A stretch of DNA of 64,000 bases from Roseicyclus persicicus (lineage in GTDB: Bacteria; Pseudomonadota; Alphaproteobacteria; Rhodobacterales; Rhodobacteraceae): assembly GCF_012395815.1 (NCBI RefSeq), contig NZ_JAAZQQ010000003.1:1-64000 (forward strand), written 5' to 3'. The number at the start of each line of letters is the position of its first letter. The first letter of the stretch is position 1. The translations under genes were made by a program, and so were the position numbers. Below are positions 1 to 64,000 of this stretch, in pieces. The notes under the pieces were generated by a model. The model was not told the DNA's origin. It saw only the letters and a program-made list of their open reading frames with translations, and searched no databases.

Positions 1-1
1 G

Positions 2-109
2 TGCCGTCTCAAGGACTGGCGCAGGATCGCAACCCGATATGACAAGCTCGCACGCAACTTCCTCGCAGCCGCCCAGATCGCCGCAGCCTTCATCTGGTGG
101 ATCAATTGA
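2..109 (+). CDS. IS5-like transposase, C-terminal end only (cut by window edge)
   Basis: An open frame enters from the left edge and stops with TGA at 107-109. Its 35 residues read CRLKDWRRIATRYDKLARNF, then an Ala-rich stretch ending FIWWIN. The motif RRIATRYDKLARNFLAA is the conserved tail of DDE transposases of the IS5 (IS427-like) group. It would normally belong to an ORF or ORF pair of about 250-330 codons lying left of the window. Whether the element is intact cannot be seen, and no terminal inverted repeat could be identified in the bases after the stop. It is the only mobile-element sequence recognised in the window. Confidence 0.7.
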   Translation, partial: CRLKDWRRIATRYDKLARNFLAAAQIAAAFIWWIN

Positions 110-114
110 GTCCG

Positions 115-145
115 GAGCCTAGGGCGGGCCACCCGCCCCCGGCTC
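115..145. terminator. GC hairpin between transposase tail and sdaA
   Basis: GGGCGGG (122-128) pairs perfectly with CCCGCCC (132-138) around a 3-base loop, and GAGCC (115-119) can pair with GGCTC (141-145) outside it. It lies exactly between two convergent stop codons (transposase 107-109 and sdaA 144-146). There is no T-run on either strand, so it may be a weak bidirectional terminator or simply a 3'-end protecting stem. Confidence 0.4.
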
Positions 146-1559
146 AGCACTCCGGCAGGTTCACCGCCAGCCCGCCGAGGCTGGTTTCCTTGTACTTGGT
201 CGACATGTCGATGCCGGTCTGGCGCATCGCCTCGATGCAGTTGTCGAGCGGCATGAAATGCGTGCCGTCGCCGCGCAGCGCGAGGCTCGCCGCCGACACC
301 GCCTTGATCGCGCCCAGCCCGTTGCGCTCGATGCAGGGCACCTGCACCAGCCCGCCGACCGGGTCGCAGGTCATCCCCAGGTGATGCTCCAACGCGATCT
401 CGGCGGCGTTCTCCACCTGCTCGTTGCTGCCGCCCAGCGCCGCGCACAGCCCCGCCGCCGCCATGGCGGACGCGCTGCCGACCTCGCCCTGGCAGCCGAC
501 CTCGGCGCCCGAGATGCTGGCGTTGTGCTTGATGAGACCCCCGATCGCCGCTGCCACCATCAGGAAGGTGCGCCGCCCCTCCTCGGTCGCGCCGATGCAG
601 TGGTCGCGGTAGTAGCGCAGCACCGCGGGCACCACGCCCGCCGCCCCGTTGGTGGGCGAGGTGACGACGCGGCCCCCCGCGGCGTTCTCCTCGTTCACGG
701 CCATGGCGTAGACCGACAGCCAGTCGTTCACCGTGTGCGGCTGCGCGAGGTTCGAGCCCCGCTCGGCGATGAGCTGCTGGTGGATGCGCCTCGCCCGCCG
801 CTTGACCCGCAGCCCGCCGGGCAGTTCGCCATCCATGCGCAGGCCCCGGTCGATGCAGTCGTCCATCGCCTGCCACACGGCATCCAGCCGCGCCCGCACC
901 TCGGGTTTCGGGTGGCGCGCGGTCTCGTTCGCCCATTTCATCTGCGCGATGCTGAGGCCGGAACGCTGGCCCATCTCCAGCATCTCGGCCGCCGAGCCGA
1001 AGGGGTAGGGGTAGCCCGCCGCCTCCTTCTCGCCGTGCAGCGCCTCCGAGCCGCCCTGGTCCTGGCGCGCCAGCTCCCGCGCGGTGGCGACGAAGCCGCC
1101 GCCGATGGAATAGTAGGTCTCCTCCATGTAGAGGTTCCCCGCCGCGTCGAAGGCCCGGAGCACCAGCCCGTTGGCGTGCCCCGGCAAGGGCGGGCCGTAA
1201 TCGAACACGAGGTCCCGGTCGGGCGCGAATCGCAATGGCGGCAGGCCCGGAGGCGTCACCATGCCGGACGCCCGGATCTCGGCCTCCAGCGCCTGGGCGC
1301 GGTCGGGGTCGAGCGTGGCGGGCTCGAAGCCTGCGAAACCCAGGATCACCGCCCGGTCGGTCGCATGCCCCTTGCCCGTGAAGGCGAGCGACCCGTGGAG
1401 CGAGGCGCCCAGCGCGGCCAGTTCACCGGCCCCGGGCTCCTTCTCGCGGCCCGAGCGCAGGTCGGACAGGAAGCGCGCAGCCGCCGTCATCGGCCCCATG
1501 GTGTGGGACGAGGACGGGCCGACGCCGATCTTGAAGATGTCGAAGACGCTGAGGAACAT
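144..1559 (-). CDS. sdaA: L-serine ammonia-lyase, iron-sulfur-dependent, single chain
   Basis: Converts L-serine to pyruvate and ammonia in the cytoplasm. The protein is 471 aa, the normal size for the fused alpha+beta form. The N-terminal beta-type domain shows [10 protein letters not shown] at residues 14-23. The C-terminal domain carries [13 protein letters not shown] and the three cluster cysteines in VGCQG (about residue 355), TCDPVGG (about 397) and VPCIERN (about 407), which bind the catalytic [4Fe-4S]. It is transcribed alone, downstream of tRNA-Lys on the same strand. The start codon has no clear Shine-Dalgarno; a 14-base inverted repeat occupies that position (separate entry). Confidence 0.95.
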
Positions 1560-1562
1560 GGG

Positions 1563-1576
1563 GCCCTAGATAGGGC
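1563..1576. promoter_or_regulatory. 14-bp inverted repeat directly in front of the sdaA start
   Basis: GCCCTA-GA-TAGGGC (1563-1576) is a perfect dyad with a 2-base centre, ending 4 bases before the sdaA ATG (read on the minus strand). It covers the place where a ribosome site would be; the only SD-like bases (AGGG) are inside its proximal arm. It could be an operator or a small stem affecting translation. No regulator gene is adjacent. Confidence 0.3.
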
Positions 1577-1648
1577 AATTCCGCCCGCGGCGCGCATGGA
1601 AAACGACGGCGCCGAAGCGGTTCACGACCAAGTTCCGATTGGGGAAAA

Positions 1649-1724
1649 TGGTGAGCCCGACAGGATTCGAACCTGTGACCAATTGATTAAAAGTCAACTG
1701 CTCTACCAACTGAGCTACGGGCCC
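1649..1724 (-). tRNA. tRNA-Lys(UUU)
   Basis: Read on the minus strand the gene starts GGGCCCGTAGCTCAG and ends with the T arm GGTTCGAATCC, an acceptor strand CGGGCTC, discriminator A and encoded CCA. The anticodon loop is CTTTTAA, giving anticodon TTT. The acceptor stem pairs over 7 bp with one G-U (G2-U71). Length is 76 nt with CCA. A consensus promoter lies directly upstream at 1738-1766. Confidence 0.96.
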
Positions 1725-1737
1725 ACTCAGGGCCGCG

Positions 1738-1766
1738 TCTCTACGGCGGGGGTCGGGCGGCGTCAA
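1738..1766 (-). promoter_or_regulatory. sigma-70 promoter of tRNA-Lys
   Basis: On the minus strand TTGACG (1761-1766) and TAGAGA (1738-1743) are separated by exactly 17 bases; the tRNA begins 13 bases beyond the -10. The first 18 bases from the -35 (TTGACGCCGCCCGACCCC) recur unchanged at 47161-47178. Confidence 0.7.
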
Positions 1767-1822
1767 GCCAAAATCCGGGCGGGGGATTTCCTTGGAGCGG
1801 CCCCCGGTGTATGTGCGCGCGC

Positions 1823-2659
1823 ATGTCCCAGACGGTGCCCCCTCCCGGCCTGCCCTTCATGAAGATGCATGGGCTCGGCAACGACTTCGTGGTGATCGAC
1901 GCGCGCGATGGCGCGGCGGCGGTCACGGCGGGGCTGGCGCGTGGGCTGGCGGATCGGCACCGGGGCGTGGGCTTCGACCAGCTGGCGGTGATCGAGGAGG
2001 ACGCCGGGGCGGATCTGCGCCTCACCTTCTTCAACGCCGACGGGTCGCTGTCGGCGGCCTGCGGCAACGCCACCCGCTGCATCGCGCGCTGGGAGATGGA
2101 CCGGCGCGGGATCGCCGCTCTGACGCTCCGCACCGAACGCGGGGTGCTGCAGGCGCGGGATGCCGGGGGCGGGCTGACCTCGGTCAACATGGGCCCGCCG
2201 GTGACGGACTGGGCGGGCATCCCGCTCGCCCGCGAGATGGACACGCTGCACTTGCCCATCGACGGCGACCCGGTCGCCACCGGCATGGGCAACCCGCACT
2301 GCACCTTCTTCGTCGCCGATGCCGAGGCCGTCGACCTTGCCGCCGACGGCGCGCGGATGGAGCACCACCCGCTGTTTCCCGAGCGCACCAACGTGCAGTT
2401 CGCCCATGTCATGGGCCCCGGCCACCTGCGCATGCGGGTGTGGGAGCGGGGCACGGGCATCACGCTCGCCTCCGGCTCCTCCTCCTGCGCGGTGGCGGTG
2501 GCGGCGGCGCGGCGGGGCCTGACGGGGCGCAGCGTGCGGATCACGCTGGACGGCGGCGAGATCGGGATCGACTGGCGCGAGGATGGCGTCTGGATGACCG
2601 GGCCGACTGCGCATGTGTTCTCGGGCGTGCTGACGCCCGAGTGGCTGGGGGCGGTGTGA
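1823..2659 (+). CDS. dapF: diaminopimelate epimerase
   Basis: Interconverts LL- and meso-diaminopimelate for lysine and peptidoglycan synthesis. The two catalytic thiols are visible: Cys80 in [11 protein letters not shown] and Cys222 in [15 protein letters not shown], together with the N-terminal [11 protein letters not shown]. The length of 278 aa is typical. A further ATG at 1811 (282 aa) and one at 1859 (directly at MKMHGLGN) are alternative starts; none has a strong SD. The stop codon overlaps the mtaB start by one base (TGATG), so the two genes are translationally coupled. Confidence 0.95.
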
Positions 2660-3918
2660 TGGACGCCAAGGCCCCCGTCTTTCACACGCTCGGCTGCCGG
2701 CTCAACGCCTACGAGACCGAGGCGATGCGCGAGATGACCGCCGCCGCCGGCCTGTCGGACGCGGTCGTTGTGAACACCTGCGCGGTGACGGCCGAGGCGG
2801 TGCGCAAGGCGCGGCAGGAAATCCGCAAGCTGCGGCGCCAGCATCCGGGTGCCACGCTGATCGTCACCGGCTGCGCGGCGCAGACCGAGCCCGGCACCTT
2901 CGCCGCCATGCCCGAGGTCGACCGGGTCATCGGCAACACCGAGAAGATGCGGCCCGAGACCTGGACCGCGATGGCCGCCGACTTCATCGGCGAGACGGAA
3001 AAGGTGCAGGTCGACGACATCCTGTCGGTGACGGAAACCGCCGGCCACCTGATCGACGGCTTCGGCACGCGGTCCCGCGCCTACGTGCAGGTGCAGAACG
3101 GCTGCGACCACCGCTGCACCTTCTGCATCATCCCCTATGGCCGCGGGAATTCCCGGTCGGTGCCCGCGGGCGTGGTGGTGGAGCAGGTCAAGCGGCTGGT
3201 CGACCGCGGCTACAACGAGGTGGTGCTGACCGGCGTCGACCTGACCAGCTGGGGCGCCGACCTGCCCGGCGCGCCGCGGCTGGGCGACCTGGTGATGCGG
3301 CTGCTCAGGCTGGTGCCGGACCTGCCGCGGCTGCGCATCAGTTCGATCGATTCCATCGAGGCCGACGAGAACCTGATGCAGGCCATCGCCACCGAACCCC
3401 GGCTGATGCCGCACCTTCACCTGAGCCTCCAGCACGGCGACGACCTGATCCTGAAGCGGATGAAGCGCCGCCACCTGCGCGACGACGCCATCGCCTTCTG
3501 CGAGGAGGCGCGGCGGCTGCGCCCCGACATCGTGTTCGGGGCCGACATCATCGCGGGGTTTCCGACCGAGACCGAGGCCGCCTTCGGCAATTCGCTGAAG
3601 CTGGTGGAGGACTGCGGCCTGACCTGGTTGCACGTCTTTCCCTACTCGCCGCGCCAGGGCACGCCCGCCGCGCGGATGCCGCAGGTGGACGGCGCCGCGA
3701 TCCGCGACCGGGCGGCCCGGCTGCGCGCCGCGGGCGAGGCGCGGGTGGCGGCGCACCTGTCCGAACAGGTAGGGCGGATTCACCACATCTTGATGGAATC
3801 GCCCCATATGGGACGGACCGCGCAGTTCACCGAGGTGGTTTTCGGGGAGGATCAGCCCGAAGGCCGGATCGTGACCGCCCGGATCACCGGCCACACGGCC
3901 AGCCAGCTGACCGCCTGA
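2659..3918 (+). CDS. mtaB: tRNA (t6A37) methylthiotransferase MtaB
   Basis: Radical-SAM enzyme that adds a methylthio group to t6A37 of tRNAs reading ANN codons. It has 419 aa. The N-terminal UPF0004 domain supplies three cysteines for the auxiliary cluster (C13 in TLGCRLN, C41 in NTCAV, C72 in TGCAAQ). The radical-SAM CxxxCxxC is C149-C153-C156 (CDHRCTFC). GCRLN at the N-terminus is the MtaB rather than the MiaB type. It starts inside the dapF stop codon. A tRNA-Lys gene, a natural substrate of this enzyme class (AAA/AAG codons), lies next to the operon, which may be chance. Confidence 0.93.
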   Translation: MDAKAPVFHTLGCRLNAYETEAMREMTAAAGLSDAVVVNTCAVTAEAVRKARQEIRKLRRQHPGATLIVTGCAAQTEPGTFAAMPEVDRVIGNTEKMRPETWTAMAADFIGETEKVQVDDILSVTETAGHLIDGFGTRSRAYVQVQNGCDHRCTFCIIPYGRGNSRSVPAGVVVEQVKRLVDRGYNEVVLTGVDLTSWGADLPGAPRLGDLVMRLLRLVPDLPRLRISSIDSIEADENLMQAIATEPRLMPHLHLSLQHGDDLILKRMKRRHLRDDAIAFCEEARRLRPDIVFGADIIAGFPTETEAAFGNSLKLVEDCGLTWLHVFPYSPRQGTPAARMPQVDGAAIRDRAARLRAAGEARVAAHLSEQVGRIHHILMESPHMGRTAQFTEVVFGEDQPEGRIVTARITGHTASQLTA

Positions 3919-3964
3919 GCGCCGCAGCCCGGCGCAGCCCTCCCCCAGACCGGACCGCCGAGCC

Positions 3965-4618
3965 ATGCATCCGAACCCAGCCTTCCGCCAGGAACCCGAG
4001 TTTCTCAACATCACGCTGGCCCGCCGGCGCGGCTTCGGCACGCTCTGCGTCAACGGCGAGGCGGGCCCGATGCTCAGCCACGTGCCCTTCTGGCTGAACG
4101 ACGCGGCGGACGAGGCCGAGTTGCACCTGGTGCGGTCGAACCCGATCGCGCGGGCGGCGACCGGCCCGATCCCCGCCGTGATCGCGGTGATGGGGCCCGA
4201 TGGCTACATCTCGCCCGACTGGTACGGCGACCCCGCGCAGGTGCCGACCTGGAACTACGTCGCGGTCCACCTGCGGGGCCACCTGCACCCGGCCGACCCG
4301 GGCGACATGCGCCCGCACCTCGACCGGATCTCGGCCCAATTCGAGGACCGGCTGGCGCCGAAGAAGCCCTGGACCGTCGCCAAGATGCCGCCCGAGACGC
4401 TGGAGCGGATGATGCGCGGCATCCTGCCCTTCCGCTTCACGGTCGAACAGGTCGACGGCACCTGGAAGCTGAACCAGAACAAGACCGACGCCGCGCGCGA
4501 GGCGGCGGCCGAGGCGGTGCGCCATTCCCCCGTCGGCCACGAGGTCGAGACGCTGTCGGCGCTTATGACGGGCGGCGTGCCGGAAATAGACAAGGGCGCG
4601 CCCTTCACCTACATCTGA
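3965..4618 (+). CDS. FMN-binding negative transcriptional regulator (PaiB family)
   Basis: A 217-aa protein with the split-barrel flavin-binding fold of the PaiB/YetL group. It begins MHPNPAFRQEP and has the family motifs HVPFWLN, NPIARA, ISPDWYG and VPTWNYVAVH, plus the C-terminal KLNQNKTD block. Members bind FMN and some act as negative regulators of sporulation or degradative enzymes in Bacillus; in Proteobacteria the role is mostly unproven and they may be heme- or flavin-degrading or reducing enzymes. It stands alone, 46 bases after mtaB. Confidence 0.88.
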   Translation: MHPNPAFRQEPEFLNITLARRRGFGTLCVNGEAGPMLSHVPFWLNDAADEAELHLVRSNPIARAATGPIPAVIAVMGPDGYISPDWYGDPAQVPTWNYVAVHLRGHLHPADPGDMRPHLDRISAQFEDRLAPKKPWTVAKMPPETLERMMRGILPFRFTVEQVDGTWKLNQNKTDAAREAAAEAVRHSPVGHEVETLSALMTGGVPEIDKGAPFTYI

Positions 4619-4652
4619 CCCCGAAGACCCCAGCCGCAAGGGAGGTTGCGCC

Positions 4653-4934
4653 TTGGCCATTCCGTTCACCCCGATCGCCGCCGCGGCGCTGCGCTACGGC
4701 GTCGTCGCGGCGCTGGCCTATGCCGCGGCCCGCCGCGCCCGGCCGCAGCGCATCCACCCCGAGGCCGAGGCCGCGATGGAGCTGATGCCGCAGGGCGTCA
4801 CCGTCGGCCACGCGCCGGGGCAGATGAACGCCACCGGCCGCGTGACGCGGCGGCTGCGCCTCGGGCCGCAGGGGCCGGGGATGGAGATCGACCTGTCCGC
4901 GCTGGCGCGGCTCCGGGTGAGGCGCACGGCATGA
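4653..4934 (+). CDS. small membrane-anchored protein, unknown function
   Basis: A 93-aa protein starting at TTG (4653), chosen because AAGGGAGG lies at the right distance upstream and no ATG fits. Residues 1-25 form one hydrophobic helix (FTPIAAAALRYGVVAALAYA) followed by an Arg-rich stop-transfer segment (ARRARPQR). The rest is soluble with alternating charged residues. Its TGA overlaps the ATG of the downstream GST gene (ATGA), so it leads a coupled three-gene unit. I do not recognise the family; similar short ORFs occur in Rhodobacteraceae. Confidence 0.7.
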   Translation: MAIPFTPIAAAALRYGVVAALAYAAARRARPQRIHPEAEAAMELMPQGVTVGHAPGQMNATGRVTRRLRLGPQGPGMEIDLSALARLRVRRTA

Positions 4935-5539
4935 GCGGGCTCGAGCTTCTGGGGTCGCCCCTGTCGCCCTTCGTGCGCAAGGCGCGCGTGCTGATCGCCG
5001 AGCTGGGCCTGACCGACATCCCGTTCGAGCAGGTCGCCACCTCGCCCGTCCACGGCGAGGACCGGATCAACGCCGCCAACCCGCTGGGCAAGATCCCCGC
5101 GCTGGTGCGCGCCGGCGGCCCGACGCTCTACGACAGCCGGGTCATCACCCGCTACCTCGACGCCCATCACGGCGGCCGCTTCTACCCCGAGGCGCGGCTG
5201 TGGGAGGTGCTGACCCTGGAGGCGACCGCCGACGGGATCATGGATGCCGCCGTCGGCATGATCTACGAGGAACGCTACCGCCCCGAGGAGATGCGCTTCG
5301 CCCCCTGGGTCGAGGGGCAGTGGGGCAAGGTCAGTCGCGCGCTCGACGCGATCGAGCGGGAATGGATGAGCCACCTCGCCGGCCCGCTCGACATGGGCCA
5401 GATCGCGGTGGGCTGCGCGCTCGGCTACCTCGACCTGCGCCACGGCGCCCGGCACTGGCGCGACGGGCGGCCCGCCCTCGCCGCCTGGTACGAGCGCTTC
5501 GCCGCCCGCCCCTCGATGCAGGCGACCGCCCCGGCATGA
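4931..5539 (+). CDS. glutathione S-transferase family protein
   Basis: A 202-aa cytosolic GST. The N-terminal thioredoxin-fold domain has LLGSPLSPFVRKARVLIAELG (Ser at the glutathione-activating region) and the cis-proline motif GKIPALV followed by LYDSRVITRYLD (glutathione-binding Asp-Ser). The C-terminal helical domain follows from about residue 80. It overlaps the preceding gene (ATGA) and the next gene (ATGA at 5536-5539). Substrate unknown; the coupling to a GNAT gene suggests co-regulation more than a shared pathway. Confidence 0.9.
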   Translation: MSGLELLGSPLSPFVRKARVLIAELGLTDIPFEQVATSPVHGEDRINAANPLGKIPALVRAGGPTLYDSRVITRYLDAHHGGRFYPEARLWEVLTLEATADGIMDAAVGMIYEERYRPEEMRFAPWVEGQWGKVSRALDAIEREWMSHLAGPLDMGQIAVGCALGYLDLRHGARHWRDGRPALAAWYERFAARPSMQATAPA

Positions 5540-5961
5540 GGATCGGCCGCGCCGGGACCGAGGCCGCGCGGGCGGCCTGCTTCGCCGTGCGGCGTGCCGT
5601 GTTCATCGAGGAACAGGGCATCCCCGAGGCCGAGGAGTGGGACGACCACGACGCCACCTGCCTGCACTACCTGGCCGAGGACGACACCGGGCCGCTGGGC
5701 ACCGCGCGGCTGATCGCCCGCGGCGCCGAGGCCAAGATTGGCCGGGTCGCCGTCCTGCCGCGGGCGCGGGGCACGGGGGCCGGGCGCGCGCTGATGCTGC
5801 ACGTTCTGGACGACGCCCGCGCGCAGGGCTTTGCCGGCGCGGTGCTGGACTCCCAGCTGACCGCGATCCCGTTCTACGAGCGTCTGGGCTTCGTGGCCGA
5901 GGGGCCCGAGTACGACGACGGCTCGGGCATCCTGCACCGGCTGATGCGCCGGGCGCTGTGA
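5536..5961 (+). CDS. GNAT family N-acetyltransferase (ElaA-like)
   Basis: A 141-aa single GNAT domain. The opening VRRAVFIEEQGIPEAEEWD is the signature of the ElaA/YjcF-type subgroup. The acetyl-CoA loop is seen as GRVAVLPRARGTGAGRALM, and the C-terminal strand as FYERLGFVAEGPEYDDGSG. The acceptor substrate is unknown. It is the last gene of the coupled unit starting at 4653 and is followed by a hairpin at 6024-6045. Confidence 0.88.
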   Translation: MRIGRAGTEAARAACFAVRRAVFIEEQGIPEAEEWDDHDATCLHYLAEDDTGPLGTARLIARGAEAKIGRVAVLPRARGTGAGRALMLHVLDDARAQGFAGAVLDSQLTAIPFYERLGFVAEGPEYDDGSGILHRLMRRAL

Positions 5962-6023
5962 TCCCGGCACGCGGCGGGCGCAGGAGCGGCCCGGCCCTCG
6001 CGCGGGGGTTGCGCGGTCGGGGA

Positions 6024-6045
6024 AAACGGGCGAAAGGGCCCGTTT
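6024..6045 (+). terminator. stem-loop after the GST/GNAT unit
   Basis: AAACGGGC (6024-6031) pairs perfectly with GCCCGTTT (6038-6045) around GAAAGG. The T-run is only three bases, so it is a moderate intrinsic terminator separating the GNAT gene from petABC. The remaining 160 bases up to petA should hold the petABC promoter, but I could not pick a convincing -35/-10 pair. Confidence 0.6.
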
Positions 6046-6207
6046 CATATGCGACATTTCGGCCTAGATGCGCGCGTTTGTCCGCTGGACGCCTATAACC
6101 GTTGCCCATAGACAGCGTGCCAGCCGGGCGACGGGGGGAATCCCCTCGCCCTTTCGGGTTTTGAGGTCCGGCATCTCCCGGGCCAGAGCAAGGGGAGACG
6201 CGAAACC

Positions 6208-6783
6208 GTGTCACACGCCGAAGACCACAGCGGCGATCGCCGCGACTTTCTGTACTATGCCACGGCCGGCGTCGGCGCCGTCACCGTGGGGGCGGGCGTC
6301 TGGCCGCTCATCAACCAGATGAACCCCTCGGCCGACGTGCAGGCCGCCAGCCAGATGCGCGTCGACGTGTCGGGCGTGGCCGTCGGCACCCAGCTGACCG
6401 TCCTGTTCCTCGGCAAGCCGGTGTTCATCCGTCACCGCAGCGAGGAAGAGATCGCCGAAGCGCGCGCCGTGTCCGTCGACGACCTCGTCGACCCGATCGC
6501 GCGCAACCCCAACCTCGGCGACGTGCCCGCCACCGACGAGAACCGCTCGATGCCCGACTTCTCGGGCGCGAACACCGGCGAGTGGCTGGTGCAGGTCGGC
6601 GTCTGCACCCACCTCGGCTGCGTTCCGATCGGCGACGGCGCCGGCGATTTCGGCGGCTGGTTCTGCCCCTGCCACGGCTCGCACTACGACAGCTCGGGCC
6701 GCATCCGCCGCGGCCCCGCCCCCGAGAACCTGCCCATCCCCGTTGCGGAATTCGTGGACGACTCCACGATCCTGCTCGGCTAA
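6208..6783 (+). CDS. petA: ubiquinol-cytochrome c reductase, Rieske iron-sulfur subunit
   Basis: [2Fe-2S] subunit of the cytochrome bc1 complex, accepting electrons from ubiquinol at the periplasmic Qo site. It has 191 aa. A twin-arginine-containing N-terminus (DRRDFLYYA, residues 9-17) precedes the single membrane anchor. Cluster ligands are C133/H135 and C153/H156 in CTHLGC and CPCHGSHYD, with C138 and C155 forming the disulfide. The start is GTG, with AAGGGGAG upstream. First gene of petABC. Confidence 0.97.
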
Positions 6784-6802
6784 CCGAGGGAGATAACGAG
6801 AC

Positions 6803-8155
6803 ATGTCCGGAATTCCCCACGACCATTACGAGCCGAAGTCGAACGCCGAGAAGTGGCTGCACCGCCGGCTCCCGATCGTGTCGCTGATCTACGACACCGT
6901 GATGATCCCGACCCCCAGGAACCTCAACTGGATGTGGATCTGGGGCATCGTGCTGGTGTTCTGCCTCGTGCTGCAGATCATCACCGGCATCATCCTGGTG
7001 ATGCACTACACCCCGCATGTCGACATGGCCTTCGCCTCGGTCGAGCACATCATGCGCAACGTGAACGGCGGCTGGGCGATCCGCTACATCCACCAGAACG
7101 GCGCCTCGCTGTTCTTCGTGGCGGTCTACCTGCACATCTTCCGCGGTCTCTACTACGGGTCCTACAAAGCCCCGCGCGAGATCACCTGGATCATCGGCAT
7201 GCTCATCTACCTGCTGATGATGGGCACCGCGTTCATGGGCTACGTGCTGCCCTGGGGCCAGATGTCCTTCTGGGGCGCGACCGTGATCACCGGCCTGTTC
7301 GGCGCCATCCCCTTCGTGGGCGAGGCGATCCAGACCTGGCTGCTCGGCGGGCCCGCGGTGGACAACGCCACCCTGAACCGCTTCCTGTCGCTGCACTACC
7401 TGCTGCCCTTCGTGATCCTGGGCCTCGTGATCGTGCACGTCTGGGCCTTCCACACCACGGGCAACAACAACCCCACCGGGGTTGAGGTCCGCCGCACCTC
7501 CAAGAAGGAGGCCGAGGCCGACACCCTGCCCTTCTGGCCCTACTTCGTGATCAAGGACCTCTACGCGCTGGCCGTGGTGCTGGTGGTGTTCTTCGCGATC
7601 GTCGGCTTCATGCCGAACTATCTCGGCCACCCCGACAACTACATCGAGGCCAACCCGCTGCAGACCCCCGCGCACATCGTGCCGGAATGGTACTTCCTGC
7701 CGTTCTACGCGATCCTTCGGGCCTTCGACGGCGACGTCTGGGTCGTGATCGCGGCGAGCTTCCTGACCGGCGGCATCGTCGACGCCAAGTTCTTCGGCGT
7801 TCTGGCGATGTTCGGCGCGATCATCGTGATGGCGCTGGCGCCCTGGCTCGACACCTCGTCGGTCCGCTCGGGCCGCTACCGGCCGATGTTCAAGTGGTGG
7901 TTCTGGCTGTTCTTCGTGAACTTCTTCGTCCTGATGTGGGCGGGGGCGATGCCGGCCGAAGGGATCTATCCCTACATCGCGCTGATCGGCTCGGCCTACT
8001 GGTTCGCCTTCTTCCTGGTGATCCTGCCGCTGCTCGGCGTCATCGAGAAGCCGCTGCCGCAGCCGGCCACCATCGAGGACGACTTCAACGACCACTACGG
8101 CAAGGATGGCGGCCACGGCGGCATGACCTCCGCCGCGCCCTCGCCGGCCGAGTGA
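6803..8155 (+). CDS. petB: cytochrome b of the bc1 complex
   Basis: 450-aa integral membrane core subunit carrying the two b hemes and the Qo and Qi sites. It starts [24 protein letters not shown] and shows the Qo motif [14 protein letters not shown], the heme-ligand helices around [11 protein letters not shown] and [18 protein letters not shown], and a long N- and C-terminus typical of alphaproteobacterial full-length cytochrome b (not split into b6 and subunit IV). It begins 19 bases after petA and ends 17 bases before petC. Confidence 0.97.
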
Positions 8156-8172
8156 GAGAAAGGACTCTGAGT

Positions 8173-8988
8173 ATGCTCAGGAAACTTGCCATCAGCACCG
8201 CAACGGCTGCGACGCTGGCCCTCTCCTCGGGGGCGGCGCTCGCCGCCGGCGCGGCGGGCCACGTCGAGGACTACAGCTTCCCGTTCGAGGGGCCCTTCGG
8301 GCGCTTCGACCAGAACCAGCTGCAGCGCGGGCTGCAGGTCTACACGCAGGTCTGCTCGGCCTGCCACGGCCTGCAGTACGTGCCGCTCCGGACCCTCGCC
8401 GACGAAGGCGGCCCGGGGCTGACCGAGGAAGAGGTCCGCGCCTACATCGAGCAGAACTTCATCGAAGTGTACGATGAGGAACTGCAGGACTGGCGCACGG
8501 CCACCCCGAACGACCACTTCCCCGGCTCGTCGCTGGAGAACGCCCCCGACCTCAGCCTGATGACCAAGGCGCGGGCGGGCTTCAGCGGGCCCTACGGCCT
8601 CGGCCTGAACCCGCTGTTCCGCGGCATGGGCGGGCCGGAATACGTCGCCTCGCTGCTGACCCACTACACCGGGTCGGAATACGAGGAGTTCGGCTCGATC
8701 CTCTACGGCAACGAGACCTTCCCGGGCGGCCGCATCGCGATGGCGCCGCCGCTGTGGGAGGACGCGGTCGAGTACAACGACGGCACCCCGGCCACGGTCG
8801 AGCAGATGGCGATGGACGTCGCCGCCTTCCTGACCTGGACCGCCGAGCCCAAGCTGATGGCGCGCAAGCAGATGGGCTTCACCGCCATCCTGATGCTCGG
8901 CATCCTGTCGGTGCTGCTGTACCTGACCAACAAGCGCATCTGGGCGCCGGTCAAGGCGCGGGCCAAGGGCGCGCAGCCGGCCGAGTGA
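8173..8988 (+). CDS. petC: cytochrome c1 of the bc1 complex
   Basis: 271-aa membrane-anchored c-type cytochrome that passes electrons from the Rieske protein to soluble cytochrome c. Residues 1-25 are a Sec signal ([13 protein letters not shown]). Heme c is bound at C61-S-A-C64-H65. A C-terminal transmembrane helix ([19 protein letters not shown]) ends in a basic cytoplasmic tail. The start at 8173 was chosen because it begins the signal peptide and has AAAGGA upstream. Last gene of petABC, followed by a strong terminator. Confidence 0.96.
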
Positions 8989-9010
8989 CCAGCTGACCAG
9001 CGAGACAAGG

Positions 9011-9037
9011 AAAACGCGCCCCACGGGGCGCGTTTTT
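9011..9037 (+). terminator. petABC intrinsic terminator
   Basis: A 12-bp perfect stem, AAAACGCGCCCC (9011-9022) with GGGGCGCGTTTT (9025-9036), closes on two bases and runs into TTTTT. The A-run on the opposite side allows it to work for minus-strand transcripts as well. Confidence 0.9.
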
Positions 9038-9104
9038 CGTTTCCGGGGGGGCGGTGGCCGGCCCTCACGCCGGTGCCGGGTCCGCCGTCAGCCGCGCCGC
9101 AGGG

Positions 9105-9794
9105 TCACAGCCACGCCCGCAGCGCCGCGGGGGGATCATCCCGCAGCCCCGCCAGCCCGACGTCCAGCACCTTCCGCCCGTCCTCCAGCAGCCACAGCCG
9201 GTCGCACAGCCGCTCGGCGTCGCGCAGGTCGTGACAGGCCATCAGCAGTGTCAGAGCCTTCGCCTCGGCGATCTCGCGCACCAGCGCCAGCATCTCGGTC
9301 CGCAGCCCCGGGTCGAGCGCGGCGAAGGGCTCGTCCAGCAGCGCCAGCGGCCGGTCGCGCAGCAACATCCGCGCCAGGGCCACCCGGGCCTGCTGCCCGC
9401 CCGACAGGGTCGCGGGCCGCCGCGCGCCCAGGCCGCCCAGCCCGACCTGCGCCAGGCTCTCCTCCACCCGCGCGCGGTCGGCCTGCGTCAGCCGCAGGTC
9501 GGGCCGCAGCCCCAGCGCCACGTTGTCGGCCACGTCCAAGTGCGGGAACAGGTTGCCGTCCTGGAACAGGATCGACACCGGCCGCGCCGCGACGGGCGCG
9601 CGGGTGATGTCCTGCCCGTGCCACAGGATGCGCCCCCGGTCGGGCCAGTCGAACCCGGCGAGCACCGACAGAAGCGTGCTCTTGCCGCTGCCGGACGGAC
9701 CCAGCAGCGCCACGCGCCCGCCCGCGGGGATCCCGCCCGACAGGGACAGGGTGAACCCGTCCTGCGTGAGGCTCAGCTCATCGAGTTGCAGCAT
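9105..9794 (-). CDS. thiQ: thiamine ABC transporter, ATP-binding protein
   Basis: 229-aa ABC ATPase energising thiamine/TPP uptake. It has Walker A GPSGSGKST at residues 32-40, the Q-loop LFQDGNLFPHL, signature LSGGQQARVALARML near 130 and Walker B LALLDEPFAALDP. The H-loop is MACHDLRDAERL. The ATG sits inside the end of thiP (stop at 9778-9780), a 17-base overlap, as expected for the last gene of thiBPQ. The assignment rests on order and the riboswitch. Confidence 0.92.
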   Translation of the reverse strand: MLQLDELSLTQDGFTLSLSGGIPAGGRVALLGPSGSGKSTLLSVLAGFDWPDRGRILWHGQDITRAPVAARPVSILFQDGNLFPHLDVADNVALGLRPDLRLTQADRARVEESLAQVGLGGLGARRPATLSGGQQARVALARMLLRDRPLALLDEPFAALDPGLRTEMLALVREIAEAKALTLLMACHDLRDAERLCDRLWLLEDGRKVLDVGLAGLRDDPPAALRAWL

Positions 9795-11346
9795 CGAGCC
9801 GCCCTCCCCGGTCGAACACCCAGAACAGCGCCAGCGTCAGCCCCATCAGCAGCACCGCCGCCCCCTGCGCGTCGTCGGTGCGGTAGGAGCCCATCAGGCG
9901 ATACATCTCCAAGGGCAGCGTCCCCTGCCCCGGCGTCGAGAACAGGGCGATCACCCCAAGGTCGCCCATCGAGAAGGCCGCCGCCAGCCCCGCGCCGAAG
10001 CCGAGGGGCCGGGCCAGTCGCGGCAGGATCGCGTGGCGGAGCCGGGCCGCGCCGGTCATGCCGAGCGCCTCGGCCAGCTTGCCTTGCGTCGCATCGGCCT
10101 GCAGGGCCGCAGGCACCAGCGCGCGCAGCAGGAAGGGCAGCGCGACCAGCGCGTTGACAAGGCCGGTGACCGGCAGCGCGAGCGGGACGGGGTTGCCGAA
10201 GGGCCGGATCAGCAGGAACAGCCCGGTGCCGATCACCAGCGACGAGACGGCGATGGTCAGGAAGGCCAGCGCCTCCACCAGCCCCGGCCGCCGCAGCCGC
10301 GCGACGAGGAGCGCGATGGGCAGCGCGAGGCCCACGGCCAGCGCGGTGGAGGCGAGCGCGAGGAGGACGGAGCGCAGCGCGGCCTCCCACACCACGGGCG
10401 GCAGGCCGGGGAGCGCGGGCAGCCCCTTGAGCAGCACCGCGACCAGCGGCAGGAGCAGGAACAGGGCCGCGGCGATGAGGGCCGCGGCGTCGCCGAGCCG
10501 CGCAATGGGCGTATCGCCGGGCCAGGGCAGCGGCGGGCGGTCGAGGCCGGCGCCCACCTCCTGCCGCCGGATCGCGCCGAAGGCCAAGGCGCCCGCGCCG
10601 AGGCAGATCGCCACCTGGATGAGACCCAGGAGCGCCGCGCGGCCGAGGTCGAAGTCGAAGCGGAAGGCCTGGTAGATGGCCAGCTCCACCGTGGTCGAGG
10701 CCGGCCCACCACCGAGGATCAGGGCCACGGCAAAGCTCGTGGTGCAGATCAGGAAGATCAGGAGCGCCGCACCCGGCAGCACGGCGCGCAGCAGCGGGCG
10801 CTCGAACTGGCGGCGCATGTCAACGCTGGTGAAGCCCAGCGAGGTGGCCAGCCGCACGCGCTCGGCCGGGATCGCCTGCCAGCCCTGCAGGATCAGCCGC
10901 ACGGCCAGCGGCAGGTTCAGGAACACGTGCGCCAGCACCACGCCCTGCAGCCCGTAGACGTCGATCCGGCCAAGGCCCAGCGCCGCCAGCGCGTCGTTCA
11001 GCCACCCCGCCCGGCCGAACACGGCCAGGAGGCCCAGGACGGCCACGATCACCGGCAGGAGGAACGGCGCCCCCATCAGCGTGACCAGCAGCCGCCGGCC
11101 GGCAAAGCGGCGCCGCGCCAGCGCGCGGGCGACGGGGATGGCGAGGGTGACGCTGAGGGCCGCCGACAGCGCGGCCTGCAGCAGCGTGAAGCGGATCGCG
11201 GCCCAGTCGCCGGGGCCGAGCGCCGGGGGCCAGTCGGCGCGCGCCATGACGGCGCCGAGCGGCCCGAGGACGGACAGCGCGACGAGCGCGGCGAACGCCG
11301 CGCCCGTCCAGTGCATCGCGGTCAGCGGGCGAGCGCGCGTTGCCAT
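9778..11346 (-). CDS. thiP: thiamine ABC transporter, permease
   Basis: 522-aa permease, long because two ABC-permease halves are fused, as usual for ThiP and ferric-ion permeases. Two EAA loops can be seen, one in the RVRLATSLGFTS region and one in KLAEALGMTGAARLRH. About twelve hydrophobic helices are present. The ATG at 11346 lies 25 bases inside the thiB 3' end, so the genes are coupled. Translation of the same frame continues open upstream, but that is antisense-free overlap with thiB and not part of the protein. Confidence 0.92.
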   Translation of the reverse strand: MATRARPLTAMHWTGAAFAALVALSVLGPLGAVMARADWPPALGPGDWAAIRFTLLQAALSAALSVTLAIPVARALARRRFAGRRLLVTLMGAPFLLPVIVAVLGLLAVFGRAGWLNDALAALGLGRIDVYGLQGVVLAHVFLNLPLAVRLILQGWQAIPAERVRLATSLGFTSVDMRRQFERPLLRAVLPGAALLIFLICTTSFAVALILGGGPASTTVELAIYQAFRFDFDLGRAALLGLIQVAICLGAGALAFGAIRRQEVGAGLDRPPLPWPGDTPIARLGDAAALIAAALFLLLPLVAVLLKGLPALPGLPPVVWEAALRSVLLALASTALAVGLALPIALLVARLRRPGLVEALAFLTIAVSSLVIGTGLFLLIRPFGNPVPLALPVTGLVNALVALPFLLRALVPAALQADATQGKLAEALGMTGAARLRHAILPRLARPLGFGAGLAAAFSMGDLGVIALFSTPGQGTLPLEMYRLMGSYRTDDAQGAAVLLMGLTLALFWVFDRGGRLDAATR

Positions 11347-12308
11347 GTGGCGACCGCCGCATCCCGCCGCGCGGCGGCGTCCTCGGGGGACAGGAGCAGC
11401 GCCTGCGCGGGCTGGATCAGCGTGCCGAAGCCCTCGGGCAGCGCATCCGGCGACAGGGCGGCGGGATACATCCAGTTGGTCGTCGGGATGACCTCCTGGA
11501 AGCCCGGGCTGAGCATGAAGGCGAGGAACTGGCGCGCCAGATCCGGCTGGTCGGTGCCCGCGACTATGCCCGCGACCTCGACCTGCATGTAGTGGCCTTC
11601 CGCGAAGGGCGCGGCGGTCTTGCTCGGGTCCTCCTCGGCGATCAGGTGGTAGGCCGGCGAGGTGGTGTAGCTCAGCACCATGTCGGCCTCGCCCTCGAGG
11701 AACAGGCCATAGGCCTCGGACCAGCCGGGGGTGACGGTGACGATGTTGTCGGCCAGCCCCTCCCAGATCTCGCCCGCGCGGTCGCCATAGGCCGCCTCGA
11801 TCCACATCAGGAGGCCGAGGCCGGGCGTGGAGGACCGCGGGTCCTGGATCACGATGGACACGTCCGAGGCGGCCAGCGCCTCGAAGTCGCCCGGCACGTC
11901 GGCCAGCGCCACGTCGTGGACAAAGGCGAAATAGCCCCAGTCGAAGGGCAGGAACTCGGCGTCGTCCCAGGCGATGGGCAGCGTCAGCCCCTCGGGCGCG
12001 ATGCCGTGGGGCGCGAACAGCCCCGTCTCGCGCGCCGCGGCCGTCAGGTTGGTATCGAGGCCCAGCACGACGTCGGCGTCGGTGCTTGCACCTTCCAGCC
12101 GCAGCCGCGCCAGCAGCGCGGCGCCGTCGCCCGCGCCCACGAACTGCAGGTCGCAGGCGCACTGCGCCTCGAAGGCGGCCTCGACCGCGGGGCCGGGGCC
12201 CCAGTCCGAGACGAAGCTGTCATAGGTGTAGACTGTCAGCACCGGGGCCTGCGCCGACGCAGCCCCCGCAATGACAGACAGTCCCGCGGCGATGATGGGG
12301 TGTTTCAT
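11322..12308 (-). CDS. thiB: thiamine ABC transporter, periplasmic binding protein
   Basis: 328-aa secreted binding protein. The signal peptide is residues 1-19 (MKHPIIAAGLSVIAGAASA). The mature part starts with PVLTVYTYDSFVSDWGPGP, the characteristic ThiB opening; other blocks are DVVLGLDTNLTAAARETGLF and MVLSYTTSPAYHL. First gene of thiBPQ, preceded by GGAGGAG and, 57 bases upstream, the TPP riboswitch. Its ribosome site can pair with sequence just upstream (see the hairpin entry). Confidence 0.94.
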   Translation of the reverse strand: MKHPIIAAGLSVIAGAASAQAPVLTVYTYDSFVSDWGPGPAVEAAFEAQCACDLQFVGAGDGAALLARLRLEGASTDADVVLGLDTNLTAAARETGLFAPHGIAPEGLTLPIAWDDAEFLPFDWGYFAFVHDVALADVPGDFEALAASDVSIVIQDPRSSTPGLGLLMWIEAAYGDRAGEIWEGLADNIVTVTPGWSEAYGLFLEGEADMVLSYTTSPAYHLIAEEDPSKTAAPFAEGHYMQVEVAGIVAGTDQPDLARQFLAFMLSPGFQEVIPTTNWMYPAALSPDALPEGFGTLIQPAQALLLSPEDAAARRDAAVATWQRALAR

Positions 12309-12309
12309 C

Positions 12310-12342
12310 CTTCACTCCTCCATTGCGACGGGCGAAGTGAAG
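12310..12342 (-). promoter_or_regulatory. hairpin covering the thiB ribosome-binding site
   Basis: On the minus strand CTTCACTTC (12334-12342) pairs with GGAGTGAAG (12310-12318) over 9 bp with one G-U, around a 15-base loop. The 3' arm includes part of the thiB Shine-Dalgarno and ends 2 bases before the ATG. It is a good candidate for the expression platform of the TPP riboswitch, acting on translation. No terminator was seen between riboswitch and gene. Confidence 0.5.
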
Positions 12343-12365
12343 TGTGGGGCATGTCGGAACCCGCA

Positions 12366-12456
12366 AACCTTCCCTCCGCCGGTCCTAACCGGTTCAGGTT
12401 CAACGGGTTCGCGCGTCATCCCGCGCATCTCAGGCCCCTTAGGCCACCCCGAGGTG
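12366..12456 (-). ncRNA. TPP riboswitch (THI element)
   Basis: Read on the minus strand the conserved blocks appear in order: ACCTCGGGGTG (P1/P2), CTGAGATG (the TPP pyrimidine-binding T-loop), ACCCGTTGAACCTGA, then CCGGTTAGGACCGGCGGAGGGA. P1 closes by ACCT with AGGT (12452-12455 with 12367-12370). It lies directly upstream of thiBPQ. Expected effect: TPP binding lowers thiamine-transporter expression. The predicted start of transcription falls at the first bases of P1. Confidence 0.95.
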
Positions 12457-12462
12457 ACGCAA

Positions 12463-12491
12463 CACCTAGCGTTGCGGCGCACGCCCTGCAA
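12463..12491 (-). promoter_or_regulatory. promoter of the thiBPQ riboswitch transcript
   Basis: On the minus strand TTGCAG (12486-12491) and TAGGTG (12463-12468) are 17 bases apart. The +1 would fall about 12456, the edge of the TPP aptamer. The -35 is only 5 bases from the divergent aroC -35. Confidence 0.6.
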
Positions 12492-12496
12492 GCGGC

Positions 12497-12525
12497 TTGG
12501 CATTTTCGCCGCAGGGCGGTAGGGC
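12497..12525 (+). promoter_or_regulatory. promoter of aroC
   Basis: TTGGCA (12497-12502) and TAGGGC (12520-12525) are separated by 17 bases, 30 bases before the aroC ATG. It sits back to back with the thiB promoter. Confidence 0.55.
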
Positions 12526-12555
12526 CTGAGCCGAGACACAAGGGATGCCCGCGCG

Positions 12556-13656
12556 ATGAGCCTCAACAGCTTCGGCCACCTGTTCCGCGTCACCACCTGG
12601 GGCGAAAGCCACGGGCCGGCGCTTGGCGCGACCGTCGACGGTTGCCCGCCGGGCGTGCCGATCGAGGCGGCGGCGATCCAGCACTGGCTCGACCGGCGCA
12701 AGCCCGGCCAGAACAAGTACACCACCCAGCGCCGCGAGCCCGACGAGGTCGAGATCCTGTCGGGCGTGTTCGAGGGGCTGTCGACCGGCACGCCGATCCA
12801 GCTGATGATCCGCAACACCGACCAGCGGTCGAAGGACTACGGCGAGATCGCCCAGACCTTCCGCCCCGGCCACGCCGACATCACCTACTGGCAGAAATAC
12901 GGCATCCGCGACTACCGCGGCGGCGGGCGGTCCTCGGCGCGGGAGACCGCGGCGCGGGTCGCGGCGGGCGGGGTGGCCCGGGCGGCGCTGGCGCAGCTGG
13001 TGCCCGGGCTGACCATCACCGGCTACATGGTGCAGATGGGCCCGCACGGCATCGACCGGGCGCGCTTCGACGCGGACGAGATCGAGCGCAACCCGTTCTG
13101 GGTGCCCGACGCGCAGGCGGCGGAACAGTGGGCCGCCTACCTCGACGGACTGCGCAAGTCGGGCGACAGCGTCGGCGCGGTGATCGAGGTGGTCGCCTCG
13201 GGCGTGCCCGCGGGGCTGGGGGCGCCGATCTACGGCAAGCTCGACACCGACCTCGCCGCCGCGATGATGTCGATCAACGCGGTCAAGGGCGTCGAGATCG
13301 GCGACGGCATGGCCGCCGCGGCCCTGACCGGCAGCCAGAACGCGGACGAGATCTTCATGGGGCCGGAAGGGCCGGAATACGGCTCGAACCACGCCGGCGG
13401 CATCCTTGGCGGCATCTCGACCGGGCAGGACCTGGTGGTGCGCTTCGCGGTCAAGCCGACCTCGTCGATCCTGACCCCGCGCCGCAGCATCACCAAGGCG
13501 GGCCAGCCCACCGAGGTGGTGACCAAGGGCCGGCACGACCCCTGCGTGGGCATCCGCGCGGTGCCGGTGGGCGAGGCGATGATGGCCTGCGTCGTGCTGG
13601 ACCACCTGCTGCTGCACCGCGGCCAGATCGGCGGGGCCGGCGGCAAAATCGGCTGA
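12556..13656 (+). CDS. aroC: chorismate synthase
   Basis: Last step of the shikimate pathway, EPSP to chorismate, FMN-dependent without net redox change. The 366-aa protein starts [20 protein letters not shown] (first signature), then [16 protein letters not shown] (second signature), and [10 protein letters not shown] in the C-terminal third. It is monocistronic, with its own promoter, divergent from thiBPQ. Confidence 0.97.
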
Positions 13657-13830
13657 ATCTGCGGCGAAAGCGTGGTCGATCCCACCCCTTGCGTGGACAA
13701 TCCGGCCAGGCCGGGCGGGCTACGGCGCATCCGCTGAACAATGCTCCGAAAGCTTCACGGGTCTGCCCCTTTCTCGCCACATTTGGCGGGGATTTGGTTC
13801 AAACTGGGGAAAGATTTGGGATGTCTTGAG

Positions 13831-14523
13831 ATGGTCGGAGCCTTTCGCTCTGTCGACCGTCGCCGCCGCATCGGCTTCGACTGGATGCTGATCGCCGCGG
13901 CGTTGGTCGCCGGAGCCCTGCTTGCCGGAACGGTGATCCGGAGCGGGACCGTGGGACAGGTGGCGCAATTCGGCACGCAGGTCGGCGGCCTGAGGTCGCT
14001 CGGCCCGAACGAACGTCTGGTGGTGTTCGAGGACATGTCCTCGGGCGCCGGGGCCGGGTGGTCGGGCGGCCGGCGCGACGCGGCGCATGTGGGCCTCGGC
14101 GCGATCTGGCTGGCCGACCCGCCCCACGCGCCGCTCACCCGCGAGATCGCGCTGCCCGAGGGCACGGTGCGGGCGGTGCTGTCGCTCGACCTCATCGCCA
14201 TCGACGCCTGGGCGCGGGAGGGCCTCGAGCTGCGCGTGAATGGCGCCCCCGTGCTGCGCCAGCGCTTCGGCCCCGACGCCCCCGCGACCGAGACGATCGC
14301 CGCCGAGCACGTGACGCTCCGCGGCCGGCTCGCCCCGCCGCAGGCGCTTGGCTTCGACCCCGCGCAGGCGGAGCAGCGGCTGAGCGTGGCGGTCGCCGTC
14401 ACCACGCCGGGCGCGACGATCTCGCTGGCCATCCATCCCCTGCCCGCAGACGGCGCGGCGGACGGCCCCGCCCCGACCTGGGCGGTCGACAACCTGATCG
14501 TGGTGGCCGAAAGCCTGCCCTGA
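13831..14523 (+). CDS. membrane-anchored periplasmic protein of unknown function
   Basis: A 230-aa protein starting at ATG 13831 (a longer frame opens at 13741, but its first 30 residues look untranslated). One transmembrane helix at residues 19-38 (WMLIAAALVAGALLAGTVI) follows an Arg-rich cytoplasmic start, so the remaining 190 residues face the periplasm. That part is beta-rich and resembles a lectin/concanavalin-like sandwich (VRAVLSLDLIAIDAW, LELRVNGAPVL, WAVDNLIVVA), but I cannot name the family. It is convergent with the thioredoxin gene, 4 bases apart. Confidence 0.65.
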   Translation: MVGAFRSVDRRRRIGFDWMLIAAALVAGALLAGTVIRSGTVGQVAQFGTQVGGLRSLGPNERLVVFEDMSSGAGAGWSGGRRDAAHVGLGAIWLADPPHAPLTREIALPEGTVRAVLSLDLIAIDAWAREGLELRVNGAPVLRQRFGPDAPATETIAAEHVTLRGRLAPPQALGFDPAQAEQRLSVAVAVTTPGATISLAIHPLPADGAADGPAPTWAVDNLIVVAESLP

Positions 14524-14527
14524 TCCG

Positions 14528-14923
14528 TCAGGCCAGCCCGAGGTCCAGCAGCGCGCGGATCTCGACCTCGCGGGTGCCGGCGACGATGCGGCCCAGCTCC
14601 GTGTCGCCGCGCAGCAGGACCAGCGTGGACCGGCGCGGGATCGCCAGGCTTTGCGCCAGCTCGCCGGTGCCGTGGGTATCCCAGTCGACCTTCACGAAGG
14701 TCATCGCCGCGTCGTAGGCGGGGTTCGCGCTGCGCAGGCTTTCGATGATGCGGCCCTGGGTGCGGCAGGTCGAACACCAGGTCGCCGAGAAATCCACGAA
14801 CACCGTCTCGCCGGCGGCCAGGCGGTCGCGGACGAGGCCGGGAGTGTAGTCGATCATGGCGCGGGCCCGGCCGGCCAGCGGCAGGAGGGCGAGGGCGGCA
14901 ATCAGGGAACGGCGGTCGATCAT
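14528..14923 (-). CDS. periplasmic thioredoxin-family protein
   Basis: 131 aa. An N-terminal signal with twin arginines (MIDRRSLIAALALLPLAGRARA) is followed by a thioredoxin fold with the active site WCSTC (C50, C53) and cis-Pro region IPRRSTLVLLRG. It lies 21 bases after the CcdA gene on the same strand. Known of such pairs: CcdA moves electrons across the inner membrane to a periplasmic thioredoxin, used for cytochrome c maturation or for methionine sulfoxide and disulfide repair. The client protein is not shown by the sequence. Confidence 0.88.
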   Translation of the reverse strand: MIDRRSLIAALALLPLAGRARAMIDYTPGLVRDRLAAGETVFVDFSATWCSTCRTQGRIIESLRSANPAYDAAMTFVKVDWDTHGTGELAQSLAIPRRSTLVLLRGDTELGRIVAGTREVEIRALLDLGLA

Positions 14924-14944
14924 GGCGGGCTCCGGGGGGTTGGG

Positions 14945-15658
14945 TCAGAGGGCGACGGACAGGTCCTGCAGCCAGACCGGCATCCGGTCGAGCAGCCAGG
15001 CCTCGGCGATGTGGTGCCAGCGCAGCAGGATCGCCGCGCCGACGAAAACGAAGACCGCGCCGAGGATCGGGCGCGAGGCGGTGGCGACGCGGCGGAGCGC
15101 GCCCATGTGGCGCTGCATCAGCCGGCGCGCGCCATAGCCCAGCCCCACGATGACGGTGCCGATGCCGAGCGCGAAGCCCGCCATGATGGCGAAGGCGCGC
15201 AGCAGGTCCTCGCCCTGGCTGGCCAGCGAGATCGCGCCGCCGAGGGTGGGGCCGACGCAGGGGCTCCAGACCGCGCCCAGCAGGAGACCGCCGAGGAACT
15301 GGCCCTGCCAGCCGTCGCGGGACAGGCCGCCCATGCCGGTGTCGGCCCGCGCGGCCACGCCCGCGGTGGCCAGGGCGAAGCGCGCCTGCGCCTGCGGGAT
15401 CAGGAGGACGAGGCCGAAGCCCAGCATCAGGACCGCGCCGGCGCGGGCGACGGTGTCCTCGGTCAGTCCCACGAGGTGCCCCGCGGCGATCACGCCGAAG
15501 CCCAGGGTGACAAAGGCCAGCCCCATGCCGCCCGCCAGCGCCAGAGGCCCCCAGCGGCTGGCCTGCAGGGCGCCGGCCAGCACGATCGGCAGGATCGGCA
15601 GCACGCAGGGATTGATCAGGGTCAGGAGACCCGCACCGTAGGCAAGAACAAGGTCCAT
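14945..15658 (-). CDS. CcdA-type transmembrane electron transporter
   Basis: 237-aa DsbD/CcdA-family protein with six helices. The two redox cysteines are C18 in LINPCVLPILP and C134 in AVWSPCVGPTLGG, each in the first helix of a repeat. The start at 15658 (MDLVLAYGAG) puts the first helix at the N-terminus as expected. It is followed by the secreted thioredoxin gene, so the pair forms a reductant-export module. Not next to other ccm genes. Confidence 0.9.
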   Translation of the reverse strand: MDLVLAYGAGLLTLINPCVLPILPIVLAGALQASRWGPLALAGGMGLAFVTLGFGVIAAGHLVGLTEDTVARAGAVLMLGFGLVLLIPQAQARFALATAGVAARADTGMGGLSRDGWQGQFLGGLLLGAVWSPCVGPTLGGAISLASQGEDLLRAFAIMAGFALGIGTVIVGLGYGARRLMQRHMGALRRVATASRPILGAVFVFVGAAILLRWHHIAEAWLLDRMPVWLQDLSVAL

Positions 15659-15723
15659 GCGCCGGTGATGCCCGCGCCGGGCCGACCTGTCACGCCACAG
15701 CTGCGTGATCGCGGCGTGAGGCG

Positions 15724-16596
15724 TCAGGCGGGTTTCGCCCGCGCCAGCTGCACCGCGAGGATGCCGGCCGCCACGATGGCCACGCCCAGCGCGTCGACCC
15801 AGCTCAGCGTCTCGCCCAGCAGCGCCGCGGCGATGGCGACGCCGAACACCGGGTTGAGGAAGTGGAAGGTCGCCGCCCGCGTCGGCCCGATGCGGCCCAC
15901 CAGCCAGAACCAGATCAGCGTGGCCAGCAGCCCAGGCATCAGCGTGGTGTAGACGAAGGCCACCACGAAGGCGGTGGACCAGGTGACCTCCAGCGTCTCG
16001 GTCAGCGCCGCCACCGGCGCCAGCGCCGCCGCGCCCACCAGCATCTGCAGGCCCACCACCATCAATAGGTTGCCGCCGCCCGACGACGCGCCGCGCACCG
16101 CCAGCGTCGCCACCGTCAGCGCCACCGCGCCGATAAGGCACAGCACGATCCCCAGCCCGTCGGCGCCGCCGCCCAGCCGCTGCACCATGATGAGGCCGAC
16201 GCCCAGAAAGCCCGCGGCCATCCCCAACAGCCCCAGCGCCGGCAGCCGGTCGCGGAAGATGCCCCAGTTCGCGGCGGCCACCAGCAGCGGCATGGTCGAG
16301 GCGATGATCGCGGCCAGCGACGCCTCGACCCACTGCATCGCCACGAAGTTGAGCCCGAGGTAGAGCGCGTTCTGGCAGATCCCGAAGATCACCACCGACC
16401 GCCACTGCGCCTGCGTCAGCCGCATGGTCTGGCCCAGCGCCAGCGCGATGCCGATGCCGATCACGCCGGACAGCAGGAAGCGGACCGCCAGTGCCGTGAC
16501 CGGCGGCGCCGCCTCGACGATGATGCGGGCCGAGGTGAAGGCCGACGACCAGATCAGGGCAAAGACGAGCCCGGCCAGCAGCGCGCGAAGGTCCAT
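15724..16596 (-). CDS. DMT-superfamily permease (EamA family)
   Basis: 290 aa with ten predicted helices in two five-helix EamA repeats. Typical features are ALIWSSAFTSARI in helix 1, LNPVFGVAIAAALLGE in helix 9 and the final AIVAAGILAVQLAR. It is likely a metabolite or amino-acid exporter; the substrate cannot be told. It lies between the HU gene and CcdA on the same strand, behind the strong HU terminator. Confidence 0.88.
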   Translation of the reverse strand: MDLRALLAGLVFALIWSSAFTSARIIVEAAPPVTALAVRFLLSGVIGIGIALALGQTMRLTQAQWRSVVIFGICQNALYLGLNFVAMQWVEASLAAIIASTMPLLVAAANWGIFRDRLPALGLLGMAAGFLGVGLIMVQRLGGGADGLGIVLCLIGAVALTVATLAVRGASSGGGNLLMVVGLQMLVGAAALAPVAALTETLEVTWSTAFVVAFVYTTLMPGLLATLIWFWLVGRIGPTRAATFHFLNPVFGVAIAAALLGETLSWVDALGVAIVAAGILAVQLARAKPA

Positions 16597-16616
16597 GTGG
16601 GGAAACCGTCAGGTGG

Positions 16617-16656
16617 AAAAGGAAAGGGCCGCGGCCCCGTCGGGCGCGACCCTTTC
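16617..16656 (-). terminator. terminator of the HU gene
   Basis: On the minus strand a 12-bp stem, GAAAGGGTCGCG (16645-16656) with CGCGGCCCTTTC (16622-16633, one G-U), is closed by an 11-base loop and followed by CCTTTT. It separates the HU gene from the EamA permease. Confidence 0.8.
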
Positions 16657-16677
16657 ACGAATGCCGGGTGAGGGCAA

Positions 16678-16968
16678 TCAGCCGTTCACGCTGTCCTTGA
16701 GGGACTTGGCGACGGTGACCTTCACCTGCTTGTCGGCTTCCTTCTTGATGCTCTCGCCGGTGGCCGGGTTGCGCACCATGCGCTCGGCCCGCTCGCGGCA
16801 GTAGACCTTGCCGATGCCCGGCAGCGTGACGGCGCCGCCGGCGGCCACTTCCTTGGTCACGACGGCCGCCACGGCGTCGAGCGCGGCGGCGGCGGTTTTC
16901 TTGTCCGAGCCCATTTCCTCGGCGATGGCGGCGACGAGCTGCGTCTTGGTCATCGGTTTCTGTGCCAT
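16678..16968 (-). CDS. HU-family DNA-binding protein
   Basis: 96-aa DNABII protein that bends DNA. It starts MAQKPMTKTQLVAAIAEEMG. The dimer helices are followed by the beta-arm with GIGKVYCRERAERMVRNPATG; the DNA-intercalating proline is in RNPATG. The C-terminal half of the arm (SIKKEADKQVKVTVAKSLKD) departs from HU-beta and IHF and is Lys-rich, pointing to a divergent HU paralogue. A Cys in the arm base is unusual. SD AGGAG is present; a terminator follows. Confidence 0.92.
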   Translation of the reverse strand: MAQKPMTKTQLVAAIAEEMGSDKKTAAAALDAVAAVVTKEVAAGGAVTLPGIGKVYCRERAERMVRNPATGESIKKEADKQVKVTVAKSLKDSVNG

Positions 16969-17103
16969 TGATGCTTATCTCCTGAATACTGCCCGAGCCC
17001 TTGGGCCCGCTGCGCGAAAACTAACCGGATTTTGTAGACACACACAACGCTTTGCGTGCGTGAAAGGCCCAAAAACAGGGCTTTTCGGGTGTTTTTTGCC
17101 ATC

Positions 17104-18588
17104 TCAAAGGAAGGCCGTCTCCTCGAAAGAGCGCAGTTTCCGGCTGTGGAGCCGTTCCAGCGGCATGTCGCGCAGCGCTTCCATCGCCCGGATTCCGATT
17201 TGCAGGTGCCGCGACACCTGCGTCTTGTAGAAGGCCGAGGCCATGCCGGGCAGCTTCAGCTCGCCGTGCAGCGGCTTGTCGGACACGCACAGGAGCGTGC
17301 CATAGGGCACCCGGAAGCGGAACCCGTTGGCGGCGATCGTGGCGCTTTCCATGTCCAGCGCGATGGCCCGGCTCTGGCTCAGGCGCTGCACCGGGCCGGT
17401 CTGGTCGCGCAGTTCCCAGTTGCGGTTGTCGAGGCTGGCCACCGTGCCCGTGCGCATGATGCGCTTGAGCTCGTAGCCCTCCAGCTCGGTGACGCTGGCC
17501 ACCGCCTGTTCCAGCGCGACCTGGATCTCGGCCAGCGCCGGCACCGGCACCCAGACGGGCAGGTCGTCGTCCAGCACCTTGTCCTCGCGCAGGTAGGCAT
17601 GGGCGAGCACGAAATCGCCCAGCCGCTGCGAGTTCCGCAGCCCGGCGCAGTGCCCGACCATCAGCCAGGCATGCGGGCGCAGCACCGCGATATGGTCGGT
17701 CGCGGTCTTGGCGTTGGACGGGCCGACGCCGATGTTGACCAGCGTGATGCCGTTCCCGTCCGCCCGTTTCAGGTGGTAGGTCGGCATCTGCGGCATCTTG
17801 GGCGGCTGGTGGATCGGCGCGTCGGGGTCGGTGATCTCGACATTCCCGGTGGCGACGAAGCCGGTGTAGCCGCTGGCGGGGTCGGCCAGCATGGCGCGGG
17901 CGTAGGCCTCGAACTCGTCGACGTAGAACTGGTAGTTCGTGAACAGCACGTGGTTCTGGAAATGCGACGGGTCGGTGGCGGTGTAGTGCGCCAGCCGCGC
18001 CAGCGAGTAGTCAACGCGCTGCGCGGTGAAGGGCGCCAGCGGGTGCGCCCCGTCCTCGTAGGTGAAGCCCAGCCCGTTCACGATGTCGTCGTTGGTGGTG
18101 GCGAGGTCCGGCACGTCGAACACGTCGCGCAGGGTGAAGTCGCCCGCGCCTTCCTGCGGGACGGTGATGGTGCTGTCGTTGGCGACCGCGAAGTGGATCG
18201 GCATCGGGGTCATCGACGGCCCCACCTCGACCGGCACGCCGTGGTTGCGCACCAAAAGGCCGATCTGCTGGCGCAGGTAGTTGGCGAACAGGTCGGGCCG
18301 GGTGATGGTGGTGGCGTAGGTGCCGGGCTCGGCCACATGGCCAAAGCTCAGGCGGCTGTCGGTCACGGCGTAGGTGGTCGTGGTGATCCGCAGCTCGGGG
18401 TAGTAGGCGCGGAACCGCGTGTCGCCCGGCGCGCCGCTGGCCAGCGTCCCGGCAAAGCGGTCGCACAGGAACCGGACGGAGCCGCGATAGAGCGTCTGCA
18501 GGTAGGCCACCGCCTCGGCGGCGTCGGTGAACTGGCGCGGCTCGCCCTGGTCGGGCGTCGCGATCTTGTGCGCATGCACGTAGGTCAT
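17104..18588 (-). CDS. amn: AMP nucleosidase
   Basis: 494 aa, the usual size. Hydrolyses AMP to adenine and ribose 5-phosphate. The N-terminal AMN domain (about 1-180) is joined to a nucleoside-phosphorylase fold with ITLVNIGVGPSNAKTATDH and MVGHCAGLR; the C-terminal part has ALDMESATIAANGFRF (base and ribose site). SD AAGAGGG precedes the ATG. It follows adenine deaminase by 27 bases, so together they take AMP to hypoxanthine. Confidence 0.94.
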   Translation of the reverse strand: MTYVHAHKIATPDQGEPRQFTDAAEAVAYLQTLYRGSVRFLCDRFAGTLASGAPGDTRFRAYYPELRITTTTYAVTDSRLSFGHVAEPGTYATTITRPDLFANYLRQQIGLLVRNHGVPVEVGPSMTPMPIHFAVANDSTITVPQEGAGDFTLRDVFDVPDLATTNDDIVNGLGFTYEDGAHPLAPFTAQRVDYSLARLAHYTATDPSHFQNHVLFTNYQFYVDEFEAYARAMLADPASGYTGFVATGNVEITDPDAPIHQPPKMPQMPTYHLKRADGNGITLVNIGVGPSNAKTATDHIAVLRPHAWLMVGHCAGLRNSQRLGDFVLAHAYLREDKVLDDDLPVWVPVPALAEIQVALEQAVASVTELEGYELKRIMRTGTVASLDNRNWELRDQTGPVQRLSQSRAIALDMESATIAANGFRFRVPYGTLLCVSDKPLHGELKLPGMASAFYKTQVSRHLQIGIRAMEALRDMPLERLHSRKLRSFEETAFL

Positions 18589-18615
18589 GGGAACCCTCTT
18601 GTTCTTGTTCTCAGG

Positions 18616-20430
18616 TCAGTCCGCGGGGTCGAGGATCAGGTCGGTCAGCTGGAACCGGGTGACGTCCACCAGCCCCAGGTCCGAGATGCGCAGGCTGGGG
18701 ATGACAACCAGCGCCAGCAGCGAATGCTGCATGTAGGCGTTGTTGAGGGTGCAGCCACAGGCGGCCATCGCCTCGACCATGGCCTGCGCCTTGGCCGCGA
18801 CCTCGGCCGCCGGGCTGTCGGACATCAGGCCGGCGATCGGCAGCTCCACCAGCGCGATCTCGGCGCCGTCCTTCCACACCGTCACGCCGCCGCCCACCTC
18901 GGCCAGCCGGTTGGCCGCCGCCGCCATCAGCGCGCGGTCGGTGCCGACAACGATCATGTGGTGGCTGTCATGCGCGACGGTCGAGGCCATCGCCATCGGC
19001 ACGTCGTAGCCGAAGCCCGAGACGAAGCCGTTCACCACCTCGCCCGTGCCCCGGTGCCGTTCCACCAGCGCGATCTGGCACACGCCGCCCTGCCCCTCGA
19101 TCAGCCCGTCCACGACGGGCAACATCGCGGTCAGCGCCTCGGTCGGGGCCTGGTTCTCGACCACGCCGATGACGCGGACGGTGGCCTCGGCCGCGCCCCT
19201 GGGCGCCGCGATCTCGAAATCGGCGGCGGTCAGCGCGCGGCCGAGATGGACCGAGTTGCGCGTGTCGGCGGGCCAGTCGAGATGCGGGCAGTCGACAAGG
19301 CAGGTGCCGCCCTCGGCCACCTTGCGGCCGCGCGCGTAGACCGCCTCGACCGGCAGCGCCGCGAGGTCCGAGGTCACGATCATGTCGGCCCTGCGGCCCG
19401 GCGCGATCTGGCCGATCTCGCGCTCCAGCCCGAAGTGGCTGGCGGTGTTGATCGTCGCCATCTGCAACGCCACCAGCGGGTCGCAGCCGCAGGCGATGGC
19501 GTGGCGCACGGCGCGGTTCATGTGGCCCTCGTGGACCAGCGTGCCGGAATGGCAGTCATCCGTGCACAGGATCATGTTGCGCGGGTCCAGCCCGCGTTCC
19601 GTGATGGCCGTGATCTGCGCCTCGATGTCGTACCAGGCGCTGCCCAGCCGGATCATCGACCGCATCCCCTGCCGCATCCGGGCCACCGCGTCGGCCTCGC
19701 AGGTGCCCTCGTGGTCGTCGGCCGGCCCGCCCGCGACATAGGCGTGGAAAGACGGCCCAAGGTCGGGCGAGGCGTAATGCCCGCCGACCGTCTTGCCGGC
19801 CTTCTGCGTTTCCGCGATCTCGGCCAGCATCTGCTGGCTGCCGTTCACCACGCCGGGGAAATTCATCATCTCGCCCAGCCCGATGATCCCGGGCCAGCGC
19901 ATCGCCTCGGCCACGTCCTCGGGGCCGATCTCGTAGCCCGTGGTCTCCAGCCCCGGGGCCGAGGGCGCGCAGCTCGGCATCTGGGTCCAGATGTTGACCG
20001 GCTGCATCAGCGCCTCGTCATGCATCAGCCGCACGCCGCGCAGGCCGAAGACATTTGCGATCTCGTGGGGGTCGGTGAACATGCTGGTCGTGCCGTGCGG
20101 GATCACGGCGCGGGCGAATTCGGCGGGCGTCAGCATCCCGCTTTCGATATGCATGTGCCCGTCGCAGAGGCCTGGCACCAGGTAGCGGCCGCCAAGGTCC
20201 TCGACCCGCGTCTGGGGCCCGATGCAATGCGCCGCGTCCGGGCCGACATAGGCGAAGCGGCCATGCCGCACGGCGACCTGCCAGCCCTCCATCACCTCGC
20301 GGGTCTGCACCAGCACCACGCGGGCGCCCGTAAGCACGAGATCGGCCGGCGCGCGGCCGGCGGCGGTGGCGACGAGGTCCGACGCGACGTCGGCCCAGGC
20401 GGGAAAGGGGGAAAGGCTGCGCGGGTCCAT
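18616..20430 (-). CDS. ade: adenine deaminase (Ade type, amidohydrolase superfamily)
   Basis: 604-aa metal-dependent deaminase, adenine to hypoxanthine plus ammonia. Metal ligands begin with GHMHIES (HxH) in the first strand, then PHEIANVFG, and the CTDDCHSGTLVHEGH region. The long C-terminal domain (about 400-604) is the typical Ade beta-rich extension. SD AAGGGA. It is the upstream partner of amn; the unit could salvage or drain adenine nucleotides. Confidence 0.94.
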   Translation of the reverse strand: MDPRSLSPFPAWADVASDLVATAAGRAPADLVLTGARVVLVQTREVMEGWQVAVRHGRFAYVGPDAAHCIGPQTRVEDLGGRYLVPGLCDGHMHIESGMLTPAEFARAVIPHGTTSMFTDPHEIANVFGLRGVRLMHDEALMQPVNIWTQMPSCAPSAPGLETTGYEIGPEDVAEAMRWPGIIGLGEMMNFPGVVNGSQQMLAEIAETQKAGKTVGGHYASPDLGPSFHAYVAGGPADDHEGTCEADAVARMRQGMRSMIRLGSAWYDIEAQITAITERGLDPRNMILCTDDCHSGTLVHEGHMNRAVRHAIACGCDPLVALQMATINTASHFGLEREIGQIAPGRRADMIVTSDLAALPVEAVYARGRKVAEGGTCLVDCPHLDWPADTRNSVHLGRALTAADFEIAAPRGAAEATVRVIGVVENQAPTEALTAMLPVVDGLIEGQGGVCQIALVERHRGTGEVVNGFVSGFGYDVPMAMASTVAHDSHHMIVVGTDRALMAAAANRLAEVGGGVTVWKDGAEIALVELPIAGLMSDSPAAEVAAKAQAMVEAMAACGCTLNNAYMQHSLLALVVIPSLRISDLGLVDVTRFQLTDLILDPAD

Positions 20431-20490
20431 GGCGCAGTGTCCCTTATCGCCCAGCCGCCTGCAAGTGACGGCTGGATGACGGGCGCGACG

Positions 20491-20805
20491 TCAGAGGAGG
20501 TCGTCCTCCTCGTCCGAGATGTCGAGCTCCATCGCCTCGGCCCCGGCCTCGAGGTGGTCGGCGAAATGGGGGCTGCCCAGCAGGTAGTCGGCGGTCGGCG
20601 TCGTCGCCTCGGCGCGGGCGGTGTCGACGGCCTCGTCCCAGTCCTCGGGGTCGAAGCTGCCGCGCCCGATCCAGTAGAGCGCGACCAGCTCGGCCTGCTC
20701 GTCGTCGTTCATGCCCGCGATGAAGGCCCGAAGCTCGCCTTCGGCCCGGTTCATCTCGTGGCCCATCAGGATCACCTGCGCCACCTTGCGCACCGAGATC
20801 TCCAT
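20491..20805 (-). CDS. DUF3775 family protein
   Basis: 104-aa acidic, helical cytoplasmic protein starting MEISVRKVAQVILMGHEMN. AGGAGG lies 7 bases upstream, which decides this ATG against a longer frame opening at 20886. Blocks such as MNDDEQAELVALYWIGRG and PTADYLLGSPHFADHLEAG match DUF3775, a family of unknown function common in Alphaproteobacteria. The acidic tail DISDEEDDLL is notable. It lies upstream of ade on the same strand with 60 bases between. Confidence 0.8.
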   Translation of the reverse strand: MEISVRKVAQVILMGHEMNRAEGELRAFIAGMNDDEQAELVALYWIGRGSFDPEDWDEAVDTARAEATTPTADYLLGSPHFADHLEAGAEAMELDISDEEDDLL

Positions 20806-20896
20806 GGCGCGTCCCTCCTGTCCTCGCGTCTGTCCTGCCCGATCATAGCATACGGTCGCGCCGCGCCGGTCGTTGATCTGGCGCAAACGGTGGCGG

Positions 20897-21628
20897 TCAG
20901 AAGAACAGGCGCCGGTAGAGCCCGTGGGGCAGGAAGGCGCTGCCCCGGAAGGCGAGGCTGAACAGGGTCGGGAAGCTGCGCGCGAAGCGGCTGCCGCACA
21001 TGTGCTGGAAGAAGATGTCTGCGGCCGGCTCCGGCTCCATGATGAAGGGCATGGAGAAGTCGTTCTTGTCGGTCAGCCGCGTCTTGATGAAGCCGGGGTT
21101 CACCAGCTGCACGTCGACGCGCGTGTCCTTGAGGTCGCCGTCGAGCGATTCCGCCAGCGAATAGAGCCCCGCCTTGGACGCGGCATAGCCGATGGCGCCC
21201 GGCAGCCCGCGGAACCCCGACAGGCTGCCGGTCAGCACGATGTGGCCTGCGTTCCTTGCCACGAAGGCGGGCACGACATGGCCCAGCACGCGGGCTGCGC
21301 CGGTCAGGTTCACGTCGAACATGGTCTCGACCGCCTCGGCGTCCCAGTTCGTCGCCGGCACGGGCCAGTAGACGCCGGCGAGGAACACCATGCCGTCGAT
21401 CTCGCCCACCTCGGACCACGCGCGCGCCACGCTGTCGCGGTCGGCGATGTCCATCGCCACGCAGGTCGCCCGCCCCGGCAATTCGGCGGCCAGCGCCTCG
21501 AGCCGCTCCATCGACCGCGCCGACAGGACCAGCTCCACCCCCGCCCGGCTCATCTTGAGCGCCAGCGCGCGGCCCAGGCCCTCGGACGCGCCCACCAGCC
21601 AATAGCGTTTTCCGCTCCAGTCCCGCAT
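20897..21628 (-). CDS. short-chain dehydrogenase/reductase, sigma-E operon
   Basis: 243-aa classical SDR. NAD(P) motif is VGASEGLGRALA (residues 12-23). The catalytic Ser135 (TGSLSG), Tyr148 and Lys152 (YAASK) are all present. The C-terminal part is hydrophobic (FARSFPTLFSLAFRGSAF), suggesting a membrane-near lipid substrate. Last gene of the four-gene operon running from the FAD oxidase at 24938; SD AAGGAG. In Rhodobacter sphaeroides a comparable operon is a direct sigma-E target (from memory). Confidence 0.88.
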   Translation of the reverse strand: MRDWSGKRYWLVGASEGLGRALALKMSRAGVELVLSARSMERLEALAAELPGRATCVAMDIADRDSVARAWSEVGEIDGMVFLAGVYWPVPATNWDAEAVETMFDVNLTGAARVLGHVVPAFVARNAGHIVLTGSLSGFRGLPGAIGYAASKAGLYSLAESLDGDLKDTRVDVQLVNPGFIKTRLTDKNDFSMPFIMEPEPAADIFFQHMCGSRFARSFPTLFSLAFRGSAFLPHGLYRRLFF

Positions 21629-21640
21629 CAGGGTCTCCTT

Positions 21641-22885
21641 TCAGATCGTGGCATGACGCCCGCCCTCGGGCAGCGGCGTCGTCGCCAGCACCGCCATCGC
21701 GCCCAGCTTCAGGACGCAGGGCACCAGCGCGTAGAGATAGGTCAGAAGGTCGAGCGCGCCCGGCGGGCTGTCGCCGCCCGACACGAAGCCCGCCGCATCC
21801 AGCGCGGGCAACAGGACGACGGCGGCGAAGGCCAGCGTCAGTTTCGACACGAAGGCCCAGAGCCCGAAGGCCGCCGCCGCCTCGGGCGCGACCTGTTCCA
21901 TGCGACGGGCGAAGAGCGCGGGCAGGAGGGCGAAATCGGCCCCCAGCGCGGCCCCCGAGGCGAGGCAGACGAGGGCGAAGAGCGTGGTGTCGCCGGCGCC
22001 GAGCGTGAGCACGACCGAGAAGGAGGCGATGGCAAGCGCCATGGCCGACAGCAGCATCGCGCGGGCGCCGAAGCGGGCGGCCAGCCGCGCCCAGACCGGC
22101 GCGGCCCCGGCGGCGGCTAGGAAGAACAACAGAAGGAGCGGCCCCTCCCACCCCGGGGCCTGCAGCACGCTTTCGACGTAGAACAGGAACAGGGTGGAGG
22201 ACACCGCCACGGGCGCCGCGTTCATCAGCGCGACCAGCAGCAGTCGCCGCGCGATGGCGTCGCCCAGCACCGCGCCGAAGCCCGAGGCGCCGGGCGCCGC
22301 GCCGCCCCCGGTCCAGTCCCGCCGCATGAGCCAGAGCGCGACGGCGCACAGCCCCGCGAAGCCCAGCGCGAAGTTGCCGTAGGGATCGCCGGTGGCGTCG
22401 AGGAGCGCGGGCGCGACGGCGGCGGCGCAGACCCCCAGCAGCGCGCCGGTCTCGCGCCAGGCGGCAAGGCGCAGGTAGCCCTGCGGCCCGAGGCGCGGGG
22501 CGGCGGCGACCCCCTGCGCGTACATGCAGATCGTCAGGAAGGAGAAGGCCGAGAACAGGCCCGTCATCGTCAGCGCGAACCACCAGACCGGCGCGATGGG
22601 GGGCGCCACGGCGAACAGCCCCAGCATCGACACCGCCAGCACCCCGACACCCCCCAGAACCGCCAGCGCCCGGTGCGCCCTGAGCCGCTGCGCCAGCCAG
22701 CCCAGCGCGGGGTCCTGCACCACGTCGAACAGGCGCAGCGCGAACAGCACGCCGGCCAGCGCCGTCAGCCCGACGCCGTAGTCGTCGACGTAGACCTTGG
22801 GCGCGTGGATGTAGATGGGCAGCCCGGCGGCCGCCAGCATCGCGGCAAAGACCGCGTAGCCGGGTCGCGACGGGGCATGGGACAT
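21641..22885 (-). CDS. MFS transporter (MelB/GPH-like), sigma-E operon
   Basis: 414 aa with about twelve helices. It begins MSHAPSRPGYAVFAAMLAAA, with the cation-symporter-like motif RLFDVVQDPALGWLAQRLRAH in loop 2-3 resembling the GPH (MelB) group. The start at 22885 lies 2 bases after the DUF1365 stop, favouring it over the 435-aa frame. The substrate is unknown; its place in an oxidative-stress operon suggests a lipid-related or photoproduct cargo (inference). Confidence 0.82.
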   Translation of the reverse strand: MSHAPSRPGYAVFAAMLAAAGLPIYIHAPKVYVDDYGVGLTALAGVLFALRLFDVVQDPALGWLAQRLRAHRALAVLGGVGVLAVSMLGLFAVAPPIAPVWWFALTMTGLFSAFSFLTICMYAQGVAAAPRLGPQGYLRLAAWRETGALLGVCAAAVAPALLDATGDPYGNFALGFAGLCAVALWLMRRDWTGGGAAPGASGFGAVLGDAIARRLLLVALMNAAPVAVSSTLFLFYVESVLQAPGWEGPLLLLFFLAAAGAAPVWARLAARFGARAMLLSAMALAIASFSVVLTLGAGDTTLFALVCLASGAALGADFALLPALFARRMEQVAPEAAAAFGLWAFVSKLTLAFAAVVLLPALDAAGFVSGGDSPPGALDLLTYLYALVPCVLKLGAMAVLATTPLPEGGRHATI

Positions 22886-22887
22886 GG

Positions 22888-23649
22888 TCAGGAGACTTCT
22901 TGCTCCGGCGGGGTCGGCCGCACGCGGTAGGGCGCGCCCTTCCACCACAGCTTCAGCGCCTGCCAGTGGATCAGGGCCAGCACCCGCCGCGCGCCGAGGG
23001 GGCGGCGGACGGCCGAGCGCAGGATGCCCCAGCTGGTCAGCGGCGCGCGCCTGCCGGTCAGCGTGGCCAGCACGCCCTCGTTCCCGGTGGAATAGTCGAT
23101 CCAGACCCCCACCCGGTCGTCGCGGATGTCGAAGCGGAAGGTGTAGCCGCCCTCGATCGGCTGGAACGGCGACACGTGAAAGATCTTCTGCGCGCGAAGC
23201 GTGTCCTCGCGCGTGATCGGCCGCTGGTCGTGGTGCGCGCAGAGGTAGGAATGCCGGTCGCCGAAGGTGTTCGTCACCTCGGCGATCACCGCGCGCAGCC
23301 GCGCCTGCCGGTCATGGGCCAGCCAGAAGGACACCGGGTTGAACACGTGCCCCAGCATCCGCGGCTGCGCGAGCAGCATCAGCCGCCCGTCGGTCACGTC
23401 CGACAGCCCATGCGCCGCCAGCACCTCGCGCGCCCAAGCCGCCCCGCGGCCCTGCTTCGGCGCGCCGCCGTGGTCGATGTCGTGCAGCGCCGTCAGACCC
23501 GCGCGGTTGCGGCCGAACAGCCAGGGGGCCCGCGGGCGGGCCTCCTCGGCGTCCAGCATCACGTAGTCGATGGAGTAGGTGAAGGCATTCTCCACCGCGC
23601 CCCGCCGCCCGTGGAAGGTGGACCCGGCGATATGATCGACCCGGCTCAT
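22888..23649 (-). CDS. DUF1365 family protein, sigma-E operon
   Basis: 253-aa protein with the DUF1365 blocks IAGSTFHGRRGAVENAFTY, FNPVSFWLAHD, FGDRHSYLC and KIFHVSPFQPIEGGYTF. The family has no proven biochemical role and is nearly always found beside an FAD amine-oxidase-like protein and a cyclopropane-fatty-acid-synthase-like methyltransferase, so a membrane-lipid modification is likely. It overlaps the oxidase stop codon (ATGA). No methyltransferase gene is in this window. Confidence 0.92.
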   Translation of the reverse strand: MSRVDHIAGSTFHGRRGAVENAFTYSIDYVMLDAEEARPRAPWLFGRNRAGLTALHDIDHGGAPKQGRGAAWAREVLAAHGLSDVTDGRLMLLAQPRMLGHVFNPVSFWLAHDRQARLRAVIAEVTNTFGDRHSYLCAHHDQRPITREDTLRAQKIFHVSPFQPIEGGYTFRFDIRDDRVGVWIDYSTGNEGVLATLTGRRAPLTSWGILRSAVRRPLGARRVLALIHWQALKLWWKGAPYRVRPTPPEQEVS

Positions 23650-24938
23650 GCCGCCAGCGCCGCCCCGTCGCGCGCGGCCATCGCCTCGACCACGTCCATG
23701 GCGCTGCCATAGCCGTCCTCGTGGAAGCCGTTCTTCATCCAGGCGCCGCAGAACCAGGTGTTGTTCTGCCCGTTCATCGCCCGCACCGCCCCCTGCGCCG
23801 CCAGCGCGGCGAGGTCGTAGACCGGGTGGCGGAACTCGGCCACGTCGTAGATCAGCTTGTCATCGATGGGCGCGCGGCTGTTCAGCGTGACGAACAGCGG
23901 GTCGCTTTCCGGGATCGGCTGCAGGCAGTTCATCCAGTAGGTCAGGTCGATGGGCCCGCCCTCGTGGCCGCGGCGCTCGGTGTAGTTCCACGACGACCAG
24001 GTCGCGCGGCGCCGGGGCATCGCGCGGGCGTCGGCGTGCAGCACGGCGGTGTTGGGCTGGTAGCGCACGGCGCCCAGCGCGGCGCTTTCCTGCGGGGTCG
24101 GGTCGGCCAGCATCCGCAGCGTGTCGTCGGAATGGGTGGCGAAGACGACCTCGTCGAACACCTCCCAGTGGCCCTGCCGCCGCACCTCGACGCCCAGCGC
24201 GGACCGCTTGACCGTCTCGATGGGGGACGCGAGCCGGATCTCGACGCCCTTCAGCATCATCGCCCGCTCCAGCCGCGTGACGTATTCGATGGACCCGCCC
24301 TTGACCGTGTACCACTGGTGCTGGCCGGTCGACTGCAGCAGGTGATGGTTGCGGAAGAACCGCACCAGCGCCTGCGCGGGGAAATCCATGATCTCCTCCT
24401 TGGGCGTCGACCAGATCGCGCCCGAGATCGGGGTCATGTAGTAGTCGCGGAACCAGCGGCCCATGCCCATCTGGTCCATCAGCTCGCCCAGCGTGATGGT
24501 CGAATCGGTCGCCACCCGTTCCGCCTCGGCGTTGAAGCGCAGGAGGTCGCGGATCATGCGCAGGAAGCCCGGGTTGGCGATGTTGCGCTTCTGCGCGAAC
24601 AGCGCGCCGAGGTTGCGCAGCCCGTATTCGATCGCGCCGCCGCCGATCGAGGCGGCAAAGCTCATGTCGGACTTCGCCACCGGCACGTCCAGCTCGGCGA
24701 AGAGGCGGGTCAGGTGCGGGTAGTTGGCGTGGTTGAACACGATGAAGCCCGTGTCCACCGGCTGGTCGCCATGCTTGCCGGCCACGATGGTGCGGGCGTG
24801 GCCACCCAGCCGCGGCTCGGCCTCGAACAGCGTCACCGAATGCTGGTCGGACAGGTGGTAGGCAGCCGCCATCCCCGAGATCCCTGCGCCGATCACGGCA
24901 ATACGTTTCGGCGCGGCGGCCGGCTGTTCGAATGGCAT
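23646..24938 (-). CDS. FAD-dependent amine-oxidase-like protein, first gene of the sigma-E operon
   Basis: 430 aa. The dinucleotide motif is IAVIGAGISGMAAAY (residues 13-27) with the FAD ribose Glu at E39 (LFEAEPRLGGHA). The C-terminal flavin-binding block is NTWFCGAWMKNGFHEDGYGSA. It belongs to the NAD(P)-binding, protoporphyrinogen-oxidase/desaturase-like group beside DUF1365 genes. The start at 24938 is chosen because a sigma-E promoter lies 45 bases upstream and the longer frame (25010) would begin at that promoter's -35. In R. sphaeroides related RpoE-controlled genes were linked to furan fatty acid formation (memory; exact orthology not testable here). Confidence 0.88.
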   Translation of the reverse strand: MPFEQPAAAPKRIAVIGAGISGMAAAYHLSDQHSVTLFEAEPRLGGHARTIVAGKHGDQPVDTGFIVFNHANYPHLTRLFAELDVPVAKSDMSFAASIGGGAIEYGLRNLGALFAQKRNIANPGFLRMIRDLLRFNAEAERVATDSTITLGELMDQMGMGRWFRDYYMTPISGAIWSTPKEEIMDFPAQALVRFFRNHHLLQSTGQHQWYTVKGGSIEYVTRLERAMMLKGVEIRLASPIETVKRSALGVEVRRQGHWEVFDEVVFATHSDDTLRMLADPTPQESAALGAVRYQPNTAVLHADARAMPRRRATWSSWNYTERRGHEGGPIDLTYWMNCLQPIPESDPLFVTLNSRAPIDDKLIYDVAEFRHPVYDLAALAAQGAVRAMNGQNNTWFCGAWMKNGFHEDGYGSAMDVVEAMAARDGAALAA

Positions 24939-24982
24939 GCGGTTTTGTCCCCTCAAGGTCGTCGAAATGCGCGTCCTGAGGG

Positions 24983-25009
24983 TTACGGGCCTCAAGCTGC
25001 GGCAGATCA
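24983..25009 (-). promoter_or_regulatory. ECF sigma-E promoter of the oxidase/DUF1365/MFS/SDR operon
   Basis: On the minus strand TGATCT (25004-25009) and CGTAA (24983-24987) are separated by 16 bases. The layout equals that of the divergent rpoE promoter (TGATCC-N16-CGTAA). TGATC plus CGTA is the element pair known for RpoE/ECF11 promoters in R. sphaeroides. Confidence 0.75.
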
Positions 25010-25022
25010 AAGAAAATAAATT

Positions 25023-25049
25023 TGATCCGGTCTAGGGAGAATCTCGTAA
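25023..25049 (+). promoter_or_regulatory. ECF sigma-E promoter of rpoE-chrR (autoregulation)
   Basis: TGATCC (25023-25028) and CGTAA (25045-25049) are separated by 16 bases. The start point would fall near 25056, so the ATG at 25057 cannot be the rpoE start, which supports the ATG at 25168 and a leader of about 110 bases. Confidence 0.8.
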
Positions 25050-25167
25050 CCCGGGTATGCTGCTGTCGAACGACCACGCTGACCAGCCAGCCGACGCCTT
25101 GCCGGGGCCCGCCGAAGCCCTGCATAAGGTGCGTCGGCCAGAAAGGCGTGCGCAGACCGTGACGGCA

Positions 25168-25707
25168 ATGGAAAAGACCGAAGCGCATTGGGTGGCCACC
25201 ATCGCCGCCATTGCGCAGAACCAGGATCAGAAGGCCTTCGCCGAGGTGTTTCGCCACTTCGCGCCGAAGGTGAAGGCGTTCCTGATCAAGTCGGGGGCCG
25301 ACGTGAGCCTCGCGGAGGAGTGCATGCAGGACGTGATGGCCACGCTCTGGCACAAGGCGCATCTCTACGACCCGTCGCGGGCCTCGGTCGCGACGTGGAT
25401 CTTCACCATCGCCCGGAACCGCAAGATCGACCTGCTGCGCCGCTACGCCCGGCCCGAACCCGAGGACCTGCCCTGGGGCCCCGAGGATGCACCGGACCAG
25501 GCCGACGTCATCGCGCTCCAGCAGGAATCGACCAAGCTCGCGGAGGCGATCCGCAAGCTCCCCGCAAAACAGCGGGAATTGATCGAACGCGCCTATTTCG
25601 GCGATCTGACCCACAGCGAAATCGCTGCGGAAACCGGATTGCCCCTTGGCACGATCAAGTCCCGCATTAGGTTGGCGCTGGAAAGGTTGCGCCACGCAAT
25701 GAATTAA
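25168..25707 (+). CDS. rpoE: ECF sigma factor RpoE (ChrR-partnered, ECF11 type)
   Basis: 179-aa sigma factor. Region 2 spans about residues 24-95 (AFAEVFRHFAPKVKAFLIKS, EECMQDVMATLWHKA, VATWIFTIARNRKIDLLRR), region 4 about 120-175 (LPAKQRELIERAYFGDLTH, SEIAAETGLPLGTIKSRIR). Sequence and partner match RpoE of R. sphaeroides, which drives the singlet-oxygen response. The start at ATG 25168 fits family length; a GTG at 25159 is possible. chrR follows 9 bases later, and the promoter is autoregulatory. Confidence 0.95.
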   Translation: MEKTEAHWVATIAAIAQNQDQKAFAEVFRHFAPKVKAFLIKSGADVSLAEECMQDVMATLWHKAHLYDPSRASVATWIFTIARNRKIDLLRRYARPEPEDLPWGPEDAPDQADVIALQQESTKLAEAIRKLPAKQRELIERAYFGDLTHSEIAAETGLPLGTIKSRIRLALERLRHAMN

Positions 25708-25716
25708 GGAGGCCGA

Positions 25717-26358
25717 ATGCCCGCCATTCGCCATCATATCCCGGACGATCTCTTGATGGGCTACGCCGCCGGCGTCCTGCCCCAGGCGTTCGATCTCGTG
25801 GTTGCGACCCACGTCTCGCTCAGCGACGACGCCCGCGCCCGCCTCGCCAGCTACGAGGCGCTGGGCGGGGCCGTCCTGTCCGATCTCGACCAGGCCCAGA
25901 TCGACGAGGACAGCCTCGACCGCACGCTGGCCAAGATCAAGGGCATGGCGCCCGAACCCCGGCCCGAGCCGTCGCGCGGGGTGTTCCCGTCGCCGCTGCG
26001 CAAGGTGGTCGGCGGCGACGCCGATGCCGTGCGCTGGAAGGGCGTGGGCCTCGGGGCCAAGCAGTCGGTCCTGTGCTCGGACGGCGAGGCGACCGCGCGC
26101 CTGCTCTACATCCCGGCCGGCCAGGCGATGCCCAAGCACAGCCACCGCGGCATGGAAATGACGCTGGTGCTGCAGGGCGCCTTCCGCGACGAGGACGGCG
26201 TCTTCGCCCGCGGCGACATCGAGGTGGCCGACCAGCAGGTGGACCATACCCCCATCGCCGAGCCGGGCGAGGATTGCATCTGCCTCGTCGCCACCGACGG
26301 GCGGCTCAAGTTCCAGGGCCTCCTGCCCCGCATCGCGCAGCCTTTCCTCGGCATCTGA
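25717..26358 (+). CDS. chrR: anti-sigma factor ChrR, zinc-site cysteines missing
   Basis: 213 aa, the same length as R. sphaeroides ChrR. The N-terminal anti-sigma domain (about 1-85) should bind zinc through two His and two Cys. Here the His are kept (H7 and H32 in RHH and ATHVSL) but the two Cys positions read Ser36 and Ala39 (HVSLSDDARA). The C-terminal cupin (about 100-195) keeps H141, H143, E147 and H177, at the numbers known for the R. sphaeroides metal site. It should hold RpoE inactive until singlet oxygen or organic peroxide. Whether it binds zinc is doubtful. Directly coupled to rpoE. Confidence 0.93.
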   Translation: MPAIRHHIPDDLLMGYAAGVLPQAFDLVVATHVSLSDDARARLASYEALGGAVLSDLDQAQIDEDSLDRTLAKIKGMAPEPRPEPSRGVFPSPLRKVVGGDADAVRWKGVGLGAKQSVLCSDGEATARLLYIPAGQAMPKHSHRGMEMTLVLQGAFRDEDGVFARGDIEVADQQVDHTPIAEPGEDCICLVATDGRLKFQGLLPRIAQPFLGI

Positions 26359-26378
26359 GGAACCCGGCCCAAGGATCC

Positions 26379-26406
26379 AGGCCCGCCCGACCCGGCGGGC
26401 CTTTTT
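26379..26406 (+). terminator. rpoE-chrR terminator
   Basis: AGGCCCGCC (26379-26387) pairs with GGCGGGCCT (26394-26402) around a 6-base loop and runs into TTTTT. It lies 20 bases after chrR. Confidence 0.9.
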
Positions 26407-26424
26407 CATGCCCGGGGCGTCAGT

Positions 26425-26440
26425 CGTTGCAATTTCAACG
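26425..26440. promoter_or_regulatory. operator-like dyad upstream of hmgA
   Basis: CGTTGCAATTTCAACG is a 16-bp dyad with a single mismatched pair, of the TTG-N6-CAA type seen for MarR-family regulators. It lies 43 bases before the hmgA start, where a repressor would cover the promoter. No regulator gene is adjacent, so it would act in trans. Confidence 0.5.
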
Positions 26441-26483
26441 GTCCTGTGGCATGTGTCCGGCCTGACCCGCCGGAGGCCGCGCC

Positions 26484-27839
26484 ATGACCGAACAGAGCAC
26501 CCCCCGCCCGATGATCCAGGCCCCGTCGCTGCCGGGCCCGCACGAGGGCTACATGCCGGGCTTTGCCAACGACTTCGAGACCGAGGCGCTGCCGGGGGCG
26601 CTGCCGCAGGGGATGAACAGCCCGCAGAAATGCAACTACGGCCTCTATGGCGAGCAGCTGTCAGGCACCGCCTTCACCGCCACCCCGCCGGAACGGACCT
26701 GGAGCTACCGCATCCGCCCCTCGGTCAAGCATTCCGCGCGCTACACGAAGATCGACCTGCCCTACTGGCGGTCCGCGCCCAACGTGGACCCCGACGTGAT
26801 CAGCCTCGGGCAATACCGCTGGAACCCGGTGCCGCATACCGGCGACAAGCTGACGTGGCTCACCGGCATGCGCACCATGACCACGGCGGGCGACGTGAAC
26901 ACGCAGGTCGGCATGGCGGCCCACATCTACCTCGTCACTGCCTCGATGGTGGACGAGTATTTCTATTCCGCCGACAGCGAGCTGCTGGTCGTCCCGCAGG
27001 AGGGGCGGCTCAGGTTCTGCACCGAGCTCGGCATCATCGACCTGAAACCGCAGGAGATCGCGATCCTTCCCCGCGGCCTGGTCTACCGGGTCGAGGTGAT
27101 CGACGGCCCCTGCCGCGGCTTCGTCTGCGAGAACTACGGGCAGAAGTTCGAGCTGCCCGGCCGCGGGCCCATCGGCGCCAACTGCCTCGCCAACCCGCGC
27201 GACTTCAAGGCGCCGGTCGCGGCCTTCGAGGACCGCGAGGTGCCCTCGACCCTCACCATCAAGTGGTGCGGCCAGTTCCACCTCACCGAGATCCCGCAAT
27301 CGCCGCTGGACGTGGTCGCGTGGCACGGCAACTACGCGCCCTACAAGTACGACCTGACCACCTATTGCCCGGTCGGCGCGGTCCTGTTCGACCACCCCGA
27401 CCCGTCGATCTTCACCGTGCTGACCGCGCCCTCGGGCGTGCCGGGGACGGCGAACATCGACTTCGTCCTGTTCCGGGAACGCTGGATGGTGGCCGAGGAT
27501 ACCTTCCGCCCGCCGTGGTACCACAAGAACATCATGTCCGAGCTGATGGGCAACATCTACGGCCAGTACGACGCCAAGCCGCAGGGCTTCGTGCCGGGCG
27601 GCATGTCTCTGCATAACATGATGCTGCCCCACGGGCCGGACCGCGAGGCCTTCGAGGGCGCCTCGAACGCGGAGCTGAAGCCGCACAAGCTCGACAACAC
27701 CATGTCCTTCATGTTCGAGACCCGCTTTCCCCAGCACCTGACCGCCTTCGCCGCGAAGGAGGCGCCGTTGCAGGACGATTACATCGACTGCTGGGACAGC
27801 CTGGAAAAGAAGTTCGACGGCACGCCGGGCCGCAAGTAG
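26484..27839 (+). CDS. hmgA: homogentisate 1,2-dioxygenase
   Basis: 451-aa Fe(II) ring-cleavage enzyme of tyrosine/phenylalanine catabolism, giving maleylacetoacetate. Recognisable blocks are [36 protein letters not shown]-like start, [20 protein letters not shown] and [20 protein letters not shown], which carry the iron His and Glu ligands. No fumarylacetoacetase or maleylacetoacetate isomerase gene follows; a metallo-hydrolase does. A dyad operator candidate is upstream. Confidence 0.96.
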
Positions 27840-27872
27840 GCTGGCGCGACGAAGAACCGGGCAGGGGCGCGC

Positions 27873-28730
27873 ATGGACAGACCCGACAGGCTGGTGCTGC
27901 TCGGCACCAAGGGCGGGCCGGCGATCCGCCCCGGCGGGCCGATGCCGACGGCCTCGCTGCTCGACATCGGCGGGCGGCGCTGCGTGGTCGATTGCGGGCT
28001 GGGCGTGTCCAAGGGGCTGGTGGAGGCGGGGGTGGACCTGAAGACGCTCGACCTCGTCTTCGTCACCCATCTCCATTCCGACCACGTGCTGGAACTCGGC
28101 CCGCTCCTGCACACCGCCTGGACCAGCGGGCTGGCGACGCCGGTGCAGGTCTTTGGCCCCGCCGGCACGCAAGCGGTGTGGGACGGGTTCCTTTCCTCGC
28201 TCCGCTGCGACATCGAGACCCGGATCGCGGACGAGGGCCGCCCCGACCTGCGCGGCCTCGTCACGATCCGGGAATTCGCCGAGGGCGCCCTGCCCGTCGA
28301 CGGGCTGACCGTCACCGCGCTGCGGGTCGATCACCCGCCGGTCACCGACTGCTTCGCCCTGCGCTTCGACAGCCCCGGCTGGTCGGTCACGTTCTCGTCG
28401 GACACCGCGTATTTCCCGCCGCTGGCCGGGTTCGCCCGCAGCACGGACATCCTCGTCCACGAGGCGATGCTGGAGCGCGGCGTCGACCGGCTGGTGGCGC
28501 GCACCGGCAACGGCACCCGGCTCAAGGCGCACATCACGCGCTCCCACACCGAGGCCGCGGACGCCGCCCGCATCGCCGCGGCGGCGGGGGTGGGCCGGCT
28601 GGTCCTGACGCACCTGATCCCCGCCGACGACCCCGGCATCACGGCGGCCGACTGGCACGAGGCCGTGGCGCCGCATTTCACCGGCCCTGTCGTCGTCGGC
28701 ACCGACGGCCTGACCCTGACGCCGCGATGA
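27873..28730 (+). CDS. MBL-fold metallo-hydrolase (RNase Z/arylsulfatase-like)
   Basis: 285 aa. The metallo-beta-lactamase signature is THLHSDHVLELGP (HxHxDH); further ligands are in VTFSSDTAYFPPL (Asp), HITRSHTEAADAA and VLTHLIPADD (His). The long LGTKGGPAIRPGGPMPTAS start is typical of the subgroup annotated as MBL fold metallo-hydrolases near catabolic genes. It lies 33 bases after hmgA and overlaps the next gene by ATGA. A role as a hydrolase of a ring-cleavage product is possible but unproven. Confidence 0.88.
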   Translation: MDRPDRLVLLGTKGGPAIRPGGPMPTASLLDIGGRRCVVDCGLGVSKGLVEAGVDLKTLDLVFVTHLHSDHVLELGPLLHTAWTSGLATPVQVFGPAGTQAVWDGFLSSLRCDIETRIADEGRPDLRGLVTIREFAEGALPVDGLTVTALRVDHPPVTDCFALRFDSPGWSVTFSSDTAYFPPLAGFARSTDILVHEAMLERGVDRLVARTGNGTRLKAHITRSHTEAADAARIAAAAGVGRLVLTHLIPADDPGITAADWHEAVAPHFTGPVVVGTDGLTLTPR

Positions 28731-28930
28731 GCAAGTTCGGCCCCTCCCACGGCGAGCTGAAGCTGCGCCTGGCCATCAGCCTCGCGGGCCTCGCGCTGCT
28801 GGTCGGGGCCTATGCCACCAACGGGATCGGCGGCATCGCGTCGCTGGAGATCGCGATCATCGGGACTGCCTTCTTCGGCGGCTCGGCGGTATGGTGCATC
28901 CTCAGGTTGAGACGAAAGGACGACCCATGA
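28727..28930 (+). CDS. 67-aa membrane protein, unknown
   Basis: Two hydrophobic helices (RLAISLAGLALLVGAYATNG, and IAIIGTAFFGGSAVWCILRL) end in a basic tail RRKDDP. It starts in the stop codon of the metallo-hydrolase and its own stop overlaps the next ATG (ATGA at 28927-28930), so it is certainly co-translated. Function unknown. Confidence 0.75.
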   Translation: MSKFGPSHGELKLRLAISLAGLALLVGAYATNGIGGIASLEIAIIGTAFFGGSAVWCILRLRRKDDP

Positions 28931-29196
28931 GCACCGGCCAGACCATCCAGCTTGTCCTGCAGGGCCTCGTCTTTCTGGCCTGGGCCGGGCTGATGTTCCG
29001 CACCCTGTTCCTGTGGCGCCGCCGCGCGCAGGACGAGACGGGCGCGGCGCTGCACGGGCCGGGACAGATGCTGAAACAGGCCGGCCGCTGGCTGCGCGCG
29101 CCCGAGGACAAGACCGACCGCAGCACGCTGTTCTTCCTGACCTTCGTGCTTTTCGCGATGATCCTGAGCTCGGTCTTCCTCGGCCCGCCGGGCTAG
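28927..29196 (+). CDS. 89-aa membrane protein, unknown
   Basis: Starts MSTGQTIQLVLQG. Two helices (VLQGLVFLAWAGLMFRTLFL and TLFFLTFVLFAMILSSVFLG) flank a basic/acidic loop. It is the last gene of the hmgA unit. Its TAG stop is shared with the convergent Hint gene in the palindrome CTAG (29193-29196). Confidence 0.75.
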   Translation: MSTGQTIQLVLQGLVFLAWAGLMFRTLFLWRRRAQDETGAALHGPGQMLKQAGRWLRAPEDKTDRSTLFFLTFVLFAMILSSVFLGPPG

Positions 29197-30086
29197 GCCG
29201 CCCGCGCGATCCCCAGCCGCGCCTTCAGCGCCGCCGGCAGCATCCGGGCGGCGGAAATCCGCGGTGCCGGCATCTCGGGCAGGCGCGCGGCCTCGCCATG
29301 GACCGCCATGTAGTCCGCGTGGTTGTCGAAGACCTGCCGCCCGGCATAGTCGATGAAGGTCTCGGCGGGGACGCCCTCGGCGAGGATCAGGTCATGGTCC
29401 GCGGTCTCGACGTGGTAGACGGCGAACAGCTCGCCCAGATCCGACAGGGGCACCCGGTCGATGCTGTGCCCGTTCACCAGCGCACCGGCATCGACCAGCA
29501 GCCCGTCGATGGACAGCGCATGGTCGGCCGTCACCACCAGATCGCGCTGCGGCAGGCCCTCGCCCAGCGCGCCCGCCCGCACCCGCACCGGCTGCAGGCG
29601 CTCCGCCGTGCCGAAGCGCGTGGACAGGGTCTGTCGCCAGAGCCACTTGACCGGAACGCTGCGCCCGTCCGCCGTCATCACCAGATCGCCGGCGGCCAGC
29701 GTCTCGACGGCCCTGTCGCCCCCGGGCGTCCGGATCCGCGTGCCCGCGGCAAAGCAGTTCACCACCTGCGCGTTGTCGTTGAAGGTCACGTCCAGCGGGC
29801 TGGTGAAGACCACGTTGTCCAGCTGCCCGTCATGGGGGATCCGCAATTCACCGGTGGACGCGCTGACGAAGATCGCGAAGTCCTCGCCGTTGATGTTCAC
29901 GGTGTACTGCGAATACAAGACGAAGGTGCTGGTGAGATAGTCGCCGGCGGTGGCGGTGCCGCTGTTGTCCGCATCGACCGCGGTGTTGTTCTGCAGCAGA
30001 TTGACTGTGTTCGTGAAGGTCAGTTGATCGGCGTTGATCGTAGAATTCGAGAAAAGAAGGATCTTCGTGGTTGTCACATTGGCCAT
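29193..30086 (-). CDS. secreted-type Hint-domain protein
   Basis: 297 aa. Residues 1-110 are Asn/Thr/Asp-rich with beta character and no cysteine, resembling an exported adhesin-like or RTX-flanking segment. The Hint (hedgehog/intein) domain begins with the nucleophile Cys in VVNCFAAGTRIRTPGG (about residue 112), has block B as VTADHALSIDG, and ends near YHVETADHDLILAEGVPAETF. No C-terminal Asn-Cys junction is seen, so autocleavage rather than splicing is expected. Such proteins are frequent in Rhodobacteraceae. SD GGAG. The N-terminal third is clearly poorer in GC than the surrounding DNA. Confidence 0.85.
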   Translation of the reverse strand: MANVTTTKILLFSNSTINADQLTFTNTVNLLQNNTAVDADNSGTATAGDYLTSTFVLYSQYTVNINGEDFAIFVSASTGELRIPHDGQLDNVVFTSPLDVTFNDNAQVVNCFAAGTRIRTPGGDRAVETLAAGDLVMTADGRSVPVKWLWRQTLSTRFGTAERLQPVRVRAGALGEGLPQRDLVVTADHALSIDGLLVDAGALVNGHSIDRVPLSDLGELFAVYHVETADHDLILAEGVPAETFIDYAGRQVFDNHADYMAVHGEAARLPEMPAPRISAARMLPAALKARLGIARAA

Positions 30087-30263
30087 GGGATCGGCGCTCC
30101 GGGTCTCGTGGCGATAATCCCGAAATGGTCGCCCCGTCGGTTGCGACGATCAAGAAAAAATTCTCCATCTGCATCAGACGGATGACGCGGCGTCGACCGC
30201 GGCCCGCCGATCAAGGGCGTCGCGGAGGCCCCCCGGCTGCCCCGTCGCGGGGCGGGCTGACGC

Positions 30264-31043
30264 TCAGGCCGCCGCCTCGGCCGCCTCGGCCCGGCGCAGG
30301 AAGGCCGGACGCCCCGGGGCGCTGAGGTCCGGCGCGTGGGCATAGCCGCCCGCGTCGAAGTCGAGGATGCCGGCGGGGTCGGTCAGCCGCCGCTCCACGA
30401 TGAAGCGCGCCATCGCGCCGCGGGCCCGCTTGGCGTGGAAGCTGACGATCTTGGGCCCGCCCGGCTTGTCCTCCAGGAACTGCGGCGTGATGACGTCAAG
30501 CTTCAGCGCCGCCTCGTCCACCGCCGAGAAATACTCGACCGAGGCGCAGTTGATCAGCGTGGTCGCCCCCAGCGCCGCGGCCTCCTCGTTCAGGGCGCGG
30601 GCCAGCCGCTTGCCCCACCAGGCATAGAGCGTCGGGCCCTTCTTCGTGGCCAGGCGGCTGCCCATCTCGAGCCGGTATTGCTGGATGCCGTCGAGCGGGC
30701 GCAACAGCCCGTAGAGCCCCGACAGGATGCGCAGCCGTTCCTGCGCAAAGCGCAGGTCCTCGGCGTCGAGCGTCGCGGCCTCCAGCCCCTGGTAGGTGTC
30801 GCCGGCAAAGGCCAGCGCGGCGGGGCGGACATCGTCCCGCTCGGCGGCGAAGCGCCGGAACCGGTCCACGTTCAGCTGCGCGAGCGCCGGGGACAGGTCC
30901 ATCAGCCCGGCCAGCTCATCAGCGCTCAGGCGGCGGGCCACCTTCGCCAGCGCGTCCGCGTCGGACTGGAACCGCGGCGCCGTCATCTCCACGTCACGGG
31001 GCGCCCAGTCGAGGCGCTTGGCGGGGGAAATCACGGTCAGCAT
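30264..31043 (-). CDS. yaaA: peroxide stress protein YaaA (DUF328/UPF0246)
   Basis: 259 aa starting MLTVISPAKRLDWAPRDVEM. Typical blocks are LSPALAQLN, AFAGDTYQGLEA, LRILSGLYGLLRPLDGIQ and YRLEMGSRLATKKG. Known to lower intracellular iron damage under H2O2 in E. coli; a DNA-binding and possibly nuclease-like fold. SD GGAG. Monocistronic. The 177 bases between it and the Hint gene hold only a GC hairpin (30239-30254, no T-run). Confidence 0.92.
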   Translation of the reverse strand: MLTVISPAKRLDWAPRDVEMTAPRFQSDADALAKVARRLSADELAGLMDLSPALAQLNVDRFRRFAAERDDVRPAALAFAGDTYQGLEAATLDAEDLRFAQERLRILSGLYGLLRPLDGIQQYRLEMGSRLATKKGPTLYAWWGKRLARALNEEAAALGATTLINCASVEYFSAVDEAALKLDVITPQFLEDKPGGPKIVSFHAKRARGAMARFIVERRLTDPAGILDFDAGGYAHAPDLSAPGRPAFLRRAEAAEAAA

Positions 31044-31176
31044 GGGCCTTCACTCCGGTCGGTCTGCGGTCGGGTCAGACCTAGCGCCGCAAGCCCGGCC
31101 CGGCAACCTGCGGGACGGGCTTGAGATTGGGCCCGACAGGCCGCACAGTGGCGGGGATGACCGACCGACCCGCCCC

Positions 31177-32319
31177 GTGACACCCCCCGTGGAGCCCCGC
31201 TTGCCCCAGGCCGAGCCACGCCCGCGCGACCGGCTGCAGACCGGCGCGCTGATCGTGATCGCGGGCGCCGTGATCCTGTTCCTGCTGGTCGAGGCGCGGT
31301 TCCTGCTGACCTCGCTCGCCGTGGCGATCATCGTCTTCAGCCTGACCAGCGACGCGATCAACTACATCTCGCGGATGCGGATCGGGCCGCTCAGGGTGCC
31401 GAACTGGCTGGCGAGCATCGCCGCGGTGGTGCTGATCTCGACCGGCCTGTTCATGCTGTCCTCGCTGGTGCTGAGCCAGATCAACACCGTACTGTCGACG
31501 ACGCTCACCTACACCGAACGCGCGCCGGGGGCGGTGGCCGACCTCTTCGCCTGGATGGGCCCCGAGGTGGAAACCGCGATCCAGAACGCGATGGGCAGCG
31601 TCAACGTCTCGGGCTACCTGCGCACGGTGGCGGGCCAGGCGGGCGGGCTGATGCAGGGCACCGTGCTGGTGATCCTGTTCGTGGGCTTCCTGTTCGCCGA
31701 ACGGCTGTGGTTCGACGTCAAGCTGACCAGCCTGATGGGCGGCGACGCCGAGCGCGCGGCCCGGGCGCAGCGCATCATCGGCACCATCATGCACCGGGTG
31801 AACTACTACCTGCTGGTCAAGACCGTGGTCAGCGCCGTGACCGGCCTGATGGCCTACGGGGTCAGCGTGCTGTTCGGCCTGGACCTCGCCGTCGCCATCG
31901 GGGTGCTGACCTTCGTGCTGAACTACATCCCCAATGTCGGGTCCATCGTGGCGACGGTGCTGGCGACGCTGGTGACCTACGTGCAGCTGGGCGAGCCGGC
32001 GGCCACCATCGGGTACTTCTTCGCGCTCTTCGCGATCCAGTTCGTGAACGGCAACGTCATCGACCCCTGGCTGATGGGCAAGACGCTGCGTCTGTCCACC
32101 TTCGGGATCATCGTGTCGCTGGCCTTCTGGGGCGCGGTCTGGGGCATCGCGGGGATGTTCCTGTCGGTGCCGATCATGGTGGCGGTCATGATCGTGTGCA
32201 GCCACGTGCCGGGGCTGCGGCCCGTCGCGGTGCTGCTGTCGCGCGAGGGGCTGCCCGAGGAGGAGCCGCTGTCGCTCGACCGGGCCGCCGGGCGGACCCC
32301 GGCGACGGGCGGCCGATGA
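31177..32319 (+). CDS. AI-2E family (PerM/TqsA-like) permease
   Basis: 380 aa, about eight helices. Start GTG at 31177 is the best available because no ATG lies before the first helix; a weak SD makes it uncertain. Helices 1-2 are LIVIAGAVILFLLVEARFLL and VAIIVFSLTSDAINYI; the family signature FVLNYIPNVGSIVATVLATLVT is present, with a C-terminal half of six closely spaced helices. Some members export autoinducer-2, others act as Na+/H+ antiporters. Isolated gene convergent with infB. Confidence 0.88.
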   Translation: MTPPVEPRLPQAEPRPRDRLQTGALIVIAGAVILFLLVEARFLLTSLAVAIIVFSLTSDAINYISRMRIGPLRVPNWLASIAAVVLISTGLFMLSSLVLSQINTVLSTTLTYTERAPGAVADLFAWMGPEVETAIQNAMGSVNVSGYLRTVAGQAGGLMQGTVLVILFVGFLFAERLWFDVKLTSLMGGDAERAARAQRIIGTIMHRVNYYLLVKTVVSAVTGLMAYGVSVLFGLDLAVAIGVLTFVLNYIPNVGSIVATVLATLVTYVQLGEPAATIGYFFALFAIQFVNGNVIDPWLMGKTLRLSTFGIIVSLAFWGAVWGIAGMFLSVPIMVAVMIVCSHVPGLRPVAVLLSREGLPEEEPLSLDRAAGRTPATGGR

Positions 32320-32340
32320 CCCCGCGGGGCCCCCGGACAG

Positions 32341-32366
32341 GAAAAGGGGCGCCCGAGGGCGCCCCA
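32341..32366 (-). terminator. infB operon terminator
   Basis: GGGGCGCCC (32346-32354) pairs with GGGCGCCCC (32357-32365) around 2 bases; on the minus strand it runs into TTTTC. It lies 26 bases past the infB stop. Confidence 0.8.
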
Positions 32367-32391
32367 TGTCCGTCCGTCGCGGTCGGCGGGA

Positions 32392-34875
32392 TCAGGCGAG
32401 CGAGCGCTCGACCTCCTCGCGCTCGAAGATCTCGATGACGTCGCCCTTGCGGATGTCGTCGTAGTTCTCGAAGGCCATGCCGCATTCCTGGCCCGACTGC
32501 ACTTCCTTGACCTCGTCCTTGAAGCGCTTGAGCGTCTTGAGCGTGCCCTCGTGCACAACCACGTCGTCGCGCAGCAGGCGCACGCCGGCCGACCGGCGCG
32601 CCACGCCCTCGGTGACGAGGCAGCCTGCGACGTTGCCGACGCCCGACACCCGGAACACTTCCTTGATCTGCGCGTAGCCGATGAAGTTCTCGCGGATCTC
32701 GGCGCCCAGCAGGCCCGAGGCCGCGGCCTTCACGTCGTCGACGAGGTCGTAGATCACGCTGTAGTAGCGGATCTCGACGCCCTTCTGGTTGGCGGCGTTG
32801 CGAGCCGGCGCGTTGGCGCGGACGTTGAAGCCGATGACGGGGGCGCCCGAGGCTTCGGCAAGGCCGATGTCGCTCTCGGTGATGGCGCCGACGCCGTAGT
32901 GGAGGACGCGCACGCGCACCTCCTCGTTGCCGATCTTCTCCATCGCCTGCACGATCGCCTCGGCCGAACCCTGCACGTCGGCCTTCACCACGATGGGCAG
33001 TTCGGCGACGTTCTTGTCGGCCTTGGCCTTGGCCAGCAGCTGGTCGAGCGTGGTGGCGGCACCCGCCGCCGCGCGCTTGTCCTTCGCGGCCTGCGCCCGG
33101 TATTCCGCGATCTCGCGGGCCTGGGCCTCGGTCTCGACGACGTTCAGCACGTCACCCGCCTCGGGCGTGCCGTTCAGGCCCAGCACCTCGACCGGCACGG
33201 ACGGGCCCGCTTCCTTCACGCGCTCGCCCTTGTCGTTCTCCATCGCGCGGACCTTGCCCCACTGCTCGCCGACGACGAAGATGTCGCCCTGCTTCAGCGT
33301 GCCCTTCTGCACGAGGACGGTGGCGACCGGGCCGCGGCCCACGTCGAGCTGCGCCTCGATCACCGCGCCCTCGGCGGGGCGGTCGGGGTTGGCCTGCAGT
33401 TCCAGGATCTCGGCCTGCAGCGCGATGGCTTCCAGCAGTTCGGGCAGGCCCTTGCCGGTCATGGCGGAGACCTCGACGTCCTGCACGTCGCCCGACATCT
33501 TCTCGACCACGACCTCGTGCTGCAGCAGGTCGGTGCGCACCTTGTCGGGGTTGGCCGCGGGCTTGTCGACCTTGTTGATCGCCACGATCATCGGCACCTT
33601 GGCCGCCTTGGCGTGGTTGATGGCCTCGACGGTCTGCGGCATCACCGCGTCGTCGGCCGCCACCACCAGCACCACGATGTCCGTCACCTGCGCGCCGCGG
33701 GCGCGCATCGAGGTGAAGGCCGCGTGGCCGGGCGTGTCGAGGAAGGTCAGCACCGCGCCGCTCTCGGTGGTCACCTGGTAGGCGCCGATGTGCTGGGTGA
33801 TGCCGCCAGCCTCGCCCGCGACCACGTTGGCCTGCCGGATCTTGTCGAGCAGCGAGGTCTTGCCGTGGTCGACGTGGCCCATGATCGTGATGACCGGCGG
33901 ACGCGGCCGCTGGTCCTCGGCCTTGTCCTCGGCGCTGACGATCACGTCCTCGACGTCGGCGTCCGAGACGCGCTGCACGCGGTGGCCGAATTCCTCGATG
34001 ATCAGCTCGGCGGTGTCCGCGTCGATCGACTGGTTCTGCGTGACCATCATGCCCATCTGCATGAGCGCCTTGACGACGTCGGCCGCGCGCTCGGCCATGC
34101 GGTTGGCGAGCTCGGAGACCATGATGGTCTCGGGCAGCTGCACGTCGCGCACGACCTTTTCGCGGTCATGGGCGCCGCCCATGGCCTTCTGGCGCTGGCG
34201 CTCCTGCTTGCGCTTCATCGCGGCGAGGCTGCGCTGACGGCCGCCTTCGCCCCCGGTGAGGGCCTCGTTCAGGGTCAGCTTGCCCGAGCGACGCTCGCCG
34301 CCGCGGTCGCCACCCTTGCCGCGGCCGCCGCGGTCGTCGTCGTCCTCGCGGCGCCGGGGCGGCGCGGCGGGGGCGGGCTTGGCGCCGCCACGGGGGGCAG
34401 AGGGCGCCTCGGGGGCGACGGCGGCCGCGGGGGCCTCCTTGGGCGCGTTGCGGCGCGCCTCCTCCTCGGCCTTGCGGCGGGCGTCTTCCTCTTCCTTGGC
34501 GCGGAGCATTTCCTCGCGCTCGCGCTCCTCGCGTTCCTTGGCCTCGGCCTCGGCGCGGCGGCGGGCGCGTTCTTCCTCGCGCTCGCGCTCCTCCTGCTTG
34601 CGGCGCTCCTCCTCCTCGGCCTCGCGGGCGCGGGCGTTCTGGAGCGCCTTCAGGCGGCGTTCGAGCTCGGCGTCGGGAACGGACTTGTCCCGCTTTCCAC
34701 CCTCGGCGTTCTGCGCAGCCGCGGTCTGCGTGCCGGGTTTCGGCACGACGACGCGCTTGCGCTTGGTCTCCACGACGACGCTCTTGGTGCGCCCGCGCGA
34801 GAAGCTCTGGTTCACGCGGCCGGACCGCGCGCCACCAGAGAGGCCAAGGGGTTTCTTACCGTCCGTATCGCTCAT
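32392..34875 (-). CDS. infB: translation initiation factor IF-2
   Basis: 827-aa GTPase that brings fMet-tRNA to the ribosome. The long N-terminal part (about residues 1-320) is low-complexity: basic start, then a charged Arg/Glu repeat tract of [15 protein letters not shown] type, Pro/Ala and Gly/Arg segments. The G domain begins with [15 protein letters not shown] (about 330-345), G2/G3 [16 protein letters not shown]4 INKVDKP. The C-terminal domains II-IV complete the factor. It starts [12 protein letters not shown], its ATG overlapping the ylxR stop by 4 bases. Confidence 0.97.
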
Positions 34876-35504
34876 GCGTTCCGTTCGTCTTTCCCGGCGG
34901 TCGCTCCGCCGTCTGCCTTGCGCAGGCCCTGCAGTTTCGCGGCACCCTCTACAACACGAGGGGCCAGACCGCCAGCGGCAAGCGCGCCATGTATCACACT
35001 TTGGCGTCCGAATGCCAAACCCAATTCCCGGGCTGTCAGGACGCTGAAATAGCGGGCCCCGGTGGGGGTCCACAGCTTCGATTTCCCACGCTCCGAGCCG
35101 TCCGAGGCCTGGAGCAGAACCTTGACCTGGCGGGTCGCCAGCCAGTCCTTCACCTTCTCGAATCCGGCCACAGCCTCGCCCGCCTTTCGGCTGAGCGCGA
35201 TGAGGTCCGTCAACCGCCGCGCGAGCCCCGCCTCGATCAGGTCGACGAGGTCGGGCGGCACCGTGACGGGCTGCCGGGCGGCGCGGGCGAAGAGGTTCTT
35301 CTTCACCGCCTGTTCCAGCGCGGCGCGGTCCGCCGACACCCAGATCCCGCGCCCCGGCAGCTTCTCCGCCAGGTCCGGCGCGATCTGCCCGTCGGGGCCG
35401 ACCACGAAGCGGATCAGCCCATACTTGGGCTGCACCTCACCCGTGACGATGCAGCGCCGCTCGGGGCCATCGGCCCGGTCCTTGTCCTGTCCGCCCCGGC
35501 TCAT
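34872..35504 (-). CDS. YlxR (DUF448) - L7Ae fusion RNA-binding protein
   Basis: 210 aa. Residues 10-85 are the YlxR/DUF448 domain ([40 protein letters not shown]). Residues 95-190 are an L7Ae/L30e-type domain ([34 protein letters not shown]). In Firmicutes the two are separate genes in the same operon; the fusion is usual for Alphaproteobacteria. Likely RNA-binding, with a role in ribosome or RNase P biology (YlxR in Gram-positives). Stop overlaps infB. Confidence 0.92.
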
Positions 35505-35528
35505 GCGCGGGCCTCCGGGCAGAGGGCC

Positions 35529-37154
35529 TCAGCCCTCCGCCTCCTCGTCTTCGTCTTCGCCGGCCTCCGCCTCGGCGGCGGCACGGGCTTCGAGTTCCTC
35601 GATCGTGATCCAGCCCAGCGTGACGCGGGCGGTCATGATCATGTTCTGCGCTTCCTCGAGGCTGACGTCGAAGGGCTCCAGCAGGCCGTTGTCCTTCACG
35701 CGCTCGCCGTTGACCGAGGTCCAGCCGCCGGCCAGTTCCCAGTCGGCGCAGGTGGCGAAGTCCTCCAGCGTCTTGATGCCGTCCTCGCCCAGCGCCACCA
35801 GCATCTGGGGCGTCAGGCCCTCGAACTCGATCAGGCTGTCCTCGACGCCGAGACCGCGGGCCTTTTCCAGCGCCAGCCGGTTCTGCTCCTCGAGATAGTC
35901 GCGGGCGCGGGCCTGCAGCTCCTCGGCGGTGCCCTCGTCGACGCCGTCGATCACCAGAAGCTCGTCCATGTCGACGTAGGCGACCTCCTCCAAGGAGGTG
36001 AAGCCCTCGGCCACCAGCAGCTGGGCGAAGAACTCGTCCAGGTCGAGGGTGTCCATGAACAGCTTGGTGCGTTCCTCGAACTCGGCCTGGCGGCGCTTGG
36101 ATTCCTCCTCCTCGGTGAGGATGTCGATGTCGAGCCCCGTCAGCTGGCTGGCCAGCCGCACGTTCTGGCCGCGGCGGCCGATGGCCAGCGACAGCTGCTC
36201 GTCGGGCACCACCACCTCGATGCGGCCGGCGTCCTCGTCGATGACGACCTTGGTCACCTCGGCGGGCTGCAGCGCGTTCACCAGGAAGGTCGCGGGATCC
36301 TCGTTCCACGGGATGATGTCGATCTTCTCGCCCTGGAGCTCGTTCACCACGGCCTGCACGCGGCTGCCGCGCATGCCGACGCAGGCGCCGACGGGGTCGA
36401 TCGAGTTGTCGTAGGAGATGACCGCGATCTTGGCGCGGCTGCCCGGGTCGCGGGCGACGGCCTTGATCTCGATGATGCCGTCGTAGATCTCGGGCACTTC
36501 CATCTTGAACAGCTCGCGCATGAACTCGGGCGCGGTGCGGCTGAGGAAGATCTGCGGGCCGCGGGTCTCGCGGCGCACGTCCTTGACATAGCAGCGGATG
36601 CGGTCGCCGTTGCGGTAGGCCTCGCGGCCGATCTTCTCGTTGCGGCGCAGCACGCCCTCGCCCCGGCCGACGTCGACGATGACGTTGCCGTATTCCTCGC
36701 GCTTGACGACGCCGTTGATGATGGTGCCGACGCGGTCCTTGAATTCCTCGTACTGGCGGTCGCGCTCGGCCTCGCGGACCTTCTGCAGGATCACCTGCTT
36801 GGCCGACTGCGCCGCGATCCGGCCCATTTCCACCGGCGGGATCTCGTCGACGATGACGTCGCCCACCTTGGGGTCATCGAGGTAGGGGCGGGCCTGCACG
36901 ACGGTCAGCTGGGCCTTCTCGTTCTCCAGCTCCTCGTCGGCGACCACGGTGCGCACGCGGGTGAAGGTGGCGCGGCCGGTCTTGCGGTCGATCTTGACCC
37001 GGATGTCGAGGTCGGCGCCGTAGCGCGACTTCGCGGCGCGGGCGAGGGATTCCTCCATCGCCTCGACCACCAGCGAGGGGTCGATCATCTTCTCGCGGGC
37101 CACCGCCTCGGCGGTCTGCAACAGTTCCAGCTGGTTGGCTGACGTGATGGCCAT
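35529..37154 (-). CDS. nusA: transcription termination/antitermination factor NusA
   Basis: 541 aa. N-terminal RNAP-binding domain, S1 domain (about 135-200), KH1 and KH2 (about 200-350; [21 protein letters not shown] and [18 protein letters not shown]), and two C-terminal HhH acidic repeats (about 360-500). It ends in an acidic Ala/Glu/Asp tail. SD GGAGG; 6 bases after rimP. NusA can itself act on hairpins such as the one upstream of rimP (inference). Confidence 0.97.
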
Positions 37155-37160
37155 GTTCGT

Positions 37161-37745
37161 TCAGTCCTCCGCCTGCGAGGTGTCTTCCTCGATCTCGTCA
37201 AATTGGGTCTCGTCGATGATGCCGGCCGCCTTGCGCGCGCGCAGCATCTCGCGGATCAGGTCATCGGTCAGGACGAGCTTGGCGTCCGACAGCAGGTCGA
37301 AGTGCAGCCCGACCGTCACGGTCTCGGCGCCTTCTTCCAGGTTCAGGAGCACCTCGTCGCCCTCGACGCCCGCCAGCACGCCCTTGAAGCGGCGGCGGCC
37401 GTCGATCATCTCGGTCGTCTCGACCTTGGCCTCGTAGCCTTCCCAGGTCTCGAAATCCTTGAGCCGGGTCAGGGGCCGGTCGATGCCGGGGCTGGACACC
37501 TCCAGCGTATAGGCCTCGTCGAGCGGGTCCTCGACGTCGAGCACGGCCGACACAGCCGTGGAGATCTCGGCGCACTCGTCCACCTCGATGCCGCCCTCGG
37601 GGCGCTCGGCCATGATCTGCAGCGTCTTGGTCTTGCCGCCCATCAGCCGGATGCGCACGACCTCGAAGCCCATCCCCTCGATCACGGGGGTCAGGATCTC
37701 GGCCATGCGCCGGTCGATGGCGGTCTTGGCGATCAGGTCGGACAC
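37161..37745 (-). CDS. rimP: ribosome maturation factor RimP
   Basis: 194-aa 30S assembly factor. N-terminal domain has [20 protein letters not shown], the C-terminal SH3-like domain has [20 protein letters not shown]. Start is GTG at 37745 with GGAG upstream; the longer frame upstream would run through the terminator hairpin. First gene of rimP-nusA-ylxR-infB. The tail ([11 protein letters not shown]) is acidic. Confidence 0.95.
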
Positions 37746-37761
37746 GGGGTCTCCAGAAACG

Positions 37762-37784
37762 AAAAAACGGGCCGAGCGGCCCGT
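37762..37784 (-). terminator. attenuator-type hairpin 16 bases upstream of rimP
   Basis: On the minus strand ACGGGCC (37778-37784) pairs with GGCCCGT (37767-37773) around a 4-base loop and is followed by TTTTTT. It has all features of an intrinsic terminator, yet lies between the rimP promoter (37841-37869) and its start codon in the same direction. No other gene ends here on that strand, so attenuation of rimP-nusA-infB is the simplest reading. Confidence 0.75.
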
Positions 37785-37840
37785 CGATCTTGTCCGGTGG
37801 TGCCATCCGGTGTGGACCCGGGGGCGCCGCTGTTGACGGC

Positions 37841-37869
37841 CATATAGGGGGAATCGCGCCGGGGCGCAA
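37841..37869 (-). promoter_or_regulatory. promoter of the rimP-nusA-infB operon
   Basis: On the minus strand TTGCGC (37864-37869) and TATATG (37841-37846) are 17 bases apart. The transcript would start near 37834, giving a leader of about 90 bases with the attenuator hairpin near its end. The promoter starts 2 bases upstream of the I78 gene stop. Confidence 0.7.
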
Positions 37870-37870
37870 G

Positions 37871-38167
37871 TCACCCGCAGCGGATGCGGGTGATCACCCC
37901 GGCGTCGTCCACCAGGAAGTTGATCCGCTGCGGCAGGAAATCCATCGTGACCGCCTGCCGGGGGCCGATCACCCGCACCGGACCATCGAACGACAGCCCC
38001 TCCAGCGCCGCGGCGGGCTGTCCGACCAGCTCGACGAAGGCGGCGGCCCCGCAGGTGTCGGGCCCGTCGATCGGCGGTTGCGGCTCGCGCATTCCGGTGC
38101 CTCCTCCGTTGGCGAGGGCCATGACCGGAAGGGCGAGGACGAGCAGGACAAGCGCCGTTCGGGTCAT
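37871..38167 (-). CDS. I78-family peptidase inhibitor
   Basis: 98 aa. Signal peptide residues 1-19 ([16 protein letters not shown]). The mature part has Cys ([19 protein letters not shown]), the central [20 protein letters not shown] and the C-terminal [13 protein letters not shown], the potato-inhibitor-I-like I78 pattern with its Cys pair. SD GGAGG. It would be secreted and could guard the periplasm against serine proteases. Divergent from adhI. Confidence 0.85.
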
Positions 38168-38240
38168 GGTATCCTCCGTTGCGTTGATACACAGATTGTC
38201 ACAAGGTGCCCCCAAAGCAAGGTCAAGGGAGGGGCTTTCG

Positions 38241-39353
38241 ATGCGCACACGTGCCGCCGTCGCGCTGGAGGCCGGCAAGCCGCTGGAGGTGATGGAGGTC
38301 AATCTCGACGGCCCCCGCGCCGGCGAGGTGCTGGTCGAGATCAAGGCCACGGGCATCTGCCACACCGACGAATTCACCCTGTCGGGCGCCGACCCCGAGG
38401 GGCTGTTTCCCGCCATCCTCGGCCACGAGGGCGCGGGCGTCGTGCTGGAGGTGGGCGAGGGCGTCACCAGCGTGAAGCCGGGCGACCACGTCATCCCGCT
38501 CTACACGCCCGAATGCCGGGAATGCGAATACTGCCTGCACCCCAAGACCAACCTGTGCCAGGCGATCCGGTCGACCCAGGGTCAGGGCCTGATGCCCGAC
38601 GGGACCAGCCGGTTTTCGATGCTCGATGGCACGCCGATCCTGCACTACATGGGCTGCTCGACCTTTTCGAACCACACCGTCCTGCCCGAGATCGCGGTGG
38701 CCAAGGTCCGGCCCGACGCGCCCTTCGACAAGATCTGCTACATCGGCTGCGGCGTCACCACCGGCATCGGCGCGGTGATCAACACCGCCAAGGTCGAGAT
38801 CGGCAGCCGCGCCATCGTGTTCGGCCTGGGCGGGATCGGGCTGAACGTGATCCAGGGGCTGCGGCTGGCCGGCGCCGACCAGATCGTCGGCGTCGACCTC
38901 AACCCCGACAAGAAGGCGATGGCCGAGTATTTCGGCATGACCGATTTCGTGAACCCGACCGAGGTGGAGGGCGACCTTGTCCCCTACCTCGTCAACCTGA
39001 CGAAGGGCGGTGCCGACTACACCTTCGACGCCACCGGCAACGTCAAGGTGATGCGCGCCGCGCTCGAATCGGCGCACAAGGGCTGGGGCGAATCGATCAT
39101 CATCGGCGTGGCGCCCGCCGGCGCCGAGATCTCCACCCGCCCCTTCCAGCTGGTCACCGGGCGCAGCTGGCGCGGCACGGCCTTCGGCGGGGCGCGCGGG
39201 CGCACCGACGTGCCCAAGATCGTGGACTGGTACATGGAGGGGAAGATCGAGATCGACCCCATGATCACCCACACCCTGTCCCTCGACGAGATCAATCGCG
39301 GCTTCGACCTGATGCACGCGGGCGAATCGATTCGCTCTGTCGTGGTCTACTGA
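38241..39353 (+). CDS. adhI: S-(hydroxymethyl)glutathione dehydrogenase (class III ADH)
   Basis: 370-aa zinc MDR enzyme oxidising the formaldehyde-glutathione adduct with NAD+, also reducing S-nitrosoglutathione. Catalytic zinc Cys40 in TGICHTDE and GHEGAG; structural zinc C92, C95, C98, C106 (CRECEYC and LC). NAD motif [13 protein letters not shown]. Residues THDEF-type and the lack of an insertion point to class III. Start ATG 38241 after GGGAGGGG. Its partner fghA is 4 kb downstream, separated by unrelated genes. Elsewhere called frmA or flhA. Confidence 0.95.
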
Positions 39354-39381
39354 CCCAAACCCACCAGCGGGAGGTTCCCCA

Positions 39382-39798
39382 ATGCGCAGCACATCCCTCA
39401 TCGGCGGCCTCGGCGTCGCCCTCGCCCTCGGCACGGCGGCCCATGCCGAGGGCTGGACGGTGACCGACTTCAACTCGGTCAACACGCGCGACATCTGCAT
39501 GGGGTACGCCGAGACCACCTTCCAGACCTACAACCAGCGCTTCGGCTCCAACGGCTTCATCGGCCGCTCCAGCTGGACGGTGGGCGGCTACGACCTGCGC
39601 GGCGAGGTGGTGGACGGGCTGTTCATCTGCGCCGACGAGGCGGGCCTCGTGGCCCCCTTCCTCGTGCTGCACAACACCGACGACGACAGCGATGCGCGCG
39701 AACTGATCGCCGACCGGCTGGGCGAGATCTGGGACGAGATCGTCGCCAACGGCGGAATGCCCTCGGCCGGCGGCACGGCGGGCGGCGGCACCAAGTAA
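39382..39798 (+). CDS. small secreted protein, unknown function
   Basis: 138 aa. Signal peptide MRSTSLIGGLGVALALGTAAHA, then a mature domain with WTVTDFNSVNTRDICMGYAETTF and two Cys (ICMG, FICAD) that could pair. It ends in a Gly-rich tail. SD GGGAGG. It lies 28 bases after adhI. I do not recognise the family. Confidence 0.7.
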   Translation: MRSTSLIGGLGVALALGTAAHAEGWTVTDFNSVNTRDICMGYAETTFQTYNQRFGSNGFIGRSSWTVGGYDLRGEVVDGLFICADEAGLVAPFLVLHNTDDDSDARELIADRLGEIWDEIVANGGMPSAGGTAGGGTK

Positions 39799-39807
39799 GC
39801 CGTCGCC

Positions 39808-40305
39808 ATGGCCGAGGGCCTGACGATCCGCCGCGCGACGGCGGCGGATGCGGCGGCGCTGGCGGGCCTGCTCCTGCCGGTGTTCCGGGCGGGCGACACC
39901 TACACGGTGGACCCCGGCATCGACGCCGAGGGCGCGGTCGCCACCTGGTGCGCCCCCGAGAAGACCGTCTTCCTCGCCGAGTCCGGCGGCGTGCCGCTGG
40001 GCACCTACTACATCCGGCCGAACCAGGGCGGGGGCGGAGCCCATGTCTGCAACTGCGGCTACGTCACGGCCGAGGCCGCACGGGGCCGCGGCGTGGCGCG
40101 GGCCATGCTCGACCATTCGCTGGCCGAGGCCCGGGCGCAGGGCTACCGGGCGATGCAGTTCAATTTCGTGGTGGAAGCCAACCGCCGCGCCGTCGAGACC
40201 TGGACGCGCGCGGGGTTCGAGACGGTGGGCCGGCTGCCCGGCGCCTTCCGCCACCCGACGCAGGGCTACGTGGACGCGCTGGTCATGTTCCGGTCGCTTG
40301 TCTAG
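39808..40305 (+). CDS. GNAT family N-acetyltransferase
   Basis: 165 aa. One GNAT domain: LTIRRATAADAAALAGLL at the start, acetyl-CoA loop in YVTAEAARGRGVARAMLDHS, and the final VEANRRAVETWTRAGFETVG. No pathway partner; 9 bases behind the secreted protein and 9 before the next gene, so likely in one transcript with them. Confidence 0.88.
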   Translation: MAEGLTIRRATAADAAALAGLLLPVFRAGDTYTVDPGIDAEGAVATWCAPEKTVFLAESGGVPLGTYYIRPNQGGGGAHVCNCGYVTAEAARGRGVARAMLDHSLAEARAQGYRAMQFNFVVEANRRAVETWTRAGFETVGRLPGAFRHPTQGYVDALVMFRSLV

Positions 40306-40314
40306 GGTCGCGCC

Positions 40315-40761
40315 ATGCGCGCCGCGACCGCCTGCCTCCTCGCCCTCACCGCCACAGCGGCGGCCCAGACGCCCCCGACGCTCGAGGCCCTGCGCGCGAT
40401 CGAGGCGCCCGACCCGGTGCTGAGCTACCGTGTCGGCGACAGCGAGGTCGCGCTCCTGCCCTGGGACGTGGCGGCGGTGGAGCTGTCCGAGAGCGGCGGG
40501 ATCACCGACATCTTCCTGCGGCTGGCGCCCGGGGCCGCCGCCGCGCTGGCGGCGCGGGTCGCCGCGGCGCCGGGCGTGCCGGTGGCCGTCACTGTCTGCG
40601 GCGCCGAGATGGAAGACGCGATCCTGCCCGACCGGGCCGAGGCCGGGACGCTCTACCTCGCCAACACGACATGGCCGCGCGGCGAGGCGGTCCGCGCCCT
40701 CTGGCAGGGGCGGGCGCGCTGTGACACGGTACAGGCGGAGGTATTCACCCATGCCAACTGA
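40315..40761 (+). CDS. secreted protein with a SecD-P1-like domain (unknown function)
   Basis: 148 aa. Short signal peptide (ATACLLALTATAAAQ), then a domain with GGITDIFLRLAPGAAAALAA, VPVAVTVCGAEMEDAIL and GEAVRALWQGRARC. The order of strand-helix-strand elements resembles the P1 head domain of SecD, but no membrane helices follow. Two Cys may form a disulfide. Similarity is by eye only. Its last 11 bases overlap the NYN gene. Confidence 0.6.
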   Translation: MRAATACLLALTATAAAQTPPTLEALRAIEAPDPVLSYRVGDSEVALLPWDVAAVELSESGGITDIFLRLAPGAAAALAARVAAAPGVPVAVTVCGAEMEDAILPDRAEAGTLYLANTTWPRGEAVRALWQGRARCDTVQAEVFTHAN

Positions 40762-41467
40762 CAAGACGCCGCTTCTGGCGGTGCTGATCGACGCGGACAA
40801 CACGAGCCACAAGCACGCCAAGGCGATCTTCGACGAGATCGCCGGGCTGGGCGAGGCCAGCGTGCGCCGCATCTACGGGGATTTCTCGTCGAGCCACATG
40901 AAGGGCTGGTCGGGCGTGCAGGCCGAGTTCGGCATCGTGCCGCATCACCAGCCGGCCAACACCGTGGGCAAGAACGCCAGCGACATCGCGCTGGTGATCG
41001 ACGCGATGGACCTGATGCATTCCGGCCGCTTCGACGGCTTCGTGCTGATCTCGTCCGACAGCGACTTCACCCGGCTGGCGCAGCGCATCCGCGAGCAGGG
41101 GCTGGATGTCTACGGCATCGGCCAGCAGAAGACGCCCGACGCCTTCCGCAAGGCCTGCAAGCGGTTCATCTTCGTCGAGAACATCCTGCCGCCCGACCCG
41201 CGCGAAGTGCGGTCGGACGAGAAGCCGGCCGACAAGCAGCCCCTGACCGAGGCGCGCGACCTGATCTTCCGCGCGATGGAGGGGATCGAGCAGGAGGACG
41301 ACTGGTATTCGCTGGGCCAGATCGGCCAGTTCATCACCGCGGCGAACCCGGATTTCGACACCCGGACCTACGGCAAGCGCAAGCTCTCGGACCTCGTGCA
41401 GAGCCTGAAGATGCTGGAGGTCAAGCGCGGCGCGGGCAACCAGCTTCTGGTGCGGCGCCTGGATTGA
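40751..41467 (+). CDS. NYN-domain protein with C-terminal LOTUS/OST-HTH domain
   Basis: 238 aa. NYN (PIN-like RNase) domain at residues 1-140, with the acidic residues in LLAVLIDADNTS, GKNASDIALVIDAMDL and LISSDSDFTRLA. From about 160 to 235 is a winged-helix LOTUS/OST-HTH module (EEDDWYSLGQIGQFI, TYGKRKLSDLVQSLKMLEV). The family (LabA-like/PIN_LabA) is thought to act on RNA. Overlaps the preceding gene. Target RNA unknown. Confidence 0.88.
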   Translation: MPTDKTPLLAVLIDADNTSHKHAKAIFDEIAGLGEASVRRIYGDFSSSHMKGWSGVQAEFGIVPHHQPANTVGKNASDIALVIDAMDLMHSGRFDGFVLISSDSDFTRLAQRIREQGLDVYGIGQQKTPDAFRKACKRFIFVENILPPDPREVRSDEKPADKQPLTEARDLIFRAMEGIEQEDDWYSLGQIGQFITAANPDFDTRTYGKRKLSDLVQSLKMLEVKRGAGNQLLVRRLD

Positions 41468-41477
41468 GGCGGGGTTT

Positions 41478-41543
41478 GGGGGGCTCTGCCCCCCGTCGCC
41501 GTTGGCGACTCCCCCCGGAGGTATTTGGAAAGCAAAGATGAGG
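41478..41543. repeat. dispersed palindromic element, copy A
   Basis: Contains a GGGGGGCTCTGCCCCCC stem (41478-41494), a second stem GTCGCC-GTT-GGCGAC, then CCCCCCGGAG, GTATTT and AAGCAAAGATGAGG. The same order of blocks is found at 45809-45861 and 53314-53384. It lies between the convergent NYN and TetR genes. The remaining bases up to the tetR stop (41544-41654) contain a second small inverted pair GGTTAAC/GTTAACG but no gene. Confidence 0.75.
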
Positions 41544-41654
41544 AGGCCGGGGCGCGCGTTAACCTTGATCGGGGGTTAACGGGTCAGCCAGCGCCAGCCC
41601 GGACCTGCCGCGCCCCACGGGCTGCCAAGAGGGCGGGGTGGGCGCGCGTGACCC

Positions 41655-42272
41655 TCAGGCGCGGCGGTAGCGGGCGAGGAAGGTCTTGACCGCCTCGGTG
41701 GCGATGCGGTCGATCTCGGCCTCGGGCGGGTCCTGTTCGATGCCGAACAGCACCTTGAGCATCAGGTCGGTGCGGCAGAGCTGCGCCAGCTGGTCGGCGG
41801 CCAGCGCGGAGTCCTCGATCTCCAGCACCGCGCGGGCGCGGGGGCTGTCGAGATACTGGGCGATCTTGCGCCCCCATTTCCGCGGGCCGCTGTCGTAGAA
41901 GGCGCGGCCGAGTTCGGGGAAGCGCTGCGCCTCGGCGACGCAGACGCGGAACATGTCCTGGCCGAAGCGGGACAGGATGAAGGTCATCAGCGTCTTGCAT
42001 ATGACGTGCAGGGTGTCCTCGACGCTGAGTTCGCCCGCGTCCATCAGGAACTCGACCTCGGCCTGCTGGGCGCATTCCGATTCCAGCACGGCGAGGAACA
42101 GGTGCTGCTTGTCGGGGAAATAGCTGTAGAGCGTGGCCTTGGACACGCCCGCGTCGCGCGCGATCTCGTCGACGCTGGCGCCCTCGTAGCCTTCGCGCAG
42201 GAAGACCGTGCGCGCGCCGTCGACCACCTGGTCGAACTTGCGCCCCTTGCGGATCTGCATCTCAGCGTTCAT
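41655..42272 (-). CDS. TetR family transcriptional regulator
   Basis: 205 aa. HTH in residues 20-55: EGYEGASVDEIARDAGVSKAT, LYSYFPDKQHLF. C-terminal ligand domain TetR_C type. Start at ATG 42272 has AAGGGGG upstream; the 8-codon-longer version would need TTG. Divergent from the AEC transporter with a dyad between them (42301-42312), so it probably controls that transporter and itself. Confidence 0.9.
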   Translation of the reverse strand: MNAEMQIRKGRKFDQVVDGARTVFLREGYEGASVDEIARDAGVSKATLYSYFPDKQHLFLAVLESECAQQAEVEFLMDAGELSVEDTLHVICKTLMTFILSRFGQDMFRVCVAEAQRFPELGRAFYDSGPRKWGRKIAQYLDSPRARAVLEIEDSALAADQLAQLCRTDLMLKVLFGIEQDPPEAEIDRIATEAVKTFLARYRRA

Positions 42273-42300
42273 GCCCGCCCCCTTGTCTGATGACAATGTA

Positions 42301-42312
42301 AACCACTCGGTT
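42301..42312. promoter_or_regulatory. operator-like dyad between tetR and AEC transporter
   Basis: AACC-ACTC-GGTT, a 12-bp inverted repeat with A/T flanks, sits 29 bases upstream of the regulator start and 95 upstream of the transporter. TetR proteins commonly bind such ACC-GGT dyads. Confidence 0.4.
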
Positions 42313-42407
42313 CAGTTTCGGCAAGGATTTAGGCAGGCCCCGCCGCGCCGGCGGGAAACGCGGCGGGCAGATGGACTCTGCTGCGCCGCCGCATTAGCCA
42401 AGGCGCG

Positions 42408-43358
42408 ATGATCGAGATCTTCCTCAAGACGCTGCCGTTCTTCGCGCTGATCGGGCTGGGCTACCAGGCCTGCCGGAGCGGGTTCTTCACGGCCGAGGCG
42501 GCGGCCTACCTGACGAAGTTCGTGTTCTACTTCGCCCTGTCGGCGATGCTGTTCCGCTTTGCCGCGAACCTGTCGCTGGCCGAGGTCTTCGACTGGTGGT
42601 TCGTGGCGGCGTATCTCTGGGGCTGCTTCGTGGTCTACCTGATCGCGACCGGGGTGGCCTTCCTGCGGCGGCGGTCGATCCAGGAGGCGGCGGTCGAGGC
42701 GCAATGCGCGGTGATCGGCAACACCGGGTTCCTCGGCGTGCCGATGCTGATCGTGCTGATGGGCGAGGCGGCGGCGGGGCCGGTGCTGATGGTGCTGTCG
42801 CTCGACCTGATCGTGTTCTCGTCGCTGATCGTGATCCTGATCACCGGCAGCCGTGACGGGCGGATGTCGCTGGGCATCCTGAAAACCGTGGGCCTCGGCC
42901 TCGTGAAGAACCCGATGATCGTGTCGATGGTGCTGGGTCTGGCGTGGTCGTCGACCGGCTGGGCGGTGCCGGGGCCGGTGAACGAGTTCCTCGCCATCCT
43001 CGGGGCTGCGGCGACGCCGGGCGCGCTGTTCGCCATCGGGGCGTCGCTGGCGGGGAAATCGGCCGAGCGGATCCAGGTCGCGGGCTGGCTCAGCTTCTGC
43101 AAGCTGGTGCTGCACCCGCTGGCGGTGGCCTTCGCGGCGCTGATGTTGTTCCCGGTGCCGATCTTCGACGCGGCGGTGATGATCGCGGCGGCGTCGCTGC
43201 CGGTGGCGGGCAACGTCTACATCCTGGCGCAGCACTACGGGGTGGCGCCGCAGCGGGTGTCGGCGTCGATCCTGATCTCCACCGCGCTCAGCATCGTGAC
43301 CGTCTCGGCGGTGATCGCCTGGGTCTCGGGGCTGGCCGGGATCGTGCCGGGGGGCTGA
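42408..43358 (+). CDS. AEC family transporter
   Basis: 316 aa, ten helices in two five-helix halves. Typical AEC motifs are CAVIGNTGFLGVPMLIVLMG and LAAVAFAALMLFP-like segments, and VAGNVYILAQHYGV near the end. Likely a malonate/dicarboxylate or organic-acid permease; substrate not shown. Divergent from the TetR gene, which probably regulates it. Confidence 0.9.
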   Translation: MIEIFLKTLPFFALIGLGYQACRSGFFTAEAAAYLTKFVFYFALSAMLFRFAANLSLAEVFDWWFVAAYLWGCFVVYLIATGVAFLRRRSIQEAAVEAQCAVIGNTGFLGVPMLIVLMGEAAAGPVLMVLSLDLIVFSSLIVILITGSRDGRMSLGILKTVGLGLVKNPMIVSMVLGLAWSSTGWAVPGPVNEFLAILGAAATPGALFAIGASLAGKSAERIQVAGWLSFCKLVLHPLAVAFAALMLFPVPIFDAAVMIAAASLPVAGNVYILAQHYGVAPQRVSASILISTALSIVTVSAVIAWVSGLAGIVPGG

Positions 43359-43420
43359 CCCGCTTGCGGGGCGGGGCCCGGCCGCGCTAGGGCTGGGCGG
43401 GGCCACGCGAGGACGCGACC

Positions 43421-44260
43421 ATGGACACGATTTCCGAGAACCGCTGTTTCGGGGGCACGCAGGGCGTGTATCGCCACGCCTCGGACGCGACGGGCACCGA
43501 CATGACCTTCGGCCTGTTCCTGCCGGCCGAGGCGGCGGACGGGCCGGTGCCGGTGCTGTGGTACCTGTCGGGGCTGACCTGCACGCACGAGAACGCCATG
43601 GTGAAGGCCGGCGCGCAGCAATGGGCGGCCGAGCAGGGCATCGCGCTGGTGTTTCCCGACACGAGCCCACGGGGGCCGGGCGTGCCGGATGATGCCGCCT
43701 ACGACCTCGGGCAAGGGGCGGGGTTCTACGTGAACGCCACGCAGGACCCCTGGGCCGAGCATTTCCAGATGTGGAGCTACGTCACCGACGAATTGCCCCG
43801 CGCCCTGTTCTCCCGCTTCGCGCTCGACGAGGGGCGGCAGGCGATCACCGGGCATTCGATGGGCGGGCACGGCGCGCTGACCATCGCGATGCATTTCCCC
43901 GACCGCTTTGCCAGCGTCTCGGCCTTCGCGCCGATCTGCAACCCGATGGAGAGCGACTGGGGCCGCAAGCAGTTCACCGCCTATCTCGGGCCGAACACCG
44001 CGCTGTGGGAGGCGCATGACGCCACCGTCCTGATGCGCGCGCGCGGGTTCCCGGGGCCGGTGCTGATCGACACCGGGACGGCGGACCAGTTCGGCAACCA
44101 CCTGGGCACGGAGGCGTTTGCGGCCGCGCTGGCGGCGCGGCGCCAGCACGCGACGCTCCGGCTCCAGCCGGGGTATGACCACAGCTATTTCTTCGTCTCG
44201 ACCTTCATGGAGGATCACGTGAGTTTCCACGCCGAGGCGCTCTACGGGGTGACGGAATGA
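43421..44260 (+). CDS. fghA: S-formylglutathione hydrolase
   Basis: 279-aa esterase-D-like enzyme that releases formate and glutathione, completing formaldehyde oxidation after adhI. The nucleophile is Ser146 in GHSMGGHGAL; Asp in LIDTGTADQF and His in GYDHSYFFVSTF complete the triad. Oxyanion loop LSGLTCTHENAM. The stop overlaps the HAD gene start (ATGA). It is 4 kb from adhI. Confidence 0.95.
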   Translation: MDTISENRCFGGTQGVYRHASDATGTDMTFGLFLPAEAADGPVPVLWYLSGLTCTHENAMVKAGAQQWAAEQGIALVFPDTSPRGPGVPDDAAYDLGQGAGFYVNATQDPWAEHFQMWSYVTDELPRALFSRFALDEGRQAITGHSMGGHGALTIAMHFPDRFASVSAFAPICNPMESDWGRKQFTAYLGPNTALWEAHDATVLMRARGFPGPVLIDTGTADQFGNHLGTEAFAAALAARRQHATLRLQPGYDHSYFFVSTFMEDHVSFHAEALYGVTE

Positions 44261-44886
44261 CGGTCGCGCCGGAGGCCGTGATCTTCGACATCGGCAACGT
44301 GCTGATCGAGTGGCAGCCCGAGCGCTACTACGACCGGGTGCACGGCGAGGACAGGCGCCGCCGGCTGTTCGCCGAGGTGGACCTGCACTGGATGAACGAG
44401 CGGGTCGACCGGGGCGAGCCCTTCCGCGAGGTGATCTACGAGACGGCCGAGATGCATCCCGGTTGGCGCGCCGAGATCCGGGAGTGGCACGACCACTGGA
44501 TCGAGCTGGCCACCCCGGTGATCGAGCATTCGGTGACGCTGCTGCGGCGGCTCAGGGCCAAGGGCGTTCCGGTGCATTGCCTGACGAATTTCGGGGTGGA
44601 GAGCTACGCCTACGCCCAGACCCAGTTCGATTTCCTGAACGAGTTCGACATCGAGTTCGTGTCGGGGCGGCTGAAGGTGACGAAGCCCGACGCGCGCATC
44701 TACGAGGCGGTCGAGCAGGGCGCGGGCGTGCCGCCGGAGCGGCTGCTGTTCGCGGACGACCGCGAGGCGAACATCGCGGTGGCGGCGGGCCGGGGCTGGC
44801 AGACGCACCTGTTCGAGGGCCCCGAGGGCTGGGCCGCGCGGCTGGTCGCGGCGGGGCTGTTGACGGCCGAGGAGGCGGCGCCGTGA
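44257..44886 (+). CDS. HAD family hydrolase
   Basis: 209-aa HAD IA subfamily: motif I FDIGNVLIEW, motif II VHCLTNF, motif III KVTKPDARIYE, motif IV LFADDREANI. Motif I has Asn where the usual second Asp (DxD) would be, as in the epoxide-hydrolase/haloacid-type and YihX phosphatase members (DIGNV is common there). Phosphatase activity likely; substrate unknown. Coupled to fghA and to the next gene (GTGA overlap). Confidence 0.88.
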   Translation: MTVAPEAVIFDIGNVLIEWQPERYYDRVHGEDRRRRLFAEVDLHWMNERVDRGEPFREVIYETAEMHPGWRAEIREWHDHWIELATPVIEHSVTLLRRLRAKGVPVHCLTNFGVESYAYAQTQFDFLNEFDIEFVSGRLKVTKPDARIYEAVEQGAGVPPERLLFADDREANIAVAAGRGWQTHLFEGPEGWAARLVAAGLLTAEEAAP

Positions 44887-45794
44887 GCGTGCGGATGATC
44901 GGGCCCGAGGCGGAGGCGCGGCTGGACTGGCTGGCGCTGTGCCGGGCCATCGAGGCGGGGCACGCGCGGCCCCGGGCGGAGATCGGGGATACGTTCCTTT
45001 ATCGCGGGGGCGACACGCTCCTGAGCCGGGCGGCCTGGATCGACGGGCTGGGGCAGCTGGTCAAGACGGCGACGATCTTTCCGGGGAACGTGGCGGTGGG
45101 CAAGCCCGCGGTGAACGGGTCGGCGGCGGTCTATTCCGATGTCGACGGGACGCTGTCGGCGATCGTGGATTTCCACCTGCTGACCAAGTGGAAGACGGCG
45201 GGCGACAGTCTCTGCGCGGCGCTCAGGCTCGCGCCGAAGGACCCGCGCGTGATCCTGATCGTGGGGGCGGGGACGGTGGGCCGGTCGCTCCGGCAGGCCT
45301 ACGGCGCGGCTTTTCCGGGGGCGCGGTTCCAGCTCTGGAACCGCACCCCCGTCAGCGCCGCGCGCCTGGCCGGGGCGTTTCCGGGGACGGAGGTGGTGAC
45401 CGACCTCGCCGCGGCGGTCGCCGGGGCCGACATCGTGACCTGCGCGACGATGGCGACCGAGCCGGTGATCCGGGGGGACTGGTTGCGCCCCGGACAGCAC
45501 ATCGACCTGATCGGGGCCTACCGGCCCGACATGCGCGAGGCGGATGACGCTGCGCTGCGCCGGGCGCGGATCTTCGTGGATTCGCGGGCGACGACCATCG
45601 GGCATATCGGCGAGCTGAAGATCCCGCTGGCGGCAGGGGTGATTTCCGAGGGCGACGTGGTGGCCGATTACTACGACCTTGCTTCGGGGGCCTTTGCCCG
45701 GCGGTCGGAGGACGAGATCACGTTGTTCAAGAACGGCGGCGGGGCGCACCTGGACCTGATGGTGGCGCGCTACATCCTCGACGCCGCGGGCTGA
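44883..45794 (+). CDS. ornithine cyclodeaminase / mu-crystallin family protein
   Basis: 303 aa, starting GTG 44883 in the stop of the HAD gene. NAD motif LIVGAGTVGRSLRQAY; N-terminal substrate part has FLYRGGDTLLSRAAW and GQLVKTATIFPGN. Lysine in VKTATIFP is the family's active-site type. Members cyclise ornithine to proline or reduce imines (ketimine, alanine dehydrogenase). Third gene of the fghA unit; what links it to formaldehyde metabolism is not clear. Confidence 0.85.
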   Translation: MSVRMIGPEAEARLDWLALCRAIEAGHARPRAEIGDTFLYRGGDTLLSRAAWIDGLGQLVKTATIFPGNVAVGKPAVNGSAAVYSDVDGTLSAIVDFHLLTKWKTAGDSLCAALRLAPKDPRVILIVGAGTVGRSLRQAYGAAFPGARFQLWNRTPVSAARLAGAFPGTEVVTDLAAAVAGADIVTCATMATEPVIRGDWLRPGQHIDLIGAYRPDMREADDAALRRARIFVDSRATTIGHIGELKIPLAAGVISEGDVVADYYDLASGAFARRSEDEITLFKNGGGAHLDLMVARYILDAAG

Positions 45795-45808
45795 GACGTG
45801 GTGCCGGC

Positions 45809-45861
45809 GAGGGGGCTGTCTGCCCCCTCGGGCTCCCCCGAGAGTATTTCTCAAGCAAAGA
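45809..45861. repeat. dispersed palindromic element, copy B
   Basis: GAGGGGGCTGTCTGCCCCCTC stem-type block, then CTCCCCCGAG, AGTATTT and AAGCAAAGATGGG, the same order as in copies A and C. It fills the 72 bases between the convergent OCD and MFS genes and abuts the MFS stop codon, a position suiting a bidirectional terminator. Confidence 0.75.
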
Positions 45862-45866
45862 TGGGA

Positions 45867-47120
45867 TCAGGCCGGCTGTGCGGTCGGCGTGCGGTCCTTG
45901 AGCGGGATTTCCCGGATCGGCAGGTGGACGACGGCCGACAGCGCCCCGACGCCCACTCCGATCCACCAGACCGCGGTGTAGTCGCCGTAGACGTCGTAGA
46001 GCGCGCCGCCGAGCCAGACGCCGAGGAAGCTGCCCAGCTGGTGGGAGAAGAACACGAGCCCGTAGAGCGTGCCCATGTAGCGCAGCCCGTAGATGTAGCC
46101 GACGAGGCCCGAGGTCAGCGGCACGGTGGCGAGCCAGAGCGCGCCCATGACGATGGAGAAGGCGATGACCGTCTCCGGCGTGATCGGGAACAGGATGAAC
46201 AGGCCGGCGGCCAGCGTCCGGCCCACGTAGATCGACGCCAAGAGGTAGCGTTTGGGGAACCGGGTGCCGAGCCAGCCCGCGGTGATGGTGCCCGCGATGT
46301 TGGCTAGCCCGATGAGCGAGATGGCGACCGCGCCCAGCGCCGAGGTGGTGGTGATGCCGATGCCGTGCAGGAGCGAGCCGGGCTCGATCGGGCCGCAGAG
46401 TTCCGTCACGAAGGCCGGAAAATGCGCGGTGATGAAGCCGAGCTGGTAGCCGCAGGAGAAGAAGCCAATGAAGATGAGCGCGAAGGAGGGGTCGCGGATC
46501 GCGCGGCCGACGATCTGGCCCATGCTTTCCTCCAGCTCCGCCTTCGTCGCGCGGGCGGGCGCGCGCAGGAGCGGCAGGGCGAAGAGGCTGGCGAGGATCA
46601 TCGCGGCAAAGATCAGGAACACGGTCTGCCACGGGAACACCGACAGGAGCCCCTCGGCCAGCGGCGCGCCGAAGACCTGGCCGGCCGACCCCGCCGCGGT
46701 GGCGACGCCGAGCGCGACGGAGCGGTTCGCGTCCGACGCCGCGCGTCCGACGATGGCGAGGATGACGCCGAAGCCGGTGCCCGCGATGCCGAAGCCCACG
46801 AGGATTTCCAGCAGCTGGTGCTGGCCCGGCGTGATCGCGTAGGCCGAGAACACCAGCCCCGCGGCATACATCAGGGCGCCGAGCACGATGGCGCGGCGGT
46901 CGCCGAAGCGTTCGGCGATGGCGCCGAAGATCGGCTGGCCGATGCCCCAGGCAAGGTTCTGGATCGCGATGGCCAGCGAAAACTCGGCGCGGAGCCAGCC
47001 GAATTCCTCGGCGATGGGGATCTGGAACACCCCGAAGCTCGCCCGCACGGCGAAGCTGATCATGATGATGATGCAGCCCCCGATGAGCACCGGGGTGAAA
47101 AGCGAGTCCTGCCGGGTCAT
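45867..47120 (-). CDS. MFS transporter (OFA/oxalate-formate-like type)
   Basis: 417 aa, twelve helices, starting MTRQDSLFTPVLIGG. The start at 47120 has a GACAGGA site; a longer frame from 47159 is possible. Features: IPIAEEFGWLRAEFSLAIAIQNL and QPIFGAIAERFGDRRAIVLG, the loop 2-3 MFS motif. The pattern of a long N-half and FGVFQIPI resembles monocarboxylate permeases. The substrate is not known. A TTGACG -35 identical to that of tRNA-Lys lies upstream. Confidence 0.87.
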   Translation of the reverse strand: MTRQDSLFTPVLIGGCIIIMISFAVRASFGVFQIPIAEEFGWLRAEFSLAIAIQNLAWGIGQPIFGAIAERFGDRRAIVLGALMYAAGLVFSAYAITPGQHQLLEILVGFGIAGTGFGVILAIVGRAASDANRSVALGVATAAGSAGQVFGAPLAEGLLSVFPWQTVFLIFAAMILASLFALPLLRAPARATKAELEESMGQIVGRAIRDPSFALIFIGFFSCGYQLGFITAHFPAFVTELCGPIEPGSLLHGIGITTTSALGAVAISLIGLANIAGTITAGWLGTRFPKRYLLASIYVGRTLAAGLFILFPITPETVIAFSIVMGALWLATVPLTSGLVGYIYGLRYMGTLYGLVFFSHQLGSFLGVWLGGALYDVYGDYTAVWWIGVGVGALSAVVHLPIREIPLKDRTPTAQPA

Positions 47121-47160
47121 CGCGGTCCTGTCCGTCACTGTCGCGCGGATAACTGGCACC

Positions 47161-47178
47161 GGGGTCGGGCGGCGTCAA
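47161..47178 (-). promoter_or_regulatory. -35 region of the MFS gene, repeated from the tRNA-Lys promoter
   Basis: TTGACGCCGCCCGACCCC on the minus strand (47161-47178) is identical over 18 bases to the tRNA-Lys promoter (1749-1766). A weak -10 (CAGTTA, 17-base spacing, or nearby TTATCC) follows. Confidence 0.4.
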
Positions 47179-47248
47179 ATCACGGCTGGTGATGGGGGCT
47201 GCAACAGGCGCTTAACCCCGCCGGCGAATGGCTGTAGGCAAGGGCGCG

Positions 47249-48352
47249 ATGGGACAGCACCTGCAAGCGATCTACGACACCCGCGTGGCCGAGGGGATGC
47301 TCCGCCCCGACCCGGCCCAGCGTGCGGCCCTCCTGCGGATGGAGGATCTGCGGGAGCGGCTGGAGGCGCGGCCGAAGCCCCGGACCGGCCTGCTCGCGCG
47401 GCTCCTGAAGGCGCCCGAGGCGCCGGGGGGCAAGCAGGGGCTGTATCTCTGGGGCGGGGTCGGGCGCGGCAAGTCGATGCTGATGGACCTGTTCTACCAG
47501 CACGCGCCGACGACGCAGAAGCGCCGGGTGCATTTCCACGCCTTCATGCAGGAGGTGCAGGCCGCGCTGCACGAGGCGCGCAAGACCGGGGTGGATGATG
47601 CCATCAAGCCGGTGGCCGAGGGGATCGCCCGCGACCTGCGGCTCCTGTGCTTCGACGAGATGCAGATCACCGACATCGCCGATGCGATGATCGTGGGGCG
47701 GCTGTTCGAGCGGCTGTTCGCGGCCGGCGTGGTGATCGTGACGACGTCGAACCGGCACCCGAGCGAGCTCTACAAGGACGGGCTGAACCGGCAGCTGTTC
47801 CTGCCCTTCATCGCGCTGCTGGAAGAGAAGCTGGAGGTCGACCAGCTGGATGCGATGACCGACTACCGGCAGGACCGGCTGGCCGGGACGCAGGTGTATT
47901 TCACGCCGCTGGGGGCCGCAACGACGCAGGCGATCGATGCGGTCTGGCGCGACCTGACGCAGGGCCGGGAGGAGGCGCTGGTGCTGGAGGTGAAGGGGCG
48001 CGAGGTGCGGCTGCCGCGGTACTGGGCGGGGATGGCGCGGGCGGGGTTCTGGGACCTGTGCGGGCAGCCGCTGGGCCCCGCGGATTACCTCGCGCTGGTG
48101 GGCGCGGTGAAGCTCCTGGTGCTGGAGGGGGTGCCGCGGCTCGATGCCAGTAAATTCAACGAAGCCAAGAGGTTCGTGACCCTCGTCGACACGCTCTACG
48201 AGGGGCATGTGCGGCTGATCTGCTCGGCCGAGGCGGAGCCGGAGCGGCTGTATCTCGAGGGCGCCGGCAGCTTCGAGTTCGAGCGCACGGCAAGCCGGCT
48301 GCGCGAGATGCAGGGCGCCGACTGGGGCACCGGGCGGGACGCGCTGGGCTGA
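47249..48352 (+). CDS. zapE: cell division ATPase ZapE (AFG1 family)
   Basis: 367-aa AFG1-like AAA ATPase. Walker A GGVGRGKSMLMDLFY, Walker B LLCFDEMQITDIADAM, sensor region VVIVTTSNRHPSELYKDGLN and arginine-finger-type AFG1 C-terminal LVTLVDTLYEGHVRLICSAE. The start at 47249 (MGQHLQAIYDTRV) has AAGGG upstream; a longer frame opens at 47228. Known to act with FtsZ in division in E. coli. Confidence 0.93.
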   Translation: MGQHLQAIYDTRVAEGMLRPDPAQRAALLRMEDLRERLEARPKPRTGLLARLLKAPEAPGGKQGLYLWGGVGRGKSMLMDLFYQHAPTTQKRRVHFHAFMQEVQAALHEARKTGVDDAIKPVAEGIARDLRLLCFDEMQITDIADAMIVGRLFERLFAAGVVIVTTSNRHPSELYKDGLNRQLFLPFIALLEEKLEVDQLDAMTDYRQDRLAGTQVYFTPLGAATTQAIDAVWRDLTQGREEALVLEVKGREVRLPRYWAGMARAGFWDLCGQPLGPADYLALVGAVKLLVLEGVPRLDASKFNEAKRFVTLVDTLYEGHVRLICSAEAEPERLYLEGAGSFEFERTASRLREMQGADWGTGRDALG

Positions 48353-48370
48353 TCGCCGGCCCGTGACATC

Positions 48371-48399
48371 CGTACACATCGCGTACACAGGGCGTACAC
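48371..48399. repeat. three CGTACAC direct repeats with 11-bp period
   Basis: CGTACAC begins at 48371, 48382 and 48393, that is, with exactly one helical turn between copies, in the gap between ZapE and the ASCH gene. Spacers are ATCG and AGGG. The phasing is what is expected of a set of binding sites for one protein on one face of the DNA. It is 49 bases before the ASCH start. Confidence 0.75.
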
Positions 48400-48447
48400 C
48401 GGCGGCGCGGCGCTGGCGTGGGCGTCCGGCGCGGCTATCTGTGACCC

Positions 48448-48966
48448 ATGGCCCCCACCCTGCCCCGCCTTGCCCTGTCCGTCCGCCAGCCTTCGGCCTG
48501 GGCGATCCTGCATGGCGGCAAGGAGATCGAGAACCGCAGCCTCGGGTCGATCCGCGCGGGCAACATGCGGCCGGGGCGGATCGCGATCCATGCCGCGTCG
48601 GGGATGAAACAGGCGGAATACGACTACCTCGTGTGGCGTTGGGCGCGGGACGGGGTGCGGGTGCCCCGGCCCGATGCCCTGCCGCGGCGGGCGATCATCG
48701 GGTCGGTCGAGGTGGTGGGCGTCGTCACCGAGAGCGACAGCCCGTGGTTCGGGGGCGAGGCGGGCCTCCTGCTGCGCGACCCGGTGCTCTGCGACCCGAT
48801 CCCGGCGGCCGGCGCGCTGGGCTATTTCGAGTGGACGCCCGGTGGTGCGCTGGCCGAACCGCTGGCGTGGATGACGGCCTGGGGCGGGGCCGAGGGCGGG
48901 CTGTTCGGCGACCTGCCGGTGCAGTTCGGGGAGGCCCCGGAGAAACCGTTCGGGCGCAAAAAGTAG
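48448..48966 (+). CDS. ASCH-domain protein
   Basis: 172 aa. The start RLALSVRQPSAWAILHGGKEIENRS and GRIAIHAASGMKQAEYDYL match the ASCH/PUA-like beta-barrel, an RNA- or nucleotide-binding fold. RAIIGSVEVVGVVTES is the typical middle strand. No SD of note; the three CGTACAC repeats lie in front. Function unknown; in some genomes ASCH genes are phage or defence related, but nothing here supports that. Confidence 0.78.
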   Translation: MAPTLPRLALSVRQPSAWAILHGGKEIENRSLGSIRAGNMRPGRIAIHAASGMKQAEYDYLVWRWARDGVRVPRPDALPRRAIIGSVEVVGVVTESDSPWFGGEAGLLLRDPVLCDPIPAAGALGYFEWTPGGALAEPLAWMTAWGGAEGGLFGDLPVQFGEAPEKPFGRKK

Positions 48967-49139
48967 GCTCTGACCGGCGGAACAGGGTCGAACAGGACGG
49001 GGGTGCGCCGGGGCAGGTCGGGCGACCGCCGGGCGGCGCCCGGCGTGTCGAGGCGGGGCTGTCGGGCGGTCAGCCGGTGCGGTTCGGGGGCGTTGTGCAG
49101 AACTCGAAAACAGGGTCTGACAGGCCAAACAGGGTCGAA
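48965..49139. repeat. pair of 28-bp imperfect direct repeats downstream of the ASCH gene
   Basis: The 28 bases at 48965-48992 recur at 49112-49139 with 24 matches; both end in ACAGGGTCGAA. The 120-base interval is GC-rich with a hairpin (CCGGGCGGCGCCCGG). The copies overlap the ASCH stop codon and the region ahead of the hupE promoter. This makes up most of the gene-free stretch 48967-49237. Confidence 0.7.
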
Positions 49140-49178
49140 TCCTGTCGCCCTGCCCCGCTTGCCCCGCGGAATTCCGTA

Positions 49179-49206
49179 TTGACCGCCGTGGCCCGGCCCC
49201 TAGGCT
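49179..49206 (+). promoter_or_regulatory. promoter of the hupE-like pair
   Basis: TTGACC (49179-49184) and TAGGCT (49201-49206) with a 16-base spacer, 31 bases before the first ATG. Confidence 0.5.
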
Positions 49207-49237
49207 TCGCGGCACCTGTCGCTTACCGAGGTTCGCC

Positions 49238-49837
49238 ATGCCCCGACTGTCCCCAAAGGCCCGCATCGCCGCGCTGACCCTGCCGCTGATCCTGCTCGCC
49301 GCGCAGGCGGGCGCGCACACCGGCGAGGGCATCAACACCGGCTTCGCCAGCGGCTTCTGGCACCCGATCTACGGCTGGGACCATGTCGTCGCCATGGTGG
49401 CCGTGGGTCTCTGGGGCGCGTTCCTCGGCGCGCCGGCGATCTGGATCCTGCCGGTGGTGTTCCCGCTGGTGATGGCCTTCGGGGGCGCGCTGGGGGTGAT
49501 GGGCGTGCCGATCCCGATGATCGAGACGGGCATCGCGCTGTCGGGCGTGGTGCTGGGCCTTCTGATCGCCTTCGCGGTCAGGGCGCCGATCTGGGTGGCG
49601 GCCGTGATCGTCGGCCTGTTCGCCATCTTCCACGGCCATGCCCACGGCACCGAACTGCCCGAAGCGTTCAGCCCCTACGGCTACGCGGTGGGCTTCGTCG
49701 TCGGCACGGGGCTGCTGCACCTGGCGGGGATCGCGCTGGGTTTCCTGACCAATTCCGAGGCCGGCAAGATGGCCGTGCGCGGCACCGGCGGTGTCATCGC
49801 GCTGGTCGGCGCGGCGTTCCTGTTCGGGCTGGCCTGA
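49238..49837 (+). CDS. HupE/UreJ family protein
   Basis: 199 aa. Signal peptide 1-26 ends AQAGA; the mature protein would begin with His (AGA|HTGEG). Six helices; HPIYGWDHVVAMVAVG in helix 1 and FHGHAHGTELP between helices 4 and 5 are the conserved His motifs of HupE/UreJ, thought to import Ni2+ (or Cu/Co). SD GAGG. No urease or hydrogenase genes are in the window. It is followed 5 bases later by a second, weaker relative. Confidence 0.9.
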   Translation: MPRLSPKARIAALTLPLILLAAQAGAHTGEGINTGFASGFWHPIYGWDHVVAMVAVGLWGAFLGAPAIWILPVVFPLVMAFGGALGVMGVPIPMIETGIALSGVVLGLLIAFAVRAPIWVAAVIVGLFAIFHGHAHGTELPEAFSPYGYAVGFVVGTGLLHLAGIALGFLTNSEAGKMAVRGTGGVIALVGAAFLFGLA

Positions 49838-49842
49838 GCGCC

Positions 49843-50454
49843 GTGCGGCGGGGGCTTGCGCTTGTTGCGGCGGCGGCCTGTGCCGCCGGCCGGGCCGAGG
49901 CGCATGCCTTCCAGGGCGGGGCCGGGGCCTACGAGCAGGTGATCGAGGGCGCCGCGGTGATCCTTGGCTATCCGGGGCTGCTGCTGCCGCTCCTTGCGCT
50001 CGGGATCGCCGTCAGCCTGTGGGACAGCGAGGGGCTGCCGCGGGTCTGGCCGGGGGCGCTGGCCGGGCAGGTCGCGGGCATCCTGGCCGCGCCGTTGGCC
50101 GGCGTGTGGATCGCGCCGGCGGTGATGGCGCTGGGCGTGGGGGTCGCGGCGCTGGCGGCGCTGTGGCCGGACAGCCGGCGTGACGTCATCGCGGCGCTGG
50201 CCGTCGCCACCGGACTCGGCGTGATGATGTCGGCGCTGGAGGGGCATGGGCTGTTCGAGCTGCCGCTGTTCATCCACCTCGGGCTGGTCTTCGCCGCCAA
50301 CCTGGTGCTGGCGGCGGGGGCGGGCGCGGCGGCGCTGACGCTGGAGCGGGTGGCGGCGCCCTGGATGCGGATCGGCTGGCGGGTCGTCGCGTCTTGGATC
50401 GGGGCGATCCTGCTTCTGGTGCTGGCCTTCACGCTGCGCGGCGGGGTCAGCTGA
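49843..50454 (+). CDS. HupE-like membrane protein (second copy, divergent)
   Basis: 203 aa, starting GTG 49843. Signal peptide residues 1-20 ends GRAEA and the mature chain would again start with His (AEA|HAFQGG). Six helices, but the His motifs of HupE helix 1 and loop 4-5 are mostly absent (only HGLFELPLFIHLG). The pairing with hupE and the mature N-terminal His suggests a metal-handling partner. Convergent with the next gene, overlapping it by 8 bases. Confidence 0.72.
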   Translation: MRRGLALVAAAACAAGRAEAHAFQGGAGAYEQVIEGAAVILGYPGLLLPLLALGIAVSLWDSEGLPRVWPGALAGQVAGILAAPLAGVWIAPAVMALGVGVAALAALWPDSRRDVIAALAVATGLGVMMSALEGHGLFELPLFIHLGLVFAANLVLAAGAGAAALTLERVAAPWMRIGWRVVASWIGAILLLVLAFTLRGGVS

Positions 50455-50959
50455 TCGGCAGCGAGGGCTCGCAGGTCAGGCGCACGTCCATCGGGTAGGC
50501 CTGCAGCGGCGTGAACGGATCGATCGAGCTGTCGTCGATCCAGCGGTTGTCGATGCAGACGTCCTGCGCCCAGTTGCCGCCGTTGAAGCCGAAGCCGCCG
50601 TCGGCGCCGCAGTTGTTGACCTCGCCGTTGGCGTTCCATTCCTGATAGGTCTGCTGGCTGCGGCTGCCCCCGGTGGGAAAGCGCAGCGAGCGGGTGTCGA
50701 AGCTGAGGGTCCACGAGGTTTCGGGCGTCAGCATGTCGAGCGACCAGAAGCCGACCGGAAAGCCGTCCTTGTAGCCTTGGATGCGGAAGCCGGTGACCTG
50801 CGTCTCGTTGATGATGTCGGTGTCGAGGAGCGCGTCGGGGAACTCGATCACGCCCTCCATCGTGTAGCCGTTGGCGCCGACCCAGCAGAACTGGAACTGC
50901 GCGGCCTGCGCGGGCAGGGCGGCGAGGCTGGCGGCGACGAGGGCGAGGAGGCGGGTCAT
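50447..50959 (-). CDS. secreted Cys-containing protein, unknown function
   Basis: 170 aa. Signal peptide MTRLLALVAASLAALPAQA. Mature domain with FQFCWVGANGYTMEGVIEF and repeated beta strands, and four Cys (FCW, NNCG, VCID, TCEP) that could form two disulfides. Resembles PEP-CTERM/VPLPA-type extracellular domains in style but has no sorting tail. I cannot name the family. Its 3' end overlaps the HupE-like gene. Confidence 0.72.
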   Translation of the reverse strand: MTRLLALVAASLAALPAQAAQFQFCWVGANGYTMEGVIEFPDALLDTDIINETQVTGFRIQGYKDGFPVGFWSLDMLTPETSWTLSFDTRSLRFPTGGSRSQQTYQEWNANGEVNNCGADGGFGFNGGNWAQDVCIDNRWIDDSSIDPFTPLQAYPMDVRLTCEPSLPIS

Positions 50960-51007
50960 GGGCGGGAGTGTGACCGCCCGGGCGCGGGCGTCAAGGGCGG
51001 GTGTGCC

Positions 51008-52282
51008 CTACCCGTTTTCCTTGAGGATCTCGCCGGCAAGGTAGAGCGACCCGCAGATCAGGATGCGCGCCTCAGGGTCGGTGGCGACGATGGCGTCCAG
51101 CGCCTCGGCGACGCTGCCGGCGACCTGCGCGGGCAGGCCGGCGGCGCGGGCGGCCTCGGCGGTGACGGCGGCGGGCAGCGTCGCGGCCTGGCCGGGGATC
51201 GACACGGCGGTAAGGCTTTGGGCGACGGCGCCGAGGGGGGCCATGTAGCCGGTGACGTCCTTGGTGTTGAGCATCCCGCAGATCAGGTGCGTGGGGCGCG
51301 CGGGCATGTCGGCGAGCAGTGCCGCGATGGCGCGGGCGGCGTGGGGGTTGTGGCCGCCGTCGAGCCAGAGCTCGGCCCGGGGGGCGGCCTGTGGCAGCGG
51401 GCCGGTGCGCAGGCGCTGCATCCGGGCGGGCCAGACGGCGCGGGTCATGGCGGCCTCGCAGGCGGCCTCGGATTGGCCCAGCGCGCGCAGGGCGGCCAGC
51501 GCGGTGCCGGCGTTTTCCACCTGGTGGGCGCCGAGGAGGATGGGTTTCGGCAGGTCCAGAAGCCCGGTCTCGTCCTGGAAGATCAGGCGGCCGCCCTCGG
51601 TCCAGACCTGCCAGTGCTGGCCGTGGGCGAGGACGGGGGCGGAGAGGCGGGCGGCCTGCGCCTCGATCACCTCGAGCGCGGGCTCCTGCTGGCGGCCGAC
51701 GACGACGGGGACGCCGCGCTTGATGATACCGGCCTTCTCGGCGGCGATCAGGGGCAGCGTGTCGCCGAGGTATTGCTGGTGGTCCATGTCGACCGGGGTG
51801 ATGACGGTGAGCGTCGGGCGGTCGACCACGTTGGTGGCGTCGAGCCGGCCGCCGAGCCCGACCTCGAGCAGCGTCCAGTCGGCGGGCGTGTCGGCGAAGG
51901 CCGTGAAGGCGGCAGCGGTGGTGATCTCGAAGAAGGTGATCGGGTCAGGGCCGTTGGCGGCGAGGCAGCGGTCGAGGGTGGCGCCGAGGGCGGCCTCGTC
52001 GATCAGCTGGCCGGCGACGCGGATGCGCTCGTGGAAGCGGGCGAGGTGGGGCGAGGTGTAGGCGTGGGTGGTGGCGCCGCCGCCTTCGAGGCCGGCGCGG
52101 ATCATGGCCAGCGTGGAGCCCTTGCCGTTGGTGCCGGCGATGTGGACGACCGGGGGCAGGCGGCGCTCGGGGTGGTCGAGGGCGGCGAGGATGCGGTGCA
52201 TCCGGTCGAGGGTGAGGTCGATGACCTTGGGGTGGAGCGACATCATCCGGTCGAGGAGGATGTCGGAGCGGGCCTGGCTCAC
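51008..52282 (-). CDS. folC: bifunctional folylpolyglutamate synthase / dihydrofolate synthase
   Basis: 424 aa. Start GTG 52282, overlapping the accD stop by 4 bases (GTGA). P-loop [15 protein letters not shown], Mur-ligase central domain motifs [26 protein letters not shown], and [16 protein letters not shown] in the C-terminal domain. Joins glutamate to dihydropteroate and folates. The accD-folC pairing is conserved in Proteobacteria. Confidence 0.95.
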
Positions 52283-53220
52283 GGCTTGTCCGTCGCCTCC
52301 GGCGCGGCGCGGGGCGCCTCGTCGGCCCGGGCCTCCTCGGGGGGGGCGGGCAGGTCGCCGGCGACGGCGGGGGGCAGGCCCATCAGCATCCGGGTGATGG
52401 CGATGAGCTCGTCGCGGAGCTGCGCCCGGGGCGTGACACGGTCGAGCATCCCGTGGTCGAGCAGGTATTCGGCGCGCTGGAAGCCCTCGGGGAGCTTCTC
52501 GCGGATGGTCTGTTCGATCACGCGGGGGCCGGCGAAGCAGATCAGCGCGTTGGGCTCGGCGATCTGGATGTCGCCGAGCATGGCGTAGGAGGCGGTCACC
52601 CCGCCGGTGGTGGGATGGGTCAGGACCACGATGTAGGGCAGCCCGGCCTCCTTGAGCATCTGCACCGCCACGGTCGTGCGCGGCATCTGCATCAGGCTGA
52701 GGATGCCCTCCTGCATCCGCGCGCCGCCGGCGGCGGAGAACAGGACCAGCGGGCGCTTGCGCTTCACCGCGCGCTCGCAGGCGGCGATGATGGCGTTGCC
52801 GACATACATGCCCATCGAGCCGCCCATGAAGGAGAAGTCCTGCGCGGCGGCGACGATGGGGGTGCGGCCGATCTCGCCCTCGGCGACCAGCATCGCCTCG
52901 GTCTCGCCGGTGGATTTCTGGGCGGCCTTGAGGCGGTCGGGGTATTTCTTCTGGTCGCGGAACTTGAGCGGGTCGTCGATGGGCCTGGGCACCGCGACCT
53001 CGGTGAAGATGCCGGCGTCGAACAGCGCGGCGAAGCGGGCGCGCGGCGAGATCGCCATGTGGTGCCCGCAGTTGGTGCAGACGTTCAGCGCCTCGGTCAG
53101 TTCGCGGTGAAACAGCATCGTGCCGCATTCGTCGCACTTGGACCACAGGTTCTCGGGCATCTCGCGGCGCGAGAAGATCGAGTTGATCCGGGGGCGGACG
53201 TAGTTCGTGATCCAGTTCAT
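52279..53220 (-). CDS. accD: acetyl-CoA carboxylase, carboxyltransferase beta subunit
   Basis: 313 aa. Zinc finger C29, C32, C48, C51 in KCDECGTML and [10 protein letters not shown]. Crotonase-like carboxyltransferase fold with [15 protein letters not shown] and the acyl-CoA motif [17 protein letters not shown]. Starts [20 protein letters not shown] with GGAG upstream. The C-terminal 30 residues are Ala/Pro/Glu-rich and variable. Forms malonyl-CoA with AccA, B, C encoded elsewhere. Confidence 0.96.
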
Positions 53221-53313
53221 GGGCGCGGGGCTCCGGGGCCGGTCCGTGTCAGGGCGGAGATATGGGATGCGGGCGCGACATGCAATCCGGCGCGCATCCC
53301 GGTGGCGGGTCTA

Positions 53314-53384
53314 TGGGGGCTCTGCCCCCGCCGCGGCCGTGCCGGCCACGGCCCCCCCGGAGTATTTCGGAAGCAAAGATGAGG
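53314..53384. repeat. dispersed palindromic element, copy C
   Basis: GGGGGCTCTGCCCCC stem, a second stem (GGCCGTG-CCGG-CCACGGCC), then CCCCCCGGAG, TATTT and AAGCAAAGATGAGG, as in copies A and B. It abuts the CPBP protease stop codon and lies upstream of accD. It accounts for most of the gap between those genes. Confidence 0.75.
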
Positions 53385-53389
53385 GGGCC

Positions 53390-54280
53390 TCAGGCGCGGC
53401 GGAGGCGGAGGAGCGCGAGGATGCCGGCCCAGATCGCGACCGAGACGGCCATGTCGAAGACGAGGAGCGGGCGCAGGTCCGCGGGCGTCAGGGCGCCCAT
53501 CGGGATGGTGTAGAGGGCGAGGCCCGACAGCGGGCCATCCAGGGCGACGAACAGGATCGCCACGCAGTTGTTGGCGAAGTGGAAGCCCCAGGCCGCCCCG
53601 ATGGAGCCGGTGCGCGCGGTCAGGTCGGCGGCGAGCAGGGCGAAGACGAAGACGGCGCCGACCACCAGCCAGGCGTTCTCGCCCATGATCGCGGGCTGGT
53701 AGTGGAGCACCGCGAAGAGCGCCGAGGGCAGCACCATCCAGGCCAGCGGCGAGGCGAAGCGGGCGGCGAGCTGGCTTTGCAGGTAGCCGCGGAACAGCAC
53801 CTCCTCGGCGCCGGTCTGGACCAGGATGCCCACGAGCGCCAGCGGCAGGAAGGCGGCCCAGAGCGCCGGCGCGAGGTTGGCGGTGGGGATCACGGCCGAG
53901 GGCAGGAGCGCGGTCACCCCGTAGGCCAGCGCGCAGACCCCGGCGCCGATGGCGAAGCCGCGCAGGAGCCTGCCGCGGGCGCCGAAGAGCGATCCCATGG
54001 GGCGCGCATGGAGGAGCCGGGCGGCGAGGAGCGGGCCCAGCCCCATCCCGAGGAAGGTGGCGAGCACGAGGAGCGTGGCGGTCGGCGTCTCGGCCATCGC
54101 CATGCGCCGCATCCAGGCGTCGGCGCCGTCGAGGCCGCTGACCGCGACGAGGAGGCCGAAGATCGCCGCGATGCCCGCGGCGTAGACCGCCGAGCACAGC
54201 ACGAGGCCGAGCGCGAGGCGCCAGAGCGACGGGCGCGCCCGGGCCGGACCGACAAGCTCGTCGTGAGCGGGGTACTGCAT
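53390..54280 (-). CDS. CPBP family intramembrane glutamic endopeptidase
   Basis: 296 aa, about eight helices. The CPBP (Abi) catalytic motif is TGAEEVLFRGYLQSQL (EE..R), with FHFANNCVAILF holding the later His/Asn. The family cleaves CAAX-type or bacteriocin-immunity targets; in bacteria the role is usually unknown. Upstream of accD on the same strand but separated by repeat copy C. Starts MQYPAHDELVGPARARPS. Confidence 0.88.
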   Translation of the reverse strand: MQYPAHDELVGPARARPSLWRLALGLVLCSAVYAAGIAAIFGLLVAVSGLDGADAWMRRMAMAETPTATLLVLATFLGMGLGPLLAARLLHARPMGSLFGARGRLLRGFAIGAGVCALAYGVTALLPSAVIPTANLAPALWAAFLPLALVGILVQTGAEEVLFRGYLQSQLAARFASPLAWMVLPSALFAVLHYQPAIMGENAWLVVGAVFVFALLAADLTARTGSIGAAWGFHFANNCVAILFVALDGPLSGLALYTIPMGALTPADLRPLLVFDMAVSVAIWAGILALLRLRRA

Positions 54281-54348
54281 CGGACCTGCCTTGGGCGGCT
54301 TTTTCGTCGGGCCAGTCTAGACGGCACCGGAGGGCGCGGCAATCGCGC

Positions 54349-54377
54349 TTGTCTGCCCCCGCCCCCGCGTCTATTCC
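54349..54377 (+). promoter_or_regulatory. promoter of ilvD
   Basis: TTGTCT (54349-54354) and TATTCC (54372-54377) are exactly 17 bases apart, 52 bases before the ilvD ATG. No leader-peptide attenuator is seen. Confidence 0.6.
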
Positions 54378-54429
54378 GGGGCCCGAACGTCCCGTATTCC
54401 AGTGAGATGCCAGAGGGAGGGCCCGCACC

Positions 54430-56163
54430 ATGACGAAGGGCAACTTGGACAAGTCGAAACTGCCGAGCCGCCACGTGACCGAGGGGCCCGCGCGCGCTCC
54501 GCACCGGTCGTATTTCTACGCCATGGGCCTGAACGACGAGGAGATCCACCAGCCCTTCGTCGGCGTCGCCACCTGCTGGAACGAGGCCGCGCCCTGCAAC
54601 ATCGCGCTGAACCGGCAGGCGCAGTCGGTGAAGCTGGGCGTCAAGCACGCCAACGGCACCCCGCGCGAGTTCACCACCATCACCGTGACCGACGGCATCG
54701 CCATGGGCCACGAGGGGATGCGGTCGAGCCTCGCGTCGCGGGACGCCATCGCGGACACCGTCGAGCTGACCATGCGGGGGCATTGCTACGACGCGCTGGT
54801 GGGGCTTGCGGGTTGCGACAAGTCGCTGCCGGGGATGATGATGGCGATGGTGCGGCTGAACGTGCCGTCGGTGTTCATCTACGGCGGGTCGATCCTGCCG
54901 GGCCGTCTGGATGGCAAGGACATCACCGTGCAGGACGTGTTCGAGGCGGTGGGCCAGCACCAGGCCGGCAACATGACCGACGAGATGCTGGCGATCATCG
55001 AGCGCGTGGCCTGCCCCAGCGCGGGCGCCTGCGGCGGCCAGTTCACCGCCAACACCATGGCCTGCGTGTCCGAGGCGATCGGCCTTGCGCTGCCCAATTC
55101 CTCGGGCGCGCCCGCGCCCTACGAGAGCCGCGACCAGTATGGCGTGGCCTCGGGCGAGGCGGTGATGAAGCTCCTGGAGCTGGGCATCCGGGCGCGGGAC
55201 ATCGTCACGCGGAAGTCGCTGGAGAACGCCGCCCGCGTCGTCGCCTGCACCGGAGGGTCGACCAATGCCGGCCTGCACCTGCCGGCCATCGCGCACGAGG
55301 CGGGGATCGACTTCGACCTGTTCGACGTCTGCGACATCTTCAAAGACACGCCCTACTTCGTCGACATGAAGCCGGGCGGGCAGTACGTCGCCAAGGACCT
55401 CTACGAGGCGGGCGGCGTGCCGGTGGTGATGAAGGAGCTGCGCAAGATCGGCCTGATCCACGAGGACTGCATCACCGCCACGGGCCGCACCATGGGCGAG
55501 GAGCTGGACCTGATCACCCGCGAGGCCGACGGCAAGGTCATCCACGCCGCCGCCACGCCGATCACCGAGACCGGCGGGGTCGTGGGCCTGAAGGGCAACC
55601 TGGCGCCCGAGGGGGCGATCGTGAAGGTCGCCGGCATGGCGCCGGAACAGCAGGTCTTCACCGGCCCGGCCCGCGTGTTCGAGTGCGAGGAGGACGCCTT
55701 CGAGGCGGTCCGCAGCCGCGCCTACAAGGAAGGCGAGGTCATCGTGATCCGCAACGAGGGCCCGCGCGGCGGCCCCGGGATGCGCGAGATGCTGGCCACC
55801 ACCAGCGCGCTGTCGGGTCAGGGCATGGGCAAGAAGGTGGCGCTCATCACCGACGGCCGGTTCTCGGGCGCGACCCGCGGGTTCTGCGTGGGCCATGTCG
55901 GCCCCGAGGCGGCGGTGGGCGGGCCCATCGGCCTGCTCAAGGACGGCGACATGATCACCATCAACGCGATCACGGGCGAACTGTCGGTGGCGCTGTCGGA
56001 CGAGGAGCTGGAGGCGCGCCGCAAGCTGTGGGCCGGCCCGCGCGACACGATCTACGCCACCGGCGCGCTGTGGAAATACGCCCAGTTGGTCGGCCCGGCG
56101 GTGAAGGGCGCGGTGACGCACCCCGGCGGCAAGCACGAGAAGCACGTCTACGCCGACATCTGA
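54430..56163 (+). CDS. ilvD: dihydroxy-acid dehydratase
   Basis: 577-aa Fe-S dehydratase of valine, leucine, isoleucine and pantothenate synthesis. Cluster cysteines are in [34 protein letters not shown] and [16 protein letters not shown]. Starts [26 protein letters not shown] upstream. Monocistronic, with its own promoter. Confidence 0.96.
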
Positions 56164-56249
56164 CGGCGCACGGCCCGCGGCGGGCATGTCCCGCCGGGGT
56201 CCGGCCGTGCTAGACTGGCGCGGCCGGCGGTCCGGCGGGAGATCGTTCG

Positions 56250-56486
56250 ATGGACGAGGATCTGGCGGGCGGCATCGTGGTGCTGGCCGGCTTCGTGGTC
56301 GTGGGGCTGGCGCTGCTGTATGGCGTGCGCCGGTCGCTCCGGTCGGGCCGGACGTGGCTAGATGCGCGCAGCTTCAACCGGCATGACCGGCCCACCGGCT
56401 TTCGCGTGGTGGTCGCCCTTTATGCCGTGACCGGGCTGGCGATGGTCGTGGGCGGCGCGGTCGGCCTCTGGCTGGTGCTGACCTGA
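56250..56486 (+). CDS. 78-aa membrane protein, unknown
   Basis: Two helices, GGIVVLAGFVVVGLALLYGV and VVVALYAVTGLAMVVGGAVG, with a basic loop between (RRSLRSGRTWLDARSFNRHD). SD GGGAG. Unknown family. It is 86 bases past ilvD. Confidence 0.65.
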   Translation: MDEDLAGGIVVLAGFVVVGLALLYGVRRSLRSGRTWLDARSFNRHDRPTGFRVVVALYAVTGLAMVVGGAVGLWLVLT

Positions 56487-56570
56487 CCGGCGGACGGCGC
56501 GGCGGTTGCAACCGGGGCGCGACCGACCTATGCCGGACGGACCCCGCAGCCCGCGCCCCGGAGTTCCAGG

Positions 56571-57320
56571 ATGCCCCGACCTTTCCCCGCCCTGCTCGTG
56601 CTTGCGGCCAGCCTGGGCCTTGCCGGGTGCGGGGGCGGGCTGCTGCGCGGCGGCGGGGCCGAGGCGCCGACCGAGGTGGCGGTGACCACCGACGCCATCG
56701 TCGTCACCGGGCCGGACGGCTACTGCATCGACCCCACGGCGACGCGCGACACCGGGGCCACGGGCTTTGTCCTGCTGGGCAACTGCGCGGCCATCGCCAA
56801 TTCGCGCCGCGTGATCCAGCCCGCCACGCCCGCCGTCCTGACCGCCGCGATCTCCGAGCCCTCGTCCGGCGGGCGGCTGGCCGACAGCATCGCGGAGCTT
56901 GACGCCTTCTTCCGTTCGGACGAGGGGCTGACGCTGCTGAGCCGCTCGGGCGACCCGGCGACGGTGACGATCCTCGACACCGCGCTGGACGGGGAGGTGT
57001 TCCTGCTGCACGCCGCCGACACCAGCGAGGGCGCCATCGACGGGGTGCAGGCGGATTACTGGCGCGCCTATCTCGACGTCGGCCCGCGCATCGCCACGCT
57101 GTCGGTGCTGGCGCTGGAGGACCGCGCGCTGAGCCGCGAGGAGAGCCTGGCCACCCTGCGCGGCTTTGCCGCCGCGGTGCAGGCGGCCAACCCCGCGCCC
57201 GGCGCCACGCCGCTGCCGCCGCCGGGCCCCGTGGCCCCCGTGCAAGCCGCGCCGCAGAACCTTCCCCTTGGGGCAGGTCCGCTCTGGAACGTGGGGCTGT
57301 TTCGGCGGATATTCGGATGA
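56571..57320 (+). CDS. putative lipoprotein, unknown function
   Basis: 249 aa. Lipobox LGLAGC at residues 16-21 with a Gly-rich spacer. The soluble part has two Cys (YCIDPTATRD, LLGNCAAIAN) and reads like a periplasmic domain with alternating strands and helices; the tail is Pro-rich. SD GGAG. No name found. 84 bases after the small membrane protein. Confidence 0.7.
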   Translation: MPRPFPALLVLAASLGLAGCGGGLLRGGGAEAPTEVAVTTDAIVVTGPDGYCIDPTATRDTGATGFVLLGNCAAIANSRRVIQPATPAVLTAAISEPSSGGRLADSIAELDAFFRSDEGLTLLSRSGDPATVTILDTALDGEVFLLHAADTSEGAIDGVQADYWRAYLDVGPRIATLSVLALEDRALSREESLATLRGFAAAVQAANPAPGATPLPPPGPVAPVQAAPQNLPLGAGPLWNVGLFRRIFG

Positions 57321-57390
57321 GCGGATCGGTGTGACGGGCGCGCGGGGTCCGGGCGGTGGGCGACCGCCCGCCCCGGCCGGCCCGAGGTGG

Positions 57391-58173
57391 ATGGTGAAGA
57401 TGGGCAAGGACAGGGCAGGTTTTCTCGGGCTCTTCGGCCCCGACCAGATGTTGAAGCGGTGGGAGCGCGCGCTGCAGACGCGCGCCGGCCTGGCGCCGCG
57501 CGACCTGGCGGGGCTGCGGCGCGAGATGCTGGGGGTGCGCAGCCGCATCGACCGGCTGTCCGCCGAGGCCGAGACCGAGCTTCTGGCCCGCAGCGCCGGT
57601 CAGGACGGCATCGCGCGGCCCGACCAGTGCGACTGGGCCGAGCGCGGCGGGCCCTGGCGCGCGCGCCTCACCCCCCGCGGCCATGTCGGCTTTGGCTCGC
57701 CGCTGGCCATCGGGGCGGGCGTGACGCTGTTCCACGACGCGACGCGGTCCGACCTGTCGCTCAGGCAGGAACCGGCGCGGCGGGACGCGACCGGGCCGGT
57801 CTTTGCGCTGGTGCTGGAGGTCTACCGATTTGACGGGTCGTTCCTGTCGCTGGTGCAGGACCTGCCCGACGCCGCGTTGCAGGGCCTGACGCTCGACCAT
57901 TTCTTCCAGGTGCACCTGACCATGGACCGGGAGCAGCCGATCGAGGTCTACGCGCGGCTCAACATCCAGCACGGGCCGAACCACGAGCAGATCGTGCGCC
58001 AGTTCGCCTTTGACGGCGACCGCGGGCTGGCGGAGTTCGACCTTGCCTATTCGCGGATCAACGAGAAGCGGGTCGAGAAGGGCTGGCTCGACCTGATCCT
58101 CGAGGGCCCCGAGATGAACCGGGTGGCGATCCGGGACATGGTGGTGCTGCGCGCGCCGCGGGCCGATATCTGA
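57391..58173 (+). CDS. DUF6478-like protein
   Basis: 260 aa, starting MVKMGKDRAGFLGLFGPDQM; ATG 57400 is an alternative, while the open frame from 57166 overlaps the lipoprotein gene and lacks an SD. Blocks ALQTRAGLAPRDLAGLRREM, CDWAERGGPWRARLTPRGHV and VAIRDMVVLRAPRADI look like a beta-sandwich surface or lipid-binding domain. I believe it is DUF6478, a Rhodobacterales family of unknown role; that name is from memory. Coupled to the next ORF by a 13-base gap. Confidence 0.65.
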   Translation: MVKMGKDRAGFLGLFGPDQMLKRWERALQTRAGLAPRDLAGLRREMLGVRSRIDRLSAEAETELLARSAGQDGIARPDQCDWAERGGPWRARLTPRGHVGFGSPLAIGAGVTLFHDATRSDLSLRQEPARRDATGPVFALVLEVYRFDGSFLSLVQDLPDAALQGLTLDHFFQVHLTMDREQPIEVYARLNIQHGPNHEQIVRQFAFDGDRGLAEFDLAYSRINEKRVEKGWLDLILEGPEMNRVAIRDMVVLRAPRADI

Positions 58174-58186
58174 GGGAGCAGGGGCG

Positions 58187-58561
58187 ATGCAGGACGAGAC
58201 GCTGACGCGGGTCAGGCTGAGGGGCGGGCGTTACGAGGGGCTGCTGAGCGCCGCCGCCGGCACCGGGCTCGAGGCGGTGCACGAGGGCCGGGTGGTGGCC
58301 GTGGCGACGCTGACCGCCGACGCCGCGCGGCCCGAGGAACAGCGCGTCACGCTGGAGCTGCCGGCCGAGGTGATCGCCGAGGGCGTGCAGGTGATCGGGT
58401 TGCGCTCCACCGCCAGCGGCGCGGTGCTGGACCGGGTCACGCTGATGGCGGGCGAGGCGCTGGACGCCGACATCCGCGCCGAGGTCGCGCTGCTGCGCGA
58501 GGAGCTGGAGATGCTCAAGCGCGCCTTCCGCCGCCACTGCGCCGAGACCGCGGGCCGCTGA
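58187..58561 (+). CDS. 124-aa protein, unknown
   Basis: A beta-rich N-terminal part (TRVRLRGGRYEGLLSAAAGT, QRVTLELPAEVIAEGVQVIG) followed by a C-terminal helix DIRAEVALLREELEMLKRAFRRHC with heptad-like Leu, probably a coiled coil. It follows the DUF6478-like gene by 13 bases and may form a pair with it. No family recognised. Confidence 0.6.
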   Translation: MQDETLTRVRLRGGRYEGLLSAAAGTGLEAVHEGRVVAVATLTADAARPEEQRVTLELPAEVIAEGVQVIGLRSTASGAVLDRVTLMAGEALDADIRAEVALLREELEMLKRAFRRHCAETAGR

Positions 58562-58645
58562 CCGCCGTTGATCCCGGTCACTGACCGGGCCGCGCCGCCG
58601 TGCTGTCTGGCCCGGGAATCCCGGCCACAGACGGAGGCATACCCC

Positions 58646-59080
58646 ATGGCAGACCATTCCCCCGCACCCGGCCGACTGCCGGCGCCCTGGTCGGGGCGCG
58701 CGGCGGCGGTGTTCGGCGTCACCCTGTCCTTCCTCGTGATGCTGGGCAGCGGCGCCGCGCTGTTCGTGGCGCCGCAGGGGCGCAGGGCGGCCGAGATCGG
58801 CTGGACATTGGCGGGCCTGTCGCGCGAGCTGTGGGAGGCGGTGCACCTGGCCACCTCGGTCCTGTTCGCGTCCTTCGCGCTGTGGCACCTGCTGGTCCAT
58901 GTCTCGGTCTACCGCGGCCTCCTGTTCGGGTCGCCCGCGCGGGCCGGCCACCGGGCCGAGACCGGGCTGGCTGTCGGCGCCGTGATCCTGGTGCTGATCC
59001 TCGCCATGTTCGACCTGCCGCCGGTCAGCTGGCTGGTGGAGCTCGGCGGCTGGTTCAAGCGGGTCTACTGGGCCTCGTGA
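58646..59080 (+). CDS. DUF4405 membrane protein (cytochrome b561-like)
   Basis: 144 aa, starting MADHSPAPGRLPAPWSGR; ACGGAGG upstream decides the start. Four helices, with EAVHLATSVLFASFALWHLLVH carrying three His that could bind heme, typical of DUF4405/ formate-dehydrogenase-gamma-like proteins. Predicted as a small electron-transfer or heme membrane protein. Next gene is the FadH-like flavoenzyme on the same strand; the 66-base gap suggests possible but unproven co-expression. Confidence 0.75.
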   Translation: MADHSPAPGRLPAPWSGRAAAVFGVTLSFLVMLGSGAALFVAPQGRRAAEIGWTLAGLSRELWEAVHLATSVLFASFALWHLLVHVSVYRGLLFGSPARAGHRAETGLAVGAVILVLILAMFDLPPVSWLVELGGWFKRVYWAS

Positions 59081-59098
59081 CGCCGCGTTTCGGGCTGA

Positions 59099-61180
<2,082 letters not shown>

Positions 61181-61200
61181 CGAAAAATCCCGCCGCGCGG

Positions 61201-61229
61201 TGAAACCCGCCCGGCGCCTTCCCCGTGTC
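61201..61229 (+). promoter_or_regulatory. ECF-type promoter candidate of the DUF4394 gene
   Basis: TGAAAC (61201-61206) and CGTGTC (61224-61229) with 17 bases between; GAAACC would give 16. Both halves fit the general ECF sigma pattern (GAAAC / CGT), but differ from the TGATC/CGTAA pair of the rpoE locus. About 54 bases before the ATG. Confidence 0.35.
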
Positions 61230-61282
61230 TGGATGTGCAGGGCCCCGCAGGGCCCGTCCAACCAGACAGGAGAAGACACGCG

Positions 61283-62134
61283 ATGACCCGATTTGCTGCC
61301 GCCGCCGCCCTGAGCCTGCTGGCCGGCCCCGTGCTGGCCGATGCCCATGCCGCCCCGATGACGGGCTACGCGCTCGCCAACGACGGCGCGACCCTCGTGG
61401 TGATGCCCAACCTCGCCGATCCGGGCGCGGTGATGACCCTCGAGCTTGCCATGCCGGTGCAGGCGATCGCCTGGCGCCCGGTGACGGGCGAACTGCTCGG
61501 CTTCTCGGGCGCGGGCGTCGCGGTCATCGACCCGGCCTCGGGCGCGATGACCGACCTTGGCGCGACCGTCATGGACGGCGCCACCATCGCCGACGGCGCG
61601 ATGGTCGGCTTCGACTTCAACAACGCCATCGACGCGGTGCGGGCGGTGTCGACCGCCGGCGACAACCTCGTCTACTTCCCCGCCGATTTCGGCGACAACG
61701 ACGAGCGGGCCGGCTCGGTCCGCCGCTTCACCGACCTCGCCTATGCGGCGGGCGACGCGAACGCGGGCGCCATGCCGATGGTGTTCGCCAACGCCTACAC
61801 CAACGCGATCAACGGGATGACGGCGGGCAGCACGCAGCAATACGTGCTGGACGCGGCCACCGACAGCCTTGCGACGCTCGCCAACAACGAGGGCACGCTG
61901 GCCACCGTCGCGGCGATCACCGTGGACGGCATGGCGGCCGACATCTCGGCGATGGGCGGGTTCGACATCGTGTCGCCGGCCGAGGGCAGCGACATGGCCT
62001 ACGCGATCCTGCAGATGGAGGGCGCGGGGTCGGCGGGCCTTTACGCCGTCGACCTCGGGACCGGGGCCGCGACGATGCTGGCCGACCTCGGCATGGGCGG
62101 GTTCACCGGCTTCGCGGCGTCGCAGGGCATGTAA
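61283..62134 (+). CDS. DUF4394-type secreted protein
   Basis: 283 aa. Signal peptide MTRFAAAAALSLLAGPVLADA. Then a repetitive beta-propeller-like chain rich in Ala, Asp and Gly (YALANDGATLVVMPNLADPG, AIAWRPVTGELLGFSGAGVA, AVSTAGDNLVYFPADFGDN) matching DUF4394. Probably a periplasmic or surface protein; DUF4394 genes are often close to ECF sigma or fasciclin genes, which are not seen here. SD AGGAGA. Confidence 0.78.
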   Translation: MTRFAAAAALSLLAGPVLADAHAAPMTGYALANDGATLVVMPNLADPGAVMTLELAMPVQAIAWRPVTGELLGFSGAGVAVIDPASGAMTDLGATVMDGATIADGAMVGFDFNNAIDAVRAVSTAGDNLVYFPADFGDNDERAGSVRRFTDLAYAAGDANAGAMPMVFANAYTNAINGMTAGSTQQYVLDAATDSLATLANNEGTLATVAAITVDGMAADISAMGGFDIVSPAEGSDMAYAILQMEGAGSAGLYAVDLGTGAATMLADLGMGGFTGFAASQGM

Positions 62135-62182
62135 GCCCCCCGCCGGACATGAATCGGGGCGGCGCCGGAGCGGTGCCGCCTC

Positions 62183-62470
62183 TCAGCGCGCCAGGAGCCG
62201 CCCGAGGCCCAGCGCGACGCCCATGTCGCCCGATACCTTGAGCTTGCCCATCATGACGCCCGTCATCGGGTTCAGCTGGCCCGACAGGAGCTTGACCAGG
62301 GTGTCGCGGCTGAGGCGGATGGTGCAGTCGGTGTCGCGGTCGTCGGTCGTGGCGGTGCCGTCCGCCAGCACGATCACCCCGTCCTCGCCGCAATCGAACT
62401 TCATCGAGCCGTCGAAGCCCTTGCCCGCGAGGCCCTCGCGGATGCGGGCGGCGATGTCTGTCAGGCTCAT
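62183..62470 (-). CDS. SCP2 sterol-binding domain protein
   Basis: 95 aa. The whole protein is one SCP2 fold: DIAARIREGLAGKGFDGSMKF, CTIRLSRDTLVKLLSGQLNP, MTGVMMGKLKVSGDMGVAL. Binds a lipid or acyl-CoA. Start at 62470 (MSLTDIAAR) is favoured by GGGGAT upstream over the longer frame. Convergent with the DUF4394 gene; downstream of argG on the same strand. Confidence 0.88.
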   Translation of the reverse strand: MSLTDIAARIREGLAGKGFDGSMKFDCGEDGVIVLADGTATTDDRDTDCTIRLSRDTLVKLLSGQLNPMTGVMMGKLKVSGDMGVALGLGRLLAR

Positions 62471-62505
62471 GGTGGCGATCCCCCGTGCAAGGGGCCGGAA
62501 CGACA

Positions 62506-62534
62506 CCGGCCCGCCTCATCGCTAGGCGGGCCGG
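62506..62534 (-). terminator. hairpin between argG and the SCP2 gene
   Basis: CCGGCCCGCCT (62506-62516) and AGGCGGGCCGG (62524-62534) form a perfect 11-bp stem with a 7-base loop, 31 bases past the argG stop. There is no T-run, so Rho-dependent or 3'-end stabilising action is likely. Confidence 0.55.
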
Positions 62535-62565
62535 CCGGGTCGTGCAATCGCGACGTTGCGGCGGA

Positions 62566-63792
62566 TCAGCCCTTGAGGCGGCGGTTCCGCGACGCGATCA
62601 GCTTGAGCCGCAGCGCGTTGAGCTGGATGAAGCCCTGCGCGTCCTTCTGGTCGTAGGCGCCGGCGTCCTCCTCGAAGGTCACGTGCGCCTCGGAATAGAG
62701 GCTGCGGTCGGACCAGCGGGCGACGGTGCGGGCGAGGCCCTTGTAGAGCTTGACCCGGACGGTGCCGGTGACGTGCTCCTGGCTCTTGTCGATCAGGGCC
62801 TGCAGCATCTCGCGCTCGGGCGAGAACCAGAAGCCGTTGTAGATCAGCTCGGCGTAGCGCGGCATGATCGAATCCTTCAGGTGCCCCGCCCCGGAATCCA
62901 GCGTGATCTGCTCGATCCCGCGGTGCGCCTCGAGCAGGATGGTGCCGCCGGGCGTCTCGTAGATGCCGCGGGACTTCATGCCGACGAAGCGGTTTTCCAC
63001 CAGGTCGAGCCGGCCGACGCCGTGCTTGCCGCCCAGCTCGTTCAGCCGGGTCAGGATCGCGGCGGGCGACATCGCCACGCCGTCGATGGCGACCGCATCG
63101 CCCTTCTCGAAGGTGATTTCCACCATCTCGGGCGCGTCGGGCGCGTCCTCGGGATGCACGGTGCGCTGGTAGACGTAGTCAGGGGCTTCCTCGCCGGGGT
63201 TTTCCAGCACCTTGCCCTCGGACGAGGTGTGCAGGAGGTTCGCGTCGACGCTGAAGGGCGCCTCGCCGCGCTTGTCCTTGGCGATCGGGATCTGGTTGGC
63301 TTCCGCGAATTCCAGCAGCTTGGTCCGGCTGGTCAGCGACCACAGCCGCCAGGGCGCGATCACCTTGATCTCGGGGTTCAGCGCGTAGGCCGACAGCTCG
63401 AACCGCACCTGGTCGTTGCCCTTGCCGGTCGCGCCGTGGGCCACCGCGTCGGCGCCGGTCATCGCGGCGATCTCGACCAGACGCTTGGAGATCAGCGGCC
63501 GCGCGATCGAGGTGCCGAGCAGGTAGAGCCCCTCGTACAGCGCGTTCGCCCGCATCATCGGGAAGACGAAGTCGCGCACGAATTCCTCGCGCAGATCCTC
63601 GATGTAGATGTTCTCGGGGCGGATCCCCAGCATCTCGGCCTTCTTGCGCGCGGGCTCCAGCTCCTCGCCCTGGCCGAGATCGGCGGTGAAGGTCACCACC
63701 TCGCAGCCGTATTCCGTCTGCAGCCATTTCAGGATGATCGAGGTGTCGAGGCCGCCGGAATAGGCGAGAACGACCTTCTTGGGGGCGGACAT
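62566..63792 (-). CDS. argG: argininosuccinate synthase
   Basis: 408 aa. ATP + citrulline + aspartate to argininosuccinate. P-loop [16 protein letters not shown] at residues 10-25; [15 protein letters not shown] and APWRLW near 125-150. Starts [14 protein letters not shown] with GGAG upstream; the longer frame (from 63903) overlaps the divergent gene. The C-terminus ends with ASRNRRLKG. Divergent from the last partial gene. Confidence 0.96.
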
Positions 63793-63873
63793 GGGCAGGC
63801 TCCGTCGCGTTCTGGATTGACCGCGCGGGCGATACCGGGTTTTCAAGGGGCAAGCAAGGTGACGGAGGGTGTG

Positions 63874-64000
63874 ATGGACTACGGGTACCAGTTGCTGCGC
63901 CATGTGGTGCAGCAGGTCTTCGGCAACCTGGCGGCCGCGGCGCGGCTGACGCTGCTGCTGTTCCTCGCGCCCTTCCTTGCCTTTGTCCTCCTGGGCGGCG
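63874..64000 (+). CDS. membrane protein, 5' end only (cut by window edge)
   Basis: ATG at 63874 with GGAGGG upstream; 42 codons to the edge without a stop. Sequence begins [18 protein letters not shown], then hydrophobic [17 protein letters not shown] basic/aromatic start followed by one helix suggests an integral membrane protein. Family not recognised. Divergent from argG, with 81 bases between the starts. Confidence 0.65.

Follow-up and report, generated by a model that had tools for sequence, protein, structure and literature searches.

The ChrR-type anti-sigma factor encoded in the window (the whole stretch of 64,000 nucleotides of Roseicyclus persicicus DNA that was analysed) has lost both cysteines of its N-terminal zinc site. 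Loss of the Cys pair is a clade-wide and recurrent trait and not an oddity of one gene. ChrR proteins without the pair, referred to here as zinc-less, probably inhibit sigma-E without zinc, and sense via the cupin domain and a turnover route and not via zinc thiolates.

The chrR gene, its zinc sites and its operon

As originally predicted, chrR occupies positions 25717–26358 of the forward strand, begins with ATG and codes for a protein of 213 amino acids. The product was recognised as a ChrR-type anti-sigma factor by matches to TIGR02451, PF12973 and PDB 2Z2S. The score against TIGR02451 is 198.4 bits (curated cut-off 124.5) over model positions 1–215 of 216, and this score, the complete cupin ligand set HHEH and the location of the gene directly after an ECF sigma gene place the protein in the TIGR02451 family. 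The cupin domain matches PF12973 with 59.5 bits. Against the narrow ChrR equivalog NF051881 the protein reached 166.5 bits, which is below the cut-off of 300, and hence it was not filed under that model. In a phmmer search, residues 3–202 aligned with Rhodobacter sphaeroides ChrR in PDB 2Z2S (2.2e-61).

The zinc ligands of R. sphaeroides ChrR are His6, His31, Cys35 and Cys38 in the anti-sigma domain and His141, His143, Glu147 and His177 in the cupin domain (PMC6852236), in agreement with the ligand pattern given in the original prediction. The alignment with 2Z2S runs without gaps through HVSLSDDARA, which corresponds to HLSLCDECRA, and S36-D-D-A39 (25822–25833, forward strand) thus stands in place of C35-D-E-C38. 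The codons are unambiguous, as had been claimed, being AGC for residue 36 (25822–25824) and GCC for residue 39 (25831–25833). The two histidines reported as retained were read as CAT for H7 (25735–25737) and CAC for H32 (25810–25812), on the same strand, and correspond to His6 and His31 of R. sphaeroides. Since Cys35 and Cys38 are absent, the HHCC zinc site cannot form. The segment reads H-x3-S-x2-A instead of the ZAS motif H-x3-C-x2-C, so that the protein is not a ZAS by motif, though it is homologous to a ZAS member. The cupin site H141/H143/E147/H177 (span 26137–26247, forward strand) is intact, as predicted, and none of the 283 aligned rows departs from its HHEH ligands.

Replacement of the lost pair by other cysteines in the fold, which the original prediction had named as a finding that would overturn it, was considered and rejected: residues 1–85 of the window ChrR contain no cysteine, and among the 31 members of the clade described below cysteines are scattered over positions 36, 52, 60, 66 and 69, with at most one per protein. 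No second, intact ChrR was found in the window's genome at E≤10, the search giving one match in total.

Together with rpoE, chrR forms an operon at 25057–26358 of the forward strand. The rpoE (sigma-E) ORF as listed spans 25057–25707, its stop lying 9 nt before chrR. The −10 element ends a mere 8 bases before the listed start; hence ATG 25168 is the likelier start, and the real RpoE would more likely have about 179 amino acids. The sigma-E promoters that had been predicted are present as TGATC-N17-CGTAA on both strands, with 2 matches (spacer N16–18) against 0.03 expected. By motif match, TGATCCGGTCTAGGGAGAATCTCGTAA (25023–25049, forward strand) is the promoter of rpoE-chrR and TGATCTGCCGCAGCTTGAGGCCCGTAA (24983–25009, reverse strand) is a divergent one.

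The divergent gene set (20897–24938, reverse strand) encodes a flavin amine oxidase family protein (23646–24938; PF01593, 2.6e-20), a DUF1365 protein (22888–23649; PF07103, 4.9e-72), an MFS_2-type transporter (21641–22888; PF13347, 3.8e-53) and a short-chain dehydrogenase (20897–21628; PF00106, 8.2e-41). Matched by position and description according to PMC7074977 and PMC3818230, these are the counterparts of R. sphaeroides RSP_1091, RSP_1090, RSP_1089 and RSP_1087, respectively. In R. sphaeroides, degradation of ChrR in response to singlet oxygen requires RSP_1090 (PMC3818230).

The whole window genome contains four matches to the promoter pattern and none to the reversed control. The third, on contig C3 (L306, ~1501–1610), is exact and stands some 80 bases upstream of a folE2 gene; FolE2 is counted among the RpoE regulon members (PMC7074977). 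The fourth, on contig C9 (L309, ~1501–1527), is also exact, lies on the minus strand and overlaps a resolvase-like ORF, and is possibly due to chance. The window further includes an ORF at 29193–30086 on the reverse strand, in which the sequence CFAAGTRIRTPGG may represent a Hint-type domain.

Distribution of the Cys-pair loss

ChrR was found in 13 of 13 Roseicyclus genomes searched, with 73–100% identity to the window ChrR, and the site is Cys-less in all 13. The other 12 genomes have Ser or Asn at position 36 and Ala at position 39, which rules out the sequencing error that the original prediction had held against itself.

The wider sample comprised 303 loci with 282 unique ChrR sequences, 279 of which were scored at the four ligand sites; L078, L083 and L250 have letters missing at a site and were left unscored, and two G008 loci encode an identical ChrR protein. 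Within the window's family, sampled by one genome per genus, 239 of 296 genomes gave a match and the best 150 of the 239 were read. Across the class, 129 of 289 genomes gave a match, and the 30 best loci plus 40 others, one per family, were read. The class loci lie mostly outside the window's family (66 of 70), and 14 of 65 scorable ones are without the Cys pair. In this sample, 218 of the 279 scored sequences have H, H, C and C at the four sites. The remaining 61 lack the pair: 52 are without both cysteines, nine keep only C36 and none keeps only C39.

In a tree of 269 rpoE-chrR pairs, from which the ligand columns had been removed, the window falls into a 31-member clade with a support of 100, all members of which lack the Cys pair. 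The clade includes Roseicyclus, Roseibacterium, Boseongicola, Rhodophyticola, Thalassobacter and a Yoonia sp. These 31 sequences also group together when RpoE alone (support 98) or the cupin domain alone (65) is used; all support values are SH-aLRT from a quick search. The alignment of homologues suggested with the original prediction thus gave a clade of Cys-less ChrR, and showed in addition that the loss recurs elsewhere, in Devosia (Ser, Gly), Frigidibacter and several single lineages, with four-site states reaching LQDA and MMRL.

The intact-site state changes 15 times on the 269-pair tree and 16 times on the RpoE-only and cupin-only trees. The tree is unrooted and the number of changes does not depend on the root; it is the direction, loss and not gain, that we infer. 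The tree does not include six zinc-less sequences next to which no rpoE match lies (L075, L080, L287, L297, L298 and L300) and which may have other partners.

The surroundings of zinc-less chrR genes were compared with those of Cys-bearing ones. TGATC-N16-18-CGTA was found upstream of chrR in 31 of 31 clade loci, 19 of 24 other zinc-less loci and 195 of 213 loci with the Cys pair, whereas none of the shuffled sequences (one shuffle per locus) had it; the stretch searched, 450–950 nt before chrR, may extend into the beginning of rpoE. In all 31 clade loci the motif lies 685–750 nt before chrR and has a 17-base spacer. Of the long loci, 22 of 24 zinc-less and 20 of 21 Cys-bearing ones have homologues of the amine oxidase and the DUF1365 protein, counted in any orientation.

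The window's genome contains two photosynthetic reaction-centre genes, which, like the breadth of the trait, lay beyond the view of the original prediction. Reaction-centre genes are present in 29 of the 31 clade genomes, the two lacking them being 84% and 92% complete, and the bacteria of the clade should therefore make singlet oxygen. Within the window's family, they were found in 18 of 21 zinc-less versus 80 of 137 Cys-bearing genomes. A general link of Cys loss to phototrophy was nevertheless rejected, as 17 of the 21 zinc-less genomes belong to one clade and none of six Devosia genomes tested has reaction-centre genes (phototrophy was tested in 31 of the 53 loci bearing organism titles). 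Given the reaction-centre genes in 80 of 137 Cys-bearing genomes and the Devosia result, phototrophy is not the cause; the data show only that singlet-oxygen-exposed bacteria live with zinc-less ChrR.

Proposed inhibition and sensing by zinc-less ChrR

All 218 sequences with the Cys pair have H7, as against 29 of the 61 without it, which indicates that the old zinc site was relaxed once the cysteines had gone. All nine sequences with C36 and without C39 have lost H7. In a sister comparison, from which the fifteenth loss, the lone Devosia row L072, was dropped, the majority state of H7 had changed in 11 of 14 losses; the starred branches alone give six independent pairs and a sign test p of 0.0625–0.125 for H7, with no such trend for H32. 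H32 is kept in 55 of the 61 sequences without the pair, and hence may have a second role. Two clade members, L027 and L031 (both 4001–4639), have C36 and are without C39 and H7; they are possible intermediates or reversions, and with their C36 the losses may have come in more than one order.

A shared compensating substitution was sought by comparing the 14 losses with their sisters and was rejected, since only H7 stands out and the rest resembles background variation. In the clade, nine columns of the anti-sigma domain are strongly shifted, seven excluding the two Cys columns; control Cys-bearing clades, which overlap mutually, have up to seven. Clade-fixed residues in ChrR are D11, D26 and R42, along with loss of E23, and positions 53, 90, 130 and 131 of RpoE (numbered by the listed ORF) are fixed or strongly shifted in the zinc-less clade. 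On sequence grounds these residues are candidates for a lineage-specific compensation.

The median pN/pS is 0.293 for residues 1–85 and 0.282 for residues 90–213 (13 genus sequences, 78 pairs). At 65–70% cupin identity, the anti-sigma domains are on average 61% identical in the clade (208 pairs) and 52% in Cys-bearing ChrR (4398 pairs), and conservation is higher in the clade in each cupin-identity band up to 90%; as sequence pairs are not independent, this comparison is read only as no sign of decay. As judged by these values, the anti-sigma domain of zinc-less ChrR is under purifying selection, and its lack of decay argues against loss of inhibition.

A structure model was built from the window ChrR and 52 zinc-less relatives (54 were picked and two with non-ATG starts dropped; nine sequences in the alignment keep C36). 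It has four helices (10–18, 23–35, 37–55 and 66–75) and a mean pLDDT of 86.7. The bundle is kept, with block means of pLDDT of 85–96 over residues 1–50. Its match to 2Q1Z extends over 181 residues at 1.6 A, with a Z of 25.3, and Foldseek ranks 2Q1Z and 2Z2S first. The model gives weak support, since AlphaFold takes no account of metals and 2Z2S was probably among its training structures.

From the purifying selection, the sigma-E promoter in 31 of 31 clade loci and the divergent counterparts of turnover genes, the rpoE-chrR system with zinc-less ChrR looks functional. We infer that its anti-sigma domain carries no metal and that sigma-E binding and the singlet oxygen response are retained. The original prediction had left it open whether inhibition is zinc-free, a different ligand takes over or the sigma factor is more active. 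Of these, the first is favoured here, and the decay of H7 and the conserved anti-sigma domain speak against the other two. According to the proposed mechanism, the protein would be a genuine ChrR with an anti-sigma domain that has given up binding structural zinc. Protein packing alone would hold the four-helix bundle, as in RseA, and sigma-E would still be clamped. Singlet oxygen would inactivate ChrR through the metal-binding cupin domain, which has never been lost, and the divergent furan-fatty-acid/turnover genes next door would act together with the cupin in this inactivation, so that oxidation of zinc thiolates would not be the signal in these bacteria.

The more general proposition, that neither inhibition nor sensing needs the zinc finger and that the sensor is the cupin domain plus a fatty-acid-dependent turnover route, is one towards which we lean slightly. 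It is drawn from the loss of the zinc site about 15 times, the cupin ligands that are intact in all sequences analysed and a clade of mostly phototrophic bacteria that appears to run the response without the site. In R. sphaeroides, the cupin residues Glu147 and His177 are needed for the response, and ChrR without the cupin domain inhibits but does not respond (PMC6852236). Counting against the mechanism proposed above are the reported requirement of zinc binding for inhibition in R. sphaeroides (Newman 2001, via PMC6852236 and PMC6432622) and the fast reaction of a ChrR zinc peptide with singlet oxygen (PMC6432622).

The same zinc requirement (PMC6852236) would agree with a weakened anti-sigma domain that leaves sigma-E partly or wholly constitutive, with chrR retained as a weak brake or for the sake of the cupin; in a clade in which 29 of 31 genomes have reaction-centre genes, it could be of advantage to keep the response primed at all times. 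However, under this reading the anti-sigma domain would hardly be expected to be more conserved than that of Cys-bearing pairs at equal cupin divergence, nor would all 31 clade members be expected to have rpoE next to chrR and a sigma-E promoter in front of it, and runaway activity would be likely if a constitutive sigma factor acted on an autoregulated promoter. A weakened brake is thus unlikely.

It is also unlikely that new ligands, e.g. H6 or H32 with fixed acidic residues, keep a metal in place. D26 and D11 occur in 100% and 93% of the clade versus 9% and 23% of 156 Cys-bearing relatives, R42 is also nearly fixed, and H6 and H32 are kept in 31 and 30 of the 31 members, respectively. But D26 and D11 are not common to the Devosia loss, and other losses show LQDA or MMRL at the four sites. 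The drift of H7 to N, T, Q, S or P within the clade argues against a site rebuilt with the old ligands. Clade member L109 (1498–2139) has P7, A32, D36 and A39, all four former ligands being gone, and still has rpoE and the sigma-E promoter, which makes it a good test protein.

No evidence was found for reading the gene as a sequencing error, as a pseudogene or as a divergent paralogue with an intact ChrR elsewhere in the genome, and this reading is refuted by the Cys-less site in 13 of 13 genus genomes with open frames free of stops, the single match in the window's genome and a pN/pS of about 0.29.

Relation to known anti-sigma factors

R. sphaeroides ChrR (2Z2S, 2Q1Z; TIGR02451), the partner of which is sigma-E of group ECF11, has the same two domains, rpoE operon and cupin HHEH set, and the same divergent genes of the RSP_1091/1090 type behind RpoE-type promoters; the fold match of the model is that given above (Z 25.3). 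Unlike it, the window ChrR lacks Cys35 and Cys38. ChrR is still described by two conserved cysteines (PMC8999054), and a literature search of limited depth found no published mention of ChrR without the Cys pair.

The zinc thiolates of ChrR have been argued to be a likely singlet oxygen target, with no data that rule out their involvement (PMC6432622), and the role of the anti-sigma zinc in the response has been called unknown (PMC6852236). As the site is lost in a whole, mostly photosynthetic clade and repeatedly elsewhere, zinc is probably not the sensor. Natural thiolate-less ChrR proteins in phototrophs with the rest of the pathway make this question directly testable: a response by a zinc-free ChrR would mean that sensing does not lie with the thiolates.

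Anti-sigma domains that do without zinc are known already. The anti-sigma domain of E. coli RseA, like that of zinc-less ChrR as proposed here, is a bundle of helices that contains no zinc and inhibits an ECF sigma factor, and protein-protein interactions can stabilise its bundle in place of zinc (PMC6852236). RseA differs in being membrane-bound and responsive to envelope stress, and the passages on it report no significant sequence similarity between RseA and ChrR (PMC6852236, PMC3818230). Inhibition of SigW by B. subtilis RsiW is insensitive to oxidation or the absence of zinc (PMC5358783), but RsiW keeps its CHCC motif and is a membrane protein.

About 72% of soluble anti-sigma domains carry the zinc motif (PMC7406223). 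In groups AS19-1, AS27 and AS33-1/2 of that study, Hx3Cx2C is lost or kept among near relatives, as in ChrR, and such mixed zinc/non-zinc class I groups were taken to suggest a structural zinc; ChrR/ECF11 is not named as a mixed group in the excerpted text. The natural zinc-less ChrR proteins offer a ready comparison for the way in which a helical bundle that depends on zinc can come to do without it.
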